Shown in pieces: positions 1 to 45,833 of a stretch of DNA of 45,833 nt (position 1 is the first letter of the stretch; each line of letters starts with the position of its first letter). The DNA is from Burkholderiales bacterium 67-32 (lineage in GTDB: Bacteria > Pseudomonadota > Gammaproteobacteria > Burkholderiales > Burkholderiaceae_B). The notes under the pieces were generated by a model that saw nothing but the letters and a program-made list of their open reading frames with translations, was not told the origin of the DNA and did no database searches. Location of the stretch: the NCBI GenBank assembly GCA_001898625.1, contig MKUP01000011.1, forward strand, positions 224,840 through 270,672, given 5' to 3'. The position numbers and the translations under genes are program-made.

Positions 1-46
1 CAGCGACGCCGGCCTTGGGCGCCCCGGCCCCAGCCGTGTTTAGAAC

Positions 47-388
47 TCAGGAAACCGGCAGTTCCTCAACCACAATCTCCTCTCCCGACTGCTCGGAACA
101 AATCCGAGACAACGCCCGCGCCAGCTCCTCCCCGGACCGCGTATCCAGCCACTTCCCATCCTTCAGGCGATAATGGAACCCGCCGCTGCGCGCCGCCACC
201 CACATTTCCTGCATCGGCGCCTGGCTATTGACCACCGCCTGGCTGCGATCCGCGAAGGTCAGCGTCAGCACATTGCCGCTGCGCGTTCCCTCGATATCGA
301 TGTCGCGCTGCTCGAACCACACGTCGGCCTGACGCTCGATGGAATCCAGAATGGCGTCGGCCAAGGCAAGAAACTCGCTTTCGTTCAT
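47..388 (-). CDS. cyaY: Frataxin-like iron-sulfur assembly protein CyaY
   Basis: Cytosolic iron-binding frataxin homologue that modulates Fe-S cluster assembly on the Isc scaffold. The 113-residue protein starts MNESEFLALADAILDSIE, an acidic first helix typical of CyaY, and contains the beta-sheet segment QAPMQEMWVAARSGGFHY and the ending SGEELARALSRICSEQSG; its length fits the usual 105-115 residues. The reading frame stays open to 562, but the upstream part is an Arg/Ala-rich antisense of lptM, so I place the start at 388; a start seven codons upstream (409) is possible. It is divergent from lptM, and the two starts almost touch or overlap. The family call is confident; the exact start is not. 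Confidence 0.9.
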   Translation of the reverse strand: MNESEFLALADAILDSIERQADVWFEQRDIDIEGTRSGNVLTLTFADRSQAVVNSQAPMQEMWVAARSGGFHYRLKDGKWLDTRSGEELARALSRICSEQSGEEIVVEELPVS

Positions 389-407
389 AATTTCGACTAT
401 GTCCGAC

Positions 408-713
408 ATGAAACCCACACGCCCTGCGCGCGCCGCATGCCCAGACCCTTCGTTGGTTGCTGATACCGGCATTGTAGCCAGCGGCGCCCGGTTGGCCGCG
501 CGCCGCCTGGCCCCCCTGCTGGCGGCCCTGCCGCTCGCGCTGCTGGCCGCCTGCGGCATCAAGGGCCCGCTCTACCTGCCGGCAACCCCCGCGCCCACCG
601 CCCCCGGACCGGCCGTGCAACCCGCCCCCGCGCCGGCCTCCAAGACCACGGGCGACGTGGACGACATTTCCCGGCGCAACGAATCCATCTCGCATACCCC
701 CCTGACACAATGA
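408..713 (+). CDS. lptM: LptM (YifL) LPS-translocon small lipoprotein
   Basis: Small outer-membrane lipoprotein that helps mature the LptDE lipopolysaccharide translocon. A hydrophobic stretch ends in the lipobox LLAAC, directly followed by GIKGPLYLP, the signature of the YifL/LptM family. The rest is a Pro/Ala-rich linker (APTAPGPAVQPAPAPAS) and a short polar end. The start is uncertain: ATGs at 399 and 408 both give a long Arg-rich leader before the signal, and a TTG at 453 would shorten it. It overlaps lysA by four bases (stop at 713, lysA ATG at 710), so the two are translationally coupled, an order conserved in many beta- and gammaproteobacteria. Confidence 0.85.
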   Translation: MKPTRPARAACPDPSLVADTGIVASGARLAARRLAPLLAALPLALLAACGIKGPLYLPATPAPTAPGPAVQPAPAPASKTTGDVDDISRRNESISHTPLTQ

Positions 714-2002
714 CCACCCCCGCTTCCCTGCCCACCCCGGTCGGCAGCCCCCACTTTGCCTATCGCGACGGCATCCTCCACGCCGAAGGCGTTTCCGTGG
801 CCCTGCTGGCCGACCAGCTCGGCACGCCGCTTTACGTCTATTCGCGCGCCGCGCTGCATGCCGCCTACGACGCCTATCGGCGCGGCATCGGCTCGCGCGA
901 CGTACTGGTCTGCTACGGCATGAAGGCCAACTCCAACCTGGCGGTGCTGCGCGAGTTCGCGCGCATGGGGGCCGGTTTCGACATCGTGTCCGCGGGCGAG
1001 CTGCAACGCGTGTTGGCGGTGGGCGGAGACCCGGCCAAGGTCGTCTTCTCGGGCGTGGGCAAGCAGGCCGCCGAAATGCGCCTGGCGCTGGAAGCCGGCG
1101 TCAAATGCTTCAACGTCGAATCCGTGCCCGAACTGCACCGCCTGTCCGCGGTCGCGCACGCGATGGGCAAGCGCGCGCGCGTTTCGCTGCGCGTGAACCC
1201 CGACGTCGATCCCAAGACCCACCCCTACATCTCGACCGGCCTGAAGGAAAACAAGTTCGGCATCGCTATCGACGACGCCCCCGCAGCCTACCGGACCGCG
1301 GCCGTGCTGCCCGGCATCGAGATCGTGGGCGTCGATTGCCACATCGGCTCGCAAATCACCGAGACCGCGCCCTTCCTGGACGCGCTGGACAAGCTGCTCG
1401 ACCTGCTGGACAAGCTGGCCGCCGACGGCATCCAGGTCGAACACCTGGACCTGGGCGGCGGCCTGGGCATCCGCTATGCCGACGAAACCGCACTCGCCCC
1501 CGCCGACCTGCTGTCCCGCGTGTTCGAACGCATCGACGCGCGCGGCTACGGTTCGCGCCAGATCGTGCTGGAACCCGGCCGCTCGCTGGTCGGCAACGCC
1601 GGCCTGCTGGTGACGCGCGTGGAATACCTCAAGCCCACGGAAGCGAAGAACTTCCTGATCGTCGACGCGGCCATGAACGATCTGATCCGTCCGACGCTGT
1701 ACGAGGCGTATCACGGCGTACTGGCCGTGACGCCGCGAGCCGGCGAAACCGCCGGCCGCTACGACGTGGTCGGGCCGGTGTGCGAAAGCGGCGACTGGCT
1801 GGCCAAGGACCGCGACCTGGCCGTGCGCGAAGGCGACTACCTGGCCGTGGAATCGGCGGGCGCCTATGGCATGGTCATGGCCAGCAACTACAACACCCGC
1901 CCCCGCGCCGCAGAAGTCATGGTGGACGGCGATCACTACCACGTCGTGCGCTCGCGCGAGACCGTCGCGCAGTTGCTGGCGCTGGAATCGACCCTGGGCT
2001 GA
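710..2002 (+). CDS. lysA: Diaminopimelate decarboxylase LysA
   Basis: PLP-dependent decarboxylation of meso-diaminopimelate to L-lysine, the last step of lysine synthesis, in the cytosol. The 430-residue length is standard. The alanine-racemase-like barrel carries the PLP lysine in CYGMKANSN, the HIGSQI segment, the glycine loop LDLGGGLGIRY and EPGRSLVGNAG. The C-terminal beta domain has GPVCESGDWLAKDR, with the active-site Cys contributed across the dimer, and SAGAYGMVMASNYN. The start overlaps the lptM stop. There is no sign of disruption. The downstream LysR gene lies on the other strand and convergent, so it is not the classical divergent lysR of enterobacteria. Confidence 0.97.
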   Translation: MTTPASLPTPVGSPHFAYRDGILHAEGVSVALLADQLGTPLYVYSRAALHAAYDAYRRGIGSRDVLVCYGMKANSNLAVLREFARMGAGFDIVSAGELQRVLAVGGDPAKVVFSGVGKQAAEMRLALEAGVKCFNVESVPELHRLSAVAHAMGKRARVSLRVNPDVDPKTHPYISTGLKENKFGIAIDDAPAAYRTAAVLPGIEIVGVDCHIGSQITETAPFLDALDKLLDLLDKLAADGIQVEHLDLGGGLGIRYADETALAPADLLSRVFERIDARGYGSRQIVLEPGRSLVGNAGLLVTRVEYLKPTEAKNFLIVDAAMNDLIRPTLYEAYHGVLAVTPRAGETAGRYDVVGPVCESGDWLAKDRDLAVREGDYLAVESAGAYGMVMASNYNTRPRAAEVMVDGDHYHVVRSRETVAQLLALESTLG

Positions 2003-2007
2003 CCGGG

Positions 2008-2025
2008 CCCCGTCCGCGCGGGGTC
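2008..2025. terminator. Possible bidirectional terminator between lysA and a LysR gene
   Basis: Five-base stem CCCCG (2008-2012) with CGGGG (2019-2023), followed by TCATTT, in the 21-base gap between the convergent lysA and lysR-type genes. The stem is short and the T tract weak, so this is tentative. Confidence 0.3.
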
Positions 2026-2929
2026 ATTTCCCGCGCGGCCCCGCACAGGCCTCGCGCAGCGCATTGGCGACCTCGCGGGCCTGCGGCGTGGGCGAGCGAT
2101 GGACGTGCAGCAGCACCTGGGTGCGGGCATCGCACTCGGCCAGCGCCACCAGGCGCACCTCGGCCAGCGCCTCGGCCGCCATGTCGGCCGGCACCAGCGC
2201 GATGCCGAACCCCAACTCCACCAGCCGCAGCAGGGTCGCCTTGCGGGACACCGCCTGGGCGGCCTCGGGAAAGAACCCGGCCTGCCGGCACAGCTCCACC
2301 ACCCGATAACTCAATCCGCCCCGATGGGGATGCGGCAGCGACACGAAGCGCTCGCCGCGCAAGGCCCGCAGCGGCACCGCCTCCCGCTCCGCCAGCGGGT
2401 GCCCGAGCGGCACGGCCAGCATCAGCGCTTCCTCGTACAGGACTTCCGTCAGCACGTCGGGCAATTGCCGCAGCACCGGCGCGCGGGCCAGCCCCAGGTC
2501 CGCGCGGCCGTCCTGGATGTCCTGCGCCTGCTGCTCGGACGACGCGGCCGAAATCGACAGGCTGACAGCTGGCTGACGCGACAGATGGCGCCGCAGCGGC
2601 GCCAGCAGCGCCCGGCCCAGCGGCACGGAACTCGAATGCAGCAACGCCACGCTACCCTGCACGCCGCGCTCGGCCTGGCGGGCCCGGCTGGTCATCTCGC
2701 CCAGCCCCGCCAGCATGCGCACCGCGTCCTCGTGGAACGCCCTTCCCGCCGCCGTCATTTCCACCTGGCGGGTGGTGCGCGCCAGCAGCGCCACGCCCAC
2801 CTCTTCCTCCAGCAGCTTGATCTGCCGGCTCAGCGCCGACTGCGCGACGTGCAGCCGCTCGGCCGCCTCGCTGAAGCTGCCGGCTTCGACAATCGCCACG
2901 TAGTACCCAAGCTGCCTGACCGAGATCAT
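2024..2929 (-). CDS. LysR-family transcriptional regulator
   Basis: A 301-residue LTTR. The N-terminal winged HTH is clear (residues 1-60: VRQLGYYVAIVEAGSFSEAA, then LHVAQSALSRQIKLLEEEVG), followed by a linker helix and a type 2 periplasmic-binding-like effector domain (about 90-295). It is divergent from the TauE/SafE exporter at 3026 with a 96-base gap, the usual arrangement of an LTTR and its target, so export of a small organic or sulfur anion is its likely regulon. The effector cannot be named from the sequence. It ends 21 bases from lysA but reads away from it, and lysA control is not implied. Confidence 0.9.
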   Translation of the reverse strand: MISVRQLGYYVAIVEAGSFSEAAERLHVAQSALSRQIKLLEEEVGVALLARTTRQVEMTAAGRAFHEDAVRMLAGLGEMTSRARQAERGVQGSVALLHSSSVPLGRALLAPLRRHLSRQPAVSLSISAASSEQQAQDIQDGRADLGLARAPVLRQLPDVLTEVLYEEALMLAVPLGHPLAEREAVPLRALRGERFVSLPHPHRGGLSYRVVELCRQAGFFPEAAQAVSRKATLLRLVELGFGIALVPADMAAEALAEVRLVALAECDARTQVLLHVHRSPTPQAREVANALREACAGPRGK

Positions 2930-3025
2930 TTATCGCGCGATGAGATGGATGAGGCCTGATTTTAGAATTGGACCGCCGAGCGCCCAGGGCCCAGACTGCT
3001 GCCGTTGCCCTGATCGAGCCCCGCC

Positions 3026-3790
3026 GTGGATGCCCTCCTGTCCCTGCTTCCCGTTTCCCCGCCCCAGTTCGCGCTGATGTTCGCCGGCGTGGCCGCGGCC
3101 TACGTCATCTTCGGCATGGCGGGCTTCGGCACCGCGCTGGTGGCCGGCCCGCTGCTGGCCAACTTCGTGCCGGTCGCCACCATCGTACCGCTCCTGGCAC
3201 TGCTGGACTTCGCCGCGGCCACCACCAGCGTGGCGCGCGACGTCCGCCATGCATCGGTGGGCGAGCTGCGGCGGCTGGTACCGGCGATGGTGCTCGGCAG
3301 CCTGGTGGGCGCCGTCGTCCTGCTGCGCAGCCGGCCGGACGCCCTGCTCCTGCTGCTGGGCATCTTCGCCATCGCCTATGCGCTGTATTCCCTGAGCGGC
3401 TTTCGCCCGCACCGGGCGCTGCCGCCACGGTCGGCCTACGCCTTCGGCACGGTGGGCGGCGTATTCTCCGCGCTGTTCGGCAGCGGCGGCTTCATCTACG
3501 CCATCTACCTGGCCGGCCGCCTGCATGACAAGAACGACATCCGCGTCACGCAAAGCACCCTGATCGGTCTCGCCACCTTCACCCGCGCCGTATTCTTCCT
3601 GGTGGCCGGCGTCTATGCCGACACCGGTCTGCTGGCCACCGCGCTGATGCTGGCGCCCGCCATGCTGCTGGGCACCTGGGCGGGGCGGCGCATCACGCTG
3701 GCGCTCAGCCGCGAGGCCTTCCTGCGCCTGGTGGCGCTGGTGGTACTGGCCTCGGGCGCGGTCCTGGTCCTGCGCTACCTCACGTCGTGA
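3026..3790 (+). CDS. TauE/SafE-family membrane exporter
   Basis: A 254-residue polytopic inner-membrane protein with about eight hydrophobic segments. The repeated TauE/SafE pattern is visible: FGMAGFGTALVAGPLLANFVP near the N-terminus and VGGVFSALFGSGGFIYAIYL near residue 145, the two pseudo-symmetric halves. Members move sulfite, sulfoacetate or other organic anions; the substrate here is unknown. The start is a GTG; no strong Shine-Dalgarno is seen, but the next in-frame ATG is far inside the first helix. It is divergent from the LysR gene and convergent, with a 12-base gap, with the ABC receptor gene that ends at 3803. Confidence 0.85.
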   Translation: MDALLSLLPVSPPQFALMFAGVAAAYVIFGMAGFGTALVAGPLLANFVPVATIVPLLALLDFAAATTSVARDVRHASVGELRRLVPAMVLGSLVGAVVLLRSRPDALLLLLGIFAIAYALYSLSGFRPHRALPPRSAYAFGTVGGVFSALFGSGGFIYAIYLAGRLHDKNDIRVTQSTLIGLATFTRAVFFLVAGVYADTGLLATALMLAPAMLLGTWAGRRITLALSREAFLRLVALVVLASGAVLVLRYLTS

Positions 3791-3802
3791 ACGCCGGCGG
3801 CA

Positions 3803-4879
3803 TCAGCCCAGCGCACCGGCGATCTTGCGCTCCTGCTCCTCGCGCACGGCCGAGCCGAACAACTGCTCGAACCATCCGTCCCTGGCCAGCTTGAGCACCA
3901 GGCCGTTGTCCACGACCTTGCCCAGGTCCAGCTTGCGCACGGCCGGCGTCTGTTCCGCCAACCGGTCGACGGTGGCCTGGATAGCTGCCTTGGAAATCAG
4001 CGGCACGCGGTCCAGCACGTTGCGCTTGACATAGATGTCGTAGACCCGGCTGATGTCCGCTTCGCTCTCGGGCTGATCGAACGCCTTGAAGGTCGCCACG
4101 GCGAAGGCCTTGTCGTCGTAGAAACGCTTGATCGCCTCGGCGTGGGCACGGATCAGTCCTTCGGCCCGGCCCCGTTGCTCGGCCAGGTAGCTGCGCTTGT
4201 GGAGAAAGGCGGTGCTGACGTAGATGTCCTCGTGGTCCGGCAGTTCGGTCAGCACCTTCAGGCCCTGGGTTTCCAGCTTGAAGTACGACGGCGCCGTCAG
4301 CAGCCCTGCATCCACCTGCCCGCCCAACAGCATGCTCGCGCGCGATGCGGCATCGGTGCCGGTCGACACCCATTGCACGTCGTTGGGCGCGAGGCCGTAC
4401 TTGCGCAGCAGCTCGACGGTATAGAAATACGGCGGATCGCCCAGACGGCCAACGCTGATGCGCTTGCCCTTCAGGTCCTTGACGCTGCCGATCTCGCCGC
4501 GCGCGACCAGCGCAAAATTCCCCTTGTTGAGCATGCTGTGCGTCATGACCATGCTGGGATCGCGCACCAGCGCGGGGATGACCTGGTCCAGCCCGGAATT
4601 GATGCCCTGCGCCTCGCCGCTGACCAGCATGGCCACGCCTGCCGGATGCACGCCGAACACGAGGTTGGCATCGATGCCGTATTTTTCGTAGAGCCCGGCG
4701 CGCTTGGCGATCCACATCGGCCAGGTGGCGCCGCTGCGGGTGGGGTAGGCCAGCGTCATCTTCGCGGGCTTGTCGGCCGCCGCGCCCAGCGCCGACCAGC
4801 CGAGCATGGCTGCGCCGCCGGCTCCGGCCATGAACCGGCGCCGGCCGGGCAACGAAAGGATGTCGTTCCGTTCACTCAT
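3803..4879 (-). CDS. ABC importer periplasmic receptor (NMT1/SsuA type)
   Basis: Solute receptor of a nitrate/sulfonate/taurine-type ABC importer, 358 residues. The leader has a twin-arginine-like LPGRRRFMAGAGGAAMLG and ends near GAAADKPAK, so Tat export is plausible. The mature part begins KMTLAYPTRSGATWPMWIAK, with AGLYEKYGIDANLVFG typical of NMT1/THI5-like folds, then GKRISVGRLGDPPYFYTVEL. The open frame continues upstream into the permease region, but the ATG at 4879 is preceded by AAGGAGCGA. It is the last gene of a minus-strand operon after the permease (23-base gap). The ligand is not predictable; the FadR-type regulator upstream suggests a carboxylated compound (inference). Confidence 0.88.
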   Translation of the reverse strand: MSERNDILSLPGRRRFMAGAGGAAMLGWSALGAAADKPAKMTLAYPTRSGATWPMWIAKRAGLYEKYGIDANLVFGVHPAGVAMLVSGEAQGINSGLDQVIPALVRDPSMVMTHSMLNKGNFALVARGEIGSVKDLKGKRISVGRLGDPPYFYTVELLRKYGLAPNDVQWVSTGTDAASRASMLLGGQVDAGLLTAPSYFKLETQGLKVLTELPDHEDIYVSTAFLHKRSYLAEQRGRAEGLIRAHAEAIKRFYDDKAFAVATFKAFDQPESEADISRVYDIYVKRNVLDRVPLISKAAIQATVDRLAEQTPAVRKLDLGKVVDNGLVLKLARDGWFEQLFGSAVREEQERKIAGALG

Positions 4880-4902
4880 CGTCTCGCTCCTTGCTTGCAA
4901 AC

Positions 4903-5733
4903 CTAGCGCCCGCCCACGTGCTCGGGCCGCCAGCGCTGGAACCGGCGCTGGATGCGCTCGGCGCCCCAGGTGATGACCATGCCGGCGAAGGCGGTGACCA
5001 GCACGCCCACCATGAGCGTGTCGGTGGCGAACATCTGCCCGGCATAGGCGATCATGAAGCCTATGCCTTCGTTGCCCGCGGACAGCTCGGCGATGATGAC
5101 GCCGATCAGGCCATGCGCCACGCCCTGCCGCACGCCGGTCAGGATGAACGGCACCGAATAGGGCAGCGCCACGGTGGTGAAGATCTGGCGGTCCGTGGCG
5201 CAGAAGGCACGCGCGGCGCGCAGCAAGTCGGCATCGATGTTGCGCACGCCCGCCAGCGTGTTGACCATGATGGGCAGCATGGCCGACAGGAACACCACGA
5301 AGATCTTCGAGCCGCTGCCTATGCCGAACCAGATGATGATCAGCGGATACAGCGCGATGCGCGGCGTTGCATACAGCGCGTTGATCAGCGGATCGAACAT
5401 CATCAGCGCGCGCCGGTACCAGCCCAGCAGGATGCCCAGCGGCACGCCGACGAAGAAGGCCAGCGCCAGGCCGATCAGGTAGTTCTTGCCGCTGTACAGC
5501 GCGTTGGCGGCCAGTTGCCCGTCGGCGCACAGCTCGACGAACTTGCGCGCGATGGCCGACGGCCCGCTGAAGAACAAAGGCGAGATCCAGCCCATCTGCC
5601 AGCAGAACTCCCAGATGGCGATCAGCGCCGCCAGGGTGGACAAGCCGAGGCTCGCGGCTTCGTGCCGCTTGTAGAAACCGACCTTGCGCGCCGCCGGACG
5701 GCTGACCGGCAGCGATGGGGCGATGCTTGCCAT
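4903..5733 (-). CDS. ABC importer permease (SsuC/TauC type)
   Basis: Inner-membrane permease of the importer, 276 residues from the chosen start. It has about six membrane segments (from LSTLAALIAIWEFCWQMGW) and the permease loop for the ATPase around residues 170-200 (DADLLRAARAFCATDRQIF followed by TVALPYSVPFILTGVRQG), the EAA-type motif of SsuC/TauC proteins. The ATG at 5733 has AGGAGA six bases upstream; an ATG at 5751 would overlap the ATPase stop as ATGA, but its Shine-Dalgarno is weaker. It is co-transcribed with the ATPase and receptor genes. Confidence 0.9.
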   Translation of the reverse strand: MASIAPSLPVSRPAARKVGFYKRHEAASLGLSTLAALIAIWEFCWQMGWISPLFFSGPSAIARKFVELCADGQLAANALYSGKNYLIGLALAFFVGVPLGILLGWYRRALMMFDPLINALYATPRIALYPLIIIWFGIGSGSKIFVVFLSAMLPIMVNTLAGVRNIDADLLRAARAFCATDRQIFTTVALPYSVPFILTGVRQGVAHGLIGVIIAELSAGNEGIGFMIAYAGQMFATDTLMVGVLVTAFAGMVITWGAERIQRRFQRWRPEHVGGR

Positions 5734-5747
5734 GTTGTCTCCTGGTG

Positions 5748-6587
5748 TCATTCCGCGCGGATCACGTTGATGCGGTCGGCCTCTTCCTCGATCAGCTTCC
5801 AGATGTCGTCCGACATCCGCAGGAAATCGGCCCCGCGCTTGAGCGAGAGTTCGCGCGGACGCGGGAAGTCCACGTGGAACTCCTGCTTGATCCGGCCCGG
5901 CCGCGTTCCCATCACGACCACGCGGTCGGCCAGATACACGGCCTCGTCGATCTGGTGCGTGATGAACAGCACCGTCTTGCGCGAGCGCGCCCAGATGTTC
6001 AACAACTCGGACTGCATGAACTCGCGCGTCTGCGCGTCCAGCGCGGCGAAGGGCTCGTCCATCAGCAGCACGTCGGGATCGGTGGCCAGCGCGCGCGCCA
6101 GGTTCACACGCTGCTGCATGCCGCCGGACAGTTCGGATGGATAGCGTTCCTCGAAGCCCGACAGGCCCACCATCCTGATGAACTGTTCAGTGCGGGCATC
6201 CATCGTGGCGCGGTCGAAGCGGCGCTGCATTTCCATGCCGTAGCGGACATTTCCCCGCACGGTGCGCCATGGCAGCAGGCTGGCGGACTGGAACACCATC
6301 GAGCGCCCCACACCGGGACCGTTAACCAGTTCGCCGTTGATGCGCATGGTCCCTTCCTGATAGCGCAACAGGCCCGCCACGATGTTCAGCAACGTGGTCT
6401 TGCCGCAGCCGCTGGGACCGACGATGCAGACGAACTCCCCTTCGCGCACGTCCAGCGACACATCGTCGAAGGCCAGGAATTCCGTCTGGTTGCGCTCGAC
6501 CCAGTAACGATAGGTCATGTGATCGATCGCCAGTTTCGACCGGCTTGTGGCCGCGTGTCGCTGGACCTGCGCCGCTACCGCGTTCAT
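5748..6587 (-). CDS. ABC importer ATPase (SsuB/TauB type)
   Basis: Cytoplasmic ATP-hydrolysing subunit, 279 residues. Walker A GPSGCGKTT, Q loop, signature LSGGMQQR, Walker B VLLMDEPFAALD and switch His in FITHQIDEA are all intact. The length and the C-terminal VDFPRPRELSLKR segment fit the SsuB/TauB/NrtD group. The ATG at 6587 follows AAGGAG with a five-base spacer; a GTG at 6608 is an alternative. It is the first gene of the ATPase-permease-receptor operon. A 142-base AT-rich gap separates it from the GntR gene, so it probably has its own promoter. Confidence 0.93.
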   Translation of the reverse strand: MNAVAAQVQRHAATSRSKLAIDHMTYRYWVERNQTEFLAFDDVSLDVREGEFVCIVGPSGCGKTTLLNIVAGLLRYQEGTMRINGELVNGPGVGRSMVFQSASLLPWRTVRGNVRYGMEMQRRFDRATMDARTEQFIRMVGLSGFEERYPSELSGGMQQRVNLARALATDPDVLLMDEPFAALDAQTREFMQSELLNIWARSRKTVLFITHQIDEAVYLADRVVVMGTRPGRIKQEFHVDFPRPRELSLKRGADFLRMSDDIWKLIEEEADRINVIRAE

Positions 6588-6626
6588 ACCGTCTCCTTCG
6601 TGGATCACGCCCTGCCTATTCTTATG

Positions 6627-6645
6627 AATATAATATAGTTATATT
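6627..6645. promoter_or_regulatory. AT-rich inverted repeat upstream of the ABC importer operon
   Basis: Perfect 7-base arms AATATAA (6627-6633) and TTATATT (6639-6645) around a 5-base centre, 40 bases upstream of the ATPase start. It stands out as AT-rich in GC-rich DNA and is a candidate promoter/operator for the importer, possibly bound by the adjacent GntR protein. Between it and the GntR gene lies a GC hairpin with a two-base bulge (6672-6697). Confidence 0.4.
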
Positions 6646-6729
6646 GTTCTCATCGTCCTAGGGATTTCCACGGGAGCGGCGCGCGACAGCGCCTCCCTTG
6701 CGGGATGAACGTTCAACGGATGCAAGGTT

Positions 6730-7518
6730 TCAGCCGCGCGTCGGCGCGCGCCATGCCGCGGCGGCGCCTACCCTCGCCAGCCGCCGGGTCATCGCCTTGC
6801 GCGCGCCCTCGGCATCGCCGTTGGCGATCAGGGCGTACAGGCGGACGTTGTCGGCGATCACCCGTTCGGCGATCTCTTTCTTGTTCGACATCGAGTAGGC
6901 CGGCTGCAGGACGTGGCGCAGCGCGCGAAAGTGAGCCGAGAGCCCACGGTTGTGCGCGGCTTCGACGATCGCGGCGTGGAAATCCATCGCGCTCGCCGCG
7001 AAGGCGGCGGGGTCGTCGATACGATCAGGCATGCCGTCCAGGATGGCCTGCATGCGCGCCAGGTCGTCGCGCGTGGCCCGGCCTGCGGCCAGGCCCGCGG
7101 CATGGATCTCGACCGCCGCCTGGGTCTCCAGCATCTCTTCCCGGGAAATGCTGATCAGCTTGAGCTGGATCGCCAGCGCATCGGCAAAGCGGTCGAGCTT
7201 ACCGTTGGCGATCCACGCTCCGCCATGCTTGCCGGGGCGAATCGCCACCACGCCCAGGGCCACCAGCGACTTGAGCGCATCTCGCGCCGCCATGCGGCTG
7301 ACTCCATAGCGTTCGGCCAGCGAGGCCTCGGTGCCCAGGAAATCCCCGCTCTTGAGTTCATCCGCGAACAAGGCCTCGCGGATGTGCGACACGATGCGCC
7401 AGGACAGCGTCTCGGGCGGCGTGGCCGCATGGGCGACGCCTGCCGCGCGCCGGGGTTCGGCGGCCGGCTCCTGGCCGGCGCCGGAAGTTGGAATTTTCAT
7501 GAAAGAGATCATAGCCAT
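6730..7518 (-). CDS. GntR/FadR-subfamily transcriptional regulator
   Basis: A 262-residue regulator: a disordered N-terminus of about 35 residues, a winged HTH (about 37-105: REALFADELKSGDFLGTEAS, then LAERYGVSRMAARDALKSL) and an all-helical FCD effector domain (about 115-245) with metal-site histidines in MDFHAAIVEAAHNRG and FRALRHVLQ. FCD regulators usually sense carboxylic acids. It is upstream of and co-directional with the ABC importer operon and divergent from the receptor-like gene at 7700 across a 181-base AT-rich gap, so it may control either or both. The ATG at 7518 has GGAG eight bases upstream; ATGs at 7512 and 7500 are alternatives. Confidence 0.9.
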   Translation of the reverse strand: MAMISFMKIPTSGAGQEPAAEPRRAAGVAHAATPPETLSWRIVSHIREALFADELKSGDFLGTEASLAERYGVSRMAARDALKSLVALGVVAIRPGKHGGAWIANGKLDRFADALAIQLKLISISREEMLETQAAVEIHAAGLAAGRATRDDLARMQAILDGMPDRIDDPAAFAASAMDFHAAIVEAAHNRGLSAHFRALRHVLQPAYSMSNKKEIAERVIADNVRLYALIANGDAEGARKAMTRRLARVGAAAAWRAPTRG

Positions 7519-7699
7519 AAGTTCGCTCCGCTTTAAAGATATTATTTTTATTAAGCAAATTCTTGATGTTCTTCAATGAAAACTGGGAAAATTTCTAAAA
7601 ACCTCTATTTTCATCAATCGTTATTATGATATTTTATTGACCGAGCTGCCGGCGCTTCGGCAGCCGTCGCATCATCCCAGCCATCAAAGGAGACACACC
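7519..7699. promoter_or_regulatory. AT-rich divergent regulatory region
   Basis: This 181-base gap between the GntR gene and the gene at 7700 is far richer in A+T than its surroundings. TTGATG (7563-7568) and TGAAAA (7577-7582) are mirrored by TTTTCATCAA (7608-7617), a loose inverted arrangement that could be an operator. TATTAT/TATGAT (7622-7630) could serve as a -10 for the plus-strand gene, but no good -35 is found at the right distance. Confidence 0.4.
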
Positions 7700-8581
7700 A
7701 TGGGCAAGTTTTCGATCGGGCCGCACATGCGGTTGCAGGAGTGGGTTGCCGAGGAAAAAGGCTATTTCGCCGCAGAAGGCCTGGACTACGAGTTCGTCGC
7801 CAAGGGCGGCTCGAAGAACCTGTCGGTGAAGTCGGCGGTGGAGCTGCCGCGCGACCAGATCCGCGGCGCCTACCAGACCATCGAGGAAGGCCGCACCTGC
7901 GACGTATCCAGCGCCTGCCACTGGACGGTCAACATGGCCGCCGCCGCGGGACACGGCAAGCTGTGGGCGGACGCCTATTCGGTCGCCTCCGCCGGCATCT
8001 ACGTTCCCGAGGATTCCCCCATCCGCGGGCCGGAGGACCTGGCGGGCGTGCCCATCACCGTGGGCTACCAGTCGGGCAGCCACTACGCGACGCTGCAGGC
8101 GCTGGAGGCGGTCCTGCCGCGCGACCAGATCAAGCTGCACTTCGGCGGCATGCTGATGCACCGCCTGGATCTCCTGGTCGATCGCCAGGTTCCCGCCGCC
8201 ACGATGTTCAACGCACCGATGTACTTCGCCGAACAGCTCGGATTCCGCAAGGTCATCGACTGCACGTTCATGATCGCGTCGGTGGTGCCCGGTGATGCCG
8301 CCACCGAGGACATCGCCAAGTACTTCCGCGCGCTCCAGCGCGCGCAGCAGGACATCGACCTGCGCTTCGAACGCTATACGCACTACTACAAGCGCGAGAT
8401 GCCCGAAAAGTACCGAGACCGGATGGATACCCGCCTGTACGGCCCGGGCGAACGCCTCGTCTTCCTGCCCTACACGCAGCAGATTTTCGAAGAGACCCAG
8501 CAATGGGTGAACGACTGGCAGATCTTCGACGACAAGCCCGAGCAGCGCATGGGCTATGGCGACTCGGTCCTGCACGCCTGA
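7700..8581 (+). CDS. Periplasmic-binding-protein-like (NMT1 type) protein without signal peptide
   Basis: A 293-residue protein with a type 2 solute-binding fold: MGKFSIGPHMRLQEWVAEEK and GYFAAEGLDYEFV match the start of mature NMT1/SsuA-type receptors, and LAGVPITVGYQSGSHYATLQ resembles their second-lobe hinge. The ATG at 7700 follows AAAGGAGA at good spacing, and neither this start nor the frame upstream to 7637 encodes a hydrophobic leader. The protein is therefore predicted to stay in the cytosol, or the gene may use an unusual export route. It could be an intracellular sensor or an enzyme evolved from a receptor fold, as THI5 and Pht5 relatives are. No permease adjoins it; the next plus-strand gene is the amine oxidase. 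Confidence 0.75.
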   Translation: MGKFSIGPHMRLQEWVAEEKGYFAAEGLDYEFVAKGGSKNLSVKSAVELPRDQIRGAYQTIEEGRTCDVSSACHWTVNMAAAAGHGKLWADAYSVASAGIYVPEDSPIRGPEDLAGVPITVGYQSGSHYATLQALEAVLPRDQIKLHFGGMLMHRLDLLVDRQVPAATMFNAPMYFAEQLGFRKVIDCTFMIASVVPGDAATEDIAKYFRALQRAQQDIDLRFERYTHYYKREMPEKYRDRMDTRLYGPGERLVFLPYTQQIFEETQQWVNDWQIFDDKPEQRMGYGDSVLHA

Positions 8582-8588
8582 ACATGCG

Positions 8589-8606
8589 GGCGCCTCCTGG
8601 CGCCCC
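8589..8606 (+). terminator. Hairpin just after the receptor-like gene
   Basis: Perfect stem GGGCGCC (8589-8595) / GGCGCCC (8600-8606) with loop TCCT, seven bases after the stop at 8581. No U tract follows, so it may be a weak terminator or an mRNA 3' stabiliser. Confidence 0.45.
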
Positions 8607-8647
8607 ACCTGCGTTTGCGAGCGAAAGTAAAAAAATAACTAAAAAAT

Positions 8648-8676
8648 TTTACTAACCTCAAAAACACGCATATACT
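8648..8676 (+). promoter_or_regulatory. Sigma70-like promoter for the amine-oxidase operon
   Basis: A -35 box TTTACT (8648-8653), exactly 17 bases, and a -10 box TATACT (8671-8676), four and five matches to consensus. Transcription would start near 8683, leaving a leader of about 230 bases before the ATG at 8915. The surrounding 8625-8700 stretch is strongly AT-rich. Confidence 0.6.
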
Positions 8677-8700
8677 TTTATTGTCATATAAAAAATGAAG

Positions 8701-8723
8701 GCGGATCGCCACACGCGATCCGC
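8701..8723. other. Stable hairpin in the leader of the amine-oxidase operon
   Basis: Perfect nine-base arms GCGGATCGC (8701-8709) and GCGATCCGC (8715-8723) around loop CACAC. It begins about 18 bases after the predicted transcription start. Read on the minus strand it is followed by CTTCATTTTTT, so it could also insulate against antisense transcription. The remaining leader, 8724-8914, holds C-rich sequence with no ORF or further element I can support. Confidence 0.55.
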
Positions 8724-8914
8724 TCCGCCCCCTACCCCCGGGGGCGTATCCAGACCTCAGTTCCAGCAAGTCCCGCTGCATCCGCAACCCGACCGCCCCG
8801 ATCGCGGGGAGTCCGCTCGCGTGTGCCGGCAGGACCGGTTGCAGCCACGAACCGCGCGCCCCAACCCGGGCCGCAATCGCTTCGATTCATACGTCATTTC
8901 CGGAGGAGACATCC

Positions 8915-10519
8915 ATGAGCGCATTCTTCGACAACCTGGGCCAATCCGGCCTGGGCACGACCCGCCGCGAATTCCTGGTGAAGGCCCTGGCCGCGGGCGG
9001 CAGCGGCCTGCTGCTGGCGACCATGAACGCGTGGGGCGCGGGCATCGCCTCGACCGCCGGCTCCCCGCCGGTGCTGCAAGGCGGCGGCCGCGGCAAGAAA
9101 GTGGTGATCCTGGGAGCGGGCCTGGCCGGTATGACCGCCGCCCTGGAACTGGGCAAGGCAGGCTACCAGTGCGAAGTGATCGAGGCGCGCAGCTACGCCG
9201 GCGGGCGCTGCCAGACGGCACGCCGCGGCTTCACGCTGAGCGAACTGGGCGGCGAGACCCAGGTCTGCGATTTCGATGAAGGGCAATACATCAACCACGG
9301 TCCGTGGCGCATCCCCTTCTGCCATCGCTCCACGCTGCATTACGCCGCCGAGCTGGGCGTGCCGCTAGAGCTCTACAACAACGACAACGACGCCGCCTAC
9401 ATCTATTACGAGAACGCCGGCCCGCTGTCGGGCAAGCGGCTGCGCCGCTTCGAGGTCAAGGCGGACATGCGGGGCAACGTGGACGAACTGCTGGCCAAGT
9501 CCATCCGCAACGGCCAGATGGACCAGACGCTGAGCGCCGAGGACAAGACCCTGCTGCTGGAATACCTGGTCAACGAGGGCTATCTCAACCGCGACGATCT
9601 GACTTATCGCGGCACCAACGGCCGCGGCTACAAGGTCTACCCCGGGGCCGGCAACCAGCCCGGCGTGGAATCGGACCCGCTGGGCTTCGGCGACCTGCTG
9701 AAATCCAAGCTGGGTCGCATCTACCGCTCCGTCAACGACGTCATGAGCCAGTCCACCATGCTGCAGGCGGTGGGCGGCATGGACCAGATCGCCAAGGCCT
9801 TCGAGCGCAAGGTGGGCCATCTCATCCGCTACGGCACCGAGGTCACGCAGATCCGCAACGGCAAGGACAAGGTCACGGTCCAGTGCAAGGACCTCAAGAC
9901 CGGCGCCCTGCGCACCCTGGAAGCGGACTTCTGCCTGTGCACCATTCCCATGTCCGTGCTCAAGCAGATGGATACGGACTTCTCCGCCGAGTTCAAACAG
10001 GCCATGCAGGGCAATGCCTACATGCCCACCGGCAAGATGGGCCTGCAGTTCAACCGCCGCTTCTGGGAACTCGACCACCAGATCTACGGCGGCCACATCG
10101 GCAACGACATCAAGAACATCGGCATCATCTCGCTGCCCTCCACACAGTGGCAGGGGCCGAAGGGAACGATGCTGGGCTACTACAACTTCGGCGCCACGGC
10201 CGCCGAGGTCAGCGCGCTGTCGCACAAGGAGCGGACCGAACTCGCGCTGGCCGCGGGCGAGAAAATCTTCCCCGGCGACTATCGCAAGCACTTCGCCAAG
10301 TCGTTCTCGGTCGCGTGGCATCGCGTGCAGTACAGCCTGGGCGGCTTCTCCACCTGGTCGGGCGAATCGCGCAAGACCGCCTTCCCGCGCCTGCTCGAAG
10401 GCGAAGGCCGGACCCTGCTGGCGGGCGAACACATGAGCTACCTGGGCGGCTGGATGGCCGGCGCGATCGAATCGTCGTGGCAGCAGATCGAGCGCATGCA
10501 CGCGCGCAACGCCGCCTGA
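8915..10519 (+). CDS. Tat-exported flavin monoamine oxidase family protein
   Basis: FAD-dependent amine oxidase or dehydrogenase, 534 residues. The leader holds a twin-arginine motif TTRREFLVK (Arg17-Arg18) followed by a hydrophobic run, so it is exported folded with its FAD. The Rossmann fingerprint VVILGAGLAGMTAALEL (about 64-80) with Glu90, and AGGRCQTAR, bind FAD; the C-terminal FAD motif is LLAGEHMSYLGGWMAGAIES (about 501-520). Related enzymes oxidise amines or amino acids to imines, and some (nicotine oxidoreductase NicA2) use cytochrome c instead of oxygen. The next genes, a c-type cytochrome and an exported RidA, fit such chemistry in the periplasm. GGAGGAG precedes the ATG. The substrate is unknown. 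Confidence 0.88.
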   Translation: MSAFFDNLGQSGLGTTRREFLVKALAAGGSGLLLATMNAWGAGIASTAGSPPVLQGGGRGKKVVILGAGLAGMTAALELGKAGYQCEVIEARSYAGGRCQTARRGFTLSELGGETQVCDFDEGQYINHGPWRIPFCHRSTLHYAAELGVPLELYNNDNDAAYIYYENAGPLSGKRLRRFEVKADMRGNVDELLAKSIRNGQMDQTLSAEDKTLLLEYLVNEGYLNRDDLTYRGTNGRGYKVYPGAGNQPGVESDPLGFGDLLKSKLGRIYRSVNDVMSQSTMLQAVGGMDQIAKAFERKVGHLIRYGTEVTQIRNGKDKVTVQCKDLKTGALRTLEADFCLCTIPMSVLKQMDTDFSAEFKQAMQGNAYMPTGKMGLQFNRRFWELDHQIYGGHIGNDIKNIGIISLPSTQWQGPKGTMLGYYNFGATAAEVSALSHKERTELALAAGEKIFPGDYRKHFAKSFSVAWHRVQYSLGGFSTWSGESRKTAFPRLLEGEGRTLLAGEHMSYLGGWMAGAIESSWQQIERMHARNAA

Positions 10520-10543
10520 CACCCCTTGCAAGGAACCCGACAC

Positions 10544-10936
10544 ATGATGTTCAAGCCGCTCATCGCGCTGTTCGCACTGGCCATCCCCTACGCGGCGCAG
10601 GCCCAGGAATCCGGCGCGTCGCTCTATCAGAAGAATTGCCTGGCCTGCCACCAGGCCAAGGGGCAGGGCATCCCCGGCGCCTTCCCCGCGCTGGCCGGCA
10701 GCGCCTTCGTCGCCGGCGACCGGACCGAGCTGCTGGCGACGATCCTGAAAGGACGGGGCGGCATGCCCGCCTTTGCCGGATCGATGAACGACGAGCAGAT
10801 CGCCGCCGTGGCCACTTACCTGCGCGACGACTGGAACGGCAAGGCCGGCCCGGTGCAGCCCGTCCAGGTCGCCGCCGTGCGCAAGGGCGGCAATGCCGTG
10901 CAATACAGCCAGTCGCAGGCCCGTCCCAACAACTGA
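10544..10936 (+). CDS. Class I c-type cytochrome, periplasmic
   Basis: A 130-residue exported monohaem cytochrome c. It has a Sec signal (MMFKPLIALFALAIPYAAQA) with cleavage near AQA-QE, a haem site CLACH (residues 32-36) and a likely axial Met in RGGMPAFAG (Met74), followed by the closing helix MNDEQIAAVATYLRDDW. AAGGAA precedes the ATG at 10544 by eight bases. It lies 24 bases after the amine oxidase gene and is the likely electron acceptor of that enzyme (inference), comparable to the cytochrome partner of NicA2. The C-terminal 30 residues beyond the haem fold are polar and unremarkable. Confidence 0.9.
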   Translation: MMFKPLIALFALAIPYAAQAQESGASLYQKNCLACHQAKGQGIPGAFPALAGSAFVAGDRTELLATILKGRGGMPAFAGSMNDEQIAAVATYLRDDWNGKAGPVQPVQVAAVRKGGNAVQYSQSQARPNN

Positions 10937-10966
10937 TCCCACCCCCGACGACAACAAGGAAACCCC

Positions 10967-11470
10967 ATGTCTTTCACCGCTCGCGCCGCGCTCATGATTC
11001 TTCCCTCCGCCCTCCTGCTTGCACAAGGCGTCCAGGCCCAGGACATCGTGCGCCATGCCTCGTCCAACCCGAACGCGCCGATGTCTTCGGCGGTCCAGAT
11101 CCCGCCGTCGGCCACCACCTACTACCTGAGCGGCCAGGTCCCCGCCGCCGTCAATCCCAACGCGCCGCGCGAATCGCGCGAAGCGTTCGGCGACACCGAG
11201 ACCCAGACCATCAGCGTGCTCGAACGCATCGAGGCCACCTTGAAGCCCCTGGGCCTGGGCATGAAGGACGTCGTCAAGATGCAGGTGTTCCTGGTGGCCG
11301 ATCCGCAGAAGAACAACAAGATGGATTTCCGCGGCTTCATGGCCGGCTACGGCAAGTTCCTCGGCAAGACCCAGCCCAACCTGCCCGCGCGTTCGGTGAT
11401 GCAGGTGGCGCGCCTGGCCAACGACGGCTGGCTGGTCGAGATCGAGGTCATCGCCGCCAAGGCTCACTGA
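10967..11470 (+). CDS. Exported RidA-family (YjgF) imine deaminase
   Basis: A RidA/YjgF-fold protein of 167 residues. Family members hydrolyse reactive imines or enamines to ketones and ammonia. An N-terminal Sec signal (MSFTARAALMILPSALLLAQ ending GVQA) precedes the domain, which is unusual because classical RidA is cytosolic. The domain starts near residue 37 and retains the catalytic Arg (NLPARSVMQVARL, Arg142) and the ending WLVEIEVIAAKA. The position directly after the exported amine oxidase and cytochrome suggests that it hydrolyses the imine product in the periplasm (inference). CAAGGAAAC precedes the ATG. Confidence 0.88.
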   Translation: MSFTARAALMILPSALLLAQGVQAQDIVRHASSNPNAPMSSAVQIPPSATTYYLSGQVPAAVNPNAPRESREAFGDTETQTISVLERIEATLKPLGLGMKDVVKMQVFLVADPQKNNKMDFRGFMAGYGKFLGKTQPNLPARSVMQVARLANDGWLVEIEVIAAKAH

Positions 11471-11591
11471 ATCCACGCCACGCACGCCGGACGCGCCTCG
11501 TAGGCCACGACGCCCGCTGACGCGGGACGCTTCCGGCGACACGGATCCACCACGCAGTCCGGACATCGGCGCATCGCCGCCGAGGGGGGAG

Positions 11592-11613
11592 CTCGCGCCC
11601 GAAAAAGCGCGAG
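11592..11613. other. Hairpin in the leader of the porin gene
   Basis: Perfect seven-base arms CTCGCGC (11592-11598) and GCGCGAG (11607-11613) around loop CCGAAAAA, 33 bases before the porin start. It could be a processing or stability element, or a terminator for readthrough from ridA; there is no U tract. Confidence 0.4.
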
Positions 11614-11646
11614 TCCGGAACCACGACATAAAACGAGGAGCAGACC

Positions 11647-12723
11647 ATGTACCAGAGGATACTCATCGCGGGGACCGCGGCACTTCTATCCACGCAGGTC
11701 CACGCGCAGTCCAGCGTGACCATCTACGGCGTCGCCGACGTCAGCATCCGATATCTCACCCACGCCGACCGCGCCACCGGACGCAGCAAGCTGTCCATGG
11801 AGAACGGCGCCGTCTCGAACAGCCGCTGGGGATTCCGCGGCGTGGAGGACCTGGGCAACGGCCTGTCCGCCCTCTTCAACCTGGAAGGCGGCATGAACCT
11901 GGACGACGGCACCCAGTCGACCGCCGGCAAGATCTTCAACCGGCAATCGTTCATGGGCCTGAGCAGCCGCACCGCCGGCACGCTGACCGTCGGCCTGCAG
12001 AACAATCCGCTGTTCGACTTCATGGTCGGCCCCTACGACCCCATGACCCTGGGCAACTACAGCCAGAACTCCTGGATGGGCACGGTGTTCAGCGTGGCTG
12101 GCCGGCGCGGCAAGGACAACTCGATCAAGTACACGAACACTTTCGGCGATTTCCGGGTCGCCGCGTTCTACGGCATGGGCGAACAGCCCGACAACCATCG
12201 CAAGAACGAGGCCTGGAGCGGCACGGTTTCCTACACGAAGGGCCCCTTCAGCACCGGCGGCGGCTTCGTCCTCACGCATGACGCCCTGGGCAACAAGCAG
12301 ACGGTCTACAACCTGAACCTGCGCTACAAACTCGGGCCCGCCACGCTGTTCCTGGGCCACTTCAACAGCAAGGACCACACGGGCTTCGTCGACGCGTTCC
12401 TGAACGGCGGCGCCACGCCCAGCGCCACGGCCCCGCGCCGCGACAACGCCTGGTTCACGGGCCTTACCTACGACGTCATGCCGTCGCTCAAGCTGACCAG
12501 CGCTTTCTACTATGACCGCAGCAAGAACGTGCGCGCGGTCCAGGGGGACGCCGGCGAGGGCACGCGCTACGCGCTGGTGCTGCTGGCCGACTACTACCTG
12601 TCGCGGCGCACGACGCTGTACGCCACCGTCGACTACAACAAGGTCAAGGATGCTGCGCGCGTCGACATTCCCGGCGGGAACAGTCAAACCGGCGTCGCGA
12701 TCGGCCTGCGCCATCGTTTCTGA
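11647..12723 (+). CDS. Gram-negative trimeric porin (Porin_4 type)
   Basis: Outer-membrane general diffusion porin of 358 residues. The signal peptide ends STQVHA-QS; the mature start SSVTIYGVADVSIRYL and the terminal GVAIGLRHRF, ending in Phe as the BAM complex requires, are typical of the betaproteobacterial porin family. Internal motifs include NSRWGFRGVEDLGNGLSALF and NRQSFMGLSS. GAGGAG precedes the ATG. Its place between the amine-oxidation genes and their regulator suggests it admits the substrate into the periplasm, but these porins are broadly permissive. Confidence 0.93.
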   Translation: MYQRILIAGTAALLSTQVHAQSSVTIYGVADVSIRYLTHADRATGRSKLSMENGAVSNSRWGFRGVEDLGNGLSALFNLEGGMNLDDGTQSTAGKIFNRQSFMGLSSRTAGTLTVGLQNNPLFDFMVGPYDPMTLGNYSQNSWMGTVFSVAGRRGKDNSIKYTNTFGDFRVAAFYGMGEQPDNHRKNEAWSGTVSYTKGPFSTGGGFVLTHDALGNKQTVYNLNLRYKLGPATLFLGHFNSKDHTGFVDAFLNGGATPSATAPRRDNAWFTGLTYDVMPSLKLTSAFYYDRSKNVRAVQGDAGEGTRYALVLLADYYLSRRTTLYATVDYNKVKDAARVDIPGGNSQTGVAIGLRHRF

Positions 12724-12782
12724 TAGACATCGTGACGGGGTCCAGTAAACTCGCGAAGATCGAGCACAGCCACTTGGGAACG

Positions 12783-13445
12783 ATGTCGACTCGCGCCACC
12801 GACCGCCGTGCCGCCCAGCCCCGCCAGGCGGCGGCGCGTGACAAGGCCAAAGCCAGGGACAAGGACTCCGCCTCGGTGGACGAGACCTTCGTCTGGATAG
12901 GCGGGCAGATCCGCAGCTTGCGCAAGGCGCGCAAGCTTTCGCTGGACGAGCTCAGCCGCGCGACCGGCTTTTCCATCGGCTATCTCAGCCAGATGGAGCG
13001 CGGCCTGGCCAAGACCTCGATCGGTTTCCTGAAGAAGGTCAGCCTCGCGCTGGACGTGCCGCTGGGCTGGTTCTTTCCCAGTGGCCAGCCCAGCGATCCC
13101 ACCGACCGCGGCGTGGTCGTCCGCGCCTCGCGCAGGCGCCAGTTGACCTCGAACGCCGGCGTGTCCGACTTCCTGTTGTCGGCCAATCTGGATGGCCAGC
13201 TCAAGCTGTTCTATTCGGTGCTGGAACCCGGCGCGCGCAGCGGCGACGCCTACGCGCACCAGGGCGAGGAAGGCGGCTACGTGGTCAGCGGCAGCCTGGA
13301 CCTATGGGTGGGGGACGATCATTTCGTCGTCAACGCGGGCGACAGCTTCAGCTATCCCAGCACGACGCCGCACCGCCACGCCAACCACGGACGCGATGCC
13401 GTGGTCATCATCTGGGCCGTTTCCGCCGGTTCGGGCAAAGGGTAA
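12783..13445 (+). CDS. XRE-family regulator with C-terminal cupin
   Basis: A 220-residue regulator: a basic, disordered N-terminus, an HTH_3 domain (about 40-95: IRSLRKARKLSLDELSRATG, then FSIGYLSQMERG) and a cupin sensor (about 140-212: LEPGARSGDAYAHQGEEGGY through SYPSTTPHRHANH). The architecture is that of PuuR-like and SutR-like regulators; PuuR governs putrescine use, which fits an amine-oxidation neighbourhood. I chose the ATG at 12783, preceded by TGGGAA; a GTG at 12732 nine bases after the porin stop would add 17 residues. It is likely the regulator of the 8.9-12.7 kb genes. Confidence 0.88.
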   Translation: MSTRATDRRAAQPRQAAARDKAKARDKDSASVDETFVWIGGQIRSLRKARKLSLDELSRATGFSIGYLSQMERGLAKTSIGFLKKVSLALDVPLGWFFPSGQPSDPTDRGVVVRASRRRQLTSNAGVSDFLLSANLDGQLKLFYSVLEPGARSGDAYAHQGEEGGYVVSGSLDLWVGDDHFVVNAGDSFSYPSTTPHRHANHGRDAVVIIWAVSAGSGKG

Positions 13446-13473
13446 AAAAAGCGGGGGCCATGCGCCCCCGCTT
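13444..13473 (-). terminator. Rho-independent terminator of the HD-domain gene
   Basis: Perfect ten-base stem AAGCGGGGGC (13449-13458) / GCCCCCGCTT (13464-13473) with a five-base loop. On the minus strand it is followed by a run of seven T, a textbook terminator for the gene ending at 13479. It also overlaps the 3' end of the XRE gene and may work less well in that direction. Confidence 0.85.
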
Positions 13474-13478
13474 GCGGA

Positions 13479-14237
13479 TCAAAGGAACTTGGTCGGCCAG
13501 ATGATCGTGCGCCACATGTGCGCCACCGGGCTGCCGTCAAAGCCCAGGCCTTCCTTGGGCTGCTTGAAGTTGCGGCCGATGATGTCGATGAAGTCGTCCA
13601 TGCTGACCACCGCGTTCGGATCGAACGAATAGATGTCGTTCAGCGTGATCAGCCGGCTCGTCATGTACCACTTGTGGTTGCGCGCTTCCTGATAGGCCTG
13701 CTCGACATAGGGTTCGGGCCGGTAGTCTTCGCCGAAGTAGCGGATGTAGGCATCGGGGTAGGCATAGCCCACGGACTCGTCGGGGAAGAAGCGCAGCGCC
13801 TGGTGGTAGCGGATGGCCCAGCTCACTTCCTCGTCCACGTAGGGTTCGAGCAATTGCGCGCCCCAGTAGCCGTGGTCGACGCGGATGAAGCCGGACACGG
13901 CGATGTCGTGCAGCAGACAGGCCAGCACGACCTTCTCGCTGTGCCCGCCCTTGAGCGCATGGGTGGCGCTTTGCAGCAGGTGATTGGCCGGCGCGAAGCG
14001 GTACTTGAAGAAGTCCAGCAGCGTGGGTTGCTCCGGCATCGCGGGCAGGCGCGGATCGTCGCCCATCATGAAATGCTTGGGTTTGCCTTGGTCGCGCGCC
14101 GCGCCTTGCGGCATGATGGGTTGTCTCGGGTCTTTCTCGCCCGAGGTGAACAGCACGGACTTCACCACCTTGCGATCGAGTTCCTCGATCATCTGGTGTT
14201 CGAGCGCGTCCGCGCGCTGGGACAGGGTCATTGCCAT
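13479..14237 (-). CDS. HD-domain protein with a di-iron oxygenase-like ligand set
   Basis: A 252-residue HD-superfamily protein. The metal pattern reads His86 (APANHLLQ), His110-Asp111 (CLLHDIA), His122 (RVDHGYWGAQLLEP), His145 (IRYHQALRF) and Asp201 (LNDIYSF), i.e. H...HD...H...H...D. That six-ligand set is the one used by HD-domain mixed-valent di-iron oxygenases (PhnZ, TmpB, MIOX relatives) as well as by some two-metal phosphohydrolases, so either activity is possible. No other domain is present and no signal peptide. The ATG at 14237 follows AAGGACG. It is convergent with the XRE gene and divergent from the GntR gene at 14433. Confidence 0.8.
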   Translation of the reverse strand: MAMTLSQRADALEHQMIEELDRKVVKSVLFTSGEKDPRQPIMPQGAARDQGKPKHFMMGDDPRLPAMPEQPTLLDFFKYRFAPANHLLQSATHALKGGHSEKVVLACLLHDIAVSGFIRVDHGYWGAQLLEPYVDEEVSWAIRYHQALRFFPDESVGYAYPDAYIRYFGEDYRPEPYVEQAYQEARNHKWYMTSRLITLNDIYSFDPNAVVSMDDFIDIIGRNFKQPKEGLGFDGSPVAHMWRTIIWPTKFL

Positions 14238-14307
14238 GATTGCGTCCTTAGCAGGTACTGGATTTCCGCGCCGCGGCCCTTGCATGACGATAGGCCCCAG
14301 CTAATTA

Positions 14308-14320
14308 GCATACAGTATGC
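14308..14320. promoter_or_regulatory. GCATAC-A-GTATGC palindrome, candidate FadR-type operator
   Basis: A perfect 13-base palindrome in the 195-base gap between the divergent HD-domain and GntR genes, in a small AT-rich patch. Its GTAT/ATAC halves resemble operators of FadR-subfamily GntR proteins. It is 70 bases upstream of the HD gene and 113 upstream of the GntR gene. Confidence 0.5.
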
Positions 14321-14377
14321 GTCTTAACAAAAAGTGTCAAGGCTGGGCAAGCCCGGCATGGACGCGAAGGCAGTCTG

Positions 14378-14389
14378 CTAAGATTCCAG
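14378..14389 (+). promoter_or_regulatory. CTAAGATTCCAG box, matched inverted at 15241-15252
   Basis: The 12-mer lies 44 bases before the GntR start. Its inverted match (CTAAGATTCTAG on the minus strand, 11 of 12 identical) sits in the promoter of the dehydrogenase operon. A site shared by the regulator and its downstream operon suggests a GntR operator. Confidence 0.4.
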
Positions 14390-14432
14390 CCCGTCGCGCG
14401 ACGCACGCCACGCATTCATCCGAGATCGCCGC

Positions 14433-15122
14433 ATGTCGAGCCCCCTGCCCCATCCCTCCGCCTTCCCGCCCAACGGCGCCGACCTCGGCGCGCCCGCGGG
14501 CAAGACGGGCAGGATCCTGCAGATCCTGCAGGCGCGCTTCGCCAGCGGGCACTACCGCTTCGGCGAGAAGCTCTCGGTGGTGGACCTGGCCCAGGAGTTC
14601 GGCGTCAGCCGCCAGCCCATCATGACGTCCATGCGCGACCTGGCCGGCGACGGCTTCGTCATCATCACGCCCCAGGTGGGCTGCGAAGCCGCCGCGCCCG
14701 ACAAGAACGAGATCCAGGATTTCTTCTCGGTCTTCGCAAAGATGGAAGGCCGCATGGCGGGCATGGCCGCCGAGCGCCACGACGACGCCGACATGGTCCA
14801 GTTGCGTGCCGCCCAGGCCAGCTTCGAACAGTCGCCCACCGGCGGCGGCCACTGGAACCTGGACAGCGTCAGCCATTTCCACAGCGTCATCCGCCACATG
14901 GCCCGCACGCCGGCCCTGGCCAACCGCATCGGCAAGTTCTGGCACATGGCCAACTACATCCTGCGCAACGGCCAGCGCGACTATCCCGAATCCGTGCGCA
15001 CCGTCGGCAACCGCGAACGCGCCGGCATCGTGGCCGCCATCGCCGAACGCGATGCGCAGGGTGCCGAACGCGCCATGGAACTGCACGTGCTCGGCAAGCC
15101 GCACCGCGTCGGCCTGCTCTGA
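14433..15122 (+). CDS. GntR/FadR-subfamily transcriptional regulator
   Basis: A 229-residue regulator with a winged HTH (about 20-85: FASGHYRFGEKLSVVDLAQE, FGVSRQPIMTSMRDLAGDGF) and an FCD-type helical domain (about 95-225) with metal-ligand histidines in SVSHFHSVIRHMA and the C-terminal ELHVL. It is followed by a candidate terminator and then, 168 bases on, by the dehydrogenase-M24-Bug-Pht5-like operon on the same strand, its probable target. The N-terminal 25 residues are Pro/Gly-rich and disordered; the ATG at 14433 follows a weak GAGATCGCCGC, so a later start is possible. Confidence 0.9.
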   Translation: MSSPLPHPSAFPPNGADLGAPAGKTGRILQILQARFASGHYRFGEKLSVVDLAQEFGVSRQPIMTSMRDLAGDGFVIITPQVGCEAAAPDKNEIQDFFSVFAKMEGRMAGMAAERHDDADMVQLRAAQASFEQSPTGGGHWNLDSVSHFHSVIRHMARTPALANRIGKFWHMANYILRNGQRDYPESVRTVGNRERAGIVAAIAERDAQGAERAMELHVLGKPHRVGLL

Positions 15123-15139
15123 CCCTCGCTTTCCCCGCC

Positions 15140-15157
15140 GGCCGCCGGGCGGCCTTT
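15140..15157 (+). terminator. Candidate terminator after the GntR gene
   Basis: Stem GGCCG (15140-15144) / CGGCC (15150-15154) with loop CCGGG, followed by TTT, 18 bases after the stop codon. The stem is short but all G-C. Confidence 0.45.
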
Positions 15158-15232
15158 CCTCGCGCCCATGGCGGCATGGGCGCGCACGCCTGAGTCCCTG
15201 CGCATTCCCCCGTTCCAGCGGCTTCGCCCTAA

Positions 15233-15259
15233 TTGACATACTAGAATCTTAGTTATAGA
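15233..15259 (+). promoter_or_regulatory. Promoter of the dehydrogenase/M24 operon with overlapping operator
   Basis: A perfect -35 TTGACA (15233-15238) and a -10-like TATAGA (15254-15259) with a short 15-base spacer. A short spacer suggests a promoter needing activation. The spacer holds CTAGAATCTTAG (15241-15252), the inverted match of the box before the GntR gene, so the regulator could act here directly. Confidence 0.5.
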
Positions 15260-15290
15260 GTGCCGGCCATAGACCCGCCACGGAGGCCCG

Positions 15291-16271
15291 GTGAAGCTAC
15301 TGATCGTCGACCACTATTTCAGCCAGGCGTATGCCCAGGCCCTGCAATCCCGGTTTCCCGGCCTGGAGATCGCGCACGGCCGCAGCTTCGCCGAAGTCGC
15401 CGCGGCGCACGACAGCGCCGAAGCGGTGTTCGCCCTGGGCCACCTGTTCAACGACGCGCTGGTCTCGCGCATGACGTCGCTGCGGTGGATCCAGGCGCTC
15501 ACCACCGGCACGGACGCGATACAGGCGCTATCGGTGCTGCCGCCCGGCGTGACGGTGACATCCGCCCGCGGCATCCACGCCCCGCAAATGTCGGAAATGG
15601 CGTTCATCCACATGCTGGCGCTGGCCCACCAGTTGCCCCGGATGCTGCGCAACCAGGCGGACAGCCGCTGGGAGCGGTGGCCGCAATCGCTGCTGTACCG
15701 CAAGCGCGTGCTGATCCTGGGCGTAGGCGTCATCGCCGAAGGCCTGGCCCGGCGCTGCAAGGCCTTCGACATGGAAGTGGTCGGCGTCTCCGGCACGCCT
15801 CGGGCCGTTCCCCACTTCGACCGCGTGGCGCCGCGCGCCGACCTGCATGCCGAGCTGGCGCAGGCCGACTACGTGGTCAGCCTGGTGCCGGCCGGCCCCG
15901 AGACCGACGGTTCGATCGGCGCCGCGTTCTTCCGCGCCATGCGCCCCTCGGCCTGCTTCGTCAACATGTCGCGCGGCAGCGTGGTGGACGAAACCGCGCT
16001 GCTGGATGCGTTGCGATCGGGCACCATCGCCGGCGCCGGGCTGGACGCCTTCGCCGTCGAGCCCTTGCCCGCCAGCCATCCGTTCTGGCGCGAACCTCGC
16101 ATCCTGATTTCCCCCAAGCACGGCGGCACCACCGACATCTACGTCGAGCAGGTGATGCCTATCCTCGAACACAACCTGGCCTGCTACCTGGACGGCCGAC
16201 TGGACGACATGAAGAACATCGTCCTGCGCGGCGCCACTCCGGCGGCCCTTCACTCCCTGGAAGCACGATGA
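15291..16271 (+). CDS. D-2-hydroxyacid dehydrogenase family protein
   Basis: NAD(P)-dependent 2-ketoacid/2-hydroxyacid oxidoreductase, 326 residues. The nucleotide site is ILGVGVIAEGLARRC (about 144-158). The catalytic Arg in MSRGSVVDE, Glu in FAVEPLP and His in SPKHGGTTD form the family triad, with KHGG where many members have a Pro-His pair. The start is a GTG at 15291 preceded by GGAGG at good spacing. Its stop overlaps the start of the M24 gene as ATGA. The substrate is unknown; with the Bug receptor downstream, it may process an imported hydroxy- or keto-acid. Confidence 0.88.
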   Translation: MKLLIVDHYFSQAYAQALQSRFPGLEIAHGRSFAEVAAAHDSAEAVFALGHLFNDALVSRMTSLRWIQALTTGTDAIQALSVLPPGVTVTSARGIHAPQMSEMAFIHMLALAHQLPRMLRNQADSRWERWPQSLLYRKRVLILGVGVIAEGLARRCKAFDMEVVGVSGTPRAVPHFDRVAPRADLHAELAQADYVVSLVPAGPETDGSIGAAFFRAMRPSACFVNMSRGSVVDETALLDALRSGTIAGAGLDAFAVEPLPASHPFWREPRILISPKHGGTTDIYVEQVMPILEHNLACYLDGRLDDMKNIVLRGATPAALHSLEAR

Positions 16272-17476
16272 ACCATCCCCTTCCCGACTCGCCCGAGCAG
16301 CGGGTCCTGCACCCCATCCCCACGCGCGAGCTGGAACGCCGCTGGCGCGCGGTCCGCGAACGCATGGACGAGCTCGGCATCGATGCGCTGGTCATGCAGA
16401 ACTCCAACGACTGGCTGGGCGGCTATGTGAAATGGTTCACCGACCGGCCGGCCACCAACGCCTATCCGCGCGCCATCGTGTTCCCCCGCGAGGGCCGCAT
16501 GGTGTCGGTGGAACAAGGCCCGACCGGCGGCATCCGCGAAGTCCCGCCCGACGACGTGGTCGACCGCGGCGTCGAGAAGATCGTGTTCACGCCCAGCTAC
16601 GCGTCCATCCACTACACCGGCACCTATGACGCCGAGCTGGTGCAGGCGGAACTGCGCCGCCGCGGCTACAAGACCGTGGGCCTGGTCGGCACGGCCTGCA
16701 TGTACCACGACTTCTGCGCCCACTTGAAGCAGACGGCGGGCTCGGTGCGCTTCGTCGACGCGACCGACATGGTCGATCACATCAAGGCCATCAAGAGCGC
16801 CGACGAGATCGAGGCCATCGGCCGCATGGCGGCCATGCAGGACGAAGTGCTACAGGCCCTGGCCGGGCACATCCGCCCCGGCATGAAGGACTTCGAGGTC
16901 GCCGCCTACGCCCAGTACGCGGGCCAGCTGCGCGGCAGCGAGCAGGGGCTGTTCATCGGTTCGTCCTCGCCCGCCGGCCGCGCCGCGATGTACAAGCCGC
17001 GCCACCTGCAAGGCCGCGAGATGCGCGAAGGCGACTCCTTCACACTGCTGATCGAGAACAACGGACCCGGCGGCTACTACGGCGAACTCGCCCGCACCTT
17101 CGTGCTGGGCAAGGCCTCGCAGGAACTGCTGGACACCATGGCCCTGCTGGTCGAGGCCCAGCGCCACACGCTGGACCACTTGAAGCCCGGCGCGATGCCC
17201 GCCGACATCCTGGCCACCCACAACGCCTTCATGCGCGCGCGCGGCATGCGCGAGGAAACGCGCCTGTATGCCCACGGCCAGGGCTACGACATGGTCGAGC
17301 GTCCGCTGATACGCGAGGACGAGACCATGCCCATCGCCGCCGGCATGAACATCGTGGTCCACCCCGGCCATGCCACCCCCAGCGTCTTCACCACCGTCTG
17401 CGACAACTACATCATCGGCGCCGACGGCCCCGGGGAATGCCTGCACAAGACGCCCAAGACCATCATCGAACTCTGA
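16268..17476 (+). CDS. M24-family (pita-bread) protein with substituted metal ligands
   Basis: A 402-residue creatinase/aminopeptidase-P-like protein: an N-terminal creatinase domain (about 20-170) and a C-terminal pita-bread domain (about 180-400). Canonical M24 peptidases bind two metals with D, D, H, E, E. The aligned positions here are Glu263 (LLIENNG), Glu273 (YYGELARTF), His336 (YAHGQGYD), His365 (IVVHPGH) and Asp379 (TTVCDNYIIG), so four of five are changed. It is therefore unlikely to be an ordinary aminopeptidase; like creatinase or DddP it may have another hydrolytic or lyase reaction, with an altered or absent metal site. The ATG overlaps the dehydrogenase stop, and it is followed by the Bug gene. 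Confidence 0.85.
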   Translation: MNHPLPDSPEQRVLHPIPTRELERRWRAVRERMDELGIDALVMQNSNDWLGGYVKWFTDRPATNAYPRAIVFPREGRMVSVEQGPTGGIREVPPDDVVDRGVEKIVFTPSYASIHYTGTYDAELVQAELRRRGYKTVGLVGTACMYHDFCAHLKQTAGSVRFVDATDMVDHIKAIKSADEIEAIGRMAAMQDEVLQALAGHIRPGMKDFEVAAYAQYAGQLRGSEQGLFIGSSSPAGRAAMYKPRHLQGREMREGDSFTLLIENNGPGGYYGELARTFVLGKASQELLDTMALLVEAQRHTLDHLKPGAMPADILATHNAFMRARGMREETRLYAHGQGYDMVERPLIREDETMPIAAGMNIVVHPGHATPSVFTTVCDNYIIGADGPGECLHKTPKTIIEL

Positions 17477-17547
17477 GCCCGCCCGCCGCGCAGCCCGCGC
17501 GGTGCTTCGCCGCATTTCCCCTGCCCTTCCCCATCTGGAGGCACGCC

Positions 17548-18558
17548 ATGCAACGCAACGGATCGACCCCTTTCCGCCTTCCCGCGCGATACATCCTCGC
17601 GCCCACCCTGACCGCCGCTGCCACGGCGCTCGCGATGGCCGCCCCTGCAGCCCACGCGCAACGCTACCCGGAGCGTCCGGTGCAGATCATCGTGCCCTAC
17701 GCGCCCGGCGGCAGCGTGGACGTGATCGCGCGCTCCCTGGCGCAGAAGCTGACCGAACGCATGGGCCAGACGGTGTTCATCGAGAACCGCGCCGGCGCCG
17801 GCGGCACGATAGGCGTAAGCGCGGTGACGCGCGCCAAGCCCGACGGCTATACGCTGCTGCTGACCTCGCTGGGCGCGGTGACCGTGACGGTGCATCTGAC
17901 CAAGGCCGGCTACGATCCGTTGAAAGATCTCGCGCCCATCTCGCTGCTGGCGACCAGCGGCCTCGTGCTCTCGGTCAAGGAAGACTCCCCCATTCGGTCG
18001 GTGCGCGACCTGATCGCCGCGGCGAAGGCCAAGCCGGGCACCATCAATTATTCCGTGACCGGCGTGGGCAGCCAGACCTTCCTGGCGGGCGAACTGCTCA
18101 AGCGTTCGCTGAACCTGGACATGGTTCCCGTGCAGTACAAGGGAGGCGGCCCCGCCGCCGCGGCCGTGGCAGCGGGCGAGGTACAGGCGGGCATCACCGA
18201 CTCCGGCCCCATCCAGCCGCTGCTCCAGTCGAAGCGGGTGCGCGTGCTGGCCGTGACCGGCAGCCAGCGGGCCTCGGCCATGCCCGACGTGCCGACGATG
18301 GAAGAAGCCGGCGTGCCGGGCTTCAAGATCGACTCGGCCATCGCGCTGTTCGCGCCGGCGGGCACCCCGCCCGAGATCGTCGACAAACTCAATGCCGAAG
18401 TCGCCGCCGCGCTGAAATCGCCCGATCTGGTCGACCGCGTCCATGCCGCCTCGCACGACCCGAAACCCAACAGCCCGGCCGAGATGAAGGCCATGCTCAA
18501 GTCGGAATTCGACCGCTGGGGTGCGATGGTGCGCGAAGCCGGCGTCAAGCTGGAATAA
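17548..18558 (+). CDS. Bug-family (TctC) periplasmic solute receptor
   Basis: Receptor of the tripartite tricarboxylate transporter type, 336 residues. The Sec signal ends near AAHAQRYPERP. The family start RPVQIIVPYAPGGSVDVIAR, NRAGAGGTIG and AKPDGYTLLL are all present, and the protein ends REAGVKLE. Bug proteins bind carboxylates, amides or aromatic acids through a conserved carboxylate pocket. CTGGAG precedes the ATG at 17548; the frame runs open upstream without a better start. No TctA/TctB genes lie nearby, as is usual for Bug paralogues in Bordetella-type genomes. It is in one operon with the M24 and Pht5-like genes. Confidence 0.93.
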   Translation: MQRNGSTPFRLPARYILAPTLTAAATALAMAAPAAHAQRYPERPVQIIVPYAPGGSVDVIARSLAQKLTERMGQTVFIENRAGAGGTIGVSAVTRAKPDGYTLLLTSLGAVTVTVHLTKAGYDPLKDLAPISLLATSGLVLSVKEDSPIRSVRDLIAAAKAKPGTINYSVTGVGSQTFLAGELLKRSLNLDMVPVQYKGGGPAAAAVAAGEVQAGITDSGPIQPLLQSKRVRVLAVTGSQRASAMPDVPTMEEAGVPGFKIDSAIALFAPAGTPPEIVDKLNAEVAAALKSPDLVDRVHAASHDPKPNSPAEMKAMLKSEFDRWGAMVREAGVKLE

Positions 18559-18562
18559 GGCC

Positions 18563-19540
18563 ATGAGCGGACTCGAGCTCAGTTTCGCGGCGGGTCCGTA
18601 CGACCGCCTGCAAGGCCTGTACGACGGCAGCGTGGCGATCGACGGCGCGCGCATCGTGCCGCATGTGCGCCAGCGGCCGGTGGACATCTTCAGCCCCATG
18701 ATCGAGCACGGCGCTTTCGACATCGCCGAGATGTCGCTCACGCACTGCTATGCGCTGACCGCACAGCGCCGCGCCAACTTCGTCACGCTGCCGGTGTTCC
18801 CGTCGCGCATGTTCCGCCACGGCTTCATCTTCGTGAACGAGGCGGCGGGCATCCGCTCGCCCGCCGACCTGGCGGGCAAGCGCATAGGCGTGCAGGGCCA
18901 CCAGATGACGGCCGCGGTCTGGATACGGGGCCTGCTGCGCGACGACCATGGCGTCGACCTGGCGGACGTCGAATGGTACGAAGGGGGCGTGAACGAGTAC
19001 GGCGTCGCCGGCGGCGACATCATGGAACTGCGCCCCAACCGCCCCTTGCGATGGCAGCGCATCCCGGCCACCACCTGCCTGTCGGACATGCTGGCCGAGG
19101 GCGGCATCGACGCGCTCATCGGCGCCTTCATCCCGCGCTCGTACGGCAAGCACCCCGCCGTGCAGCGCCTGTTCCCGGACTACAAGCGCGCGGAAACCGC
19201 CTATCACGCGAAGACCGGCGTGTTCCCCATCATGCACGCCCTGGTGCTGCGGCGCGACCGCCACGAGGCGCATCCGTGGCTGGCCCCGGCACTGGTGCGG
19301 ACCTGCGAACAGGCCAAGGACCAGGCCTGGCAGCGGCTGCGGTTCAGCGGCGCGCTGGCCGCCACGCTGCCCTGGCTGATGGACCACGTCGAAGAGACCG
19401 TGGCCGCGTTCGGCGCGGACCCATGGCCTTATGGCGTGGAACCCAACCTCGCGACGCTGGACGCCTTCTCCTCCATGCTGCATGACGATGGCTACCTGGA
19501 TCGCGCGTTGGCGCCGGACGAGGTGTTCGCGCTACGCTGA
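18563..19540 (+). CDS. Pht5-like (4,5-dihydroxyphthalate decarboxylase-related) protein
   Basis: A 325-residue protein of the family containing 4,5-dihydroxyphthalate decarboxylase Pht5, which evolved from a solute-binding fold. Visible features are LSFAAGPYDRLQGL, FDIAEMSLTHCYAL, LPVFPSRMFRHGFIFVNE and PADLAGKRIGVQGHQMTAAV. There is no signal peptide, which fits a cytosolic enzyme rather than a receptor. TAAGG precedes the ATG, four bases after the Bug stop, so they are cotranscribed. A decarboxylase role on an imported aromatic dicarboxylate is a reasonable inference, but family members with other or no enzymatic function exist. Confidence 0.8.
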   Translation: MSGLELSFAAGPYDRLQGLYDGSVAIDGARIVPHVRQRPVDIFSPMIEHGAFDIAEMSLTHCYALTAQRRANFVTLPVFPSRMFRHGFIFVNEAAGIRSPADLAGKRIGVQGHQMTAAVWIRGLLRDDHGVDLADVEWYEGGVNEYGVAGGDIMELRPNRPLRWQRIPATTCLSDMLAEGGIDALIGAFIPRSYGKHPAVQRLFPDYKRAETAYHAKTGVFPIMHALVLRRDRHEAHPWLAPALVRTCEQAKDQAWQRLRFSGALAATLPWLMDHVEETVAAFGADPWPYGVEPNLATLDAFSSMLHDDGYLDRALAPDEVFALR

Positions 19541-19610
19541 CCTGCCTGCGGGCCTACCGGAACATAGCCCACGTCCGCGAAAAGCCTTAGCATGGAGGCT
19601 TCGCAGCCAA

Positions 19611-19621
19611 TAATTAATTAA
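19611..19621. promoter_or_regulatory. TAATTAATTA palindrome at the tetR start, candidate operator
   Basis: A self-complementary 10-mer (19611-19620) eight bases before the tetR ATG, in otherwise GC-rich DNA. Related AT-rich palindromes precede the nic-like operon (23550-23573) and livK (28401-28430), suggesting autoregulation by the TetR protein. Confidence 0.5.
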
Positions 19622-19627
19622 CCGCTT

Positions 19628-20329
19628 ATGAAATTGGTCAGCGGCCGCCGGGGCACCCCCGCAGCCCAAACCAGGCGCAAGGCCGGACAGAAAGGCCCCG
19701 GCCGCCCCGAGGGCACCAGCGTCGTCCGGGACGACATTCTTGACGCAGCGGAAGAACTCTTCTCCAACCTGGGCTACGCGGGCACCACCCTGCGCGAGAT
19801 CGCCGACCAGGCCAAGGTCACGCAAGCGCTGATCAACTACTACTTCGGGTCGAAGTACGGCCTGTACGAGGCCGTGTTCATGCGCCGCAGCCAGATCATC
19901 TCGCAGCAGCGCCTGGATAACCTGGCGCAACTGCAGGCCAAGCCCGGCCGCCCCAAGGTGCGCGACGTCGTGCAGGCCTTCCTGATGCCGACGCTGGCCT
20001 TCCGCTCGACGCCCGAGGGCCGGTCGTTCCTGCGCCTGCAAGCGCGCCTGCACACGGAACCGCCGCAGATCTCCTACAAGCTGCGGACCGACGCCTACGG
20101 CAACTCCACACGGCTCTACGTGGACGCGGTGCGCAAGGCCCTGCCCAACCTGCCCGAGCTGGACGCGTACTGGCGCGTCACCCTGATGGTGGGCACGTAT
20201 CTTTATGCGTTCTCGGATACCCACCGCATGGAAGAGATGGCGCCCGCGGGCCTGTACGATCCGGACGATACCGACAACCTGATCGACCAGGTCACCCGCT
20301 TCGTGACCGGCGGCATGCAGGCGCCCTGA
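19628..20329 (+). CDS. TetR-family transcriptional regulator
   Basis: A 233-residue TetR-type repressor. The HTH domain spans about 35-85: DILDAAEELFSNLGYAGTTL, then REIADQAKVTQALINYYFGS. A C-terminal helical effector domain (about 95-225) follows. The N-terminal 30 residues are Arg/Gly/Pro-rich. It is convergent with the nicX-like gene and ends 40 bases from it. Similar AT-rich palindromes before this gene and two operons of the pyridine region make it the probable regulator of both; NicS of Pseudomonas nicotinate degradation is a functional parallel. The effector is unknown. Confidence 0.9.
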   Translation: MKLVSGRRGTPAAQTRRKAGQKGPGRPEGTSVVRDDILDAAEELFSNLGYAGTTLREIADQAKVTQALINYYFGSKYGLYEAVFMRRSQIISQQRLDNLAQLQAKPGRPKVRDVVQAFLMPTLAFRSTPEGRSFLRLQARLHTEPPQISYKLRTDAYGNSTRLYVDAVRKALPNLPELDAYWRVTLMVGTYLYAFSDTHRMEEMAPAGLYDPDDTDNLIDQVTRFVTGGMQAP

Positions 20330-20330
20330 A

Positions 20331-20350
20331 GCCGGGGCGCCCGCCCCGGC
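20331..20350. terminator. Hairpin between tetR and nicX, possible bidirectional terminator
   Basis: Perfect eight-base stem GCCGGGGC (20331-20338) / GCCCCGGC (20343-20350) with a four-base loop, placed one base after the tetR stop and 18 bases past the nicX-like stop. There is no T tract on either side. Confidence 0.55.
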
Positions 20351-20368
20351 CCACGATGCGCTCGTCGG

Positions 20369-21415
20369 CTAGGCCAGCCGTTCCTCGATCAACCGCCCAT
20401 CGATCACCACCTCGCTGCCGTCCAGCGACACCGTGCAGCGGCGCAGCGGGATGTCCATGTGGCAGGCGGTGCTGCGGGACCCGCCCACCTCGTTGTTGGG
20501 ACCGAGCGAGAACAGGAAATTGCCGGCATAGGCGCGCGCATCCATGCCTATCGTGGCCTCGCGATCGTACAGGCCCAGCGTGGACCAGCGCGCGCGGTTC
20601 TGCGCGCCCCAGCCGATGTGCGACATGGCGTAGGCCTCCGGATCGTTGAAGGACTCCATGTAGTCGCCGAGCAGTTCGGCGTCCATGCCGCCCTTGATCG
20701 ACGTGACGTAGCCGTCCGCCACCTCCATCACGATGGGATCGCTCACGTACGATTTCATTGGCAGCAAGATGTCGCCCTTGTCCACCACGATGCGGCCGCG
20801 CGTGGCCCGCTCGTTCGGCCAGGTCAGCGCGAAGCCGCTGGGCCAGTGGTCCCAGCGCCCGGGCTCGTCGACGAAGCCGTACTCCTTGACCACCGGGAAC
20901 TCGCCCAGCGGGCACACCAGGTCGGTGCCCGCCGCCGACGTCACCCGCATCTCGCGCGAACGTTCCAGCAGCGCCCCGCAGGCCAGCACGCGCGCGCGGT
21001 CGGCCTCGGTGGGAACCATGCGCAGCAGGATCTCGGGCGGCTCGACCGCCAGCAGGATCTTGCCTCCGCCTTGCAGGATGTCGTGCTGCTCCGGCGAGAA
21101 AAGCAGCGTCATCAGATCGACCACTAGGTCGCTGGCCTTGAGCGCGGCGATGGCCGCGCGGTTGCCGCTCAGCGGCGTGGTGCCCAGATAGGCCAGGGAA
21201 TCGCGGCTGAGCGATTTCTCGCCATTGACCGGCGCCAGGTCGAGCCGGTTCACGCGTGCTCCCAGCAGGCCGGCCGCCGTCACCGCGCAGCGCAGGGTCT
21301 GGGGATGGGTCACGCCCTCGGTGGTCAGTACCGTGACGGTGTCGCCGCGCTTCAGGCGCGACAGCGTCAGGACCTGGGTCCATGCCTGGATCAAATCGGA
21401 ATCGCTGACAGCCAT
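20369..21415 (-). CDS. nicX: 2,5-dihydroxypyridine 5,6-dioxygenase (NicX-like)
   Basis: Fe(II)-dependent extradiol-type opening of 2,5-dihydroxypyridine to N-formylmaleamate. The 348-residue protein closely resembles remembered Pseudomonas putida NicX throughout: SPEQHDILQGGGKILLAVEP, DEPGRWDHWPSGFALTWPNE, NDPEAYAMSHIGWG, GNFLFSLGPNNEVGG, CHMDIPLR. The iron ligands reported for NicX (His265, Ser302, Asp320) correspond here to His266, Ser303 and Asp321 with a constant one-residue offset. GAGGAG precedes the ATG at 21415. It is the last gene of the operon monooxygenase-deformylase-nicX. The ring-cleavage role is confident; which pyridine feeds it is not. Confidence 0.93.
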   Translation of the reverse strand: MAVSDSDLIQAWTQVLTLSRLKRGDTVTVLTTEGVTHPQTLRCAVTAAGLLGARVNRLDLAPVNGEKSLSRDSLAYLGTTPLSGNRAAIAALKASDLVVDLMTLLFSPEQHDILQGGGKILLAVEPPEILLRMVPTEADRARVLACGALLERSREMRVTSAAGTDLVCPLGEFPVVKEYGFVDEPGRWDHWPSGFALTWPNERATRGRIVVDKGDILLPMKSYVSDPIVMEVADGYVTSIKGGMDAELLGDYMESFNDPEAYAMSHIGWGAQNRARWSTLGLYDREATIGMDARAYAGNFLFSLGPNNEVGGSRSTACHMDIPLRRCTVSLDGSEVVIDGRLIEERLA

Positions 21416-21428
21416 AGCCTGCTCCTCG

Positions 21429-22253
21429 CTAAACGGGGGTTCCCAGAAAAGTGCCGAAGCCCTGGAAGAAACCTTCCTCGTCGTCCCAGGGGATCATGTG
21501 TCCGGCCTGCGGCACGGTGCGCACTTCCAGCCGGGGCACGAGGCCCCGGATCTCGTCGATGTCGGCCGCCTCGATGACACCGCCCTTGCCCGCGACCATC
21601 AACAGCGCGGGCACCGCGATGGCCGGCAGGTCGGCATGCATGTCGTGCGTGCCGAAGGCGTGGTAGGCGCACACGATGGCGTCCTCGTCGCAGGTATGCA
21701 GCCATTCGGCCCGCAGGCGCAACTGGGCCTCGGTCCAGGTAGGCGAGAACGGCTTGAGCTTTTCCCAATCGGCGCCCTCGCGCATGAGCCGGATGGAGTC
21801 CACGTACCAGTCGATCCTGGCGGGATAGGGCCGGCGGCCCGGCCCCGAGACCGGCGGATCCACCATGACGAGGCGCGCGAGCCCTTGCGCGTGATGCGCC
21901 GCCACGATCGCGCCTATGCGCGCGCCCATCGAATGCCCAACCAGGAAATAATCCTCCAGGCCCAGCGCCTGGGCGAAGGCGCCCACGTCGGCCGCGCAGG
22001 CCTCCAGGCTGTAGTCCATGTCCGGCGCGGTCTCGGACAGGCCACGCCCCCGGACGTCGAGCACGTAGGTGTCGAACTGCCGCCCCAGCCGCTCGGCCAC
22101 GAAGGCCCAGGTCACCGCGGGGCTGGTGATGCCGGGCACGAGCACCAAGGGGCGGCCCTTGCCGCCGAAGCGCAGGTAATGCTGGCGTATGCCGTTGGCG
22201 CGCACGTTGGCGCCATGCAGAAAAGTGCTGCTCGCGGGGGAGTGGGATGTCAT
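21429..22253 (-). CDS. nicD: N-formylmaleamate deformylase (NicD-like alpha/beta hydrolase)
   Basis: Alpha/beta hydrolase of 274 residues that should cleave N-formylmaleamate to maleamate and formate. It aligns by eye with P. putida NicD along its length: NVRANGIRQHYLRFGGKGRP, VPGITSPAVTWAFVAERLG, YVLDVRGRGLSE, VDPPVSGPGRR and QAGHMIPWDD. The reported triad Ser101/Asp125/His245 falls at Ser108, Asp132 and His252, an even offset of seven. GGAG lies 11 bases upstream of the ATG. It sits 13 bases upstream of nicX and 16 downstream of the monooxygenase gene, in one operon. Formate released here could be oxidised by the formate dehydrogenase encoded at 35.8-40.4 kb. Confidence 0.92.
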   Translation of the reverse strand: MTSHSPASSTFLHGANVRANGIRQHYLRFGGKGRPLVLVPGITSPAVTWAFVAERLGRQFDTYVLDVRGRGLSETAPDMDYSLEACAADVGAFAQALGLEDYFLVGHSMGARIGAIVAAHHAQGLARLVMVDPPVSGPGRRPYPARIDWYVDSIRLMREGADWEKLKPFSPTWTEAQLRLRAEWLHTCDEDAIVCAYHAFGTHDMHADLPAIAVPALLMVAGKGGVIEAADIDEIRGLVPRLEVRTVPQAGHMIPWDDEEGFFQGFGTFLGTPV

Positions 22254-22269
22254 GGATGTTCTCCGCCTC

Positions 22270-23496
22270 TCATGCCGCCAGCGCCTGCCGGCCGAAACGC
22301 TGCGCGCATGTGGTCGCGTCGTAGATGTAGACCCAGTTGGCCTGGATGCCCACGGCGTTGGGGTTCATCAGTTCGCGCCACCGGTACAGCAGGTCGCGCT
22401 TGAGCTGCGCCCAGGGCGACGGCAGGTGATAGGTCTTGCCGCGCTCGCGGGCCTCCAGTTGTACGCGGCTGGTGCGCGGCCGGCGCTCGGCCTCGTAGGC
22501 TTGCAGCGCCGCGCCGACGTCGCGGCCAAAATGCTCCAGCGCCGCGCCCAGCACGTAGCCATCCTCAATCGCCATGGCCGCCCCCTGGGACAGGAACGGC
22601 AGCATGGGATGCGCCGCGTCGCCCAGCAGCGTGACGCGGCCCTTGGACCAGGCCTGCATCGGATCGCGGTCGAACAGCCCCCACTTGTAGACGTCCTCGG
22701 TTCGGCTGAACAGCTCGATCACGTCGGGATGCCAGCCTTCATAAGCCTTGGTGAGTTCTTCCCGGCTGCTGCGCACGTTCCAGGATTCCTGCACCCAGTT
22801 GCGCGATTCGTTCACGGCCACGATGTTCACCGCCGCGCCGCCGTTGACGTAATAGGTGACCAGATGCCCGTGCGGCCCCATCCAGAACGCCGCGTCCGGG
22901 CTGACGAACTTCAGCGGATGGCGGTCGACCGGCACCAGGGCCCGCCAGCACATGTGGCCGGTGAACTGCGCCGACTCCGTGCCGAACAGGGCGTCGCGCA
23001 CCACCGAGCGCACGCCGTCGGCGCCCACGATCAGATCGGCCTCGTATTCGCTGCCATCGCTCAGGGTCGCCACCGCGGTGTCGCCTTCGGTGCGCACGCC
23101 GGTGCAATGCGTGCCCAGCGTCGCGCCCTTGCCGTCGGCCAGGTGTTGCGACAGGATGGCGTGCAGGTCGGCGCGATGGACGTGATAGAACTCGGCGCCG
23201 TAGATCTGCGGGCAACTTTCCTTCAACGGCGTGCGGAACAGTTCCCGCCCCGAGCGCCAGTTGCGGCCGACCATGGCCTGCGGCAGGAAGCCCACCCGCT
23301 GCAGGTCGTCGGTCAGGCCCAGCGCCTTGAGCACCTTGACGGCGTTGGGCGTGACCTGCACGCCGGCGCCGACCTCGCCAAAGGCCGAGGCCCGCTCGAA
23401 CACATGATTCTCGATGCCACGCAGCGTCAAGGCGCGCGACAGCGCCACGCCCCCGATCCCGCCACCCACGATGCCTACGCGCAAAGGACGACTCAT
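22270..23496 (-). CDS. FAD-dependent aromatic/pyridine monooxygenase
   Basis: Class A flavoprotein hydroxylase, 408 residues, of the salicylate-hydroxylase/NicC group. The N-terminal FAD fold is VGIVGGGIGGVALSRAL (about 7-23); the DG motif is DLIVGADGVRSVVRDALF; the second FAD motif is VTLLGDAAHPMLPFLSQGAA. These enzymes hydroxylate, often with loss of a carboxyl group. As first gene of the nicD-nicX operon it probably forms 2,5-dihydroxypyridine, for instance from 6-hydroxynicotinate (NicC) or 5-hydroxypicolinate (HpaM type). The choice cannot be made from the sequence. AAAGGAGA precedes the ATG. The AT-rich operator candidate at 23550-23573 lies 54 bases upstream. Confidence 0.88.
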   Translation of the reverse strand: MSRPLRVGIVGGGIGGVALSRALTLRGIENHVFERASAFGEVGAGVQVTPNAVKVLKALGLTDDLQRVGFLPQAMVGRNWRSGRELFRTPLKESCPQIYGAEFYHVHRADLHAILSQHLADGKGATLGTHCTGVRTEGDTAVATLSDGSEYEADLIVGADGVRSVVRDALFGTESAQFTGHMCWRALVPVDRHPLKFVSPDAAFWMGPHGHLVTYYVNGGAAVNIVAVNESRNWVQESWNVRSSREELTKAYEGWHPDVIELFSRTEDVYKWGLFDRDPMQAWSKGRVTLLGDAAHPMLPFLSQGAAMAIEDGYVLGAALEHFGRDVGAALQAYEAERRPRTSRVQLEARERGKTYHLPSPWAQLKRDLLYRWRELMNPNAVGIQANWVYIYDATTCAQRFGRQALAA

Positions 23497-23549
23497 ACGG
23501 CTTCTCCTTTCCTTCCTGCGGAATCGGCGGCTTGCCGATCCCCGATAAA

Positions 23550-23573
23550 TAATTAAACAGAAAATTAATAATT
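23550..23573. promoter_or_regulatory. AT-rich operator candidate of the nic-like operon
   Basis: TAATTAAACA (23550-23559), three bases, then AAATTAATAATT, in the gap between the monooxygenase start and livF. The 20 bases 23550-23569 match 28405-28424 before livK at 17 of 20 positions, consensus TAATTAAACANNNAATTAAT. Probably bound by the TetR protein encoded at 19628. Confidence 0.6.
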
Positions 23574-23601
23574 GGATGGACAGGGCCGAAGCCCACGTTG
23601 C

Positions 23602-24336
23602 CTAGCCGCCCAGATAGGCGGTCAACAACTCCGGATCCTCCAGCAATCCCGCGGACTCCCGCTCCGCCATGGCCCGGCCGGTCTCGAACACATAGGCGCG
23701 CGACGCGGCGGTCAGCGCGTTGTGCACGTTCTGTTCGACCAGGAGGACGGTCACGCCCTGCCGGCTGATCTCGCGCACCACGTCGAACACCTCGTCGGCC
23801 ATCTTGGGGCTGAGGCCCAGGCTGGGCTCGTCCAACAGCAGCAGCACCGGCTCGGACATCAGGGCCCGGCCGATCGCCAGCATCTGCTGTTCGCCGCCGC
23901 TGAGCGTGCCGGCCAGTTGCTGGTGGCGCTCCTTCAACCGCGGAAAACGTTCGTATACCTTGGCCACGCGCTGCTGCACCGTGGCCGGCGACCGGCACAG
24001 ATAGGCGCCAAGCACGAGGTTTTCATAGACCGTCATGGCCGGCCAGACATGGCGCTCTTCCGGACTCTGGGCGATGCCCAACCCGACGATGCGGTCCGGC
24101 GCCATGCCGCCGATGTCGCGCCCGTTGAAGCGGATGCTGCCGCGCGTGGGCTTGAGCAGGCCCGAAATCGCGCGCAGCGTCGTGCTCTTGCCCGCCCCGT
24201 TGGCGCCGATCAGCGCCACGGTTTCGCCCGGCTGCACGCGCAGGCTCACGCCATGCAGCGCGGCGGTCTTGCCATAGCCGACGTGGAGATTGTCCAGCTC
24301 CAGCAGCGGAGCGGATGAAGCTTGAACGGTACTCAT
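23602..24336 (-). CDS. livF: Branched-chain-type ABC importer ATPase LivF
   Basis: Second cytoplasmic ATPase of a HAAT-type importer, 244 residues. It has Walker A GANGAGKST, signature LSGGEQQM, Walker B LLLLDEPSLGLS and switch His region VLLVEQNVHNAL (Gln-Asn form typical of LivF). The ATG at 24336 overlaps the livG stop as ATGA. It is the last gene of the livKHMGF operon. Because the operon lies directly upstream of the nic-like operon and shares its operator motif, the importer probably carries a pyridine carboxylate or a related aromatic acid rather than leucine (inference). Confidence 0.94.
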   Translation of the reverse strand: MSTVQASSAPLLELDNLHVGYGKTAALHGVSLRVQPGETVALIGANGAGKSTTLRAISGLLKPTRGSIRFNGRDIGGMAPDRIVGLGIAQSPEERHVWPAMTVYENLVLGAYLCRSPATVQQRVAKVYERFPRLKERHQQLAGTLSGGEQQMLAIGRALMSEPVLLLLDEPSLGLSPKMADEVFDVVREISRQGVTVLLVEQNVHNALTAASRAYVFETGRAMAERESAGLLEDPELLTAYLGG

Positions 24337-25130
24337 GCCGCGCGCCCTCCTCCAAGATAAGCTTCGATCACGCGCGGATCGCGCTGCACGTCCGCCGGCA
24401 CGCCTTCGGCCAGTTTTTCGCCGAAGTGCATGACGACCACGCGGTCCGAGACGCTCATGACCAGGCCCATGTTGTGCTCGACGATCAGGATGGACTGCAC
24501 CTGCGTGCCCCGCAGTTTTTTCAGGATGCGCCCCAGCTCCATGGCCTCCTGGCTGTTGAGCCCCGCGGCCGGCTCGTCCAGCATCAGGATGTCCGGCCTG
24601 GCCGCCAGCGCCAGGCCGACCTCCAGCAGCCGCAGCTCGCCGCAGGACAGCAGGTAGGCCGGCGCGTTCATGCGCTCGCCCAGCCCCATGATGTGGACGA
24701 TGCGCTCGGCTTCCTCGCGCGCGGCGTGCTCGGCGGTGCGGACCGCGCGGCCCGGGAAGAAGGTCCGCCACAGGCCCTGGCGGGCGCTCAGGTAGTGGCC
24801 GGCCAGGATGTTCTCGAATACCGACAGCGACTTCAGGATGTTCGTCTTCTGGAAGCTGCGGACGATGCCCTTCCTGGCCATCTGATAGGGCTTGGCGCCA
24901 GTCAGGTTCTCGCCCTTGACGTGCACCTCGCCCGAGGTGGGTGTGTAGAACCCGGTGATCAGGTTGAAGCAGGTCGTCTTGCCCGCGCCGTTGGGACCGA
25001 TCAGGCCGACGATCTCGCCCGCCCCGACCTGGAAACTGATGTCCTTGACCGCCTTGATCCCACCAAAGGTCTTGCACAGCCCGCGCACGTCCAGCATGGG
25101 GGCGTGGTCGATTGCATGCACAGTTGTCAT
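24333..25130 (-). CDS. livG: Branched-chain-type ABC importer ATPase LivG
   Basis: First cytoplasmic ATPase, 265 residues, with the LivG hallmarks: LCKTFGGIKAVKDISFQV, Walker [25 protein letters not shown], Walker B ILMLDEPAAGLN and SILIVEHNMGLVM. The signature region reads LLSCGELRLLEVGLALA, with SCGEL in place of the usual SYGEQ; the Cys at this place is uncommon but compatible with function. The ATG at 25130 overlaps the livM stop as ATGA, and its own stop overlaps the livF start. The open frame continues far upstream, but only as an antisense/other-frame reading of livM. Confidence 0.94.
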   Translation of the reverse strand: MTTVHAIDHAPMLDVRGLCKTFGGIKAVKDISFQVGAGEIVGLIGPNGAGKTTCFNLITGFYTPTSGEVHVKGENLTGAKPYQMARKGIVRSFQKTNILKSLSVFENILAGHYLSARQGLWRTFFPGRAVRTAEHAAREEAERIVHIMGLGERMNAPAYLLSCGELRLLEVGLALAARPDILMLDEPAAGLNSQEAMELGRILKKLRGTQVQSILIVEHNMGLVMSVSDRVVVMHFGEKLAEGVPADVQRDPRVIEAYLGGGRAA

Positions 25131-26200
25131 TTCGGTTTCCCAAGGCGCCATGCGCCGCTTACACCGGATAGAAAGGCGCCCCCCCGGCCCAGGGCACAGC
25201 GGATCTGGCTCCGCCAGTCCGCCGGTGCCGCCCCCTGGGGGGCGCGCGACAGCGCGTAGGGGGGAGTCCTCACCTCTCGGCGGGTCGTCAAGAAACCCAT
25301 CAGGCCGCGCGGCAGGAACAGCACGATAGCCATCACCGCCAGGCCGAACAGCGACAGCCGCAGCTCCTTGGCCTCGCGCAGGTATTCCTCCAGGAAGGTC
25401 ACCAGCAGCGCGCCGATCAGCGGTCCGATCAGGGTCCCCTTGCCGCCGACCAGCACCATGATGATCATGCTGACCATGAAGGCGAAGCGGAAGACCTCCG
25501 GCCCGACGAACGAGATGTAATGCGCGTAGAACCCGCCCGCCATGCCGGCCAGGAAGGCGCCCAGTACGAACGCCAGCATGGCGTAGCGGAACGGCCGGAT
25601 GCCGATGGACTGGGCGACGTAGCGGTTCTCGCGCACGGCCACCGCGGCGCGGCCCGCATTGGAATAGACGAAGCGGTACGCCAGGTAGAGCGAGACCGCC
25701 AGCACGGCCCAGGCCAGGTAGAAAAAGAACTGCCTGGTCGCCAGGTTGCCGGCCTGGGCCAGCCACGCCGGCTGCGGCACGCCGGCGATGCCCATCGGAC
25801 CGTTGGTGAAGGCGACCCAGTTGTCCGCGACCAGGCGCAGCACTTCGGCGAACGACAGCGTCACAATGACGAAGAACGGCCCTTGCAGCCGCAGCGTGAT
25901 GCTGCCGATGAGCAGCCCCATGGCCGCCGCCAGCACGCCGGCCGCGGGAATCGTCGCCCACATCGGCCAGCCCAACTGAGTGGACAGCAGCGCCGCGGCA
26001 TACGCGCCTGTGCCCAGGAAGGCCGTATGGCCGAGCGAGAACTCGCCCACATAGCCCACGACCAAGTTCAGGCTCGTGGCCAGCACCGCATAGAACAGCA
26101 CCATGATGGCCACGTGCAGCAGGTACTGGTCGTGGACCACCAACGGCAGCAGCCCCGCCACCACCAGCGCGACCAGAATGGCGTTACGTTCGAACTGCAT
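25127..26200 (-). CDS. livM: Branched-chain-type ABC permease LivM with REP-derived C-terminal tail
   Basis: Inner-membrane permease, 357 residues, about ten membrane segments. Family motifs are SLNLVVGYVGEFSLGHTAFL near residue 42 and GRAAVAVRENRYVAQSIGI near 180, the loop for the ATPases. The fold should end at about IVLFLPRGLMGFLTTR; the final 50 or so residues (YALSRAPQGAAPADWRSQIR and onward) are encoded by a copy of the GC-rich repeat also present in the livH-livM gap, so they look like an acquired tail. GGGGAG precedes the ATG at 26200. Confidence 0.92.
   Translation of the reverse strand: MQFERNAILVALVVAGLLPLVVHDQYLLHVAIMVLFYAVLATSLNLVVGYVGEFSLGHTAFLGTGAYAAALLSTQLGWPMWATIPAAGVLAAAMGLLIGSITLRLQGPFFVIVTLSFAEVLRLVADNWVAFTNGPMGIAGVPQPAWLAQAGNLATRQFFFYLAWAVLAVSLYLAYRFVYSNAGRAAVAVRENRYVAQSIGIRPFRYAMLAFVLGAFLAGMAGGFYAHYISFVGPEVFRFAFMVSMIIMVLVGGKGTLIGPLIGALLVTFLEEYLREAKELRLSLFGLAVMAIVLFLPRGLMGFLTTRREVRTPPYALSRAPQGAAPADWRSQIRCALGRGGAFLSGVSGAWRLGKPK
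25190..25273. repeat. REP-like element, copy 1, inside the 3' end of livM
   Basis: About 84 bases matching the copy at 26239-26318. The shared core is GCCGCCCCCTGGGGGGCGC (25227-25245) with flanking shared segments (CCAGGGC, GCGGAT, GTCCGCC) and the ending GCGTAGGGGGG. CGCGC-GACA-GCGCG inside it forms a hairpin. It is translated as the tail of livM. Such palindromic GC elements are common in Burkholderiales intergenic DNA; here one extends a gene. Confidence 0.75.
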
Positions 26201-26238
26201 CTCAACTCCCCATGACGTATGCAAATGCCCTGCCCGAT

Positions 26239-26318
26239 CCAGGGCGCCGCGGATCCGGCTTTGCCGGTCCGCCAGCGCCGCCCCCTGGGGGGCGCCCGAA
26301 GGGCGTAGGGGGGGTCAT
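26239..26318. repeat. REP-like element, copy 2, in the livH-livM gap
   Basis: Second copy of the element found at 25190-25273, filling most of the 118-base gap between livM and livH. It contains the same GCCGCCCCCTGGGGGGCGC core and a GCCC-GAA-GGGC hairpin, ending in GCGTAGGGGGG just before the livH stop. In an operon it may reduce downstream expression or stabilise the upstream mRNA. Confidence 0.75.
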
Positions 26319-27191
26319 CTAGGCTCTCTCGGCGCGTTTGGAGAACAGGCCGTAGGGCCGGAACACCAGGGTAAGGATCACGATGACGAAACCGATGATG
26401 TCGACCCAGCCAGTAGCGACGTAGCCGCCCCAAAGCGCCTCGGCCACGCCCAGCACCAGCCCGCCGACGATCGCGCCTGCGAAGCTGCCCATGCCGCCCA
26501 GGATGACCACCACGAATGCTTTCATGCTGACCAGCCCGCCCACCGACACCTGCGCCGAATAGATGGACCCGAGCAACATCCCCGCCAGCGAGGCGATGAC
26601 CGTTCCCAGCGCGAAGGTGCAGGCGTAGACGTTCGCCGTCTTGATGCCCGCCAGTTGCGCGGCCATCGGATCCTGGAACGTCGCCCGCATCGCGCGGCCC
26701 AGGCGGGTCTTCTGGATCAGCAGGTAGGCGGCCACGATCAGCACCGCGCATGCCGCGACGGCGAACAGCCGGATCTTGGTGACCACGATGGGCCCCAGGA
26801 ACACCGGTCCGCTGGACACCGGCCCTTCCACCTTCAACGGCGCGGTGCCCACCACCAGCAGCGCCGTGTTGGCCAGGAAGATGGACAGGCCGATGGTCAG
26901 CAGGATGCCCGGCTCTTCGCCCTGGCCGCGGATACGCTCGATCAGCACGCGGTCGACCAGCCAGCCGAACACGCCCATGATCAGGGCCACCAGCGCCAGG
27001 CCTGTCAGGAAGTCCAGGCCCAGGGCGGTAGTCACCCACCAGCCCAGCACGCCCCCGAGCATGTACAACTCGCCGTGGGCGAAGTTGACAACGCGCATCA
27101 GGCCGAGGATAAGCGTGAGCCCCAGCGCCGACAGCGCATAGAAGGACCCGATCACCAATCCGTTGGCCAGGAACTGTGGCAGCAAATCCAT
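26319..27191 (-). CDS. livH: Branched-chain-type ABC permease LivH
   Basis: Inner-membrane permease, 290 residues, about eight membrane segments. It starts MDLLPQFLANGLVIGSFYAL and has the LivH motif ILGLMRVVNFAHGELYMLGG near residue 30, LGRAMRATFQDPMAAQLAGI near 192 (loop for the ATPases) and GGMGSFAGAIVGGLVLG. It follows livK by 27 bases, and AGAAAC precedes the ATG. The 118-base gap to livM is filled by a REP-like element. Confidence 0.94.
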   Translation of the reverse strand: MDLLPQFLANGLVIGSFYALSALGLTLILGLMRVVNFAHGELYMLGGVLGWWVTTALGLDFLTGLALVALIMGVFGWLVDRVLIERIRGQGEEPGILLTIGLSIFLANTALLVVGTAPLKVEGPVSSGPVFLGPIVVTKIRLFAVAACAVLIVAAYLLIQKTRLGRAMRATFQDPMAAQLAGIKTANVYACTFALGTVIASLAGMLLGSIYSAQVSVGGLVSMKAFVVVILGGMGSFAGAIVGGLVLGVAEALWGGYVATGWVDIIGFVIVILTLVFRPYGLFSKRAERA

Positions 27192-27218
27192 TGTTTCTCC
27201 CGACTCGGCGCGCGCGGA

Positions 27219-28355
27219 TCAGGGCCGCTCGGTGGGGGACTGCGCCACCACCTTGGGTTCGCGGTTCTGGATCTGCACCAGCACGACATCGAAGCCGTAG
27301 CCCTCGCCCTTCTCGGTGAACTTGAAATGGCCGTTGGGCGCGGCGTAGTCCGTCTTGCGCAGCGCATCGCGGATCGCGTCGGCTTGGGTGTTGCCTGCCC
27401 GCGCGATCGCCTCCATCACGATGTTCAGCGCGTTGTAGCCGGCCGCGCCGTACTTGCCGGGCTTCTCCTTGTAGGCGGCGCTGTAGTACTGGACGAAGGA
27501 CTGGTTGCGCTCGCCGGGCATGCTGGAGGCGTAGGGCACCGCCGCGTAGATGCCTTCCGAGGCGTCGCCCGTCAGGCCGATGAAGTCGGACGTCGCCCAC
27601 GACCCGACGCCGAAGATCTTGGTCTGGATGCCGAACTCCTTGAACTGCTTGACCAGGATGGAGCCGTCCTGGGTCTCGGCCGCGACGAAGACGCCGTCGG
27701 GCTTGGCCGCGCGCAGCTTGGTCAGCAAGGTGTAGAAGTCGGTGGCGCCGTGGTCGAAGTACTCCTTCATCACCGTCTTGACCCCGAGCGCGGAGAGGTC
27801 CTTGGAGAAATCCTCCACGCCGCCGCGGCCCCAATCGTCGTTGACGCCGATGTAGGCCACCGTTTTCAGTTGCAGCTTCTGCGCCAGGATCTTGCTGAAG
27901 GTCCTGGACATCAGGCGGTCGGTTTCGGCCGAGCGGAAGAAGTACTGGAGCCCCTTCTCGGTCAGGTCCGCCTTCGACGACACCCCGGTCAGCATGGGAA
28001 GCTTGTACTTCTCTGCCACGGGCATGACCGCCGCCGTGGCCGAGCTGCAGAAGGCGCCGGTCAGCGCCACGACCTTGTCGCGCACGATCAGCTTTTCGGC
28101 GGCGTTCACCGAATTGGCGGGACGGCACTGCCCGTCCTCGATGACCAGTTCGATCTTCTTGCCCAACACGCCGCCCGCCGCGTTGCGGCGCTCGACCGCC
28201 AGCTTGGCGCCGTTGACGTAGGTCAATCCGTTGTAGGCGACCGAGCCCGTCAGGGGCTGGATGACGCCGATCTTGATGGTTTCCTGCGCCCATGCCGCGG
28301 GCGCTGCCCCGCCCATGGTTCCCGCCAGCAACAACGCCCAAGACAGCTTACGCAT
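27219..28355 (-). CDS. livK: Branched-chain-type ABC periplasmic receptor LivK-like
   Basis: Periplasmic type 1 binding protein of 378 residues. The signal peptide is MRKLSWALLLAGTMGGAAPA with cleavage near AWAQ-ET; the mature start TIKIGVIQPLTGSVAYNGLT is typical, followed by INGAxLA-like VNGAKLAVERRNAAGG and ELVIEDGQCRP. Family members bind amino acids, amides or aromatic acids. It is the first gene of livKHMGF; AGAGGT precedes the ATG at 28355, and a perfect 10-base inverted repeat lies 46 bases upstream. The shared operator with the nic-like operon argues for an aromatic or pyridine ligand (inference). Confidence 0.93.
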   Translation of the reverse strand: MRKLSWALLLAGTMGGAAPAAWAQETIKIGVIQPLTGSVAYNGLTYVNGAKLAVERRNAAGGVLGKKIELVIEDGQCRPANSVNAAEKLIVRDKVVALTGAFCSSATAAVMPVAEKYKLPMLTGVSSKADLTEKGLQYFFRSAETDRLMSRTFSKILAQKLQLKTVAYIGVNDDWGRGGVEDFSKDLSALGVKTVMKEYFDHGATDFYTLLTKLRAAKPDGVFVAAETQDGSILVKQFKEFGIQTKIFGVGSWATSDFIGLTGDASEGIYAAVPYASSMPGERNQSFVQYYSAAYKEKPGKYGAAGYNALNIVMEAIARAGNTQADAIRDALRKTDYAAPNGHFKFTEKGEGYGFDVVLVQIQNREPKVVAQSPTERP

Positions 28356-28400
28356 AGCGACCTCTCGCAAAGGTTTCGATTGAGAATTGCCCACCGCCCG

Positions 28401-28430
28401 CGATTAATTAAACAAGTAATTAATTAATCG
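28401..28430. promoter_or_regulatory. Perfect AT-rich inverted repeat upstream of livK
   Basis: Arms CGATTAATTA (28401-28410) and TAATTAATCG (28421-28430) with a 10-base spacer. Bases 28405-28424 match the element upstream of the monooxygenase operon at 17 of 20 positions. Strong operator candidate for the TetR protein. The rest of the 238-base gap (28356-28593) shows no ORF or further element I can support. Confidence 0.65.
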
Positions 28431-28593
28431 ATGAATTAGGGTTTACGGCAATCGGGATGAGACCATCGCTTCGTAAGCATGAAGAGTGCCAGCGCACCCG
28501 CCTGGCCAGAGCGCCCGGCGGGCGCCCGTGCGGTGCGTACCCGCACCAGCGGCGATAGGCGCGCACCGGCATGGCGCAGGCGGCGAAACAGGG

Positions 28594-29562
28594 CTACTCC
28601 AGCTTGGCGCCCGACGCCTTCACCATCCGCTCGACCACGGGCGCCAACAGTTCGTACTCCTTGCGGGCGTCTTCAGCCGAATTGCCGATCGCATCCATGC
28701 CGTAGGCCTGGATGCGCGCCTGCATCTCGGGCGTCGCGATCGCGGCGCGCGCTTCTTTTTCCAGCCGCCGGGATACCGCCTCGGGCATGCCCGCCGGCGC
28801 CAGCATCGCGAACCATCCCATGGGCTTGAACTCGGTATCCGTCATGCCCGCTTCCGCCATGGTGGGAACGTCGGGGAGCTCTTTGGGCCGCTGATCGGCA
28901 ATCACCGCGAGCGCGCGCAGCCGGCCGGTCTGCAGATGCGGCACGACCGGCCCCAGGGTCGTGAATCCCCACGATACCCTGCCCCCTACCAGTTCCTGGA
29001 TCAGCGGCACCTCGCCCTTGAAAGGCACGTGCGTCATGTCCAGGCCGCGCGAATGGCTCAGATAGGAAGCGACCAGGTGGCCCGACGTGCCCACGCCGAA
29101 CGAACCGTAGTTGATCTTGCCGCGATTCCGCGCGGCCCAGTCCATGAACTCCTTCATATTGCGCGCCGGTATCTCGTGGTTGACCACCAGGACCAACTGG
29201 CCGCTGGAGATCTGCGTGATGAAGCGCAGGTCGCGGTTCACGTCGTAGGGAACCTTGTCGAACATGTAGGGCAGCGTCAGGACCGGCGTCGAGTTCGTGA
29301 CCAGCAGGGTGTGGCCGTCGGGCTTGGCGCGCGCCACCACGTTGGTGCCGAGCATGCCGGATGCCCCCGGCTTGTTCTCGACGATGAAGGCCGTGCCCAG
29401 CCGGCGCCCCATTTCCTCGCCCAGGGTGCGCGCCAGGGCATCGGCGGCGCCGCCCGCCGGCTGCGGCACGACAAGGGTGATCGGCCGGCTGGAAAAAGGC
29501 TCGGCCGCTTGCAGCGTTCCACACGCCAGCGCTGCCGCCAGCATGAGCAGGGGTTTGATCAT
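28594..29562 (-). CDS. Bug-family (TctC) periplasmic solute receptor
   Basis: Receptor of 322 residues: signal MIKPLLMLAAALACGTLQA, then FSSRPITLVVPQPAGGAADA and NKPGASGMLGTNVVARAKPD, the usual Bug start. PQPAGGAAD replaces the common PFxPGGxxD. CAGGAGG precedes the ATG at 29562, 17 bases after the Rieske oxygenase stop, so the two are cotranscribed. The pairing suggests that it captures the aromatic substrate of the oxygenase or of the pyridine route. No TctAB partners are in the window. Confidence 0.93.
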   Translation of the reverse strand: MIKPLLMLAAALACGTLQAAEPFSSRPITLVVPQPAGGAADALARTLGEEMGRRLGTAFIVENKPGASGMLGTNVVARAKPDGHTLLVTNSTPVLTLPYMFDKVPYDVNRDLRFITQISSGQLVLVVNHEIPARNMKEFMDWAARNRGKINYGSFGVGTSGHLVASYLSHSRGLDMTHVPFKGEVPLIQELVGGRVSWGFTTLGPVVPHLQTGRLRALAVIADQRPKELPDVPTMAEAGMTDTEFKPMGWFAMLAPAGMPEAVSRRLEKEARAAIATPEMQARIQAYGMDAIGNSAEDARKEYELLAPVVERMVKASGAKLE

Positions 29563-29579
29563 GGGAATGCCTCCTGATT

Positions 29580-30716
29580 TCAATGGGCGACCGCCGGCAA
29601 TTCGGCTCCGGTAATCTCCTTGCCGAACTCAAAATCGCCGGGCCGACGCCAGCTCTTCAGCGGCTTGCCATCGCGCAACGCGCGCATCTCGCGCGCCCAC
29701 ATGCGGCGCAGTACCCCGATGGCCTTGTCCGACTGTCCGAGATGCTCGGCATCGCGGTCCGCGATCGCACCCTGCCCTCTCAGCACGACCGTGTCCTGGA
29801 TGATGGGCAGCAAGGGGTGGTTCTGGCCAACCTCGTCGAGCGTCATTTCGCCGCGCATGACGCGCGCGGCGATCTCGGCTGGATCCTCCACTTCGCCCGG
29901 ATCGGGCAAGGCCGGGTTGAAGGTGCCGACACGGTTGACCATGGCGCTGAAGGTCGTCGTATCGTCCATCGGCACACGCCAGGCGAGCAGGATGGACATC
30001 TTCGTGCGGTCCTGCGGAATGGGCACCTCGCGCAGCAGGACATTCGGCATGAAACCGTAGCCGACTCGCTTGCGGCCATCCTGGCGCGTGGAAACGACCA
30101 CCAGCCCATGCTCGGTTTCTTCCGCGGCGACTTTGGGGATCTGGTCCAGGCCGTACTTCGCCATCAGGTGCTTGTGAGTGAAGAACACATGCGCCTCGTC
30201 GTGGTCGTTCTCCACCCGCTGGAAGAAGTTGTAGTCGAGTACGACCGCCTGGGTGAGCAGCGTGCCACGGCTGTCGTCCTCCAGCTCGGGGAAGCGGGGG
30301 AACTCCGGCGGCTCCCCTTCCCCGACGTAACAGAAGATCAGGCCCAGATACTCCCGGACCGGATAGGTACGCAGCGACAGACTACGCGCATAGGCCGCGC
30401 TCTCGGCAGGAAACTCCTCGCCCCTTCCATCGGCGTCGAACTTCCAGCCATGGTAGCGACAGCGTATGCCGTTGCCTTCGACCCAGCCATAGGCCAGGCT
30501 CGTCCCCCGATGGGGGCAACGGTCCTGCGTCATGCGCGGCTGGCCGTCCTCGCCGCGGTAGAGCGTGTAATGCGCGCCCAGCAGCTTGACGCGCATCGCG
30601 CGGCCAGCCACGCACTTCCCGGCCAGGGCGACGGGCTGCCAAAAGCGCGCCACCAGGCGGCCGGCGAGCGCGTCGCCTTCGACCCGGGCGAAGTCGACAT
30701 CAGGGTACAGACTCAT
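29580..30716 (-). CDS. Rieske non-haem iron aromatic oxygenase (phthalate-dioxygenase-like)
   Basis: Oxygenase component of 378 residues. The Rieske [2Fe-2S] ligands are Cys67-His69 (DRCPHRGTSLAYGW) and Cys86-His89 (IRCRYHGWKFD). The mononuclear iron site is Asp173, His176 and His181 (VENDHDEAHVFFTHKH), with a later acidic residue in LLPIIQDTVVLRGQG. The segment IADRDAEHLGQSDKAIGVLR is typical of the phthalate 4,5-dioxygenase/phenoxybenzoate group, which need a separate FMN/ferredoxin reductase; none is in this window. GAGGAA precedes the ATG at 30716. It is divergent from a MarR gene. Substrate unknown, probably an aromatic or pyridine carboxylate. Confidence 0.9.
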   Translation of the reverse strand: MSLYPDVDFARVEGDALAGRLVARFWQPVALAGKCVAGRAMRVKLLGAHYTLYRGEDGQPRMTQDRCPHRGTSLAYGWVEGNGIRCRYHGWKFDADGRGEEFPAESAAYARSLSLRTYPVREYLGLIFCYVGEGEPPEFPRFPELEDDSRGTLLTQAVVLDYNFFQRVENDHDEAHVFFTHKHLMAKYGLDQIPKVAAEETEHGLVVVSTRQDGRKRVGYGFMPNVLLREVPIPQDRTKMSILLAWRVPMDDTTTFSAMVNRVGTFNPALPDPGEVEDPAEIAARVMRGEMTLDEVGQNHPLLPIIQDTVVLRGQGAIADRDAEHLGQSDKAIGVLRRMWAREMRALRDGKPLKSWRRPGDFEFGKEITGAELPAVAH

Positions 30717-30753
30717 GATGGAGTTCCTCGGAAACGTCGGATTCGTTACCTTA

Positions 30754-30773
30754 AATACTATGCTTTCATAGCA
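30754..30773. promoter_or_regulatory. MarR-type operator candidate, copy 1
   Basis: AATACTAT (30754-30761), five bases, CATAGCA (30767-30773), containing the perfect pair CTATG/CATAG, in the 133-base gap between the divergent Rieske and MarR genes. The same interrupted palindrome recurs at 31357-31376. Confidence 0.6.
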
Positions 30774-30849
30774 ATGGTAAATTTGGCACAAAGAATCCAC
30801 AATGCTTATTTCGTTCGCCCCGCACTAGTATTTCCCCCAACACCCAGCC

Positions 30850-31374
30850 ATGAACAAATCGACGAGCAGCAAACCCTCCCCCGGGAAAATCGCCACCCAG
30901 TCATCCGAAGACAGCGTCGGCTACCAGCTCAGCGCCACCTACCGCGTGCTCAACCGCGCGCTGCAGGCGCAGGTCGCCCGGCTCGACGTTCCCGCGGGAA
31001 CCTGGATATTCCTGCGCACGATCTGGGAAGAAGACGGACTGACACAGCGCGAGGTCGGCCGGCGGGTGGGCATCATGGAAGCCGCGGCGGGCTCGGCCTT
31101 GAACAAGCTGGAGAGCCGCGGCCTGATCCGGCGCGTGCGCAACGCCGACGACCGGCGCAAGATCAACATCTACCTGACCGAGCGCGGCCGCGCGCTGGGA
31201 CACGAACTGATGCCCAAGGCGGACGAGTTGACAGCCCGAATGGTGGAAGGATTCGAGCACTTCGAGGTGGCGCAGTTATGCAGCTACCTGATGCGGGTCA
31301 GGCAGAACCTGCGTGCGGTCGAATCGTCGGCGGACATCAAGAACGAAGGCACCGAAAATACTATTGATTCATAG
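30850..31374 (+). CDS. MarR-family transcriptional regulator
   Basis: A 174-residue MarR protein: a winged HTH around 70-125 (LTQREVGRRVGIMEAAAGSA, LNKLESRGLIRRVRNADDRR) between dimerisation helices; the wing DDRRKINIYLTERG is characteristic. It is divergent from the Rieske-Bug operon, its likely target; many MarR proteins release DNA on binding an aromatic acid. The ATG at 30850 has a weak Shine-Dalgarno (CCCAGCC). A second operator-like palindrome overlaps the stop codon. Confidence 0.9.
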   Translation: MNKSTSSKPSPGKIATQSSEDSVGYQLSATYRVLNRALQAQVARLDVPAGTWIFLRTIWEEDGLTQREVGRRVGIMEAAAGSALNKLESRGLIRRVRNADDRRKINIYLTERGRALGHELMPKADELTARMVEGFEHFEVAQLCSYLMRVRQNLRAVESSADIKNEGTENTIDS

Positions 31375-31383
31375 CATTTCGGT
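31351..31383. promoter_or_regulatory. MarR-type operator copy 2 within a hairpin at the marR 3' end
   Basis: AATACTAT (31357-31364), five bases, CATAGCA (31370-31376) repeats the copy at 30754. It lies inside a larger hairpin with arms ACCGAAA (31351-31357) and TTTCGGT (31377-31383) and overlaps the marR TAG stop. It may act both as terminator and as an auxiliary operator. Confidence 0.55.
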
Positions 31384-31400
31384 GCATCACTCGCGGCCAA

Positions 31401-32161
31401 TCAGGTCTTCATCTTGTAGCCGGTGCGGAAGATCCAGGCCACGATGCCCAGGCACACCAGCAGGAACACCAGCGTCATGCCCAGGCTGACCACGACGTTG
31501 ACGTCGGACTGGCCATAGAAGCTCCAGCGGAACCCGCTGATGAGGTAGACCACGGGATTGGCCAGCGTGATCTTCTGCCAGATCGGCGGCAGCATGCTGA
31601 TGGAGTAGAACGCGCCGCCCAGGAAGGTCAGCGGCGTGACGACCATGAGCGGGATGATCTGCAGCTTCTGGAAGTCGTCGGCCCACAGGCCGATGATGAA
31701 GCCGAACAGACTGAAGGTGACGGCGGTCAGGACCAGGAAGCCCAGCATCCAGACGGGATGCTCGATGTGATAGGGCACGAAGAGCCGCGCCGTGACCAGT
31801 ATCAGCAAGCCCAGCATCATCGACTTGGTGGCCGCCGCCCCGACGTAGCCGACCACGGCCTCGACGGGCGACACCGGCGCCGACAGCAGCTCGTAGATGG
31901 TGCCCGTCCACTTGGGCAGGTAGATCCCGAACGACGCATTGGAAATGCTCTCGTTCAGCAGCGACATCATGATCAGGCCGGGGATGATGAACGCCCCGTA
32001 GCTGACGCCGCCGATCTCGCCCATGCGCGAACCGATGGCGGTGCCGAACACGATGAAGTAGAGCGAGGTGGACAGCACCGGCGAAGCGATGCTTTGGGTC
32101 AGCGTGCGGAAGGTGCGCGCCATCTCGAACCGGTAGATCGCCCGGATCGCGTAGAAATTGA

Positions 32162-32165
<4 letters not shown>
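31401..32165 (-). CDS. ABC-2 type exporter permease
   Basis: Membrane subunit of 254 residues with about six hydrophobic segments, of the ABC-2/NodJ/DrrB type. Typical pieces are [20 protein letters not shown] near the start and [20 protein letters not shown] followed by [15 protein letters not shown] near the end. The start overlaps the ATPase stop as ATGA, so the two are coupled. Family members export drugs, polysaccharide precursors or lipids; the cargo is not predictable here. It is convergent with marR. Confidence 0.92.
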
Positions 32166-33127
<962 letters not shown>

Positions 33128-33327
33128 GGCGTGATGAGCGCGCCGCGGGGGAATGGGAGGGGGAACGGCACGGTCCCGGCGGCGGAAGTCGAGTGTATAG
33201 GATAGGTCCGGACGCGTCCTCAAGCCTGTTCCGCCAGCAGGGACATTTCCCGCGCGGGCCGACCCGTTATCATCCTGTTTTCGCGGCCGGCAATCCGCCC
33301 GCCGCCGCACGACCGGAGCATTCCCCC

Positions 33328-34593
33328 ATGAACCATCCCCCGGAAAACGTCAGCATGGCGCTGTTCTGCGACTTCGAGAACGTGGCCCTGGGCGTGCGCG
33401 ACGCCAAATATGAGCGCTTCGACATCAAGCTGGTGCTCGAACGCCTGCTGCTCAAGGGCAGCATCGTGGTCAAGAAGGCCTATTGCGACTGGGACCGCTA
33501 CAAGGGTTTCAAGGCCACCATGCACGAGGCCAACTTCGAGCTGATCGACATTCCGCACGTGCGCCAGTCCGGCAAGAACTCGGCCGACATCCGGATGGTG
33601 GTCGACGCGCTGGACCTCTGTTACACCAAGTCGCACGTCAACACCTTCGTGATCATCAGCGGCGACTCCGACTTCTCGCCGCTGGTCTCCAAGCTGCGCG
33701 AAAACGCCAAGCAGGTCATCGGCCTGGGCGTCAAGCAATCCACCTCGGACCTGCTGATCGCCAACTGCGACGAATTCATCTTCTACGACGACCTGGTCCG
33801 CGAGACGCACCAGGCCGCCCGGCGCGAGCCGCGCGGCGCGCAGCCGGCCAGCCGCCGTCCGCACGACGAGGACAAGTCGCGCAAGGACGATCTGGAGTCC
33901 CGGCGCGAGAAAGGCATCGCGCTGGCGGTCGAGACCTTCGACGCGCTGGTGTCCGAGCGCGGCGACACCGGCAAGATCTGGGCCTCGGTGCTAAAAGAGG
34001 CCATCAAGCGGCGGCGGCCCGACTTCAATGAGTCCTATTACGGCTTCCGCGCGTTCGGCAACCTGCTGGAAGCGGCCCAGTCCCGCGGATTGCTGGAGTT
34101 CGGCCGTGACGAAAAATCGGGCGCCTACGTATACCGCGCCAGCGGCGAAACGGCGCCGATCGAGCTGGCGGCGCCCAGGCCGGTGCCGGTGCCAGTGCCC
34201 GTCCCGGCTCCCGCCATCGAACCCGCCGAAGCCACCGCCACCGAGACGCCGGCCCCCCGGGCGGACAAACGGCGCAACACCCGCGGCGCCGGCAAGAGCG
34301 CCTCCCGCCGCGGACGGCCCGAGGCCGAGGCGGCCGGGGAAACAGCGCGGCAGGAACCCGCCGCCCTGCCCCTGTTTGCCGCCGAACCGGCCGCTCGCCC
34401 CGAACCCGAGGCGCGGCCCGCGCCCATCGCTCCGCCGCCCGAGCCGGTCCAGCCCCCCGCCGCTGAAACCGCCAGCGCCGACGCTGCCGCCACGGCCAGC
34501 GCGCCGGCCAAGAAAGCGGCACGCAAGACCGCCCGCAAGACGCCCGCGCGCCCCCGCGCACGCAAGACGGCGGCGAAGGCTCAGGAGGGCTGA
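33328..34593 (+). CDS. NYN-domain ribonuclease-like protein with LOTUS domain and H1-like tail
   Basis: A 421-residue protein. Residues about 7-155 form a NYN/PIN-like (LabA/MARF1) nuclease domain with the acidic residues in [28 protein letters not shown] and [13 protein letters not shown]. Residues about 190-270 form an OST-HTH/LOTUS RNA-binding domain ([39 protein letters not shown]). The rest is a low-complexity tail: [11 protein letters not shown], long Ala/Pro/Glu stretches, and a lysine-rich [20 protein letters not shown] end like histone H1. The likely role is RNA cleavage or sequestration, with the tail adding nucleic-acid binding (inference). It overlaps the 3' end of the convergent regulator gene by 13 bases. 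Confidence 0.88.
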
Positions 34594-35681
34594 GCGCCCG
34601 GACGGCCGCCGAAGGCGCGCGCCAGCGTCAGCACTTCGCCGGTCGCCACCGGTTCATAGCCCGGCAGCGCCTCCAGGCGCCGCACGAAGCCGGGCGCCTT
34701 CAGGATGGCCAGCACGTCGTCCAGCCTGCGGGCGTCCAGCGCCGATTGCTCCACCGCGAAGAAGTAGCGCTCGGTCACCAGCGGCACGAAATCCAGCCCG
34801 AAGCGCCGGGCCGCGGTCTCAATACCGAAACCGACGTCGGCCATGCCGCTGGCAATGTAGGCGGCCACGGCCGCGTGCGTGAACTCGGTGCTGTCGAAGC
34901 CGTTGATGGCTTGCTGCGGCACCTGGTCGCGCGCCAGCATCAGCTCCAGCAACATGCGCGTGCCCGAGCCCGCCTGCCGGTTGACGAAGCGCACGCCCGG
35001 CCGCGCGAGGTCGGCCAACGCCCGGATGCGCTTGGGGTTGCCCGGCGCCACGCACAGCCCCTGCACCCGCAGCGCGAGCTGGACCAGCACGTGCTTGCGC
35101 GGATCCAGCCATTGCAGGTACTGGCGCACGGAGTCCCGCTCGAAGGGCCCGATGGGCACGTGGAAACCAGCCAGGTCGCATTCGCCGCGGGCCAGCGCGG
35201 CCACCGCCTCGGTGCTGTTGCGGTAGCGCAGTTCCACCGGCATCTGCGCGGTGTTGATCCAGTCCACCAGGGCCGCCACCGCGAAACCATGGCTGGCGTA
35301 CAGCCGCAGCGGCGAACGCTCGGGCGCCACCGCCTTGCGGATCTCGGCTTCGAGTTCCGAGGCCAGGCTGTCCAGCGTGGGCGACAGGCGGGCGCGGATC
35401 CGGTCCTCGGCCAGCAGCAGGACCGTGCCCAGATGGCTCAGCCGCGTGCCCTTCCCCGGCCGCTTCTCCAGCAGCGGCGTGCCGAACAACTGTTCGGCGC
35501 TGCGCAGGAGGCCCCATACGTGACGGTAGGACAGCCCTTCCAGGCGGCCGGCCGCCGCGATCGAGCCCGACTCGCGGATGCTGGCCAGCAGGCGCAGCAA
35601 CAGGGACGTATCCACCGCGGATGAGGCCTCGGCCCCCGCTCCCTGTATGTGCCAGCCGGGTTGGATCGCGATCTTGAACAT
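34581..35681 (-). CDS. ModE-type HTH regulator with PBP-like effector domain
   Basis: A 366-residue regulator: an N-terminal ModE/LysR-like winged HTH (about 25-95: LLRLLASIRESGSIAAAGRL, GLSYRHVWGLLRSAEQLFG) and a C-terminal periplasmic-binding-like domain (about 115-350) with GVRFVNRQAGSGTRMLLELM, as in molybdate- or formate-enzyme regulators. It is divergent from the formate dehydrogenase operon across 127 bases that hold three GAACAT boxes, so it is the probable regulator of that enzyme. The ligand could be molybdate/tungstate or formate; the sequence does not decide. Confidence 0.85.
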   Translation of the reverse strand: MFKIAIQPGWHIQGAGAEASSAVDTSLLLRLLASIRESGSIAAAGRLEGLSYRHVWGLLRSAEQLFGTPLLEKRPGKGTRLSHLGTVLLLAEDRIRARLSPTLDSLASELEAEIRKAVAPERSPLRLYASHGFAVAALVDWINTAQMPVELRYRNSTEAVAALARGECDLAGFHVPIGPFERDSVRQYLQWLDPRKHVLVQLALRVQGLCVAPGNPKRIRALADLARPGVRFVNRQAGSGTRMLLELMLARDQVPQQAINGFDSTEFTHAAVAAYIASGMADVGFGIETAARRFGLDFVPLVTERYFFAVEQSALDARRLDDVLAILKAPGFVRRLEALPGYEPVATGEVLTLARAFGGRPGAQPS

Positions 35682-35754
35682 TTATGTAATCCTGAACATA
35701 TTTTTCGCGGGGAATTTCTTTGTTAGAGTGGGTCGCGTAGCGAGACATATGTTC
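35676..35754. promoter_or_regulatory. GAACAT boxes between the regulator and formate dehydrogenase
   Basis: GAACAT at 35676-35681 (over the regulator start codon), GAACATAT at 35694-35701 and the inverted ATATGTTC at 35747-35754. The two eight-base arms are perfectly complementary, 45 bases apart. Likely binding sites of the divergent ModE-like regulator, possibly with looping or tetramer binding. Confidence 0.6.
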
Positions 35755-35808
35755 TGAATTTCATATATTAGCCGTTTCCGCCTACCGCGACGCACGGCAC
35801 GGAACCCC

Positions 35809-37545
35809 ATGGACCAGAAAGTCATTCCCATCGTCGCGGCGGCGCCCACGCGCGAACGCCGGCGCCAGCAACCCAAGGGCCGGCGCGTCGATCCCGCCGC
35901 GCTGGCCGAGGTGCGCGCACTGCTGGGGGACGCGCCGCGCCGGCGCGAACTGCTGATCGAACACCTGCATCGCATCAACGACCGCTACGGCCAACTGGGC
36001 ACCCGCCATCTGGCGGCGCTGGCCCAGGAGCTGCGCATGGCGCAGGCCGAGGTCTATGAGGTGGCCTCCTTCTATCATCACTTCGACGTGGTGCGCGACG
36101 ACGGCCAGGCCGAGTCCGGTACCGCGCCGCTGACCGTGCGGGTCTGCGGCAGCCTGTCCTGTGAACTGGCGGGCGCCGGGCCGCTGCTGGAGCGCCTGCC
36201 GCAACTGCTGGGCGCCGGCGTGCGGGTCGTGCCGGCGCCGTGCCTGGGGCGCTGCGAACAGGCCCCCGTGGCGATGGTGGGCCAGCGCCCGGTCTCCTGT
36301 GCGACGCCGGAGGCGGTGCAGGCAGCCGCCGCCAGCGGCGACACCCGCGACCTGCCCGGCGACTACATCGACTACGCCGGCTATGTCGCGCAGGGCGGCT
36401 ACCGCGTGCTGCGCGCATGCGCCTCCGGCCAGCGCGACGTGGAATCCGTGCTCAAGGCCATGGAGGACTCGGGCCTGCGCGGCCTGGGCGGCGCGGGCTT
36501 CCCGGCCGGCCGCAAGTGGCGCGCGGTGCGCGCGGAACCCGTGCCGCGCCTGATGGCGGTCAACGTGGACGAGGGCGAGCCCGGCACCTTCAAGGACCGC
36601 TACTATCTTGAGCGCGATCCGCATCGCCACCTGGAAGGACTGCTGATCGCGGCCTGGGCGGTCGAGGCGCAGGCCGTCTACATCTACCTGCGCGACGAAT
36701 ACCACGGCTGCCGCGCCATCCTGCAGACCGAGCTGGACCGCCTGCGCGACGATCCGCCCGTTCCCGGCCTGCCCCGCATCGAATTGCGGCGGGGCGCCGG
36801 CGCCTACATCTGCGGCGAGGAATCGGCCATGATCGAGTCCATCGAGGGCAAGCGCGGCATGCCCAGGCTGCGCCCGCCCTATGTCGCGCAGGTCGGCCTG
36901 TTCGGCCGCCCCACGCTCGAACACAACTTCGAGACGCTGCACTGGGTCCGCGACATCCTCGAACGCGGCGGCGCCTGGTTCGCCTCGCAGGGCCGGCGCG
37001 GCCGCAAGGGCCTGCGCTCGTTCTCGGTGTCGGGACGCGTGCGCCAGCCCGGCGTCCACCTGGCGCCGGCCGGCATCACCATCCAGGAACTGATCGACGA
37101 GTACTGCGGCGGCATGCAGGACGGCCACGATTTCTACGCCTATCTGCCGGGCGGCGCGTCGGGCGGCATCCTGCCGGCGTCGATGAACGACATCCCGCTG
37201 GACTTCGACACACTGCAACCCTACGGCTGCTTCATCGGCTCGGCGGCGGTCATGGTCCTGTCCCATCGCGACACCGCCGTGGGCGCGGCGCGCAACATGA
37301 TGGGCTTCTTCAAGGACGAGTCCTGCGGCCAGTGCACGCCCTGTCGCGTGGGCACGGCCAAGGCGCTGGAGCTGATCCGCCAGCCCGACTGGGACATCCC
37401 GCTGCTGGAGGAACTGTCCGCCGTCATGCGCGACGCCTCGATATGCGGACTGGGCCAGGCGGCGCCCAATCCCGTGGACTGCGTCATCAAATATTTTCCT
37501 GGAGAACTCGGCTCCGGGTCGTCCGGCCGTGCCACGGGTAACTGA
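35809..37545 (+). CDS. fdsB: NAD-dependent formate dehydrogenase, fused gamma-beta (FdsG-FdsB) subunit
   Basis: A 578-residue diaphorase subunit that passes electrons from FdsA to NAD+. Residues about 28-175 are NuoE/FdsG-like with [2Fe-2S] ligands Cys113, Cys118, Cys145 and Cys149. Residues about 190-570 are NuoF/FdsB-like: the FMN/NADH site GLGGAGFPAGRKWRA and NVDEGEPGTFKDRY, and the [4Fe-4S] ligands Cys506, Cys509, Cys512 and Cys546 (ESCGQCTPCR...ICG). In Cupriavidus these are two genes, so this is a natural fusion with no internal break. The ATG is preceded by only a weak GGAACCCC. FdsA follows after one base. Confidence 0.93.
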   Translation: MDQKVIPIVAAAPTRERRRQQPKGRRVDPAALAEVRALLGDAPRRRELLIEHLHRINDRYGQLGTRHLAALAQELRMAQAEVYEVASFYHHFDVVRDDGQAESGTAPLTVRVCGSLSCELAGAGPLLERLPQLLGAGVRVVPAPCLGRCEQAPVAMVGQRPVSCATPEAVQAAAASGDTRDLPGDYIDYAGYVAQGGYRVLRACASGQRDVESVLKAMEDSGLRGLGGAGFPAGRKWRAVRAEPVPRLMAVNVDEGEPGTFKDRYYLERDPHRHLEGLLIAAWAVEAQAVYIYLRDEYHGCRAILQTELDRLRDDPPVPGLPRIELRRGAGAYICGEESAMIESIEGKRGMPRLRPPYVAQVGLFGRPTLEHNFETLHWVRDILERGGAWFASQGRRGRKGLRSFSVSGRVRQPGVHLAPAGITIQELIDEYCGGMQDGHDFYAYLPGGASGGILPASMNDIPLDFDTLQPYGCFIGSAAVMVLSHRDTAVGAARNMMGFFKDESCGQCTPCRVGTAKALELIRQPDWDIPLLEELSAVMRDASICGLGQAAPNPVDCVIKYFPGELGSGSSGRATGN

Positions 37546-37546
37546 C

Positions 37547-40357
37547 ATGAATGCCATCAATCGCCGCGAACTCGGCCTGTCTGCCGTCACCGTGAACTTC
37601 CGCCTGAACGGGCAGGAGGTCAGCGCCGCCGACAACGAAACCCTGATCCAGGTGGCCGACCGCCTGGGCATCGAGATCCCCCGCCTGTGCCATGCCGACG
37701 GACTGGAGCCGGCCGGCAACTGCCGCTCGTGCGTGGTCGAGATCGCCGGCGAGCGCGTGCTGGCGCCGTCGTGCTGCCGCACGCCGCGCGACGGCATGGA
37801 GGTCACGACCGACAGCGAGCGCGCGGTGCGCGCGCAGAAAATGGTACTCGAGCTGTTGCAGGCCGACATGCCCGAGACCTCGTACACGCGGAACAACGAA
37901 GTGGACCTCTGGGCGCGCAAGCTGGGCGTCGGCAAGCCGCGCTTCGCGCCGCGCGCGCCGGTGCCCGCCGACACCTCGCACCCGGCCATCGCCGTCAACC
38001 TGGACGCCTGCATCCAGTGCACGCGCTGCCTGCGCGCCTGCCGCGACGAGCAGGTCAACGACGTGATCGGGCTGGCCCATCGCGGCGACCATGCCAGGAT
38101 CGTATTCGACATGGACGACGCCATGGGCGCCTCGACCTGCGTGGCCTGCGGCGAATGCGTGCAGGCCTGCCCCACCGGCGCGCTGATGCCCGCGCGCGAG
38201 GTGGCGCTGCAAGTGCCGGACAAGGCGGTCGATTCGGTCTGCCCCTATTGCGGCGTGGGCTGCCAGCTGACCTACCACGTCAAGGACAACCGCATCCTGT
38301 ACGTCGAGGGCCGCGACGGCCCGGCCAACCACGAGCGCCTGTGCGTGAAGGGCCGCTACGGCTTCGACTACGCCCATCATCCCCAGCGCCTGACCCGGCC
38401 GCTGATCCGCCGCGCGGACGCGCCCAAGCGCGGCGACGCGGTCATGGATCCGGACCGCGTCATGGAGGTGTTCCGCGAAGCGACGTGGGAAGAGGCGCTG
38501 GATCGGGTGGGCGAACAACTGCGGTCGATCCGCGACACGCACGGCAAGCGCGCGCTGGCCGGCTTCGGCTCGGCCAAGGGCAGCAACGAGGAAGCCTATC
38601 TGTTCCAGAAGCTGGTACGCACGGGTTTCGGCAGCAACAACGTCGATCACTGCACGCGGTTGTGCCATGCCTCGTCGGTGGCGGCGCTGCTGGAGGGCAT
38701 AGGCTCGGGCGCAGTGTCCAATCCCGTGATGGACGTGGGCAAGGCCGAGGTGGTGATCGTGATCGGCGCCAACCCGACCGTGAACCATCCGGTGGCGGCG
38801 AGCTGGATCAAGAACGCCGTCAAGAACGGCACCAAGCTCATCGTGGCCGATCCTCGCCGCTCGGACCTCGCGCGGCTGGCGCACCGCTTCCTGCAGTTCA
38901 AGCCGGACACCGACGTGGCGATGCTGAACGCGATGATGCACGTGATCGTCCATGAAGGCCTGGTGGACGAGGACTTCATCGCCAGCCGCACCATCGGCTA
39001 CGACGAGTTGCGCAGGAACGTGGAAGGCTATAGCCCCGAGAGCATGGCGCCGATCTGCGGCATACCCGCGGACACGCTGCGCGAGGTGGCGCGGTTGTAC
39101 GCCACGTCCAAGGGATCGATGATCCTGTGGGGCATGGGCGTATCGCAGCACGTGCACGGCACGGACAACGCGCGCTGCCTGATCGCGCTGGCGCTGATGA
39201 CCGGGCAGATCGGCCGCCCGGGCACGGGCCTGCATCCGCTGCGCGGGCAGAACAACGTGCAGGGGGCGTCGGACGCGGGGCTGATTCCGATGATGTATCC
39301 GGACTATCAGCGCGTGGACAACGCGGAGGCCCGCCGGAAGTTCGAGCAATTGTGGGGCATGCCGCTGGATCCGCAGCCGGGGCTGACGGTGGTGGAGGTG
39401 ATGCACGCGATCAAGGCCGGCACGGTGCGGGGCATGTATGTGATGGGCGAGAATCCGGCGATGTCGGATCCGGACGCCAATCATGCGCGCGAGGCGCTGG
39501 CGGCGCTGGACCATCTGGTGGTGCAGGACATCTTCCTGACGGAAACGGCCTACCTGGCGGACGTCATCCTGCCGGCCTCGGCCTTTCCCGAGAAGACGGG
39601 AACGTTCACGAATACGGACCGGGTGGTGCAGATGGGCAGACAGGCCCTGGATCCGCCGGGGGACGCGCGCCAGGACTTGTGGATCATCCAGCAGCTGGCG
39701 GCGCGCATGGGGCTGGACTGGCACTATCGCGACGTCTCGGAGGTGTTCGACGAAATGCGCCATTCGATGCCGAGCATAGGCGGCATCACGTGGGATCGCC
39801 TGCAAGCGGAGCATGCGGTGACGTATCCGTGCCTGGCGGAGGGCGATGCGGGCGATCCGGTGGTGTTCACGAGCACGTTCCCGACGGAGACGGGACGCGC
39901 GCGTTTCGTGCCGGCTGACATCATTCCGGCGAATGAGCGGCCGGATGAGGACTATCCGCGGGTGTTGATCACAGGGCGGCAGTTGGAGCACTGGCATACG
40001 GGAAGCATGACGCGGCGGGCGTCGGTGCTGGATGCGATCGAGCCGGATCCGGTGGCGTTGGTGCATCCGCTGGATCTGGAAGAGATCGGGGTGCGGCCGG
40101 GAGACGTCATCACGCTGGAGTCGCGGCGGGGAGAAGTGTCGTTGTATGCGCGGGCGGAGGAAGGGACGCCGCGGGGGGCGGTGTTCGTGCCGTTCTGTTA
40201 TTACGAGGCGGCGATCAACAAGCTGACGAATGCGGCGCTGGATCCGTTCGGGAAGATTCCGGAGTTCAAGTATTGCGCAGTACGGATCCGGGCGGGGGGA
40301 GCGGAGCCGGTGCAGAGCAGTTATGGAGGTGGGCAGATATTGGGATTGGGCGCTTGA
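37547..40357 (+). CDS. fdsA: NAD-dependent formate dehydrogenase catalytic alpha subunit FdsA
   Basis: Molybdenum bis-MGD formate dehydrogenase, 936 residues, oxidising formate to CO2 in the cytosol. The N-terminal [2Fe-2S] domain has Cys48, Cys59, Cys62 and Cys76 or 77; two [4Fe-4S] clusters use Cys155/158/161/165 and Cys198/201/204/208; a further cluster precedes the Mo domain (Cys232/235/239/266, CPYCGVGC). The Mo ligand is Cys373 in NVDHCTRLCHASSV, a Cys rather than selenocysteine enzyme. MGD-binding motifs such as GANPTVNHPVAASW and the C-terminal ITGRQLEHWHTGSMTRR are present. The base composition changes sharply in the last third. No fdsC or fdsD follows. Confidence 0.95.
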   Translation: MNAINRRELGLSAVTVNFRLNGQEVSAADNETLIQVADRLGIEIPRLCHADGLEPAGNCRSCVVEIAGERVLAPSCCRTPRDGMEVTTDSERAVRAQKMVLELLQADMPETSYTRNNEVDLWARKLGVGKPRFAPRAPVPADTSHPAIAVNLDACIQCTRCLRACRDEQVNDVIGLAHRGDHARIVFDMDDAMGASTCVACGECVQACPTGALMPAREVALQVPDKAVDSVCPYCGVGCQLTYHVKDNRILYVEGRDGPANHERLCVKGRYGFDYAHHPQRLTRPLIRRADAPKRGDAVMDPDRVMEVFREATWEEALDRVGEQLRSIRDTHGKRALAGFGSAKGSNEEAYLFQKLVRTGFGSNNVDHCTRLCHASSVAALLEGIGSGAVSNPVMDVGKAEVVIVIGANPTVNHPVAASWIKNAVKNGTKLIVADPRRSDLARLAHRFLQFKPDTDVAMLNAMMHVIVHEGLVDEDFIASRTIGYDELRRNVEGYSPESMAPICGIPADTLREVARLYATSKGSMILWGMGVSQHVHGTDNARCLIALALMTGQIGRPGTGLHPLRGQNNVQGASDAGLIPMMYPDYQRVDNAEARRKFEQLWGMPLDPQPGLTVVEVMHAIKAGTVRGMYVMGENPAMSDPDANHAREALAALDHLVVQDIFLTETAYLADVILPASAFPEKTGTFTNTDRVVQMGRQALDPPGDARQDLWIIQQLAARMGLDWHYRDVSEVFDEMRHSMPSIGGITWDRLQAEHAVTYPCLAEGDAGDPVVFTSTFPTETGRARFVPADIIPANERPDEDYPRVLITGRQLEHWHTGSMTRRASVLDAIEPDPVALVHPLDLEEIGVRPGDVITLESRRGEVSLYARAEEGTPRGAVFVPFCYYEAAINKLTNAALDPFGKIPEFKYCAVRIRAGGAEPVQSSYGGGQILGLGA

Positions 40358-40372
40358 GTCGGTCTCATCGCC

Positions 40373-40387
40373 ATAGCCCATGGCTAT
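40373..40387. other. ATAGCC-CAT-GGCTAT palindrome downstream of fdsA
   Basis: Perfect six-base arms around three bases, 15 bases after the fdsA stop. It could end the fds transcript or be a protein site; there is no T tract. Confidence 0.35.
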
Positions 40388-40497
40388 CTCCTGCTCGATG
40401 GCTTTGCCGGTCCCATGCCACGGGTTCGCAGCCAAGTAGGTTGATCAGCCCGAAGATGATGCGGAGCTGCGAATGCGTGCGTCGACATAGCTCTCAC

Positions 40498-40549
40498 ATT
40501 TCAGGAATAAAAATCGGGACGGTTCCGATTGTTTAGTTATTCCTGAAAT
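40498..40549. other. Nested perfect inverted repeat in the fdsA-ALDH gap
   Basis: Outer arms ATTTCAGGAATAA (40498-40510) and TTATTCCTGAAAT (40537-40549), 13 bases each and perfect; inner arms AATCGG (40512-40517) and CCGATT (40525-40530). It lies in the 300-base gap between two convergent genes (40358-40657), which otherwise holds no ORF I can support. It may be a terminator, a regulatory site or a mobile-element end. Confidence 0.6.
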
Positions 40550-40657
40550 ATAAGAATTAATCAATGAAGTGCCCTTGCCTGACCATGACTCCTTATACAT
40601 GCGAACAATGGAAGCTGGCGGCCATACACCGCCTCCCTCCCCCCACCGCCAACAACG

Positions 40658-42115
40658 TCACAGCGGGTTGCTGTCCTGGTAGATGATCTTCGACTCCGTG
40701 AAGTCGTTCAGCGCCTCATGCCCATGCAGGCGCCCCAGCCCGCTGCGGCGATAGCCGCCGGTTTCGGCTTCGGCCATCAGCTTGTTGTGATCGTTGATCC
40801 ACACCGTGCCCCGGCGCAGCTTGCGGGCGACGCGCTGGGCGCGGGCGCCGTCGCGGGTCCAGACGCTGGAGGACAGGCCATAGACGGTGTGGTTGGCGCG
40901 GGAGATGGCTTCGGCTTCGTCGTGGAATTTTTCCAGGACGACGAAGGGGCCGAAGATTTCCTGTTGGACGAAGAAGGCGCTGGTGTCGCCATGGGCGACC
41001 AGGGACGGCGTCAGGAAAGCGCCGTGGGGGTGCTGGCTGTCCAGTGTGGAACCCTCCAGCAGGACTTCGTCGGCCTCGTGCATGGCGCGGTGGATCCGGG
41101 ACTGGACGCGGTCGCGCGAGGCGCGGTCGATCAGGGGGCCGAGGTGGTGGCCGGGTAGCCAGCCCGGGCCGGTTTTCAGGGCGGCCAGGGCGTCGCGCAG
41201 GTGGGTGCGGGCGGCATCGTAGGCGTTGGCGTGGACCAGCACACGGCGGGCGGCGGTGCATTGCTGGCCGGAGATGATGGTGGCGGCGTCGGCGATCTTG
41301 CGCATGACGTCGGGGATCGGCGCATCGTCGAAGACGATGCAACTGGCCTTGTCGCCCAGTTCCAGCGACAGTTTCTTCATGCCGGGCGCGGCCGAGGCGT
41401 AGATGCGCTGGCCGGTCTCGTTCGAGCCGGTGAAGCTGATGACGTCGACATCGTCGGACTGGCAGATCAGTTGCGACACGTCGGCGCCATCCTCGACCAC
41501 CATGTTGACGACGCCCGGCGGCAGCCCGGGGATTCTGATCAGTTCCTTGAGCATCTCGCAGGTGACGAGCGCGGTCTGCCAGGCGGGCTTGATGACCGTG
41601 GTGCATCCCGCCGCCAACGCGGGAGCCAGGCTGCGCACCAGCAGCAGTGCGGGGGCGTTCCAGGGCACGATAATGCCGGCCACGCCGGCGGGTTCGCGCA
41701 GCAGGGTCGACAGCACGCCCGGGCTGACCTCCTGCGCGTTGCCGGCGATGTAGCGCGCCAGGCCGGCGTAGTAGTTGATCTCGGAGATGGCGCCGTGCAT
41801 TTCGCCGGTGGACTGGGCGATGACCTTGCCGTTCTCCATCGTCAGCAGCATCGCCAGTTCCTGGGCGCGCGGGGCAAGGTTGCGCGCCCATTGCAGCAGC
41901 ACGTCCTGCCGCAGGCGGGGCGAGTTCGCCCAGGCCGAATCCTCGAAGGCCTGGCGGGCCGCGCCGATGGCGGCCCGGGCAGTGGCGGCGTCGGCCGTGG
42001 CGACGGTGCCGACGGTTTCGCCGTTGGCGGGGTTGATGTTGTCCAGGATCGGCGCCGTGCCGGATTCCTGCAGGGCGCCGGCGATGATCAGGCCGGAGTG
42101 ATGTCGGGTCGTCAT
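40658..42115 (-). CDS. NAD(P)-dependent aldehyde dehydrogenase
   Basis: ALDH-superfamily enzyme, 485 residues, oxidising an aldehyde to its acid in the cytosol. The catalytic Cys286 is in ISGQQCTAARR, the general base Glu252 in SLELGDKASC (GDK where most have GGK), the oxyanion Asn153 in VPWNAPA, and the cofactor loop is FTGSNETGQRIY. The C-terminal IFGPFVVLEKF and NDHNKLMAEAETGGYRRSGL are intact. The ATG at 42115 overlaps the stop of the hydroxyacid dehydrogenase gene (ATGA). It is the last gene of the mandelate-like operon; a benzaldehyde- or hydroxyaldehyde-type substrate is inferred. Confidence 0.93.
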   Translation of the reverse strand: MTTRHHSGLIIAGALQESGTAPILDNINPANGETVGTVATADAATARAAIGAARQAFEDSAWANSPRLRQDVLLQWARNLAPRAQELAMLLTMENGKVIAQSTGEMHGAISEINYYAGLARYIAGNAQEVSPGVLSTLLREPAGVAGIIVPWNAPALLLVRSLAPALAAGCTTVIKPAWQTALVTCEMLKELIRIPGLPPGVVNMVVEDGADVSQLICQSDDVDVISFTGSNETGQRIYASAAPGMKKLSLELGDKASCIVFDDAPIPDVMRKIADAATIISGQQCTAARRVLVHANAYDAARTHLRDALAALKTGPGWLPGHHLGPLIDRASRDRVQSRIHRAMHEADEVLLEGSTLDSQHPHGAFLTPSLVAHGDTSAFFVQQEIFGPFVVLEKFHDEAEAISRANHTVYGLSSSVWTRDGARAQRVARKLRRGTVWINDHNKLMAEAETGGYRRSGLGRLHGHEALNDFTESKIIYQDSNPL

Positions 42116-43299
42116 GGTTGCTCCATGTGGGACAGGGCCGCGTTCGGCGGCTCGGAAAAGGGAATGGGTCCGGGTGCCAGGCACGACGCGTCGATGTCGC
42201 GGATGTCGGCGCGGCCGATCAGCGCCAGGTCGCGGTCCAGCTCGGCATGCAGCAGGCCGATCGCCCGCCGCACACCTGCGGCGGCGCCCACGGATACCGC
42301 GTACAGGAAGGGCCGGCCGATCAGCACGAAGTCGGCGCCCAGGGCCAGCGCCTTGATGACGTCGGTCCCGCGGCGGAAACCGCCGTCCACGATCAGCTTG
42401 GCGCCGCCTCGCAGCGCTGCGATCCGGGGCAGCATGCGCAACGGGGACACCGCGCCGTCCAGTTGCCTGCCACCGTGGTTGGACAGGATCATGCCGTCCA
42501 CGCCGGCGTCCAGCGCGACGCGGGCGTCGTCCTCGTGAAGGATGCCCTTGACCAGCAGCCTGCCCCGCCACCGGCGCCGGATGTACCGCAGGTTGTCCCA
42601 GGTCAGGCGATCCCGGCCGACGCGAAACCCGGGGCTGGGCGGCGCCACGATGGGGCCGCCGCGATCGGCGCCGAAGTTCTCGAAACGCGGGATGCCGTCA
42701 CGCAGCAGCGTGCGCAGCACCACGCTCGCCATCCACCGCGGATGCGTCAGCACGTCGCCCAGCAACCGCGGGCCGGGCGTGACCGGGATGCCGAAGCCCT
42801 GTCGCAGGTCGTTCTCGCGGTTCGCCGCGACGGGTACGTCGGCGGTCACGACCAGCACCTCGATGCCGGCGCGCTCCAGGCGCTGGAGCAGGCCGTCGAT
42901 CCGTCCCGGGTCCCCCGGCAGATAGGCCTGGTACCACGCCCCGGGCGACCGCGCTGCAATGGTTTCCAGCGGCACGGACGAGGCCGCGCTCAGCACGAAC
43001 GGGACCTGCTCGGCGGCGGCCGCCTCGGCCAGGGCCAGGTCGGCCCGGTACGCGAACAGGGCGGCGCCGCCCATGGGCGCCACGCCGAAGGGCGCGCGGT
43101 ACTCGCGGCCCCACAACTCGCAGCGCGTAGACCTGGCGCCGACGTCGACCAGGACGCGGGGCACCAGCGCCAGCCGGGACAAGGCCTCGGCGTTGGCGCG
43201 CAGGGAACGTTCGTCCTCCGCGCCGTGCGCGGCGAAGCCGTAGATACTGCGCGGCAGCCTTCTCCTGGCCTCGCGTTCGAAGTCGGCAAGCGCAAGCAT
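42112..43299 (-). CDS. FMN-dependent 2-hydroxyacid dehydrogenase/oxidase
   Basis: Member of the L-lactate/mandelate dehydrogenase/glycolate oxidase family, 395 residues. The FMN and catalytic residues are visible: Tyr126 (AWYQAYLPGD), Lys251 (LLVKGILHEDDA), His275 and Arg278 (ILSNHGGRQLDG), and the phosphate loop LIVDGGFRRGTDVIKALALG with GADFVLIGRPFLY. The N-terminal IYGFAAHGAEDE replaces the usual FDYIDGGAEDE. It oxidises a 2-hydroxy acid to a 2-keto acid. It lies nine bases after the Bug receptor gene and overlaps the ALDH gene. There is no long membrane insert like that of mandelate dehydrogenase MdlB that I can identify with certainty, so membrane association is open. Confidence 0.9.
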   Translation of the reverse strand: MLALADFEREARRRLPRSIYGFAAHGAEDERSLRANAEALSRLALVPRVLVDVGARSTRCELWGREYRAPFGVAPMGGAALFAYRADLALAEAAAAEQVPFVLSAASSVPLETIAARSPGAWYQAYLPGDPGRIDGLLQRLERAGIEVLVVTADVPVAANRENDLRQGFGIPVTPGPRLLGDVLTHPRWMASVVLRTLLRDGIPRFENFGADRGGPIVAPPSPGFRVGRDRLTWDNLRYIRRRWRGRLLVKGILHEDDARVALDAGVDGMILSNHGGRQLDGAVSPLRMLPRIAALRGGAKLIVDGGFRRGTDVIKALALGADFVLIGRPFLYAVSVGAAAGVRRAIGLLHAELDRDLALIGRADIRDIDASCLAPGPIPFSEPPNAALSHMEQP

Positions 43300-43308
43300 C
43301 GGGCCGCC

Positions 43309-44283
43309 CTACTCCACCTTGATGCCGGCCTGCCGGACCGCTTCCGTCCAGCGTCCGGCCTCGCCGCTCACGAAGCGGGCGAACTCGGCGCGCGACTGCG
43401 GCGCGGGCTTCTCGCTTCCCCATCCTTCCCACATGCGCTGGATGTCCGGGTCGGCCAGCGCCCGGTTCAGCAGGTCGGCCATGGCGTCGGCGATGCGCGG
43501 CGGCGTCGCCGACGGCGCGAACACGCCGTACCAGGTCCCGAGCACCATCCGGTCCAACCCCAGTTCCTTGACGGTGGGAACGTCGGGAAACAACGGCGAG
43601 CGATGGTCGGACGTGACCGCGAGGGCTTTCAGCCGGCCCTCGCGCACGAAGGTGGAGGCGGCCGGCATGGTGTCGAACAGGACATCGATCTGTCCGCCCA
43701 CGAGGTCCTTGAGCGCCGGCGCGCTGCCCTTGTAGGGAATGGCGACCATGTGAATGCCGGCGCTCTGCGCGAAGGTGATGCCGGCCAGGTGCTGGAGGTT
43801 GCCGAGGCTGCCCACGCCGTAGCTGATGCCCTTGGCGGTGCCGCGCGCCTTGGCCACGAACGCGTCCAGGGTGTCGACGCCGGTCCCGGCTTTGACCACC
43901 ACCAGATTGGGCATGGTGGCGAACCGCCCGATGGGCAGGAAGTCCCGCCCCGTCAGGGGATAGGACAGCGACGGCGTCAGCGCCAGCCGGGTCAGTTCGT
44001 GGACGCTGCCGAGCAGGAAGGCGGTGCCGTCGGCGGGCGCGTGGGCCACGAATTCGCGCGCCAGCACGCCGGCACCGCCGCTGCGGTTGTCGACGATGAA
44101 GGTCTGCCCCGACAGGCGGCTCATGGCGGCCGCCAGCGGCCGCACCATCTGGTCCATCGATCCCCCCGGCGAGGCCGGCACGACCAGCCTTATCGGCTGT
44201 GTCGTCCAGGCCTCTCCCGCCGTCGCGGCCGTGGCCGCCGCCAGCCCCAGGACGATGCCTCCCCCCAGCCTTCTCCAAGCCAT
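43309..44283 (-). CDS. Bug-family (TctC) periplasmic solute receptor
   Basis: A 324-residue receptor: signal MAWRRLGGGIVLGLAAATAA, then WTTQPIRLVVPASPGGSMDQ, NRSGGAGVLAREFV and PYKGSAPALKDLVGGQIDVL. The C-terminus VRQAGIKVE is the usual Bug ending. GGGGAG precedes the ATG at 44283; the frame extends to 44316 but without a better start. It lies between the enolase-superfamily gene and the hydroxyacid dehydrogenase gene, so it probably binds the hydroxy- or sugar-acid substrate of those enzymes. Confidence 0.93.
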   Translation of the reverse strand: MAWRRLGGGIVLGLAAATAATAGEAWTTQPIRLVVPASPGGSMDQMVRPLAAAMSRLSGQTFIVDNRSGGAGVLAREFVAHAPADGTAFLLGSVHELTRLALTPSLSYPLTGRDFLPIGRFATMPNLVVVKAGTGVDTLDAFVAKARGTAKGISYGVGSLGNLQHLAGITFAQSAGIHMVAIPYKGSAPALKDLVGGQIDVLFDTMPAASTFVREGRLKALAVTSDHRSPLFPDVPTVKELGLDRMVLGTWYGVFAPSATPPRIADAMADLLNRALADPDIQRMWEGWGSEKPAPQSRAEFARFVSGEAGRWTEAVRQAGIKVE

Positions 44284-44338
44284 GTCGTCTCCCCTAGTCG
44301 AAATGATGAGCGGCACCCCGCAGCCGGGGCGCCGCCGT

Positions 44339-45469
44339 TCACGCGCGAAACAGATCGAGCATCTCGGCGCCGGGCTCGAAGCCCAGGCCAGGCGTGTCCG
44401 GAAGATCGAGCCAGCCGGAGGCGGGCTCGGGAAAGCCGGTGAAAAGGCGGCGCATCAGCGCGACCGTGGGCAGGTGCCACTCGACCTTGCCGCCGTTGGC
44501 CAGCCCCGCGTGCAGGTGCATGTTGTGCAGCGGAAAGGCGCCGCCATTCGTGATCGGAACGTTGAACGCGCTGGCGAGCCCAGCGATGCGGACACATTGC
44601 GTGTAACCGCCGCCGATGACCACATTGGGCTGGATGAAGTCCACCGCGCCGTGGACCAGCATGTCGCGGAAGCGGAAGGCGAGCCCTTCGTTCTGCCCGG
44701 CCGCCACCGCGACGCCGCAGCGGCGGCGCAGGTCCGCCATGGCGGGAATGTCGTTCTGCGTGACCGGTTCCTCGAAGAAGGCGATGCGGCAATCGGACAG
44801 GTTCATCGCCAGACGCTGGGCATGGAAGGCGTCGAGGCTGCAATTGGCGTCGATGTAGATCTGCGCGTCGCCACCCGCGGCCTCGCGCACGGTACGCACC
44901 CGGCGCTCGTCCTCGGCGATGACCTCGTCCAGTGCAGGGCCGCCGCGATCGCGCCGTTGCAGCGCCTGGTGGCCGACAACCATCTTCAGGTGCTGGTAGC
45001 CCTGGGCCCGGAGCGTGGCGGCCGCCTGGCCGAGCGCGTCGCGGTCCAGGAAATCGAAGCCGAAGGTCGCATAGACGGGCACGCGCGCACGGGCGCCGCC
45101 CAGCAGCCGCCATACCGGCTGCGCCAGCGCCTTGCCCTTGATGTCCCACAAGGCGATATCCACGGCCGCCATCGCGTGCGACGCGTGGCCGGTCTGCCCC
45201 CGGGGGGACAGCAGCCAGTACAGGCGGTCCCACAGGGCCTCGTGGTTCATGGGGTCCTCGCCGATCAGCGCCGGCGCGACCACGTCGTTCACGGCCGCGG
45301 CCACGACCCGTTCGTTCGTGATCGACGTCAGCCCGTGGCCGCACAGGCCGGTGGAAGTTTCCACGCGCACCAGGCAGGCACGGATTTCCTGCTCGACGGG
45401 CGCGGTCCCGGCAATGCCGACCTGCACCGGCCATTTGATCGGCGCCGCGACAACTCGTGTGATCTTCAT
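44339..45469 (-). CDS. Enolase-superfamily (mandelate racemase/muconate lactonising type) enzyme
   Basis: A 376-residue two-domain enzyme: a capping domain (1-130) and a barrel. Metal ligands are Asp207 (IYIDANCSLD), Glu233 (AFFEEPV) and Glu261 (AAGQNEGLAF); a candidate catalytic Lys is Lys162 (HLKMVVG). The second catalytic group expected on the opposite face is not obvious (SITNGG-type segment PITNGGAFPLHNMH), so racemase, dehydratase and cycloisomerase remain possible. The operon, with a hydroxyacid dehydrogenase and an aldehyde dehydrogenase, favours a hydroxy- or sugar-acid substrate. The start at 45469 is preceded by GGGGGCGGAC, 17 bases after the upstream Bug stop. Confidence 0.88.
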   Translation of the reverse strand: MKITRVVAAPIKWPVQVGIAGTAPVEQEIRACLVRVETSTGLCGHGLTSITNERVVAAAVNDVVAPALIGEDPMNHEALWDRLYWLLSPRGQTGHASHAMAAVDIALWDIKGKALAQPVWRLLGGARARVPVYATFGFDFLDRDALGQAAATLRAQGYQHLKMVVGHQALQRRDRGGPALDEVIAEDERRVRTVREAAGGDAQIYIDANCSLDAFHAQRLAMNLSDCRIAFFEEPVTQNDIPAMADLRRRCGVAVAAGQNEGLAFRFRDMLVHGAVDFIQPNVVIGGGYTQCVRIAGLASAFNVPITNGGAFPLHNMHLHAGLANGGKVEWHLPTVALMRRLFTGFPEPASGWLDLPDTPGLGFEPGAEMLDLFRA

Positions 45470-45486
45470 GTCCGCCCCCGTGCGCT

Positions 45487-45833
45487 CTACTCGACCTTGA
45501 TGTTGTTATCGCGCGCCACCTTGATCCACAGCGGCACCTCGGCCTCGATCAGGCGGCGGAAATCGTCGGAAGTACTGGCCTGGGCCGAGCAGCCGAACGC
45601 GGCCATCTTCTTGCGGACCTCGGGCAGGGCCACGACGCGGGCGATCTCATGCTGCAGCGCCTGCACGATGTTCGCCGGCGTGCCGGTCGGCGCCAGGAGA
45701 CCCGCCCACAATTCGATGTCCAGGTCCACGCCCGATTCGCGCATGGTCGGCACCTCGGGCAGGAAGTCCGCGCGCTGCGCGGAGGTCACGGCCAGCGCGC
45801 GCACGCGCTTGCTCTGCAGGCCTATCGTGGCGG
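45487..45833 (-). CDS. Bug-family (TctC) periplasmic receptor, 5' part beyond the window
   Basis: The C-terminal 115 residues of a Bug receptor; the frame runs off the right edge of the window (ATIGLQSKRV is already coding before the in-frame GTG at 45804). RVRALAVTSAQRADFLPEVP, TMRESGVDLDIELWAGLLAP and the ending RDNNIKVE are typical of the family. It is the most upstream gene seen of the minus-strand operon with the enolase-superfamily enzyme, a second Bug receptor, the hydroxyacid dehydrogenase and ALDH. Two receptor genes in one operon suggest two related ligands or a recent duplication, although the two sequences are clearly diverged. Confidence 0.9.
   Translation of the reverse strand, partial: ATIGLQSKRVRALAVTSAQRADFLPEVPTMRESGVDLDIELWAGLLAPTGTPANIVQALQHEIARVVALPEVRKKMAAFGCSAQASTSDDFRRLIEAEVPLWIKVARDNNIKVE

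Follow-up and report, generated by a model that had tools for sequence, protein, structure and literature searches.

A lao-cccA-ridA-type gene trio with a predicted exported Rid3-type protein in a Burkholderiales bacterium

Three adjacent genes in the window, a stretch of 45,833 nucleotides from Burkholderiales bacterium 67-32, probably form a unit of the lao-cccA-ridA type, which would oxidise L-amino acids outside the cytoplasm, deliver the electrons to cytochrome c and use an exported Rid protein to hydrolyse the resulting imine. The gene trio itself is already known; the regular export of its Rid protein appears to have drawn little notice so far. With somewhat more reserve, we lean towards a broader proposal for the oxidase-linked Rid3-type branch, namely that this branch is dedicated to deaminating imines outside the cytoplasm as the companion of Tat-exported L-amino acid oxidoreductases, in Gram-negative, Gram-positive and cyanobacterial cells and whether or not a cytochrome is present. 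The Rid protein would be located where the oxidase is, with a signal-less Rid protein when the oxidase loses export or is absent.

The gene trio and its neighbours

The three reading frames (Table 1) lie on one strand in the order lao-cccA-ridA, and the gaps of 24 and 30 bases between them suggest that the trio is co-transcribed. The first-pass annotation had described co-directional genes with export signals, a CLACH haem site, an FAD motif and a conserved Arg142, and all of these are present as described.

Table 1. Features of the lao-cccA-ridA-type locus and adjoining genes (positions within the window)
Feature	Position	Strand	Basis
Predicted Tat-exported FAD L-amino acid oxidoreductase (lao-like), 534 aa	8915..10519	+	Pfam Amino_oxidase (PF01593), 9e-49; 2jae; R132/Y423
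Twin-arginine signal region	8960..9040	+	Sequence: T16-R17-R18-E-F-L (residues 16-21), then uncharged core
Class I cytochrome c with Sec signal, about 130 aa	10544..10936	+	Pfam Cytochrome_CBB3 (PF13442), 3.8e-17; signal; CXXCH
Haem attachment site CLACH	10637..10651	+	Sequence
Predicted exported Rid3-type imine deaminase, 167 aa, Arg142 kept	10967..11470	+	PF01042, 4.8e-19; 9bkc; 9bka
Sec signal peptide of the Rid protein	10967..11038	+	Own score 4.12
Porin, neighbour outside the conserved unit	11647..12723	+	Pfam Porin_4, 1e-48
XRE-cupin regulator, neighbour, possible local regulator	12732..13445	+	Pfam Cupin_2 and HTH_3

The sequence shows the protein families, the starts that resemble signals, the haem site and key residues, the order of the genes and their conserved neighbourhood; the substrate class, the acceptor, the location and imine hydrolysis in vivo are what we infer. 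In the proposed mechanism, the flavoprotein would be folded in the cytoplasm, exported by Tat, and would then take a hydride from the alpha carbon of the amino acid, leaving FAD reduced and the substrate as a 2-imino acid. Electrons would go singly to the cytochrome c, which would be exported by Sec and receive its haem outside, and from there to a terminal oxidase. In the same compartment, the Sec-exported Rid3-type protein would turn the 2-imino acid into ammonium and a 2-keto acid. Since imino acids hydrolyse unaided too, the need for a Rid protein outside is not obvious.

The porin and XRE-cupin genes had been thought to complete the locus. Both exist and, together with a gene for an NMT1-like protein, are kept beside the trio in two near-identical same-genus loci that were checked, but none of the three has a homologue at E 1e-15 in the named oxidase loci (0/80; up to 5 kb on each side, less at some contig ends), and they were dropped as members of the unit. 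The regulator, described at first as PuuR-like, scores 61.5 bits against the NCBIfam PuuR model, below its cut-off of 211.

Distribution of the unit and export of the Rid protein

The oxidase loci are those of four sets (19 + 30, one locus being common to both, + 3 + 80), with near relatives kept in; one of 31 phylum places yielded no locus. The 132 set entries correspond to 131 distinct loci, L009 being counted twice. By a lenient RR/KR motif rule, 128 of the 132 entries have a Tat-type start, including L050 and L052, in which the Tat core looks spoiled. A Rid gene lies downstream of the oxidase on the same strand within 1.5 kb in 70 of the 131 loci. The oxidase-linked unit occurs in many unrelated bacteria, and the order of the trio is the same in Caulobacter vibrioides OR37 (L142). 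Neither partner was found by rule in 2/19, 5/30 and 10/80 loci, the rule being one that misses some cytochromes.

How closely do the oxidase and the Rid protein travel together? Among 398 genomes of a phylum sample, a close Rid relative is found in 24 (E 1e-18) and the oxidase in 27 (E 1e-60), and all 24 Rid-bearing genomes lie among the 27 that bear the oxidase (Fisher 2e-34 with our own genome excluded, a value that ignores relatedness). In the window's genus, the corresponding figures are 8/11 (E 1e-20) and 3/11, the oxidase being absent from the five other Rid-bearing genomes when sought at E 1e-15. Co-occurrence beyond chance, which the first-pass annotation had named as a check, is found for the oxidase and the Rid protein across the phylum sample but does not hold within the genus. 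The phylum sample had hinted that Rid3 is never found apart from the oxidase, a rule that was dropped after inspection of the same-genus Rid relatives L063-L068. Because five same-genus genomes have the Rid gene without the oxidase and many oxidase loci have no Rid gene (among them 11 of the 17 cytochrome-bearing family loci), the trio is not obligatory, which argues against a fixed oxidase-Rid pairing.

The Rid protein is nearest, among solved chains, to 9bkc (PFL1385; 6.1e-29, 104 bits) and 9bka (PSPTO3006; 1.1e-26, 96.8 bits), with the next chain at 39.9 bits; it shares with these Rid3 proteins the conserved Arg, which is Arg142, needed for imine hydrolysis and kept within PARS. Both PFL1385 and PSPTO3006 cut imine trapping in an L-amino acid oxidase assay (PMC5619798, excerpt). 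By sequence the protein is nearest to the imine-hydrolysing Rid3 subfamily, in line with the role first suggested for it. At the position of RidA Tyr17, Rid3 proteins are said to have Ile (PMC4433059, excerpt), whereas the window protein has Met (APMSSAV); in many relatives, read by eye, the residue is Ile (FPIS, SPIS).

The predicted signal of the window Rid protein is MSFTARAALMILPSALLLAQGVQA. Signals were scored by a crude rule of our own instead of SignalP; the rule looks for a charged start, an uncharged core and small residues at the cleavage site, and takes the best of several possible starts. A signal scoring at least 3 is found in 67 of the 70 loci where Rid follows the oxidase; among the remaining Rid-type genes in the genome the figure is 3 of 34 (Fisher 1e-19, which ignores common descent). 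These 34 controls, all from one genome, were scored with a slightly different start window, and they include L102, which is below the family cut-off, and L070, which passes the threshold through an improbable start further upstream but is counted all the same. None of six close same-genus Rid relatives away from an oxidase has a signal. Viewed from the Rid side, 23 of 25 phylum-search places have a signal, and an oxidase lies within 1.5 kb on either side in 22 of the 25. The Rid protein of the chitin oxidation pathway has 127 aa, and that pathway is placed in the cytoplasm (PMC9537276, excerpt). As a separate observation, a second case of an exported Rid protein, beside an amidohydrolase gene, was followed through six relatives: two carry a signal, and no amidohydrolase was found within the 1.5 kb examined (0/6).

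In a Pseudomonas-like survey, the Rid protein has no signal at 15 loci, 14 of which have a readable oxidase start. An acidic residue interrupts the Tat core in all 14, and in none of the 17 readable oxidases among the 20 loci with a Rid signal. In the clade with signal-less Rid, the Tat signal of the oxidase looks spoiled as well, and the two proteins appear to change compartment together, in what is a single event on the tree.

This apparent joint shift is a point in favour of the view that the Rid protein serves the oxidase chiefly as a structural partner and not as a catalyst, much as M-beta does in the periplasmic complex of L-amino acid oxidase and RidA in Chlamydomonas, which is discussed in PMC5053998 (excerpt). 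We regard a mainly structural role as unlikely, however, considering that the catalytic Arg142 is kept, that this Arg is also visible in the tails of relatives, and that imine deaminase activity is known for Rid3 relatives (PMC5619798, excerpt).

Electron acceptor and substrate

For the lao-cccA-ridA mechanism, the acceptor is the next question. The cytochrome, which may start at 10547 instead of the ATG listed in Table 1, has the Met of GMPAF after its CLACH site. The window combines a Tat signal on the oxidase with an adjacent CytC gene, as do the FAO dehydrogenases that use cytochrome c, and this combination predicted dehydrogenases in the cases tested (PMC12224317, excerpt). By analogy with those pairs, the cytochrome is likely the acceptor for the window oxidase, as had been proposed at first.

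Downstream of the oxidase there is a cytochrome gene in 57/80 named, 19/30 phylum and 17/19 family loci, by a rule that misses some: L037, L041 and L044 have frames with a haem motif behind the oxidase, and a missed cytochrome may also be present at L139 and L176. The downstream stretch of L027 is misplaced because of a stop inside its oxidase. Twelve named loci, including all seven with Bacillota genera in their titles, have Rid without a detected cytochrome, so that electrons need not reach cytochrome c everywhere, and the cytochrome is optional in oxidase loci. These twelve loci fit an ordinary exported oxidase that reduces O2 to H2O2, with the cytochrome a neighbour serving other uses or peroxide removal; known L-amino acid oxidases use O2, as is also stated in PMC5053998 (excerpt). 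Nevertheless, the frequency of a cytochrome gene after the oxidase and the predictive pairing of Tat signal and CytC make such an oxidase a doubtful explanation of the trio.

Perhaps the purpose of the unit is the release of a keto acid, such as indole-pyruvate towards the plant hormone IAA, and not a gain of energy or nitrogen. Tn5 insertions in the lao gene of Gluconacetobacter diazotrophicus abolish IAA (PMC5053998, excerpt), but the unit is spread across unrelated bacteria and no link to IAA was noticed in passing within about 5.5-15.5 kb of the window, and we think this purpose quite improbable. It would in any case be compatible with the lao-cccA-ridA mechanism, not exclusive of it.

The substrate class itself is suggested by the oxidase, which carries the FAD motif GAGLAG. 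Its nearest solved chain, 2jae, is an L-amino acid oxidase (4e-87), and the next solved matches are L-amino acid oxidases as well (1.4e-26 and weaker). In alignments to solved chains, R132 and Y423 fall on the Arg and Tyr of these enzymes, presumably Arg90 and Tyr372 of the snake enzyme; both are invariant in 17/17 aligned sequences. The snake residues are taken to hold the substrate carboxylate (PMC6149928, excerpt). Because 2jae is closest by a wide margin and the carboxylate-type Arg and Tyr are invariant, the window oxidase belongs with the L-amino acid oxidases. The 'amine' oxidation first proposed does not fit this placement: a NicA2-type amine oxidase was rejected, since the solved chains named 'Amine oxidase', which we take to be NicA2, match at only 4.7e-07 and weaker, over residues 13-113. 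Although the Pfam family spans amine oxidases in general, these matches and the invariant Arg and Tyr make a non-amino-acid amine a very unlikely substrate.

Related systems and biological meaning

The first-pass annotation knew of no description of such a unit, but close parallels exist. The lao-cccA-ridA operon of G. diazotrophicus (GDI2456-2454) has the same three genes and a Tat signal on the oxidase; its authors propose joint action with a periplasmic location, and cite conservation of the operon in Caulobacter crescentus and Xanthomonas (PMC5053998, excerpt). That operon is linked to IAA, and its likeness to the window trio is one of description. In the 12 of 13 text places of that paper that were covered, no signal on its RidA is mentioned. 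In Chlamydomonas, an extracytoplasmic (periplasmic) LAO1 has a LAO2/RidA partner, much like the oxidase and Rid protein here; that organism is a eukaryote, however, and its cluster holds LAO1 and the RidA gene with no cytochrome named (PMC10805672, excerpt). The NicA2/Pnao-CycN type dehydrogenases are Tat flavoproteins of the same superfamily with an adjoining Sec cytochrome c, as in the window, but NicA2 and Pnao serve nicotine breakdown whereas the window oxidase groups with L-amino acid oxidases (PMC12224317, excerpt); the word 'RidA' is absent from that text. That genes for RidA, or in some cases Rid3, cluster with those for FAD amine oxidases was noted in 2015 (PMC4433059, PMC5619798, excerpts), in texts that contain no word starting with 'signal'.

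If the oxidase-linked Rid3-type branch is indeed a dedicated exported one, imine chemistry would matter outside the cytoplasm, and oxidase and Rid protein would act as one unit. Rid proteins are usually explained as guards of cytoplasmic PLP enzymes. Given the near-rule export of oxidase-adjacent Rid proteins, what does the imine harm outside the cytoplasm, or does the Rid protein merely speed the oxidase? The trio would represent a route, visible in genomes, by which bacteria may draw electrons and ammonium from amino acids that they do not import.

The unit in the window and its precedents

The first-pass annotation reported three co-directional genes for exported proteins, and this observation is correct. 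The families are confirmed, and the genes are separated by 24 (oxidase-cytochrome) and 30 (cytochrome-Rid) bases in a host genome of 6.66 Mb on 34 contigs. The oxidase has a twin-arginine motif, TRREFL, at residues 16-21, the cytochrome and the Rid protein both begin with Sec-type signals, the cytochrome carries CLACH and, further on, the methionine of GMPAF, and Arg142 is present in the Rid protein. Families, signal-like starts, residues, gene order and neighbourhood are direct observations; the interpretation placed on them is partly supported, and this kind of unit was already known.

Features of the window in and around the trio
Feature	Position	Strand	Remark
NMT1-like substrate-binding protein	7655-8581		5' of oxidase; seemingly no signal peptide at start
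Oxidase	8915-10519	+	Pfam Amino_oxidase, 9e-49
Cytochrome c	10544-10936	+	Pfam Cytochrome_CBB3, 3.8e-17
Rid protein	10967-11470	+	PF01042, 4.8e-19
Porin	11647-12723	+	downstream of trio
XRE-cupin gene	12732-13445	+	downstream of trio
HD-domain protein	13479-14285	-	weak likeness: 26.3 of 214.6 bits with an HD oxygenase model for phosphonate degradation

The best solved match of the oxidase is the L-amino acid oxidase (LAAO) 2jae (4e-87, over residues 61-532), followed by vertebrate-type and snake LAAOs (1.4e-26 and weaker), whereas chains titled only 'Amine oxidase', presumably NicA2, match at 4.7e-07 and weaker and are limited to residues 13-113. Its R132 and Y423 align with an Arg and a Tyr of the LAAOs, which probably correspond to Arg90/Tyr372 of Calloselasma and Arg84/Tyr371 of Rhodococcus; all 17 of 17 aligned sequences keep the two residues. 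Because 2jae lies far ahead of the 'Amine oxidase' chains and because R132 and Y423 are aligned and invariant, we take the enzyme to be an L-amino acid oxidoreductase rather than the general amine oxidase first proposed. In Calloselasma LAAO, Arg90 and Tyr372 hold the substrate carboxylate (review, PMC6149928). Members of this superfamily from bacteria that combine a Tat signal with a neighbouring cytochrome gene are reported to be dehydrogenases using that cytochrome (PMC12224317, in whose text 'RidA' is absent), and the window enzyme, having both, is therefore probably a dehydrogenase. The rival view is that it uses O2.

The closest solved chains to the Rid protein are PFL1385 (9bkc, 6.1e-29) and PSPTO3006 (9bka, 1.1e-26), with the third at 3.4e-9. 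Both are assigned to Rid3 and reduce trapping of imines from L-amino acid oxidase (PMC5619798), and FAD amine oxidase genes cluster with RidA, sometimes Rid3, genes (PMC4433059). The PF01042 family has 35 places in the window's genome, 34 of them above the curated cut-off including the window's own, which looks like a large number.

For substrate, acceptor, place and imine hydrolysis we infer the following scheme as the best reading: an L-amino acid dehydrogenase exported by Tat would pass electrons to cytochrome c, and the exported Rid3-type protein would hydrolyse the imino acid, yielding keto acid and ammonium. The first-pass annotation knew of no described unit with a dedicated periplasmic RidA; for the trio this sense of novelty fails because of two papers. 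The genes lao-cccA-ridA are known from Gluconacetobacter diazotrophicus, where Tn5 in lao abolished IAA and the mutant tested had lower transcripts for all three genes; the authors propose joint action of the products and a periplasmic LAAO exported by Tat, and recall a Chlamydomonas LAAO-RidA complex in the periplasm (PMC5053998). The algal periplasm is likewise drawn with LAO1 and LAO2/RIDA (PMC10805672). Two further rivals to the scheme are that Rid is a structural partner and that the unit has a role in keto acid or IAA output. We found no statement on export of the bacterial Rid partner in full-text literature, mostly non-subscription papers: PMC4433059 and PMC5619798 contain no word starting with 'signal', and among 12 of 13 places in PMC5053998 the two with 'signal peptide' concern methods and LAAO.

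The porin and XRE-cupin regulator had been held to complete the locus. Both are present, and in the two loci of the same genus that were checked they recur together with the NMT1-like gene. In 80 named loci no homologue of any of the three was found at E 1e-15; they may serve the unit locally and are not defining parts of it. An FCD-type regulator and ABC transporter genes lie near the NMT1-like gene on the other strand.

Partners and export signals across loci

We surveyed 131 loci: 19 from the family, 30 from the phylum (L009 shared), 3 from the order and 80 named. By a lenient rule a Tat-type motif was found in 18/19, 30/30, 3/3 and 77/80, respectively, a cytochrome in 17/19, 19/30, 2/3 and 57/80, and a Rid partner (downstream within 1.5 kb, same strand) in 6/19, 21/30, 1/3 and 43/80, or 70 distinct loci with L009 taken once. 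Neither partner was found by rule in 2/19 family, 5/30 phylum and 10/80 named loci, and Rid is missing in 11 of the 17 family loci with a cytochrome; the cytochrome rule is incomplete, since it misses haem-motif frames at L037, L041 and L044. The absence of partners at many loci counts against a fixed trio. Second oxidase copies lie a few kb from the first at L144, L151, L161, L165 and L177.

Twelve named loci have Rid and no detected cytochrome. By phyla that we assigned from genus names, seven are Bacillota (L143, L147, L148, L152, L155, L158, L160), which is every Bacillota locus of the set, and two are cyanobacteria (L150, L163; the third cyanobacterial locus, L164, has neither partner); the others are a PVC bacterium, a member of the Gemmatimonadaceae and a betaproteobacterium (L176, with space for a cytochrome possibly missed by the rule). 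The cytochrome is thus optional, and the oxidase-Rid pair extends past the cytochrome link.

Where Rid lies beside the oxidase, 67 of 70 partners reach a signal score of >=3 by our crude rule; L050 and L052 have no signal, and L137 has a signal-like start without charge. Of the 34 Rid-type genes elsewhere in the window's genome, three reach it (L070, L088, L098; Fisher 1e-19). A Rid-centred phylum search gave a signal in 23 of 25 places, the exceptions being those of L050 and L052, and an oxidase inside 1.5 kb in 22 of 25; in the other three (L197, L200 and L208) the coordinates put it roughly 3.4 to 4.1 kb from Rid.

In five Rid partners (L033, L035, L038, L043, L169) the signal region ends in Cys (e.g. 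LLNVTGC, LSTGC), and these are perhaps membrane-anchored lipoproteins. Two more Rid-type proteins of the window's genome carry a signal, one at L103:3920-5494, some 25 kb ahead of the window, the other at L104:3098-5400. Each adjoins an amidohydrolase (Amidohydro_2) with an exported-looking start, which may represent another type of exported Rid unit; among six relatives of the L103 Rid, two have a signal and none has an amidohydrolase within 1.5 kb. Open frames of repeats at L103:8381-9836 (e.g. SSPLTRGT, FIPAHAGNT, HPRSRGEH) are presumably a translated CRISPR repeat array.

Co-occurrence and apparent joint change of oxidase and Rid

Co-occurrence of oxidase and Rid holds in the phylum but not in the window's own genus. 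Among 398 phylum genomes the oxidase occurs in 27 (E 1e-60) and a close Rid in 24 (E 1e-18), all 24 within the 27; without the window's genome the table is 23, 0, 3, 371 (Fisher 2e-34, relatedness ignored). The oxidase is present in 19/200 family and 6/399 order genomes. In the genus, a close Rid relative occurs in 8 of 11 genomes (E 1e-20) and the oxidase only in G000 (the window's own), G166 and G190; the five other Rid-holding genomes give no oxidase match even at E 1e-15. The same-genus relatives L063-L068 (one a second copy in G190) have a signal in 0/6 by the same score and no oxidase within 1.5 kb on either side. The Rid type is therefore not tied to the oxidase, yet the signal occurs where the oxidase does. 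These relatives, 40-53% identical to the window Rid, lie beside a nitroreductase-like gene, some also beside an aldehyde-dehydrogenase-like gene (by eye).

One genus offers a natural experiment. Among 149 genomes of the genus of L050 (that of G543; 'Pseudomonas-like' from its Rid match to PSPTO3006), 35 hold the oxidase, and 35 distinct loci were read; G1077 has a less similar second copy that is not among them. Rid lacks the signal in 15. The oxidase start is readable in 14 of the 15, and all 14 have an acidic residue after AVGG in the Tat core. Rid bears the signal in 20 (19 by score, L240 by eye), and none of the 17 with a readable start has an acidic residue there (L262 has Arg). In a tree of 110 Rid domains without the signal region, which left out L063-L068, the 16 signal-less rows of this clade group together, with an SH-aLRT of 85 that is not strong support. 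The signal label needs 2 changes overall, the other being at L118. Because the acidic Tat core pairs with signal-less Rid and the rows form one group, oxidase and Rid appear to have quit the export route together, once. By eye, the likeness of PFL1385 is to the Rid group with a signal, that of PSPTO3006 to the group without.

The point worth notice is that a Rid beside an exported oxidase is, by predicted signal, nearly always exported, and its close relatives without the oxidase are not. Rid seems to change compartment along with the oxidase, and the reading of a dedicated exported imine deaminase would apply to the oxidase-linked branch of Rid3, not to the subfamily as a whole.
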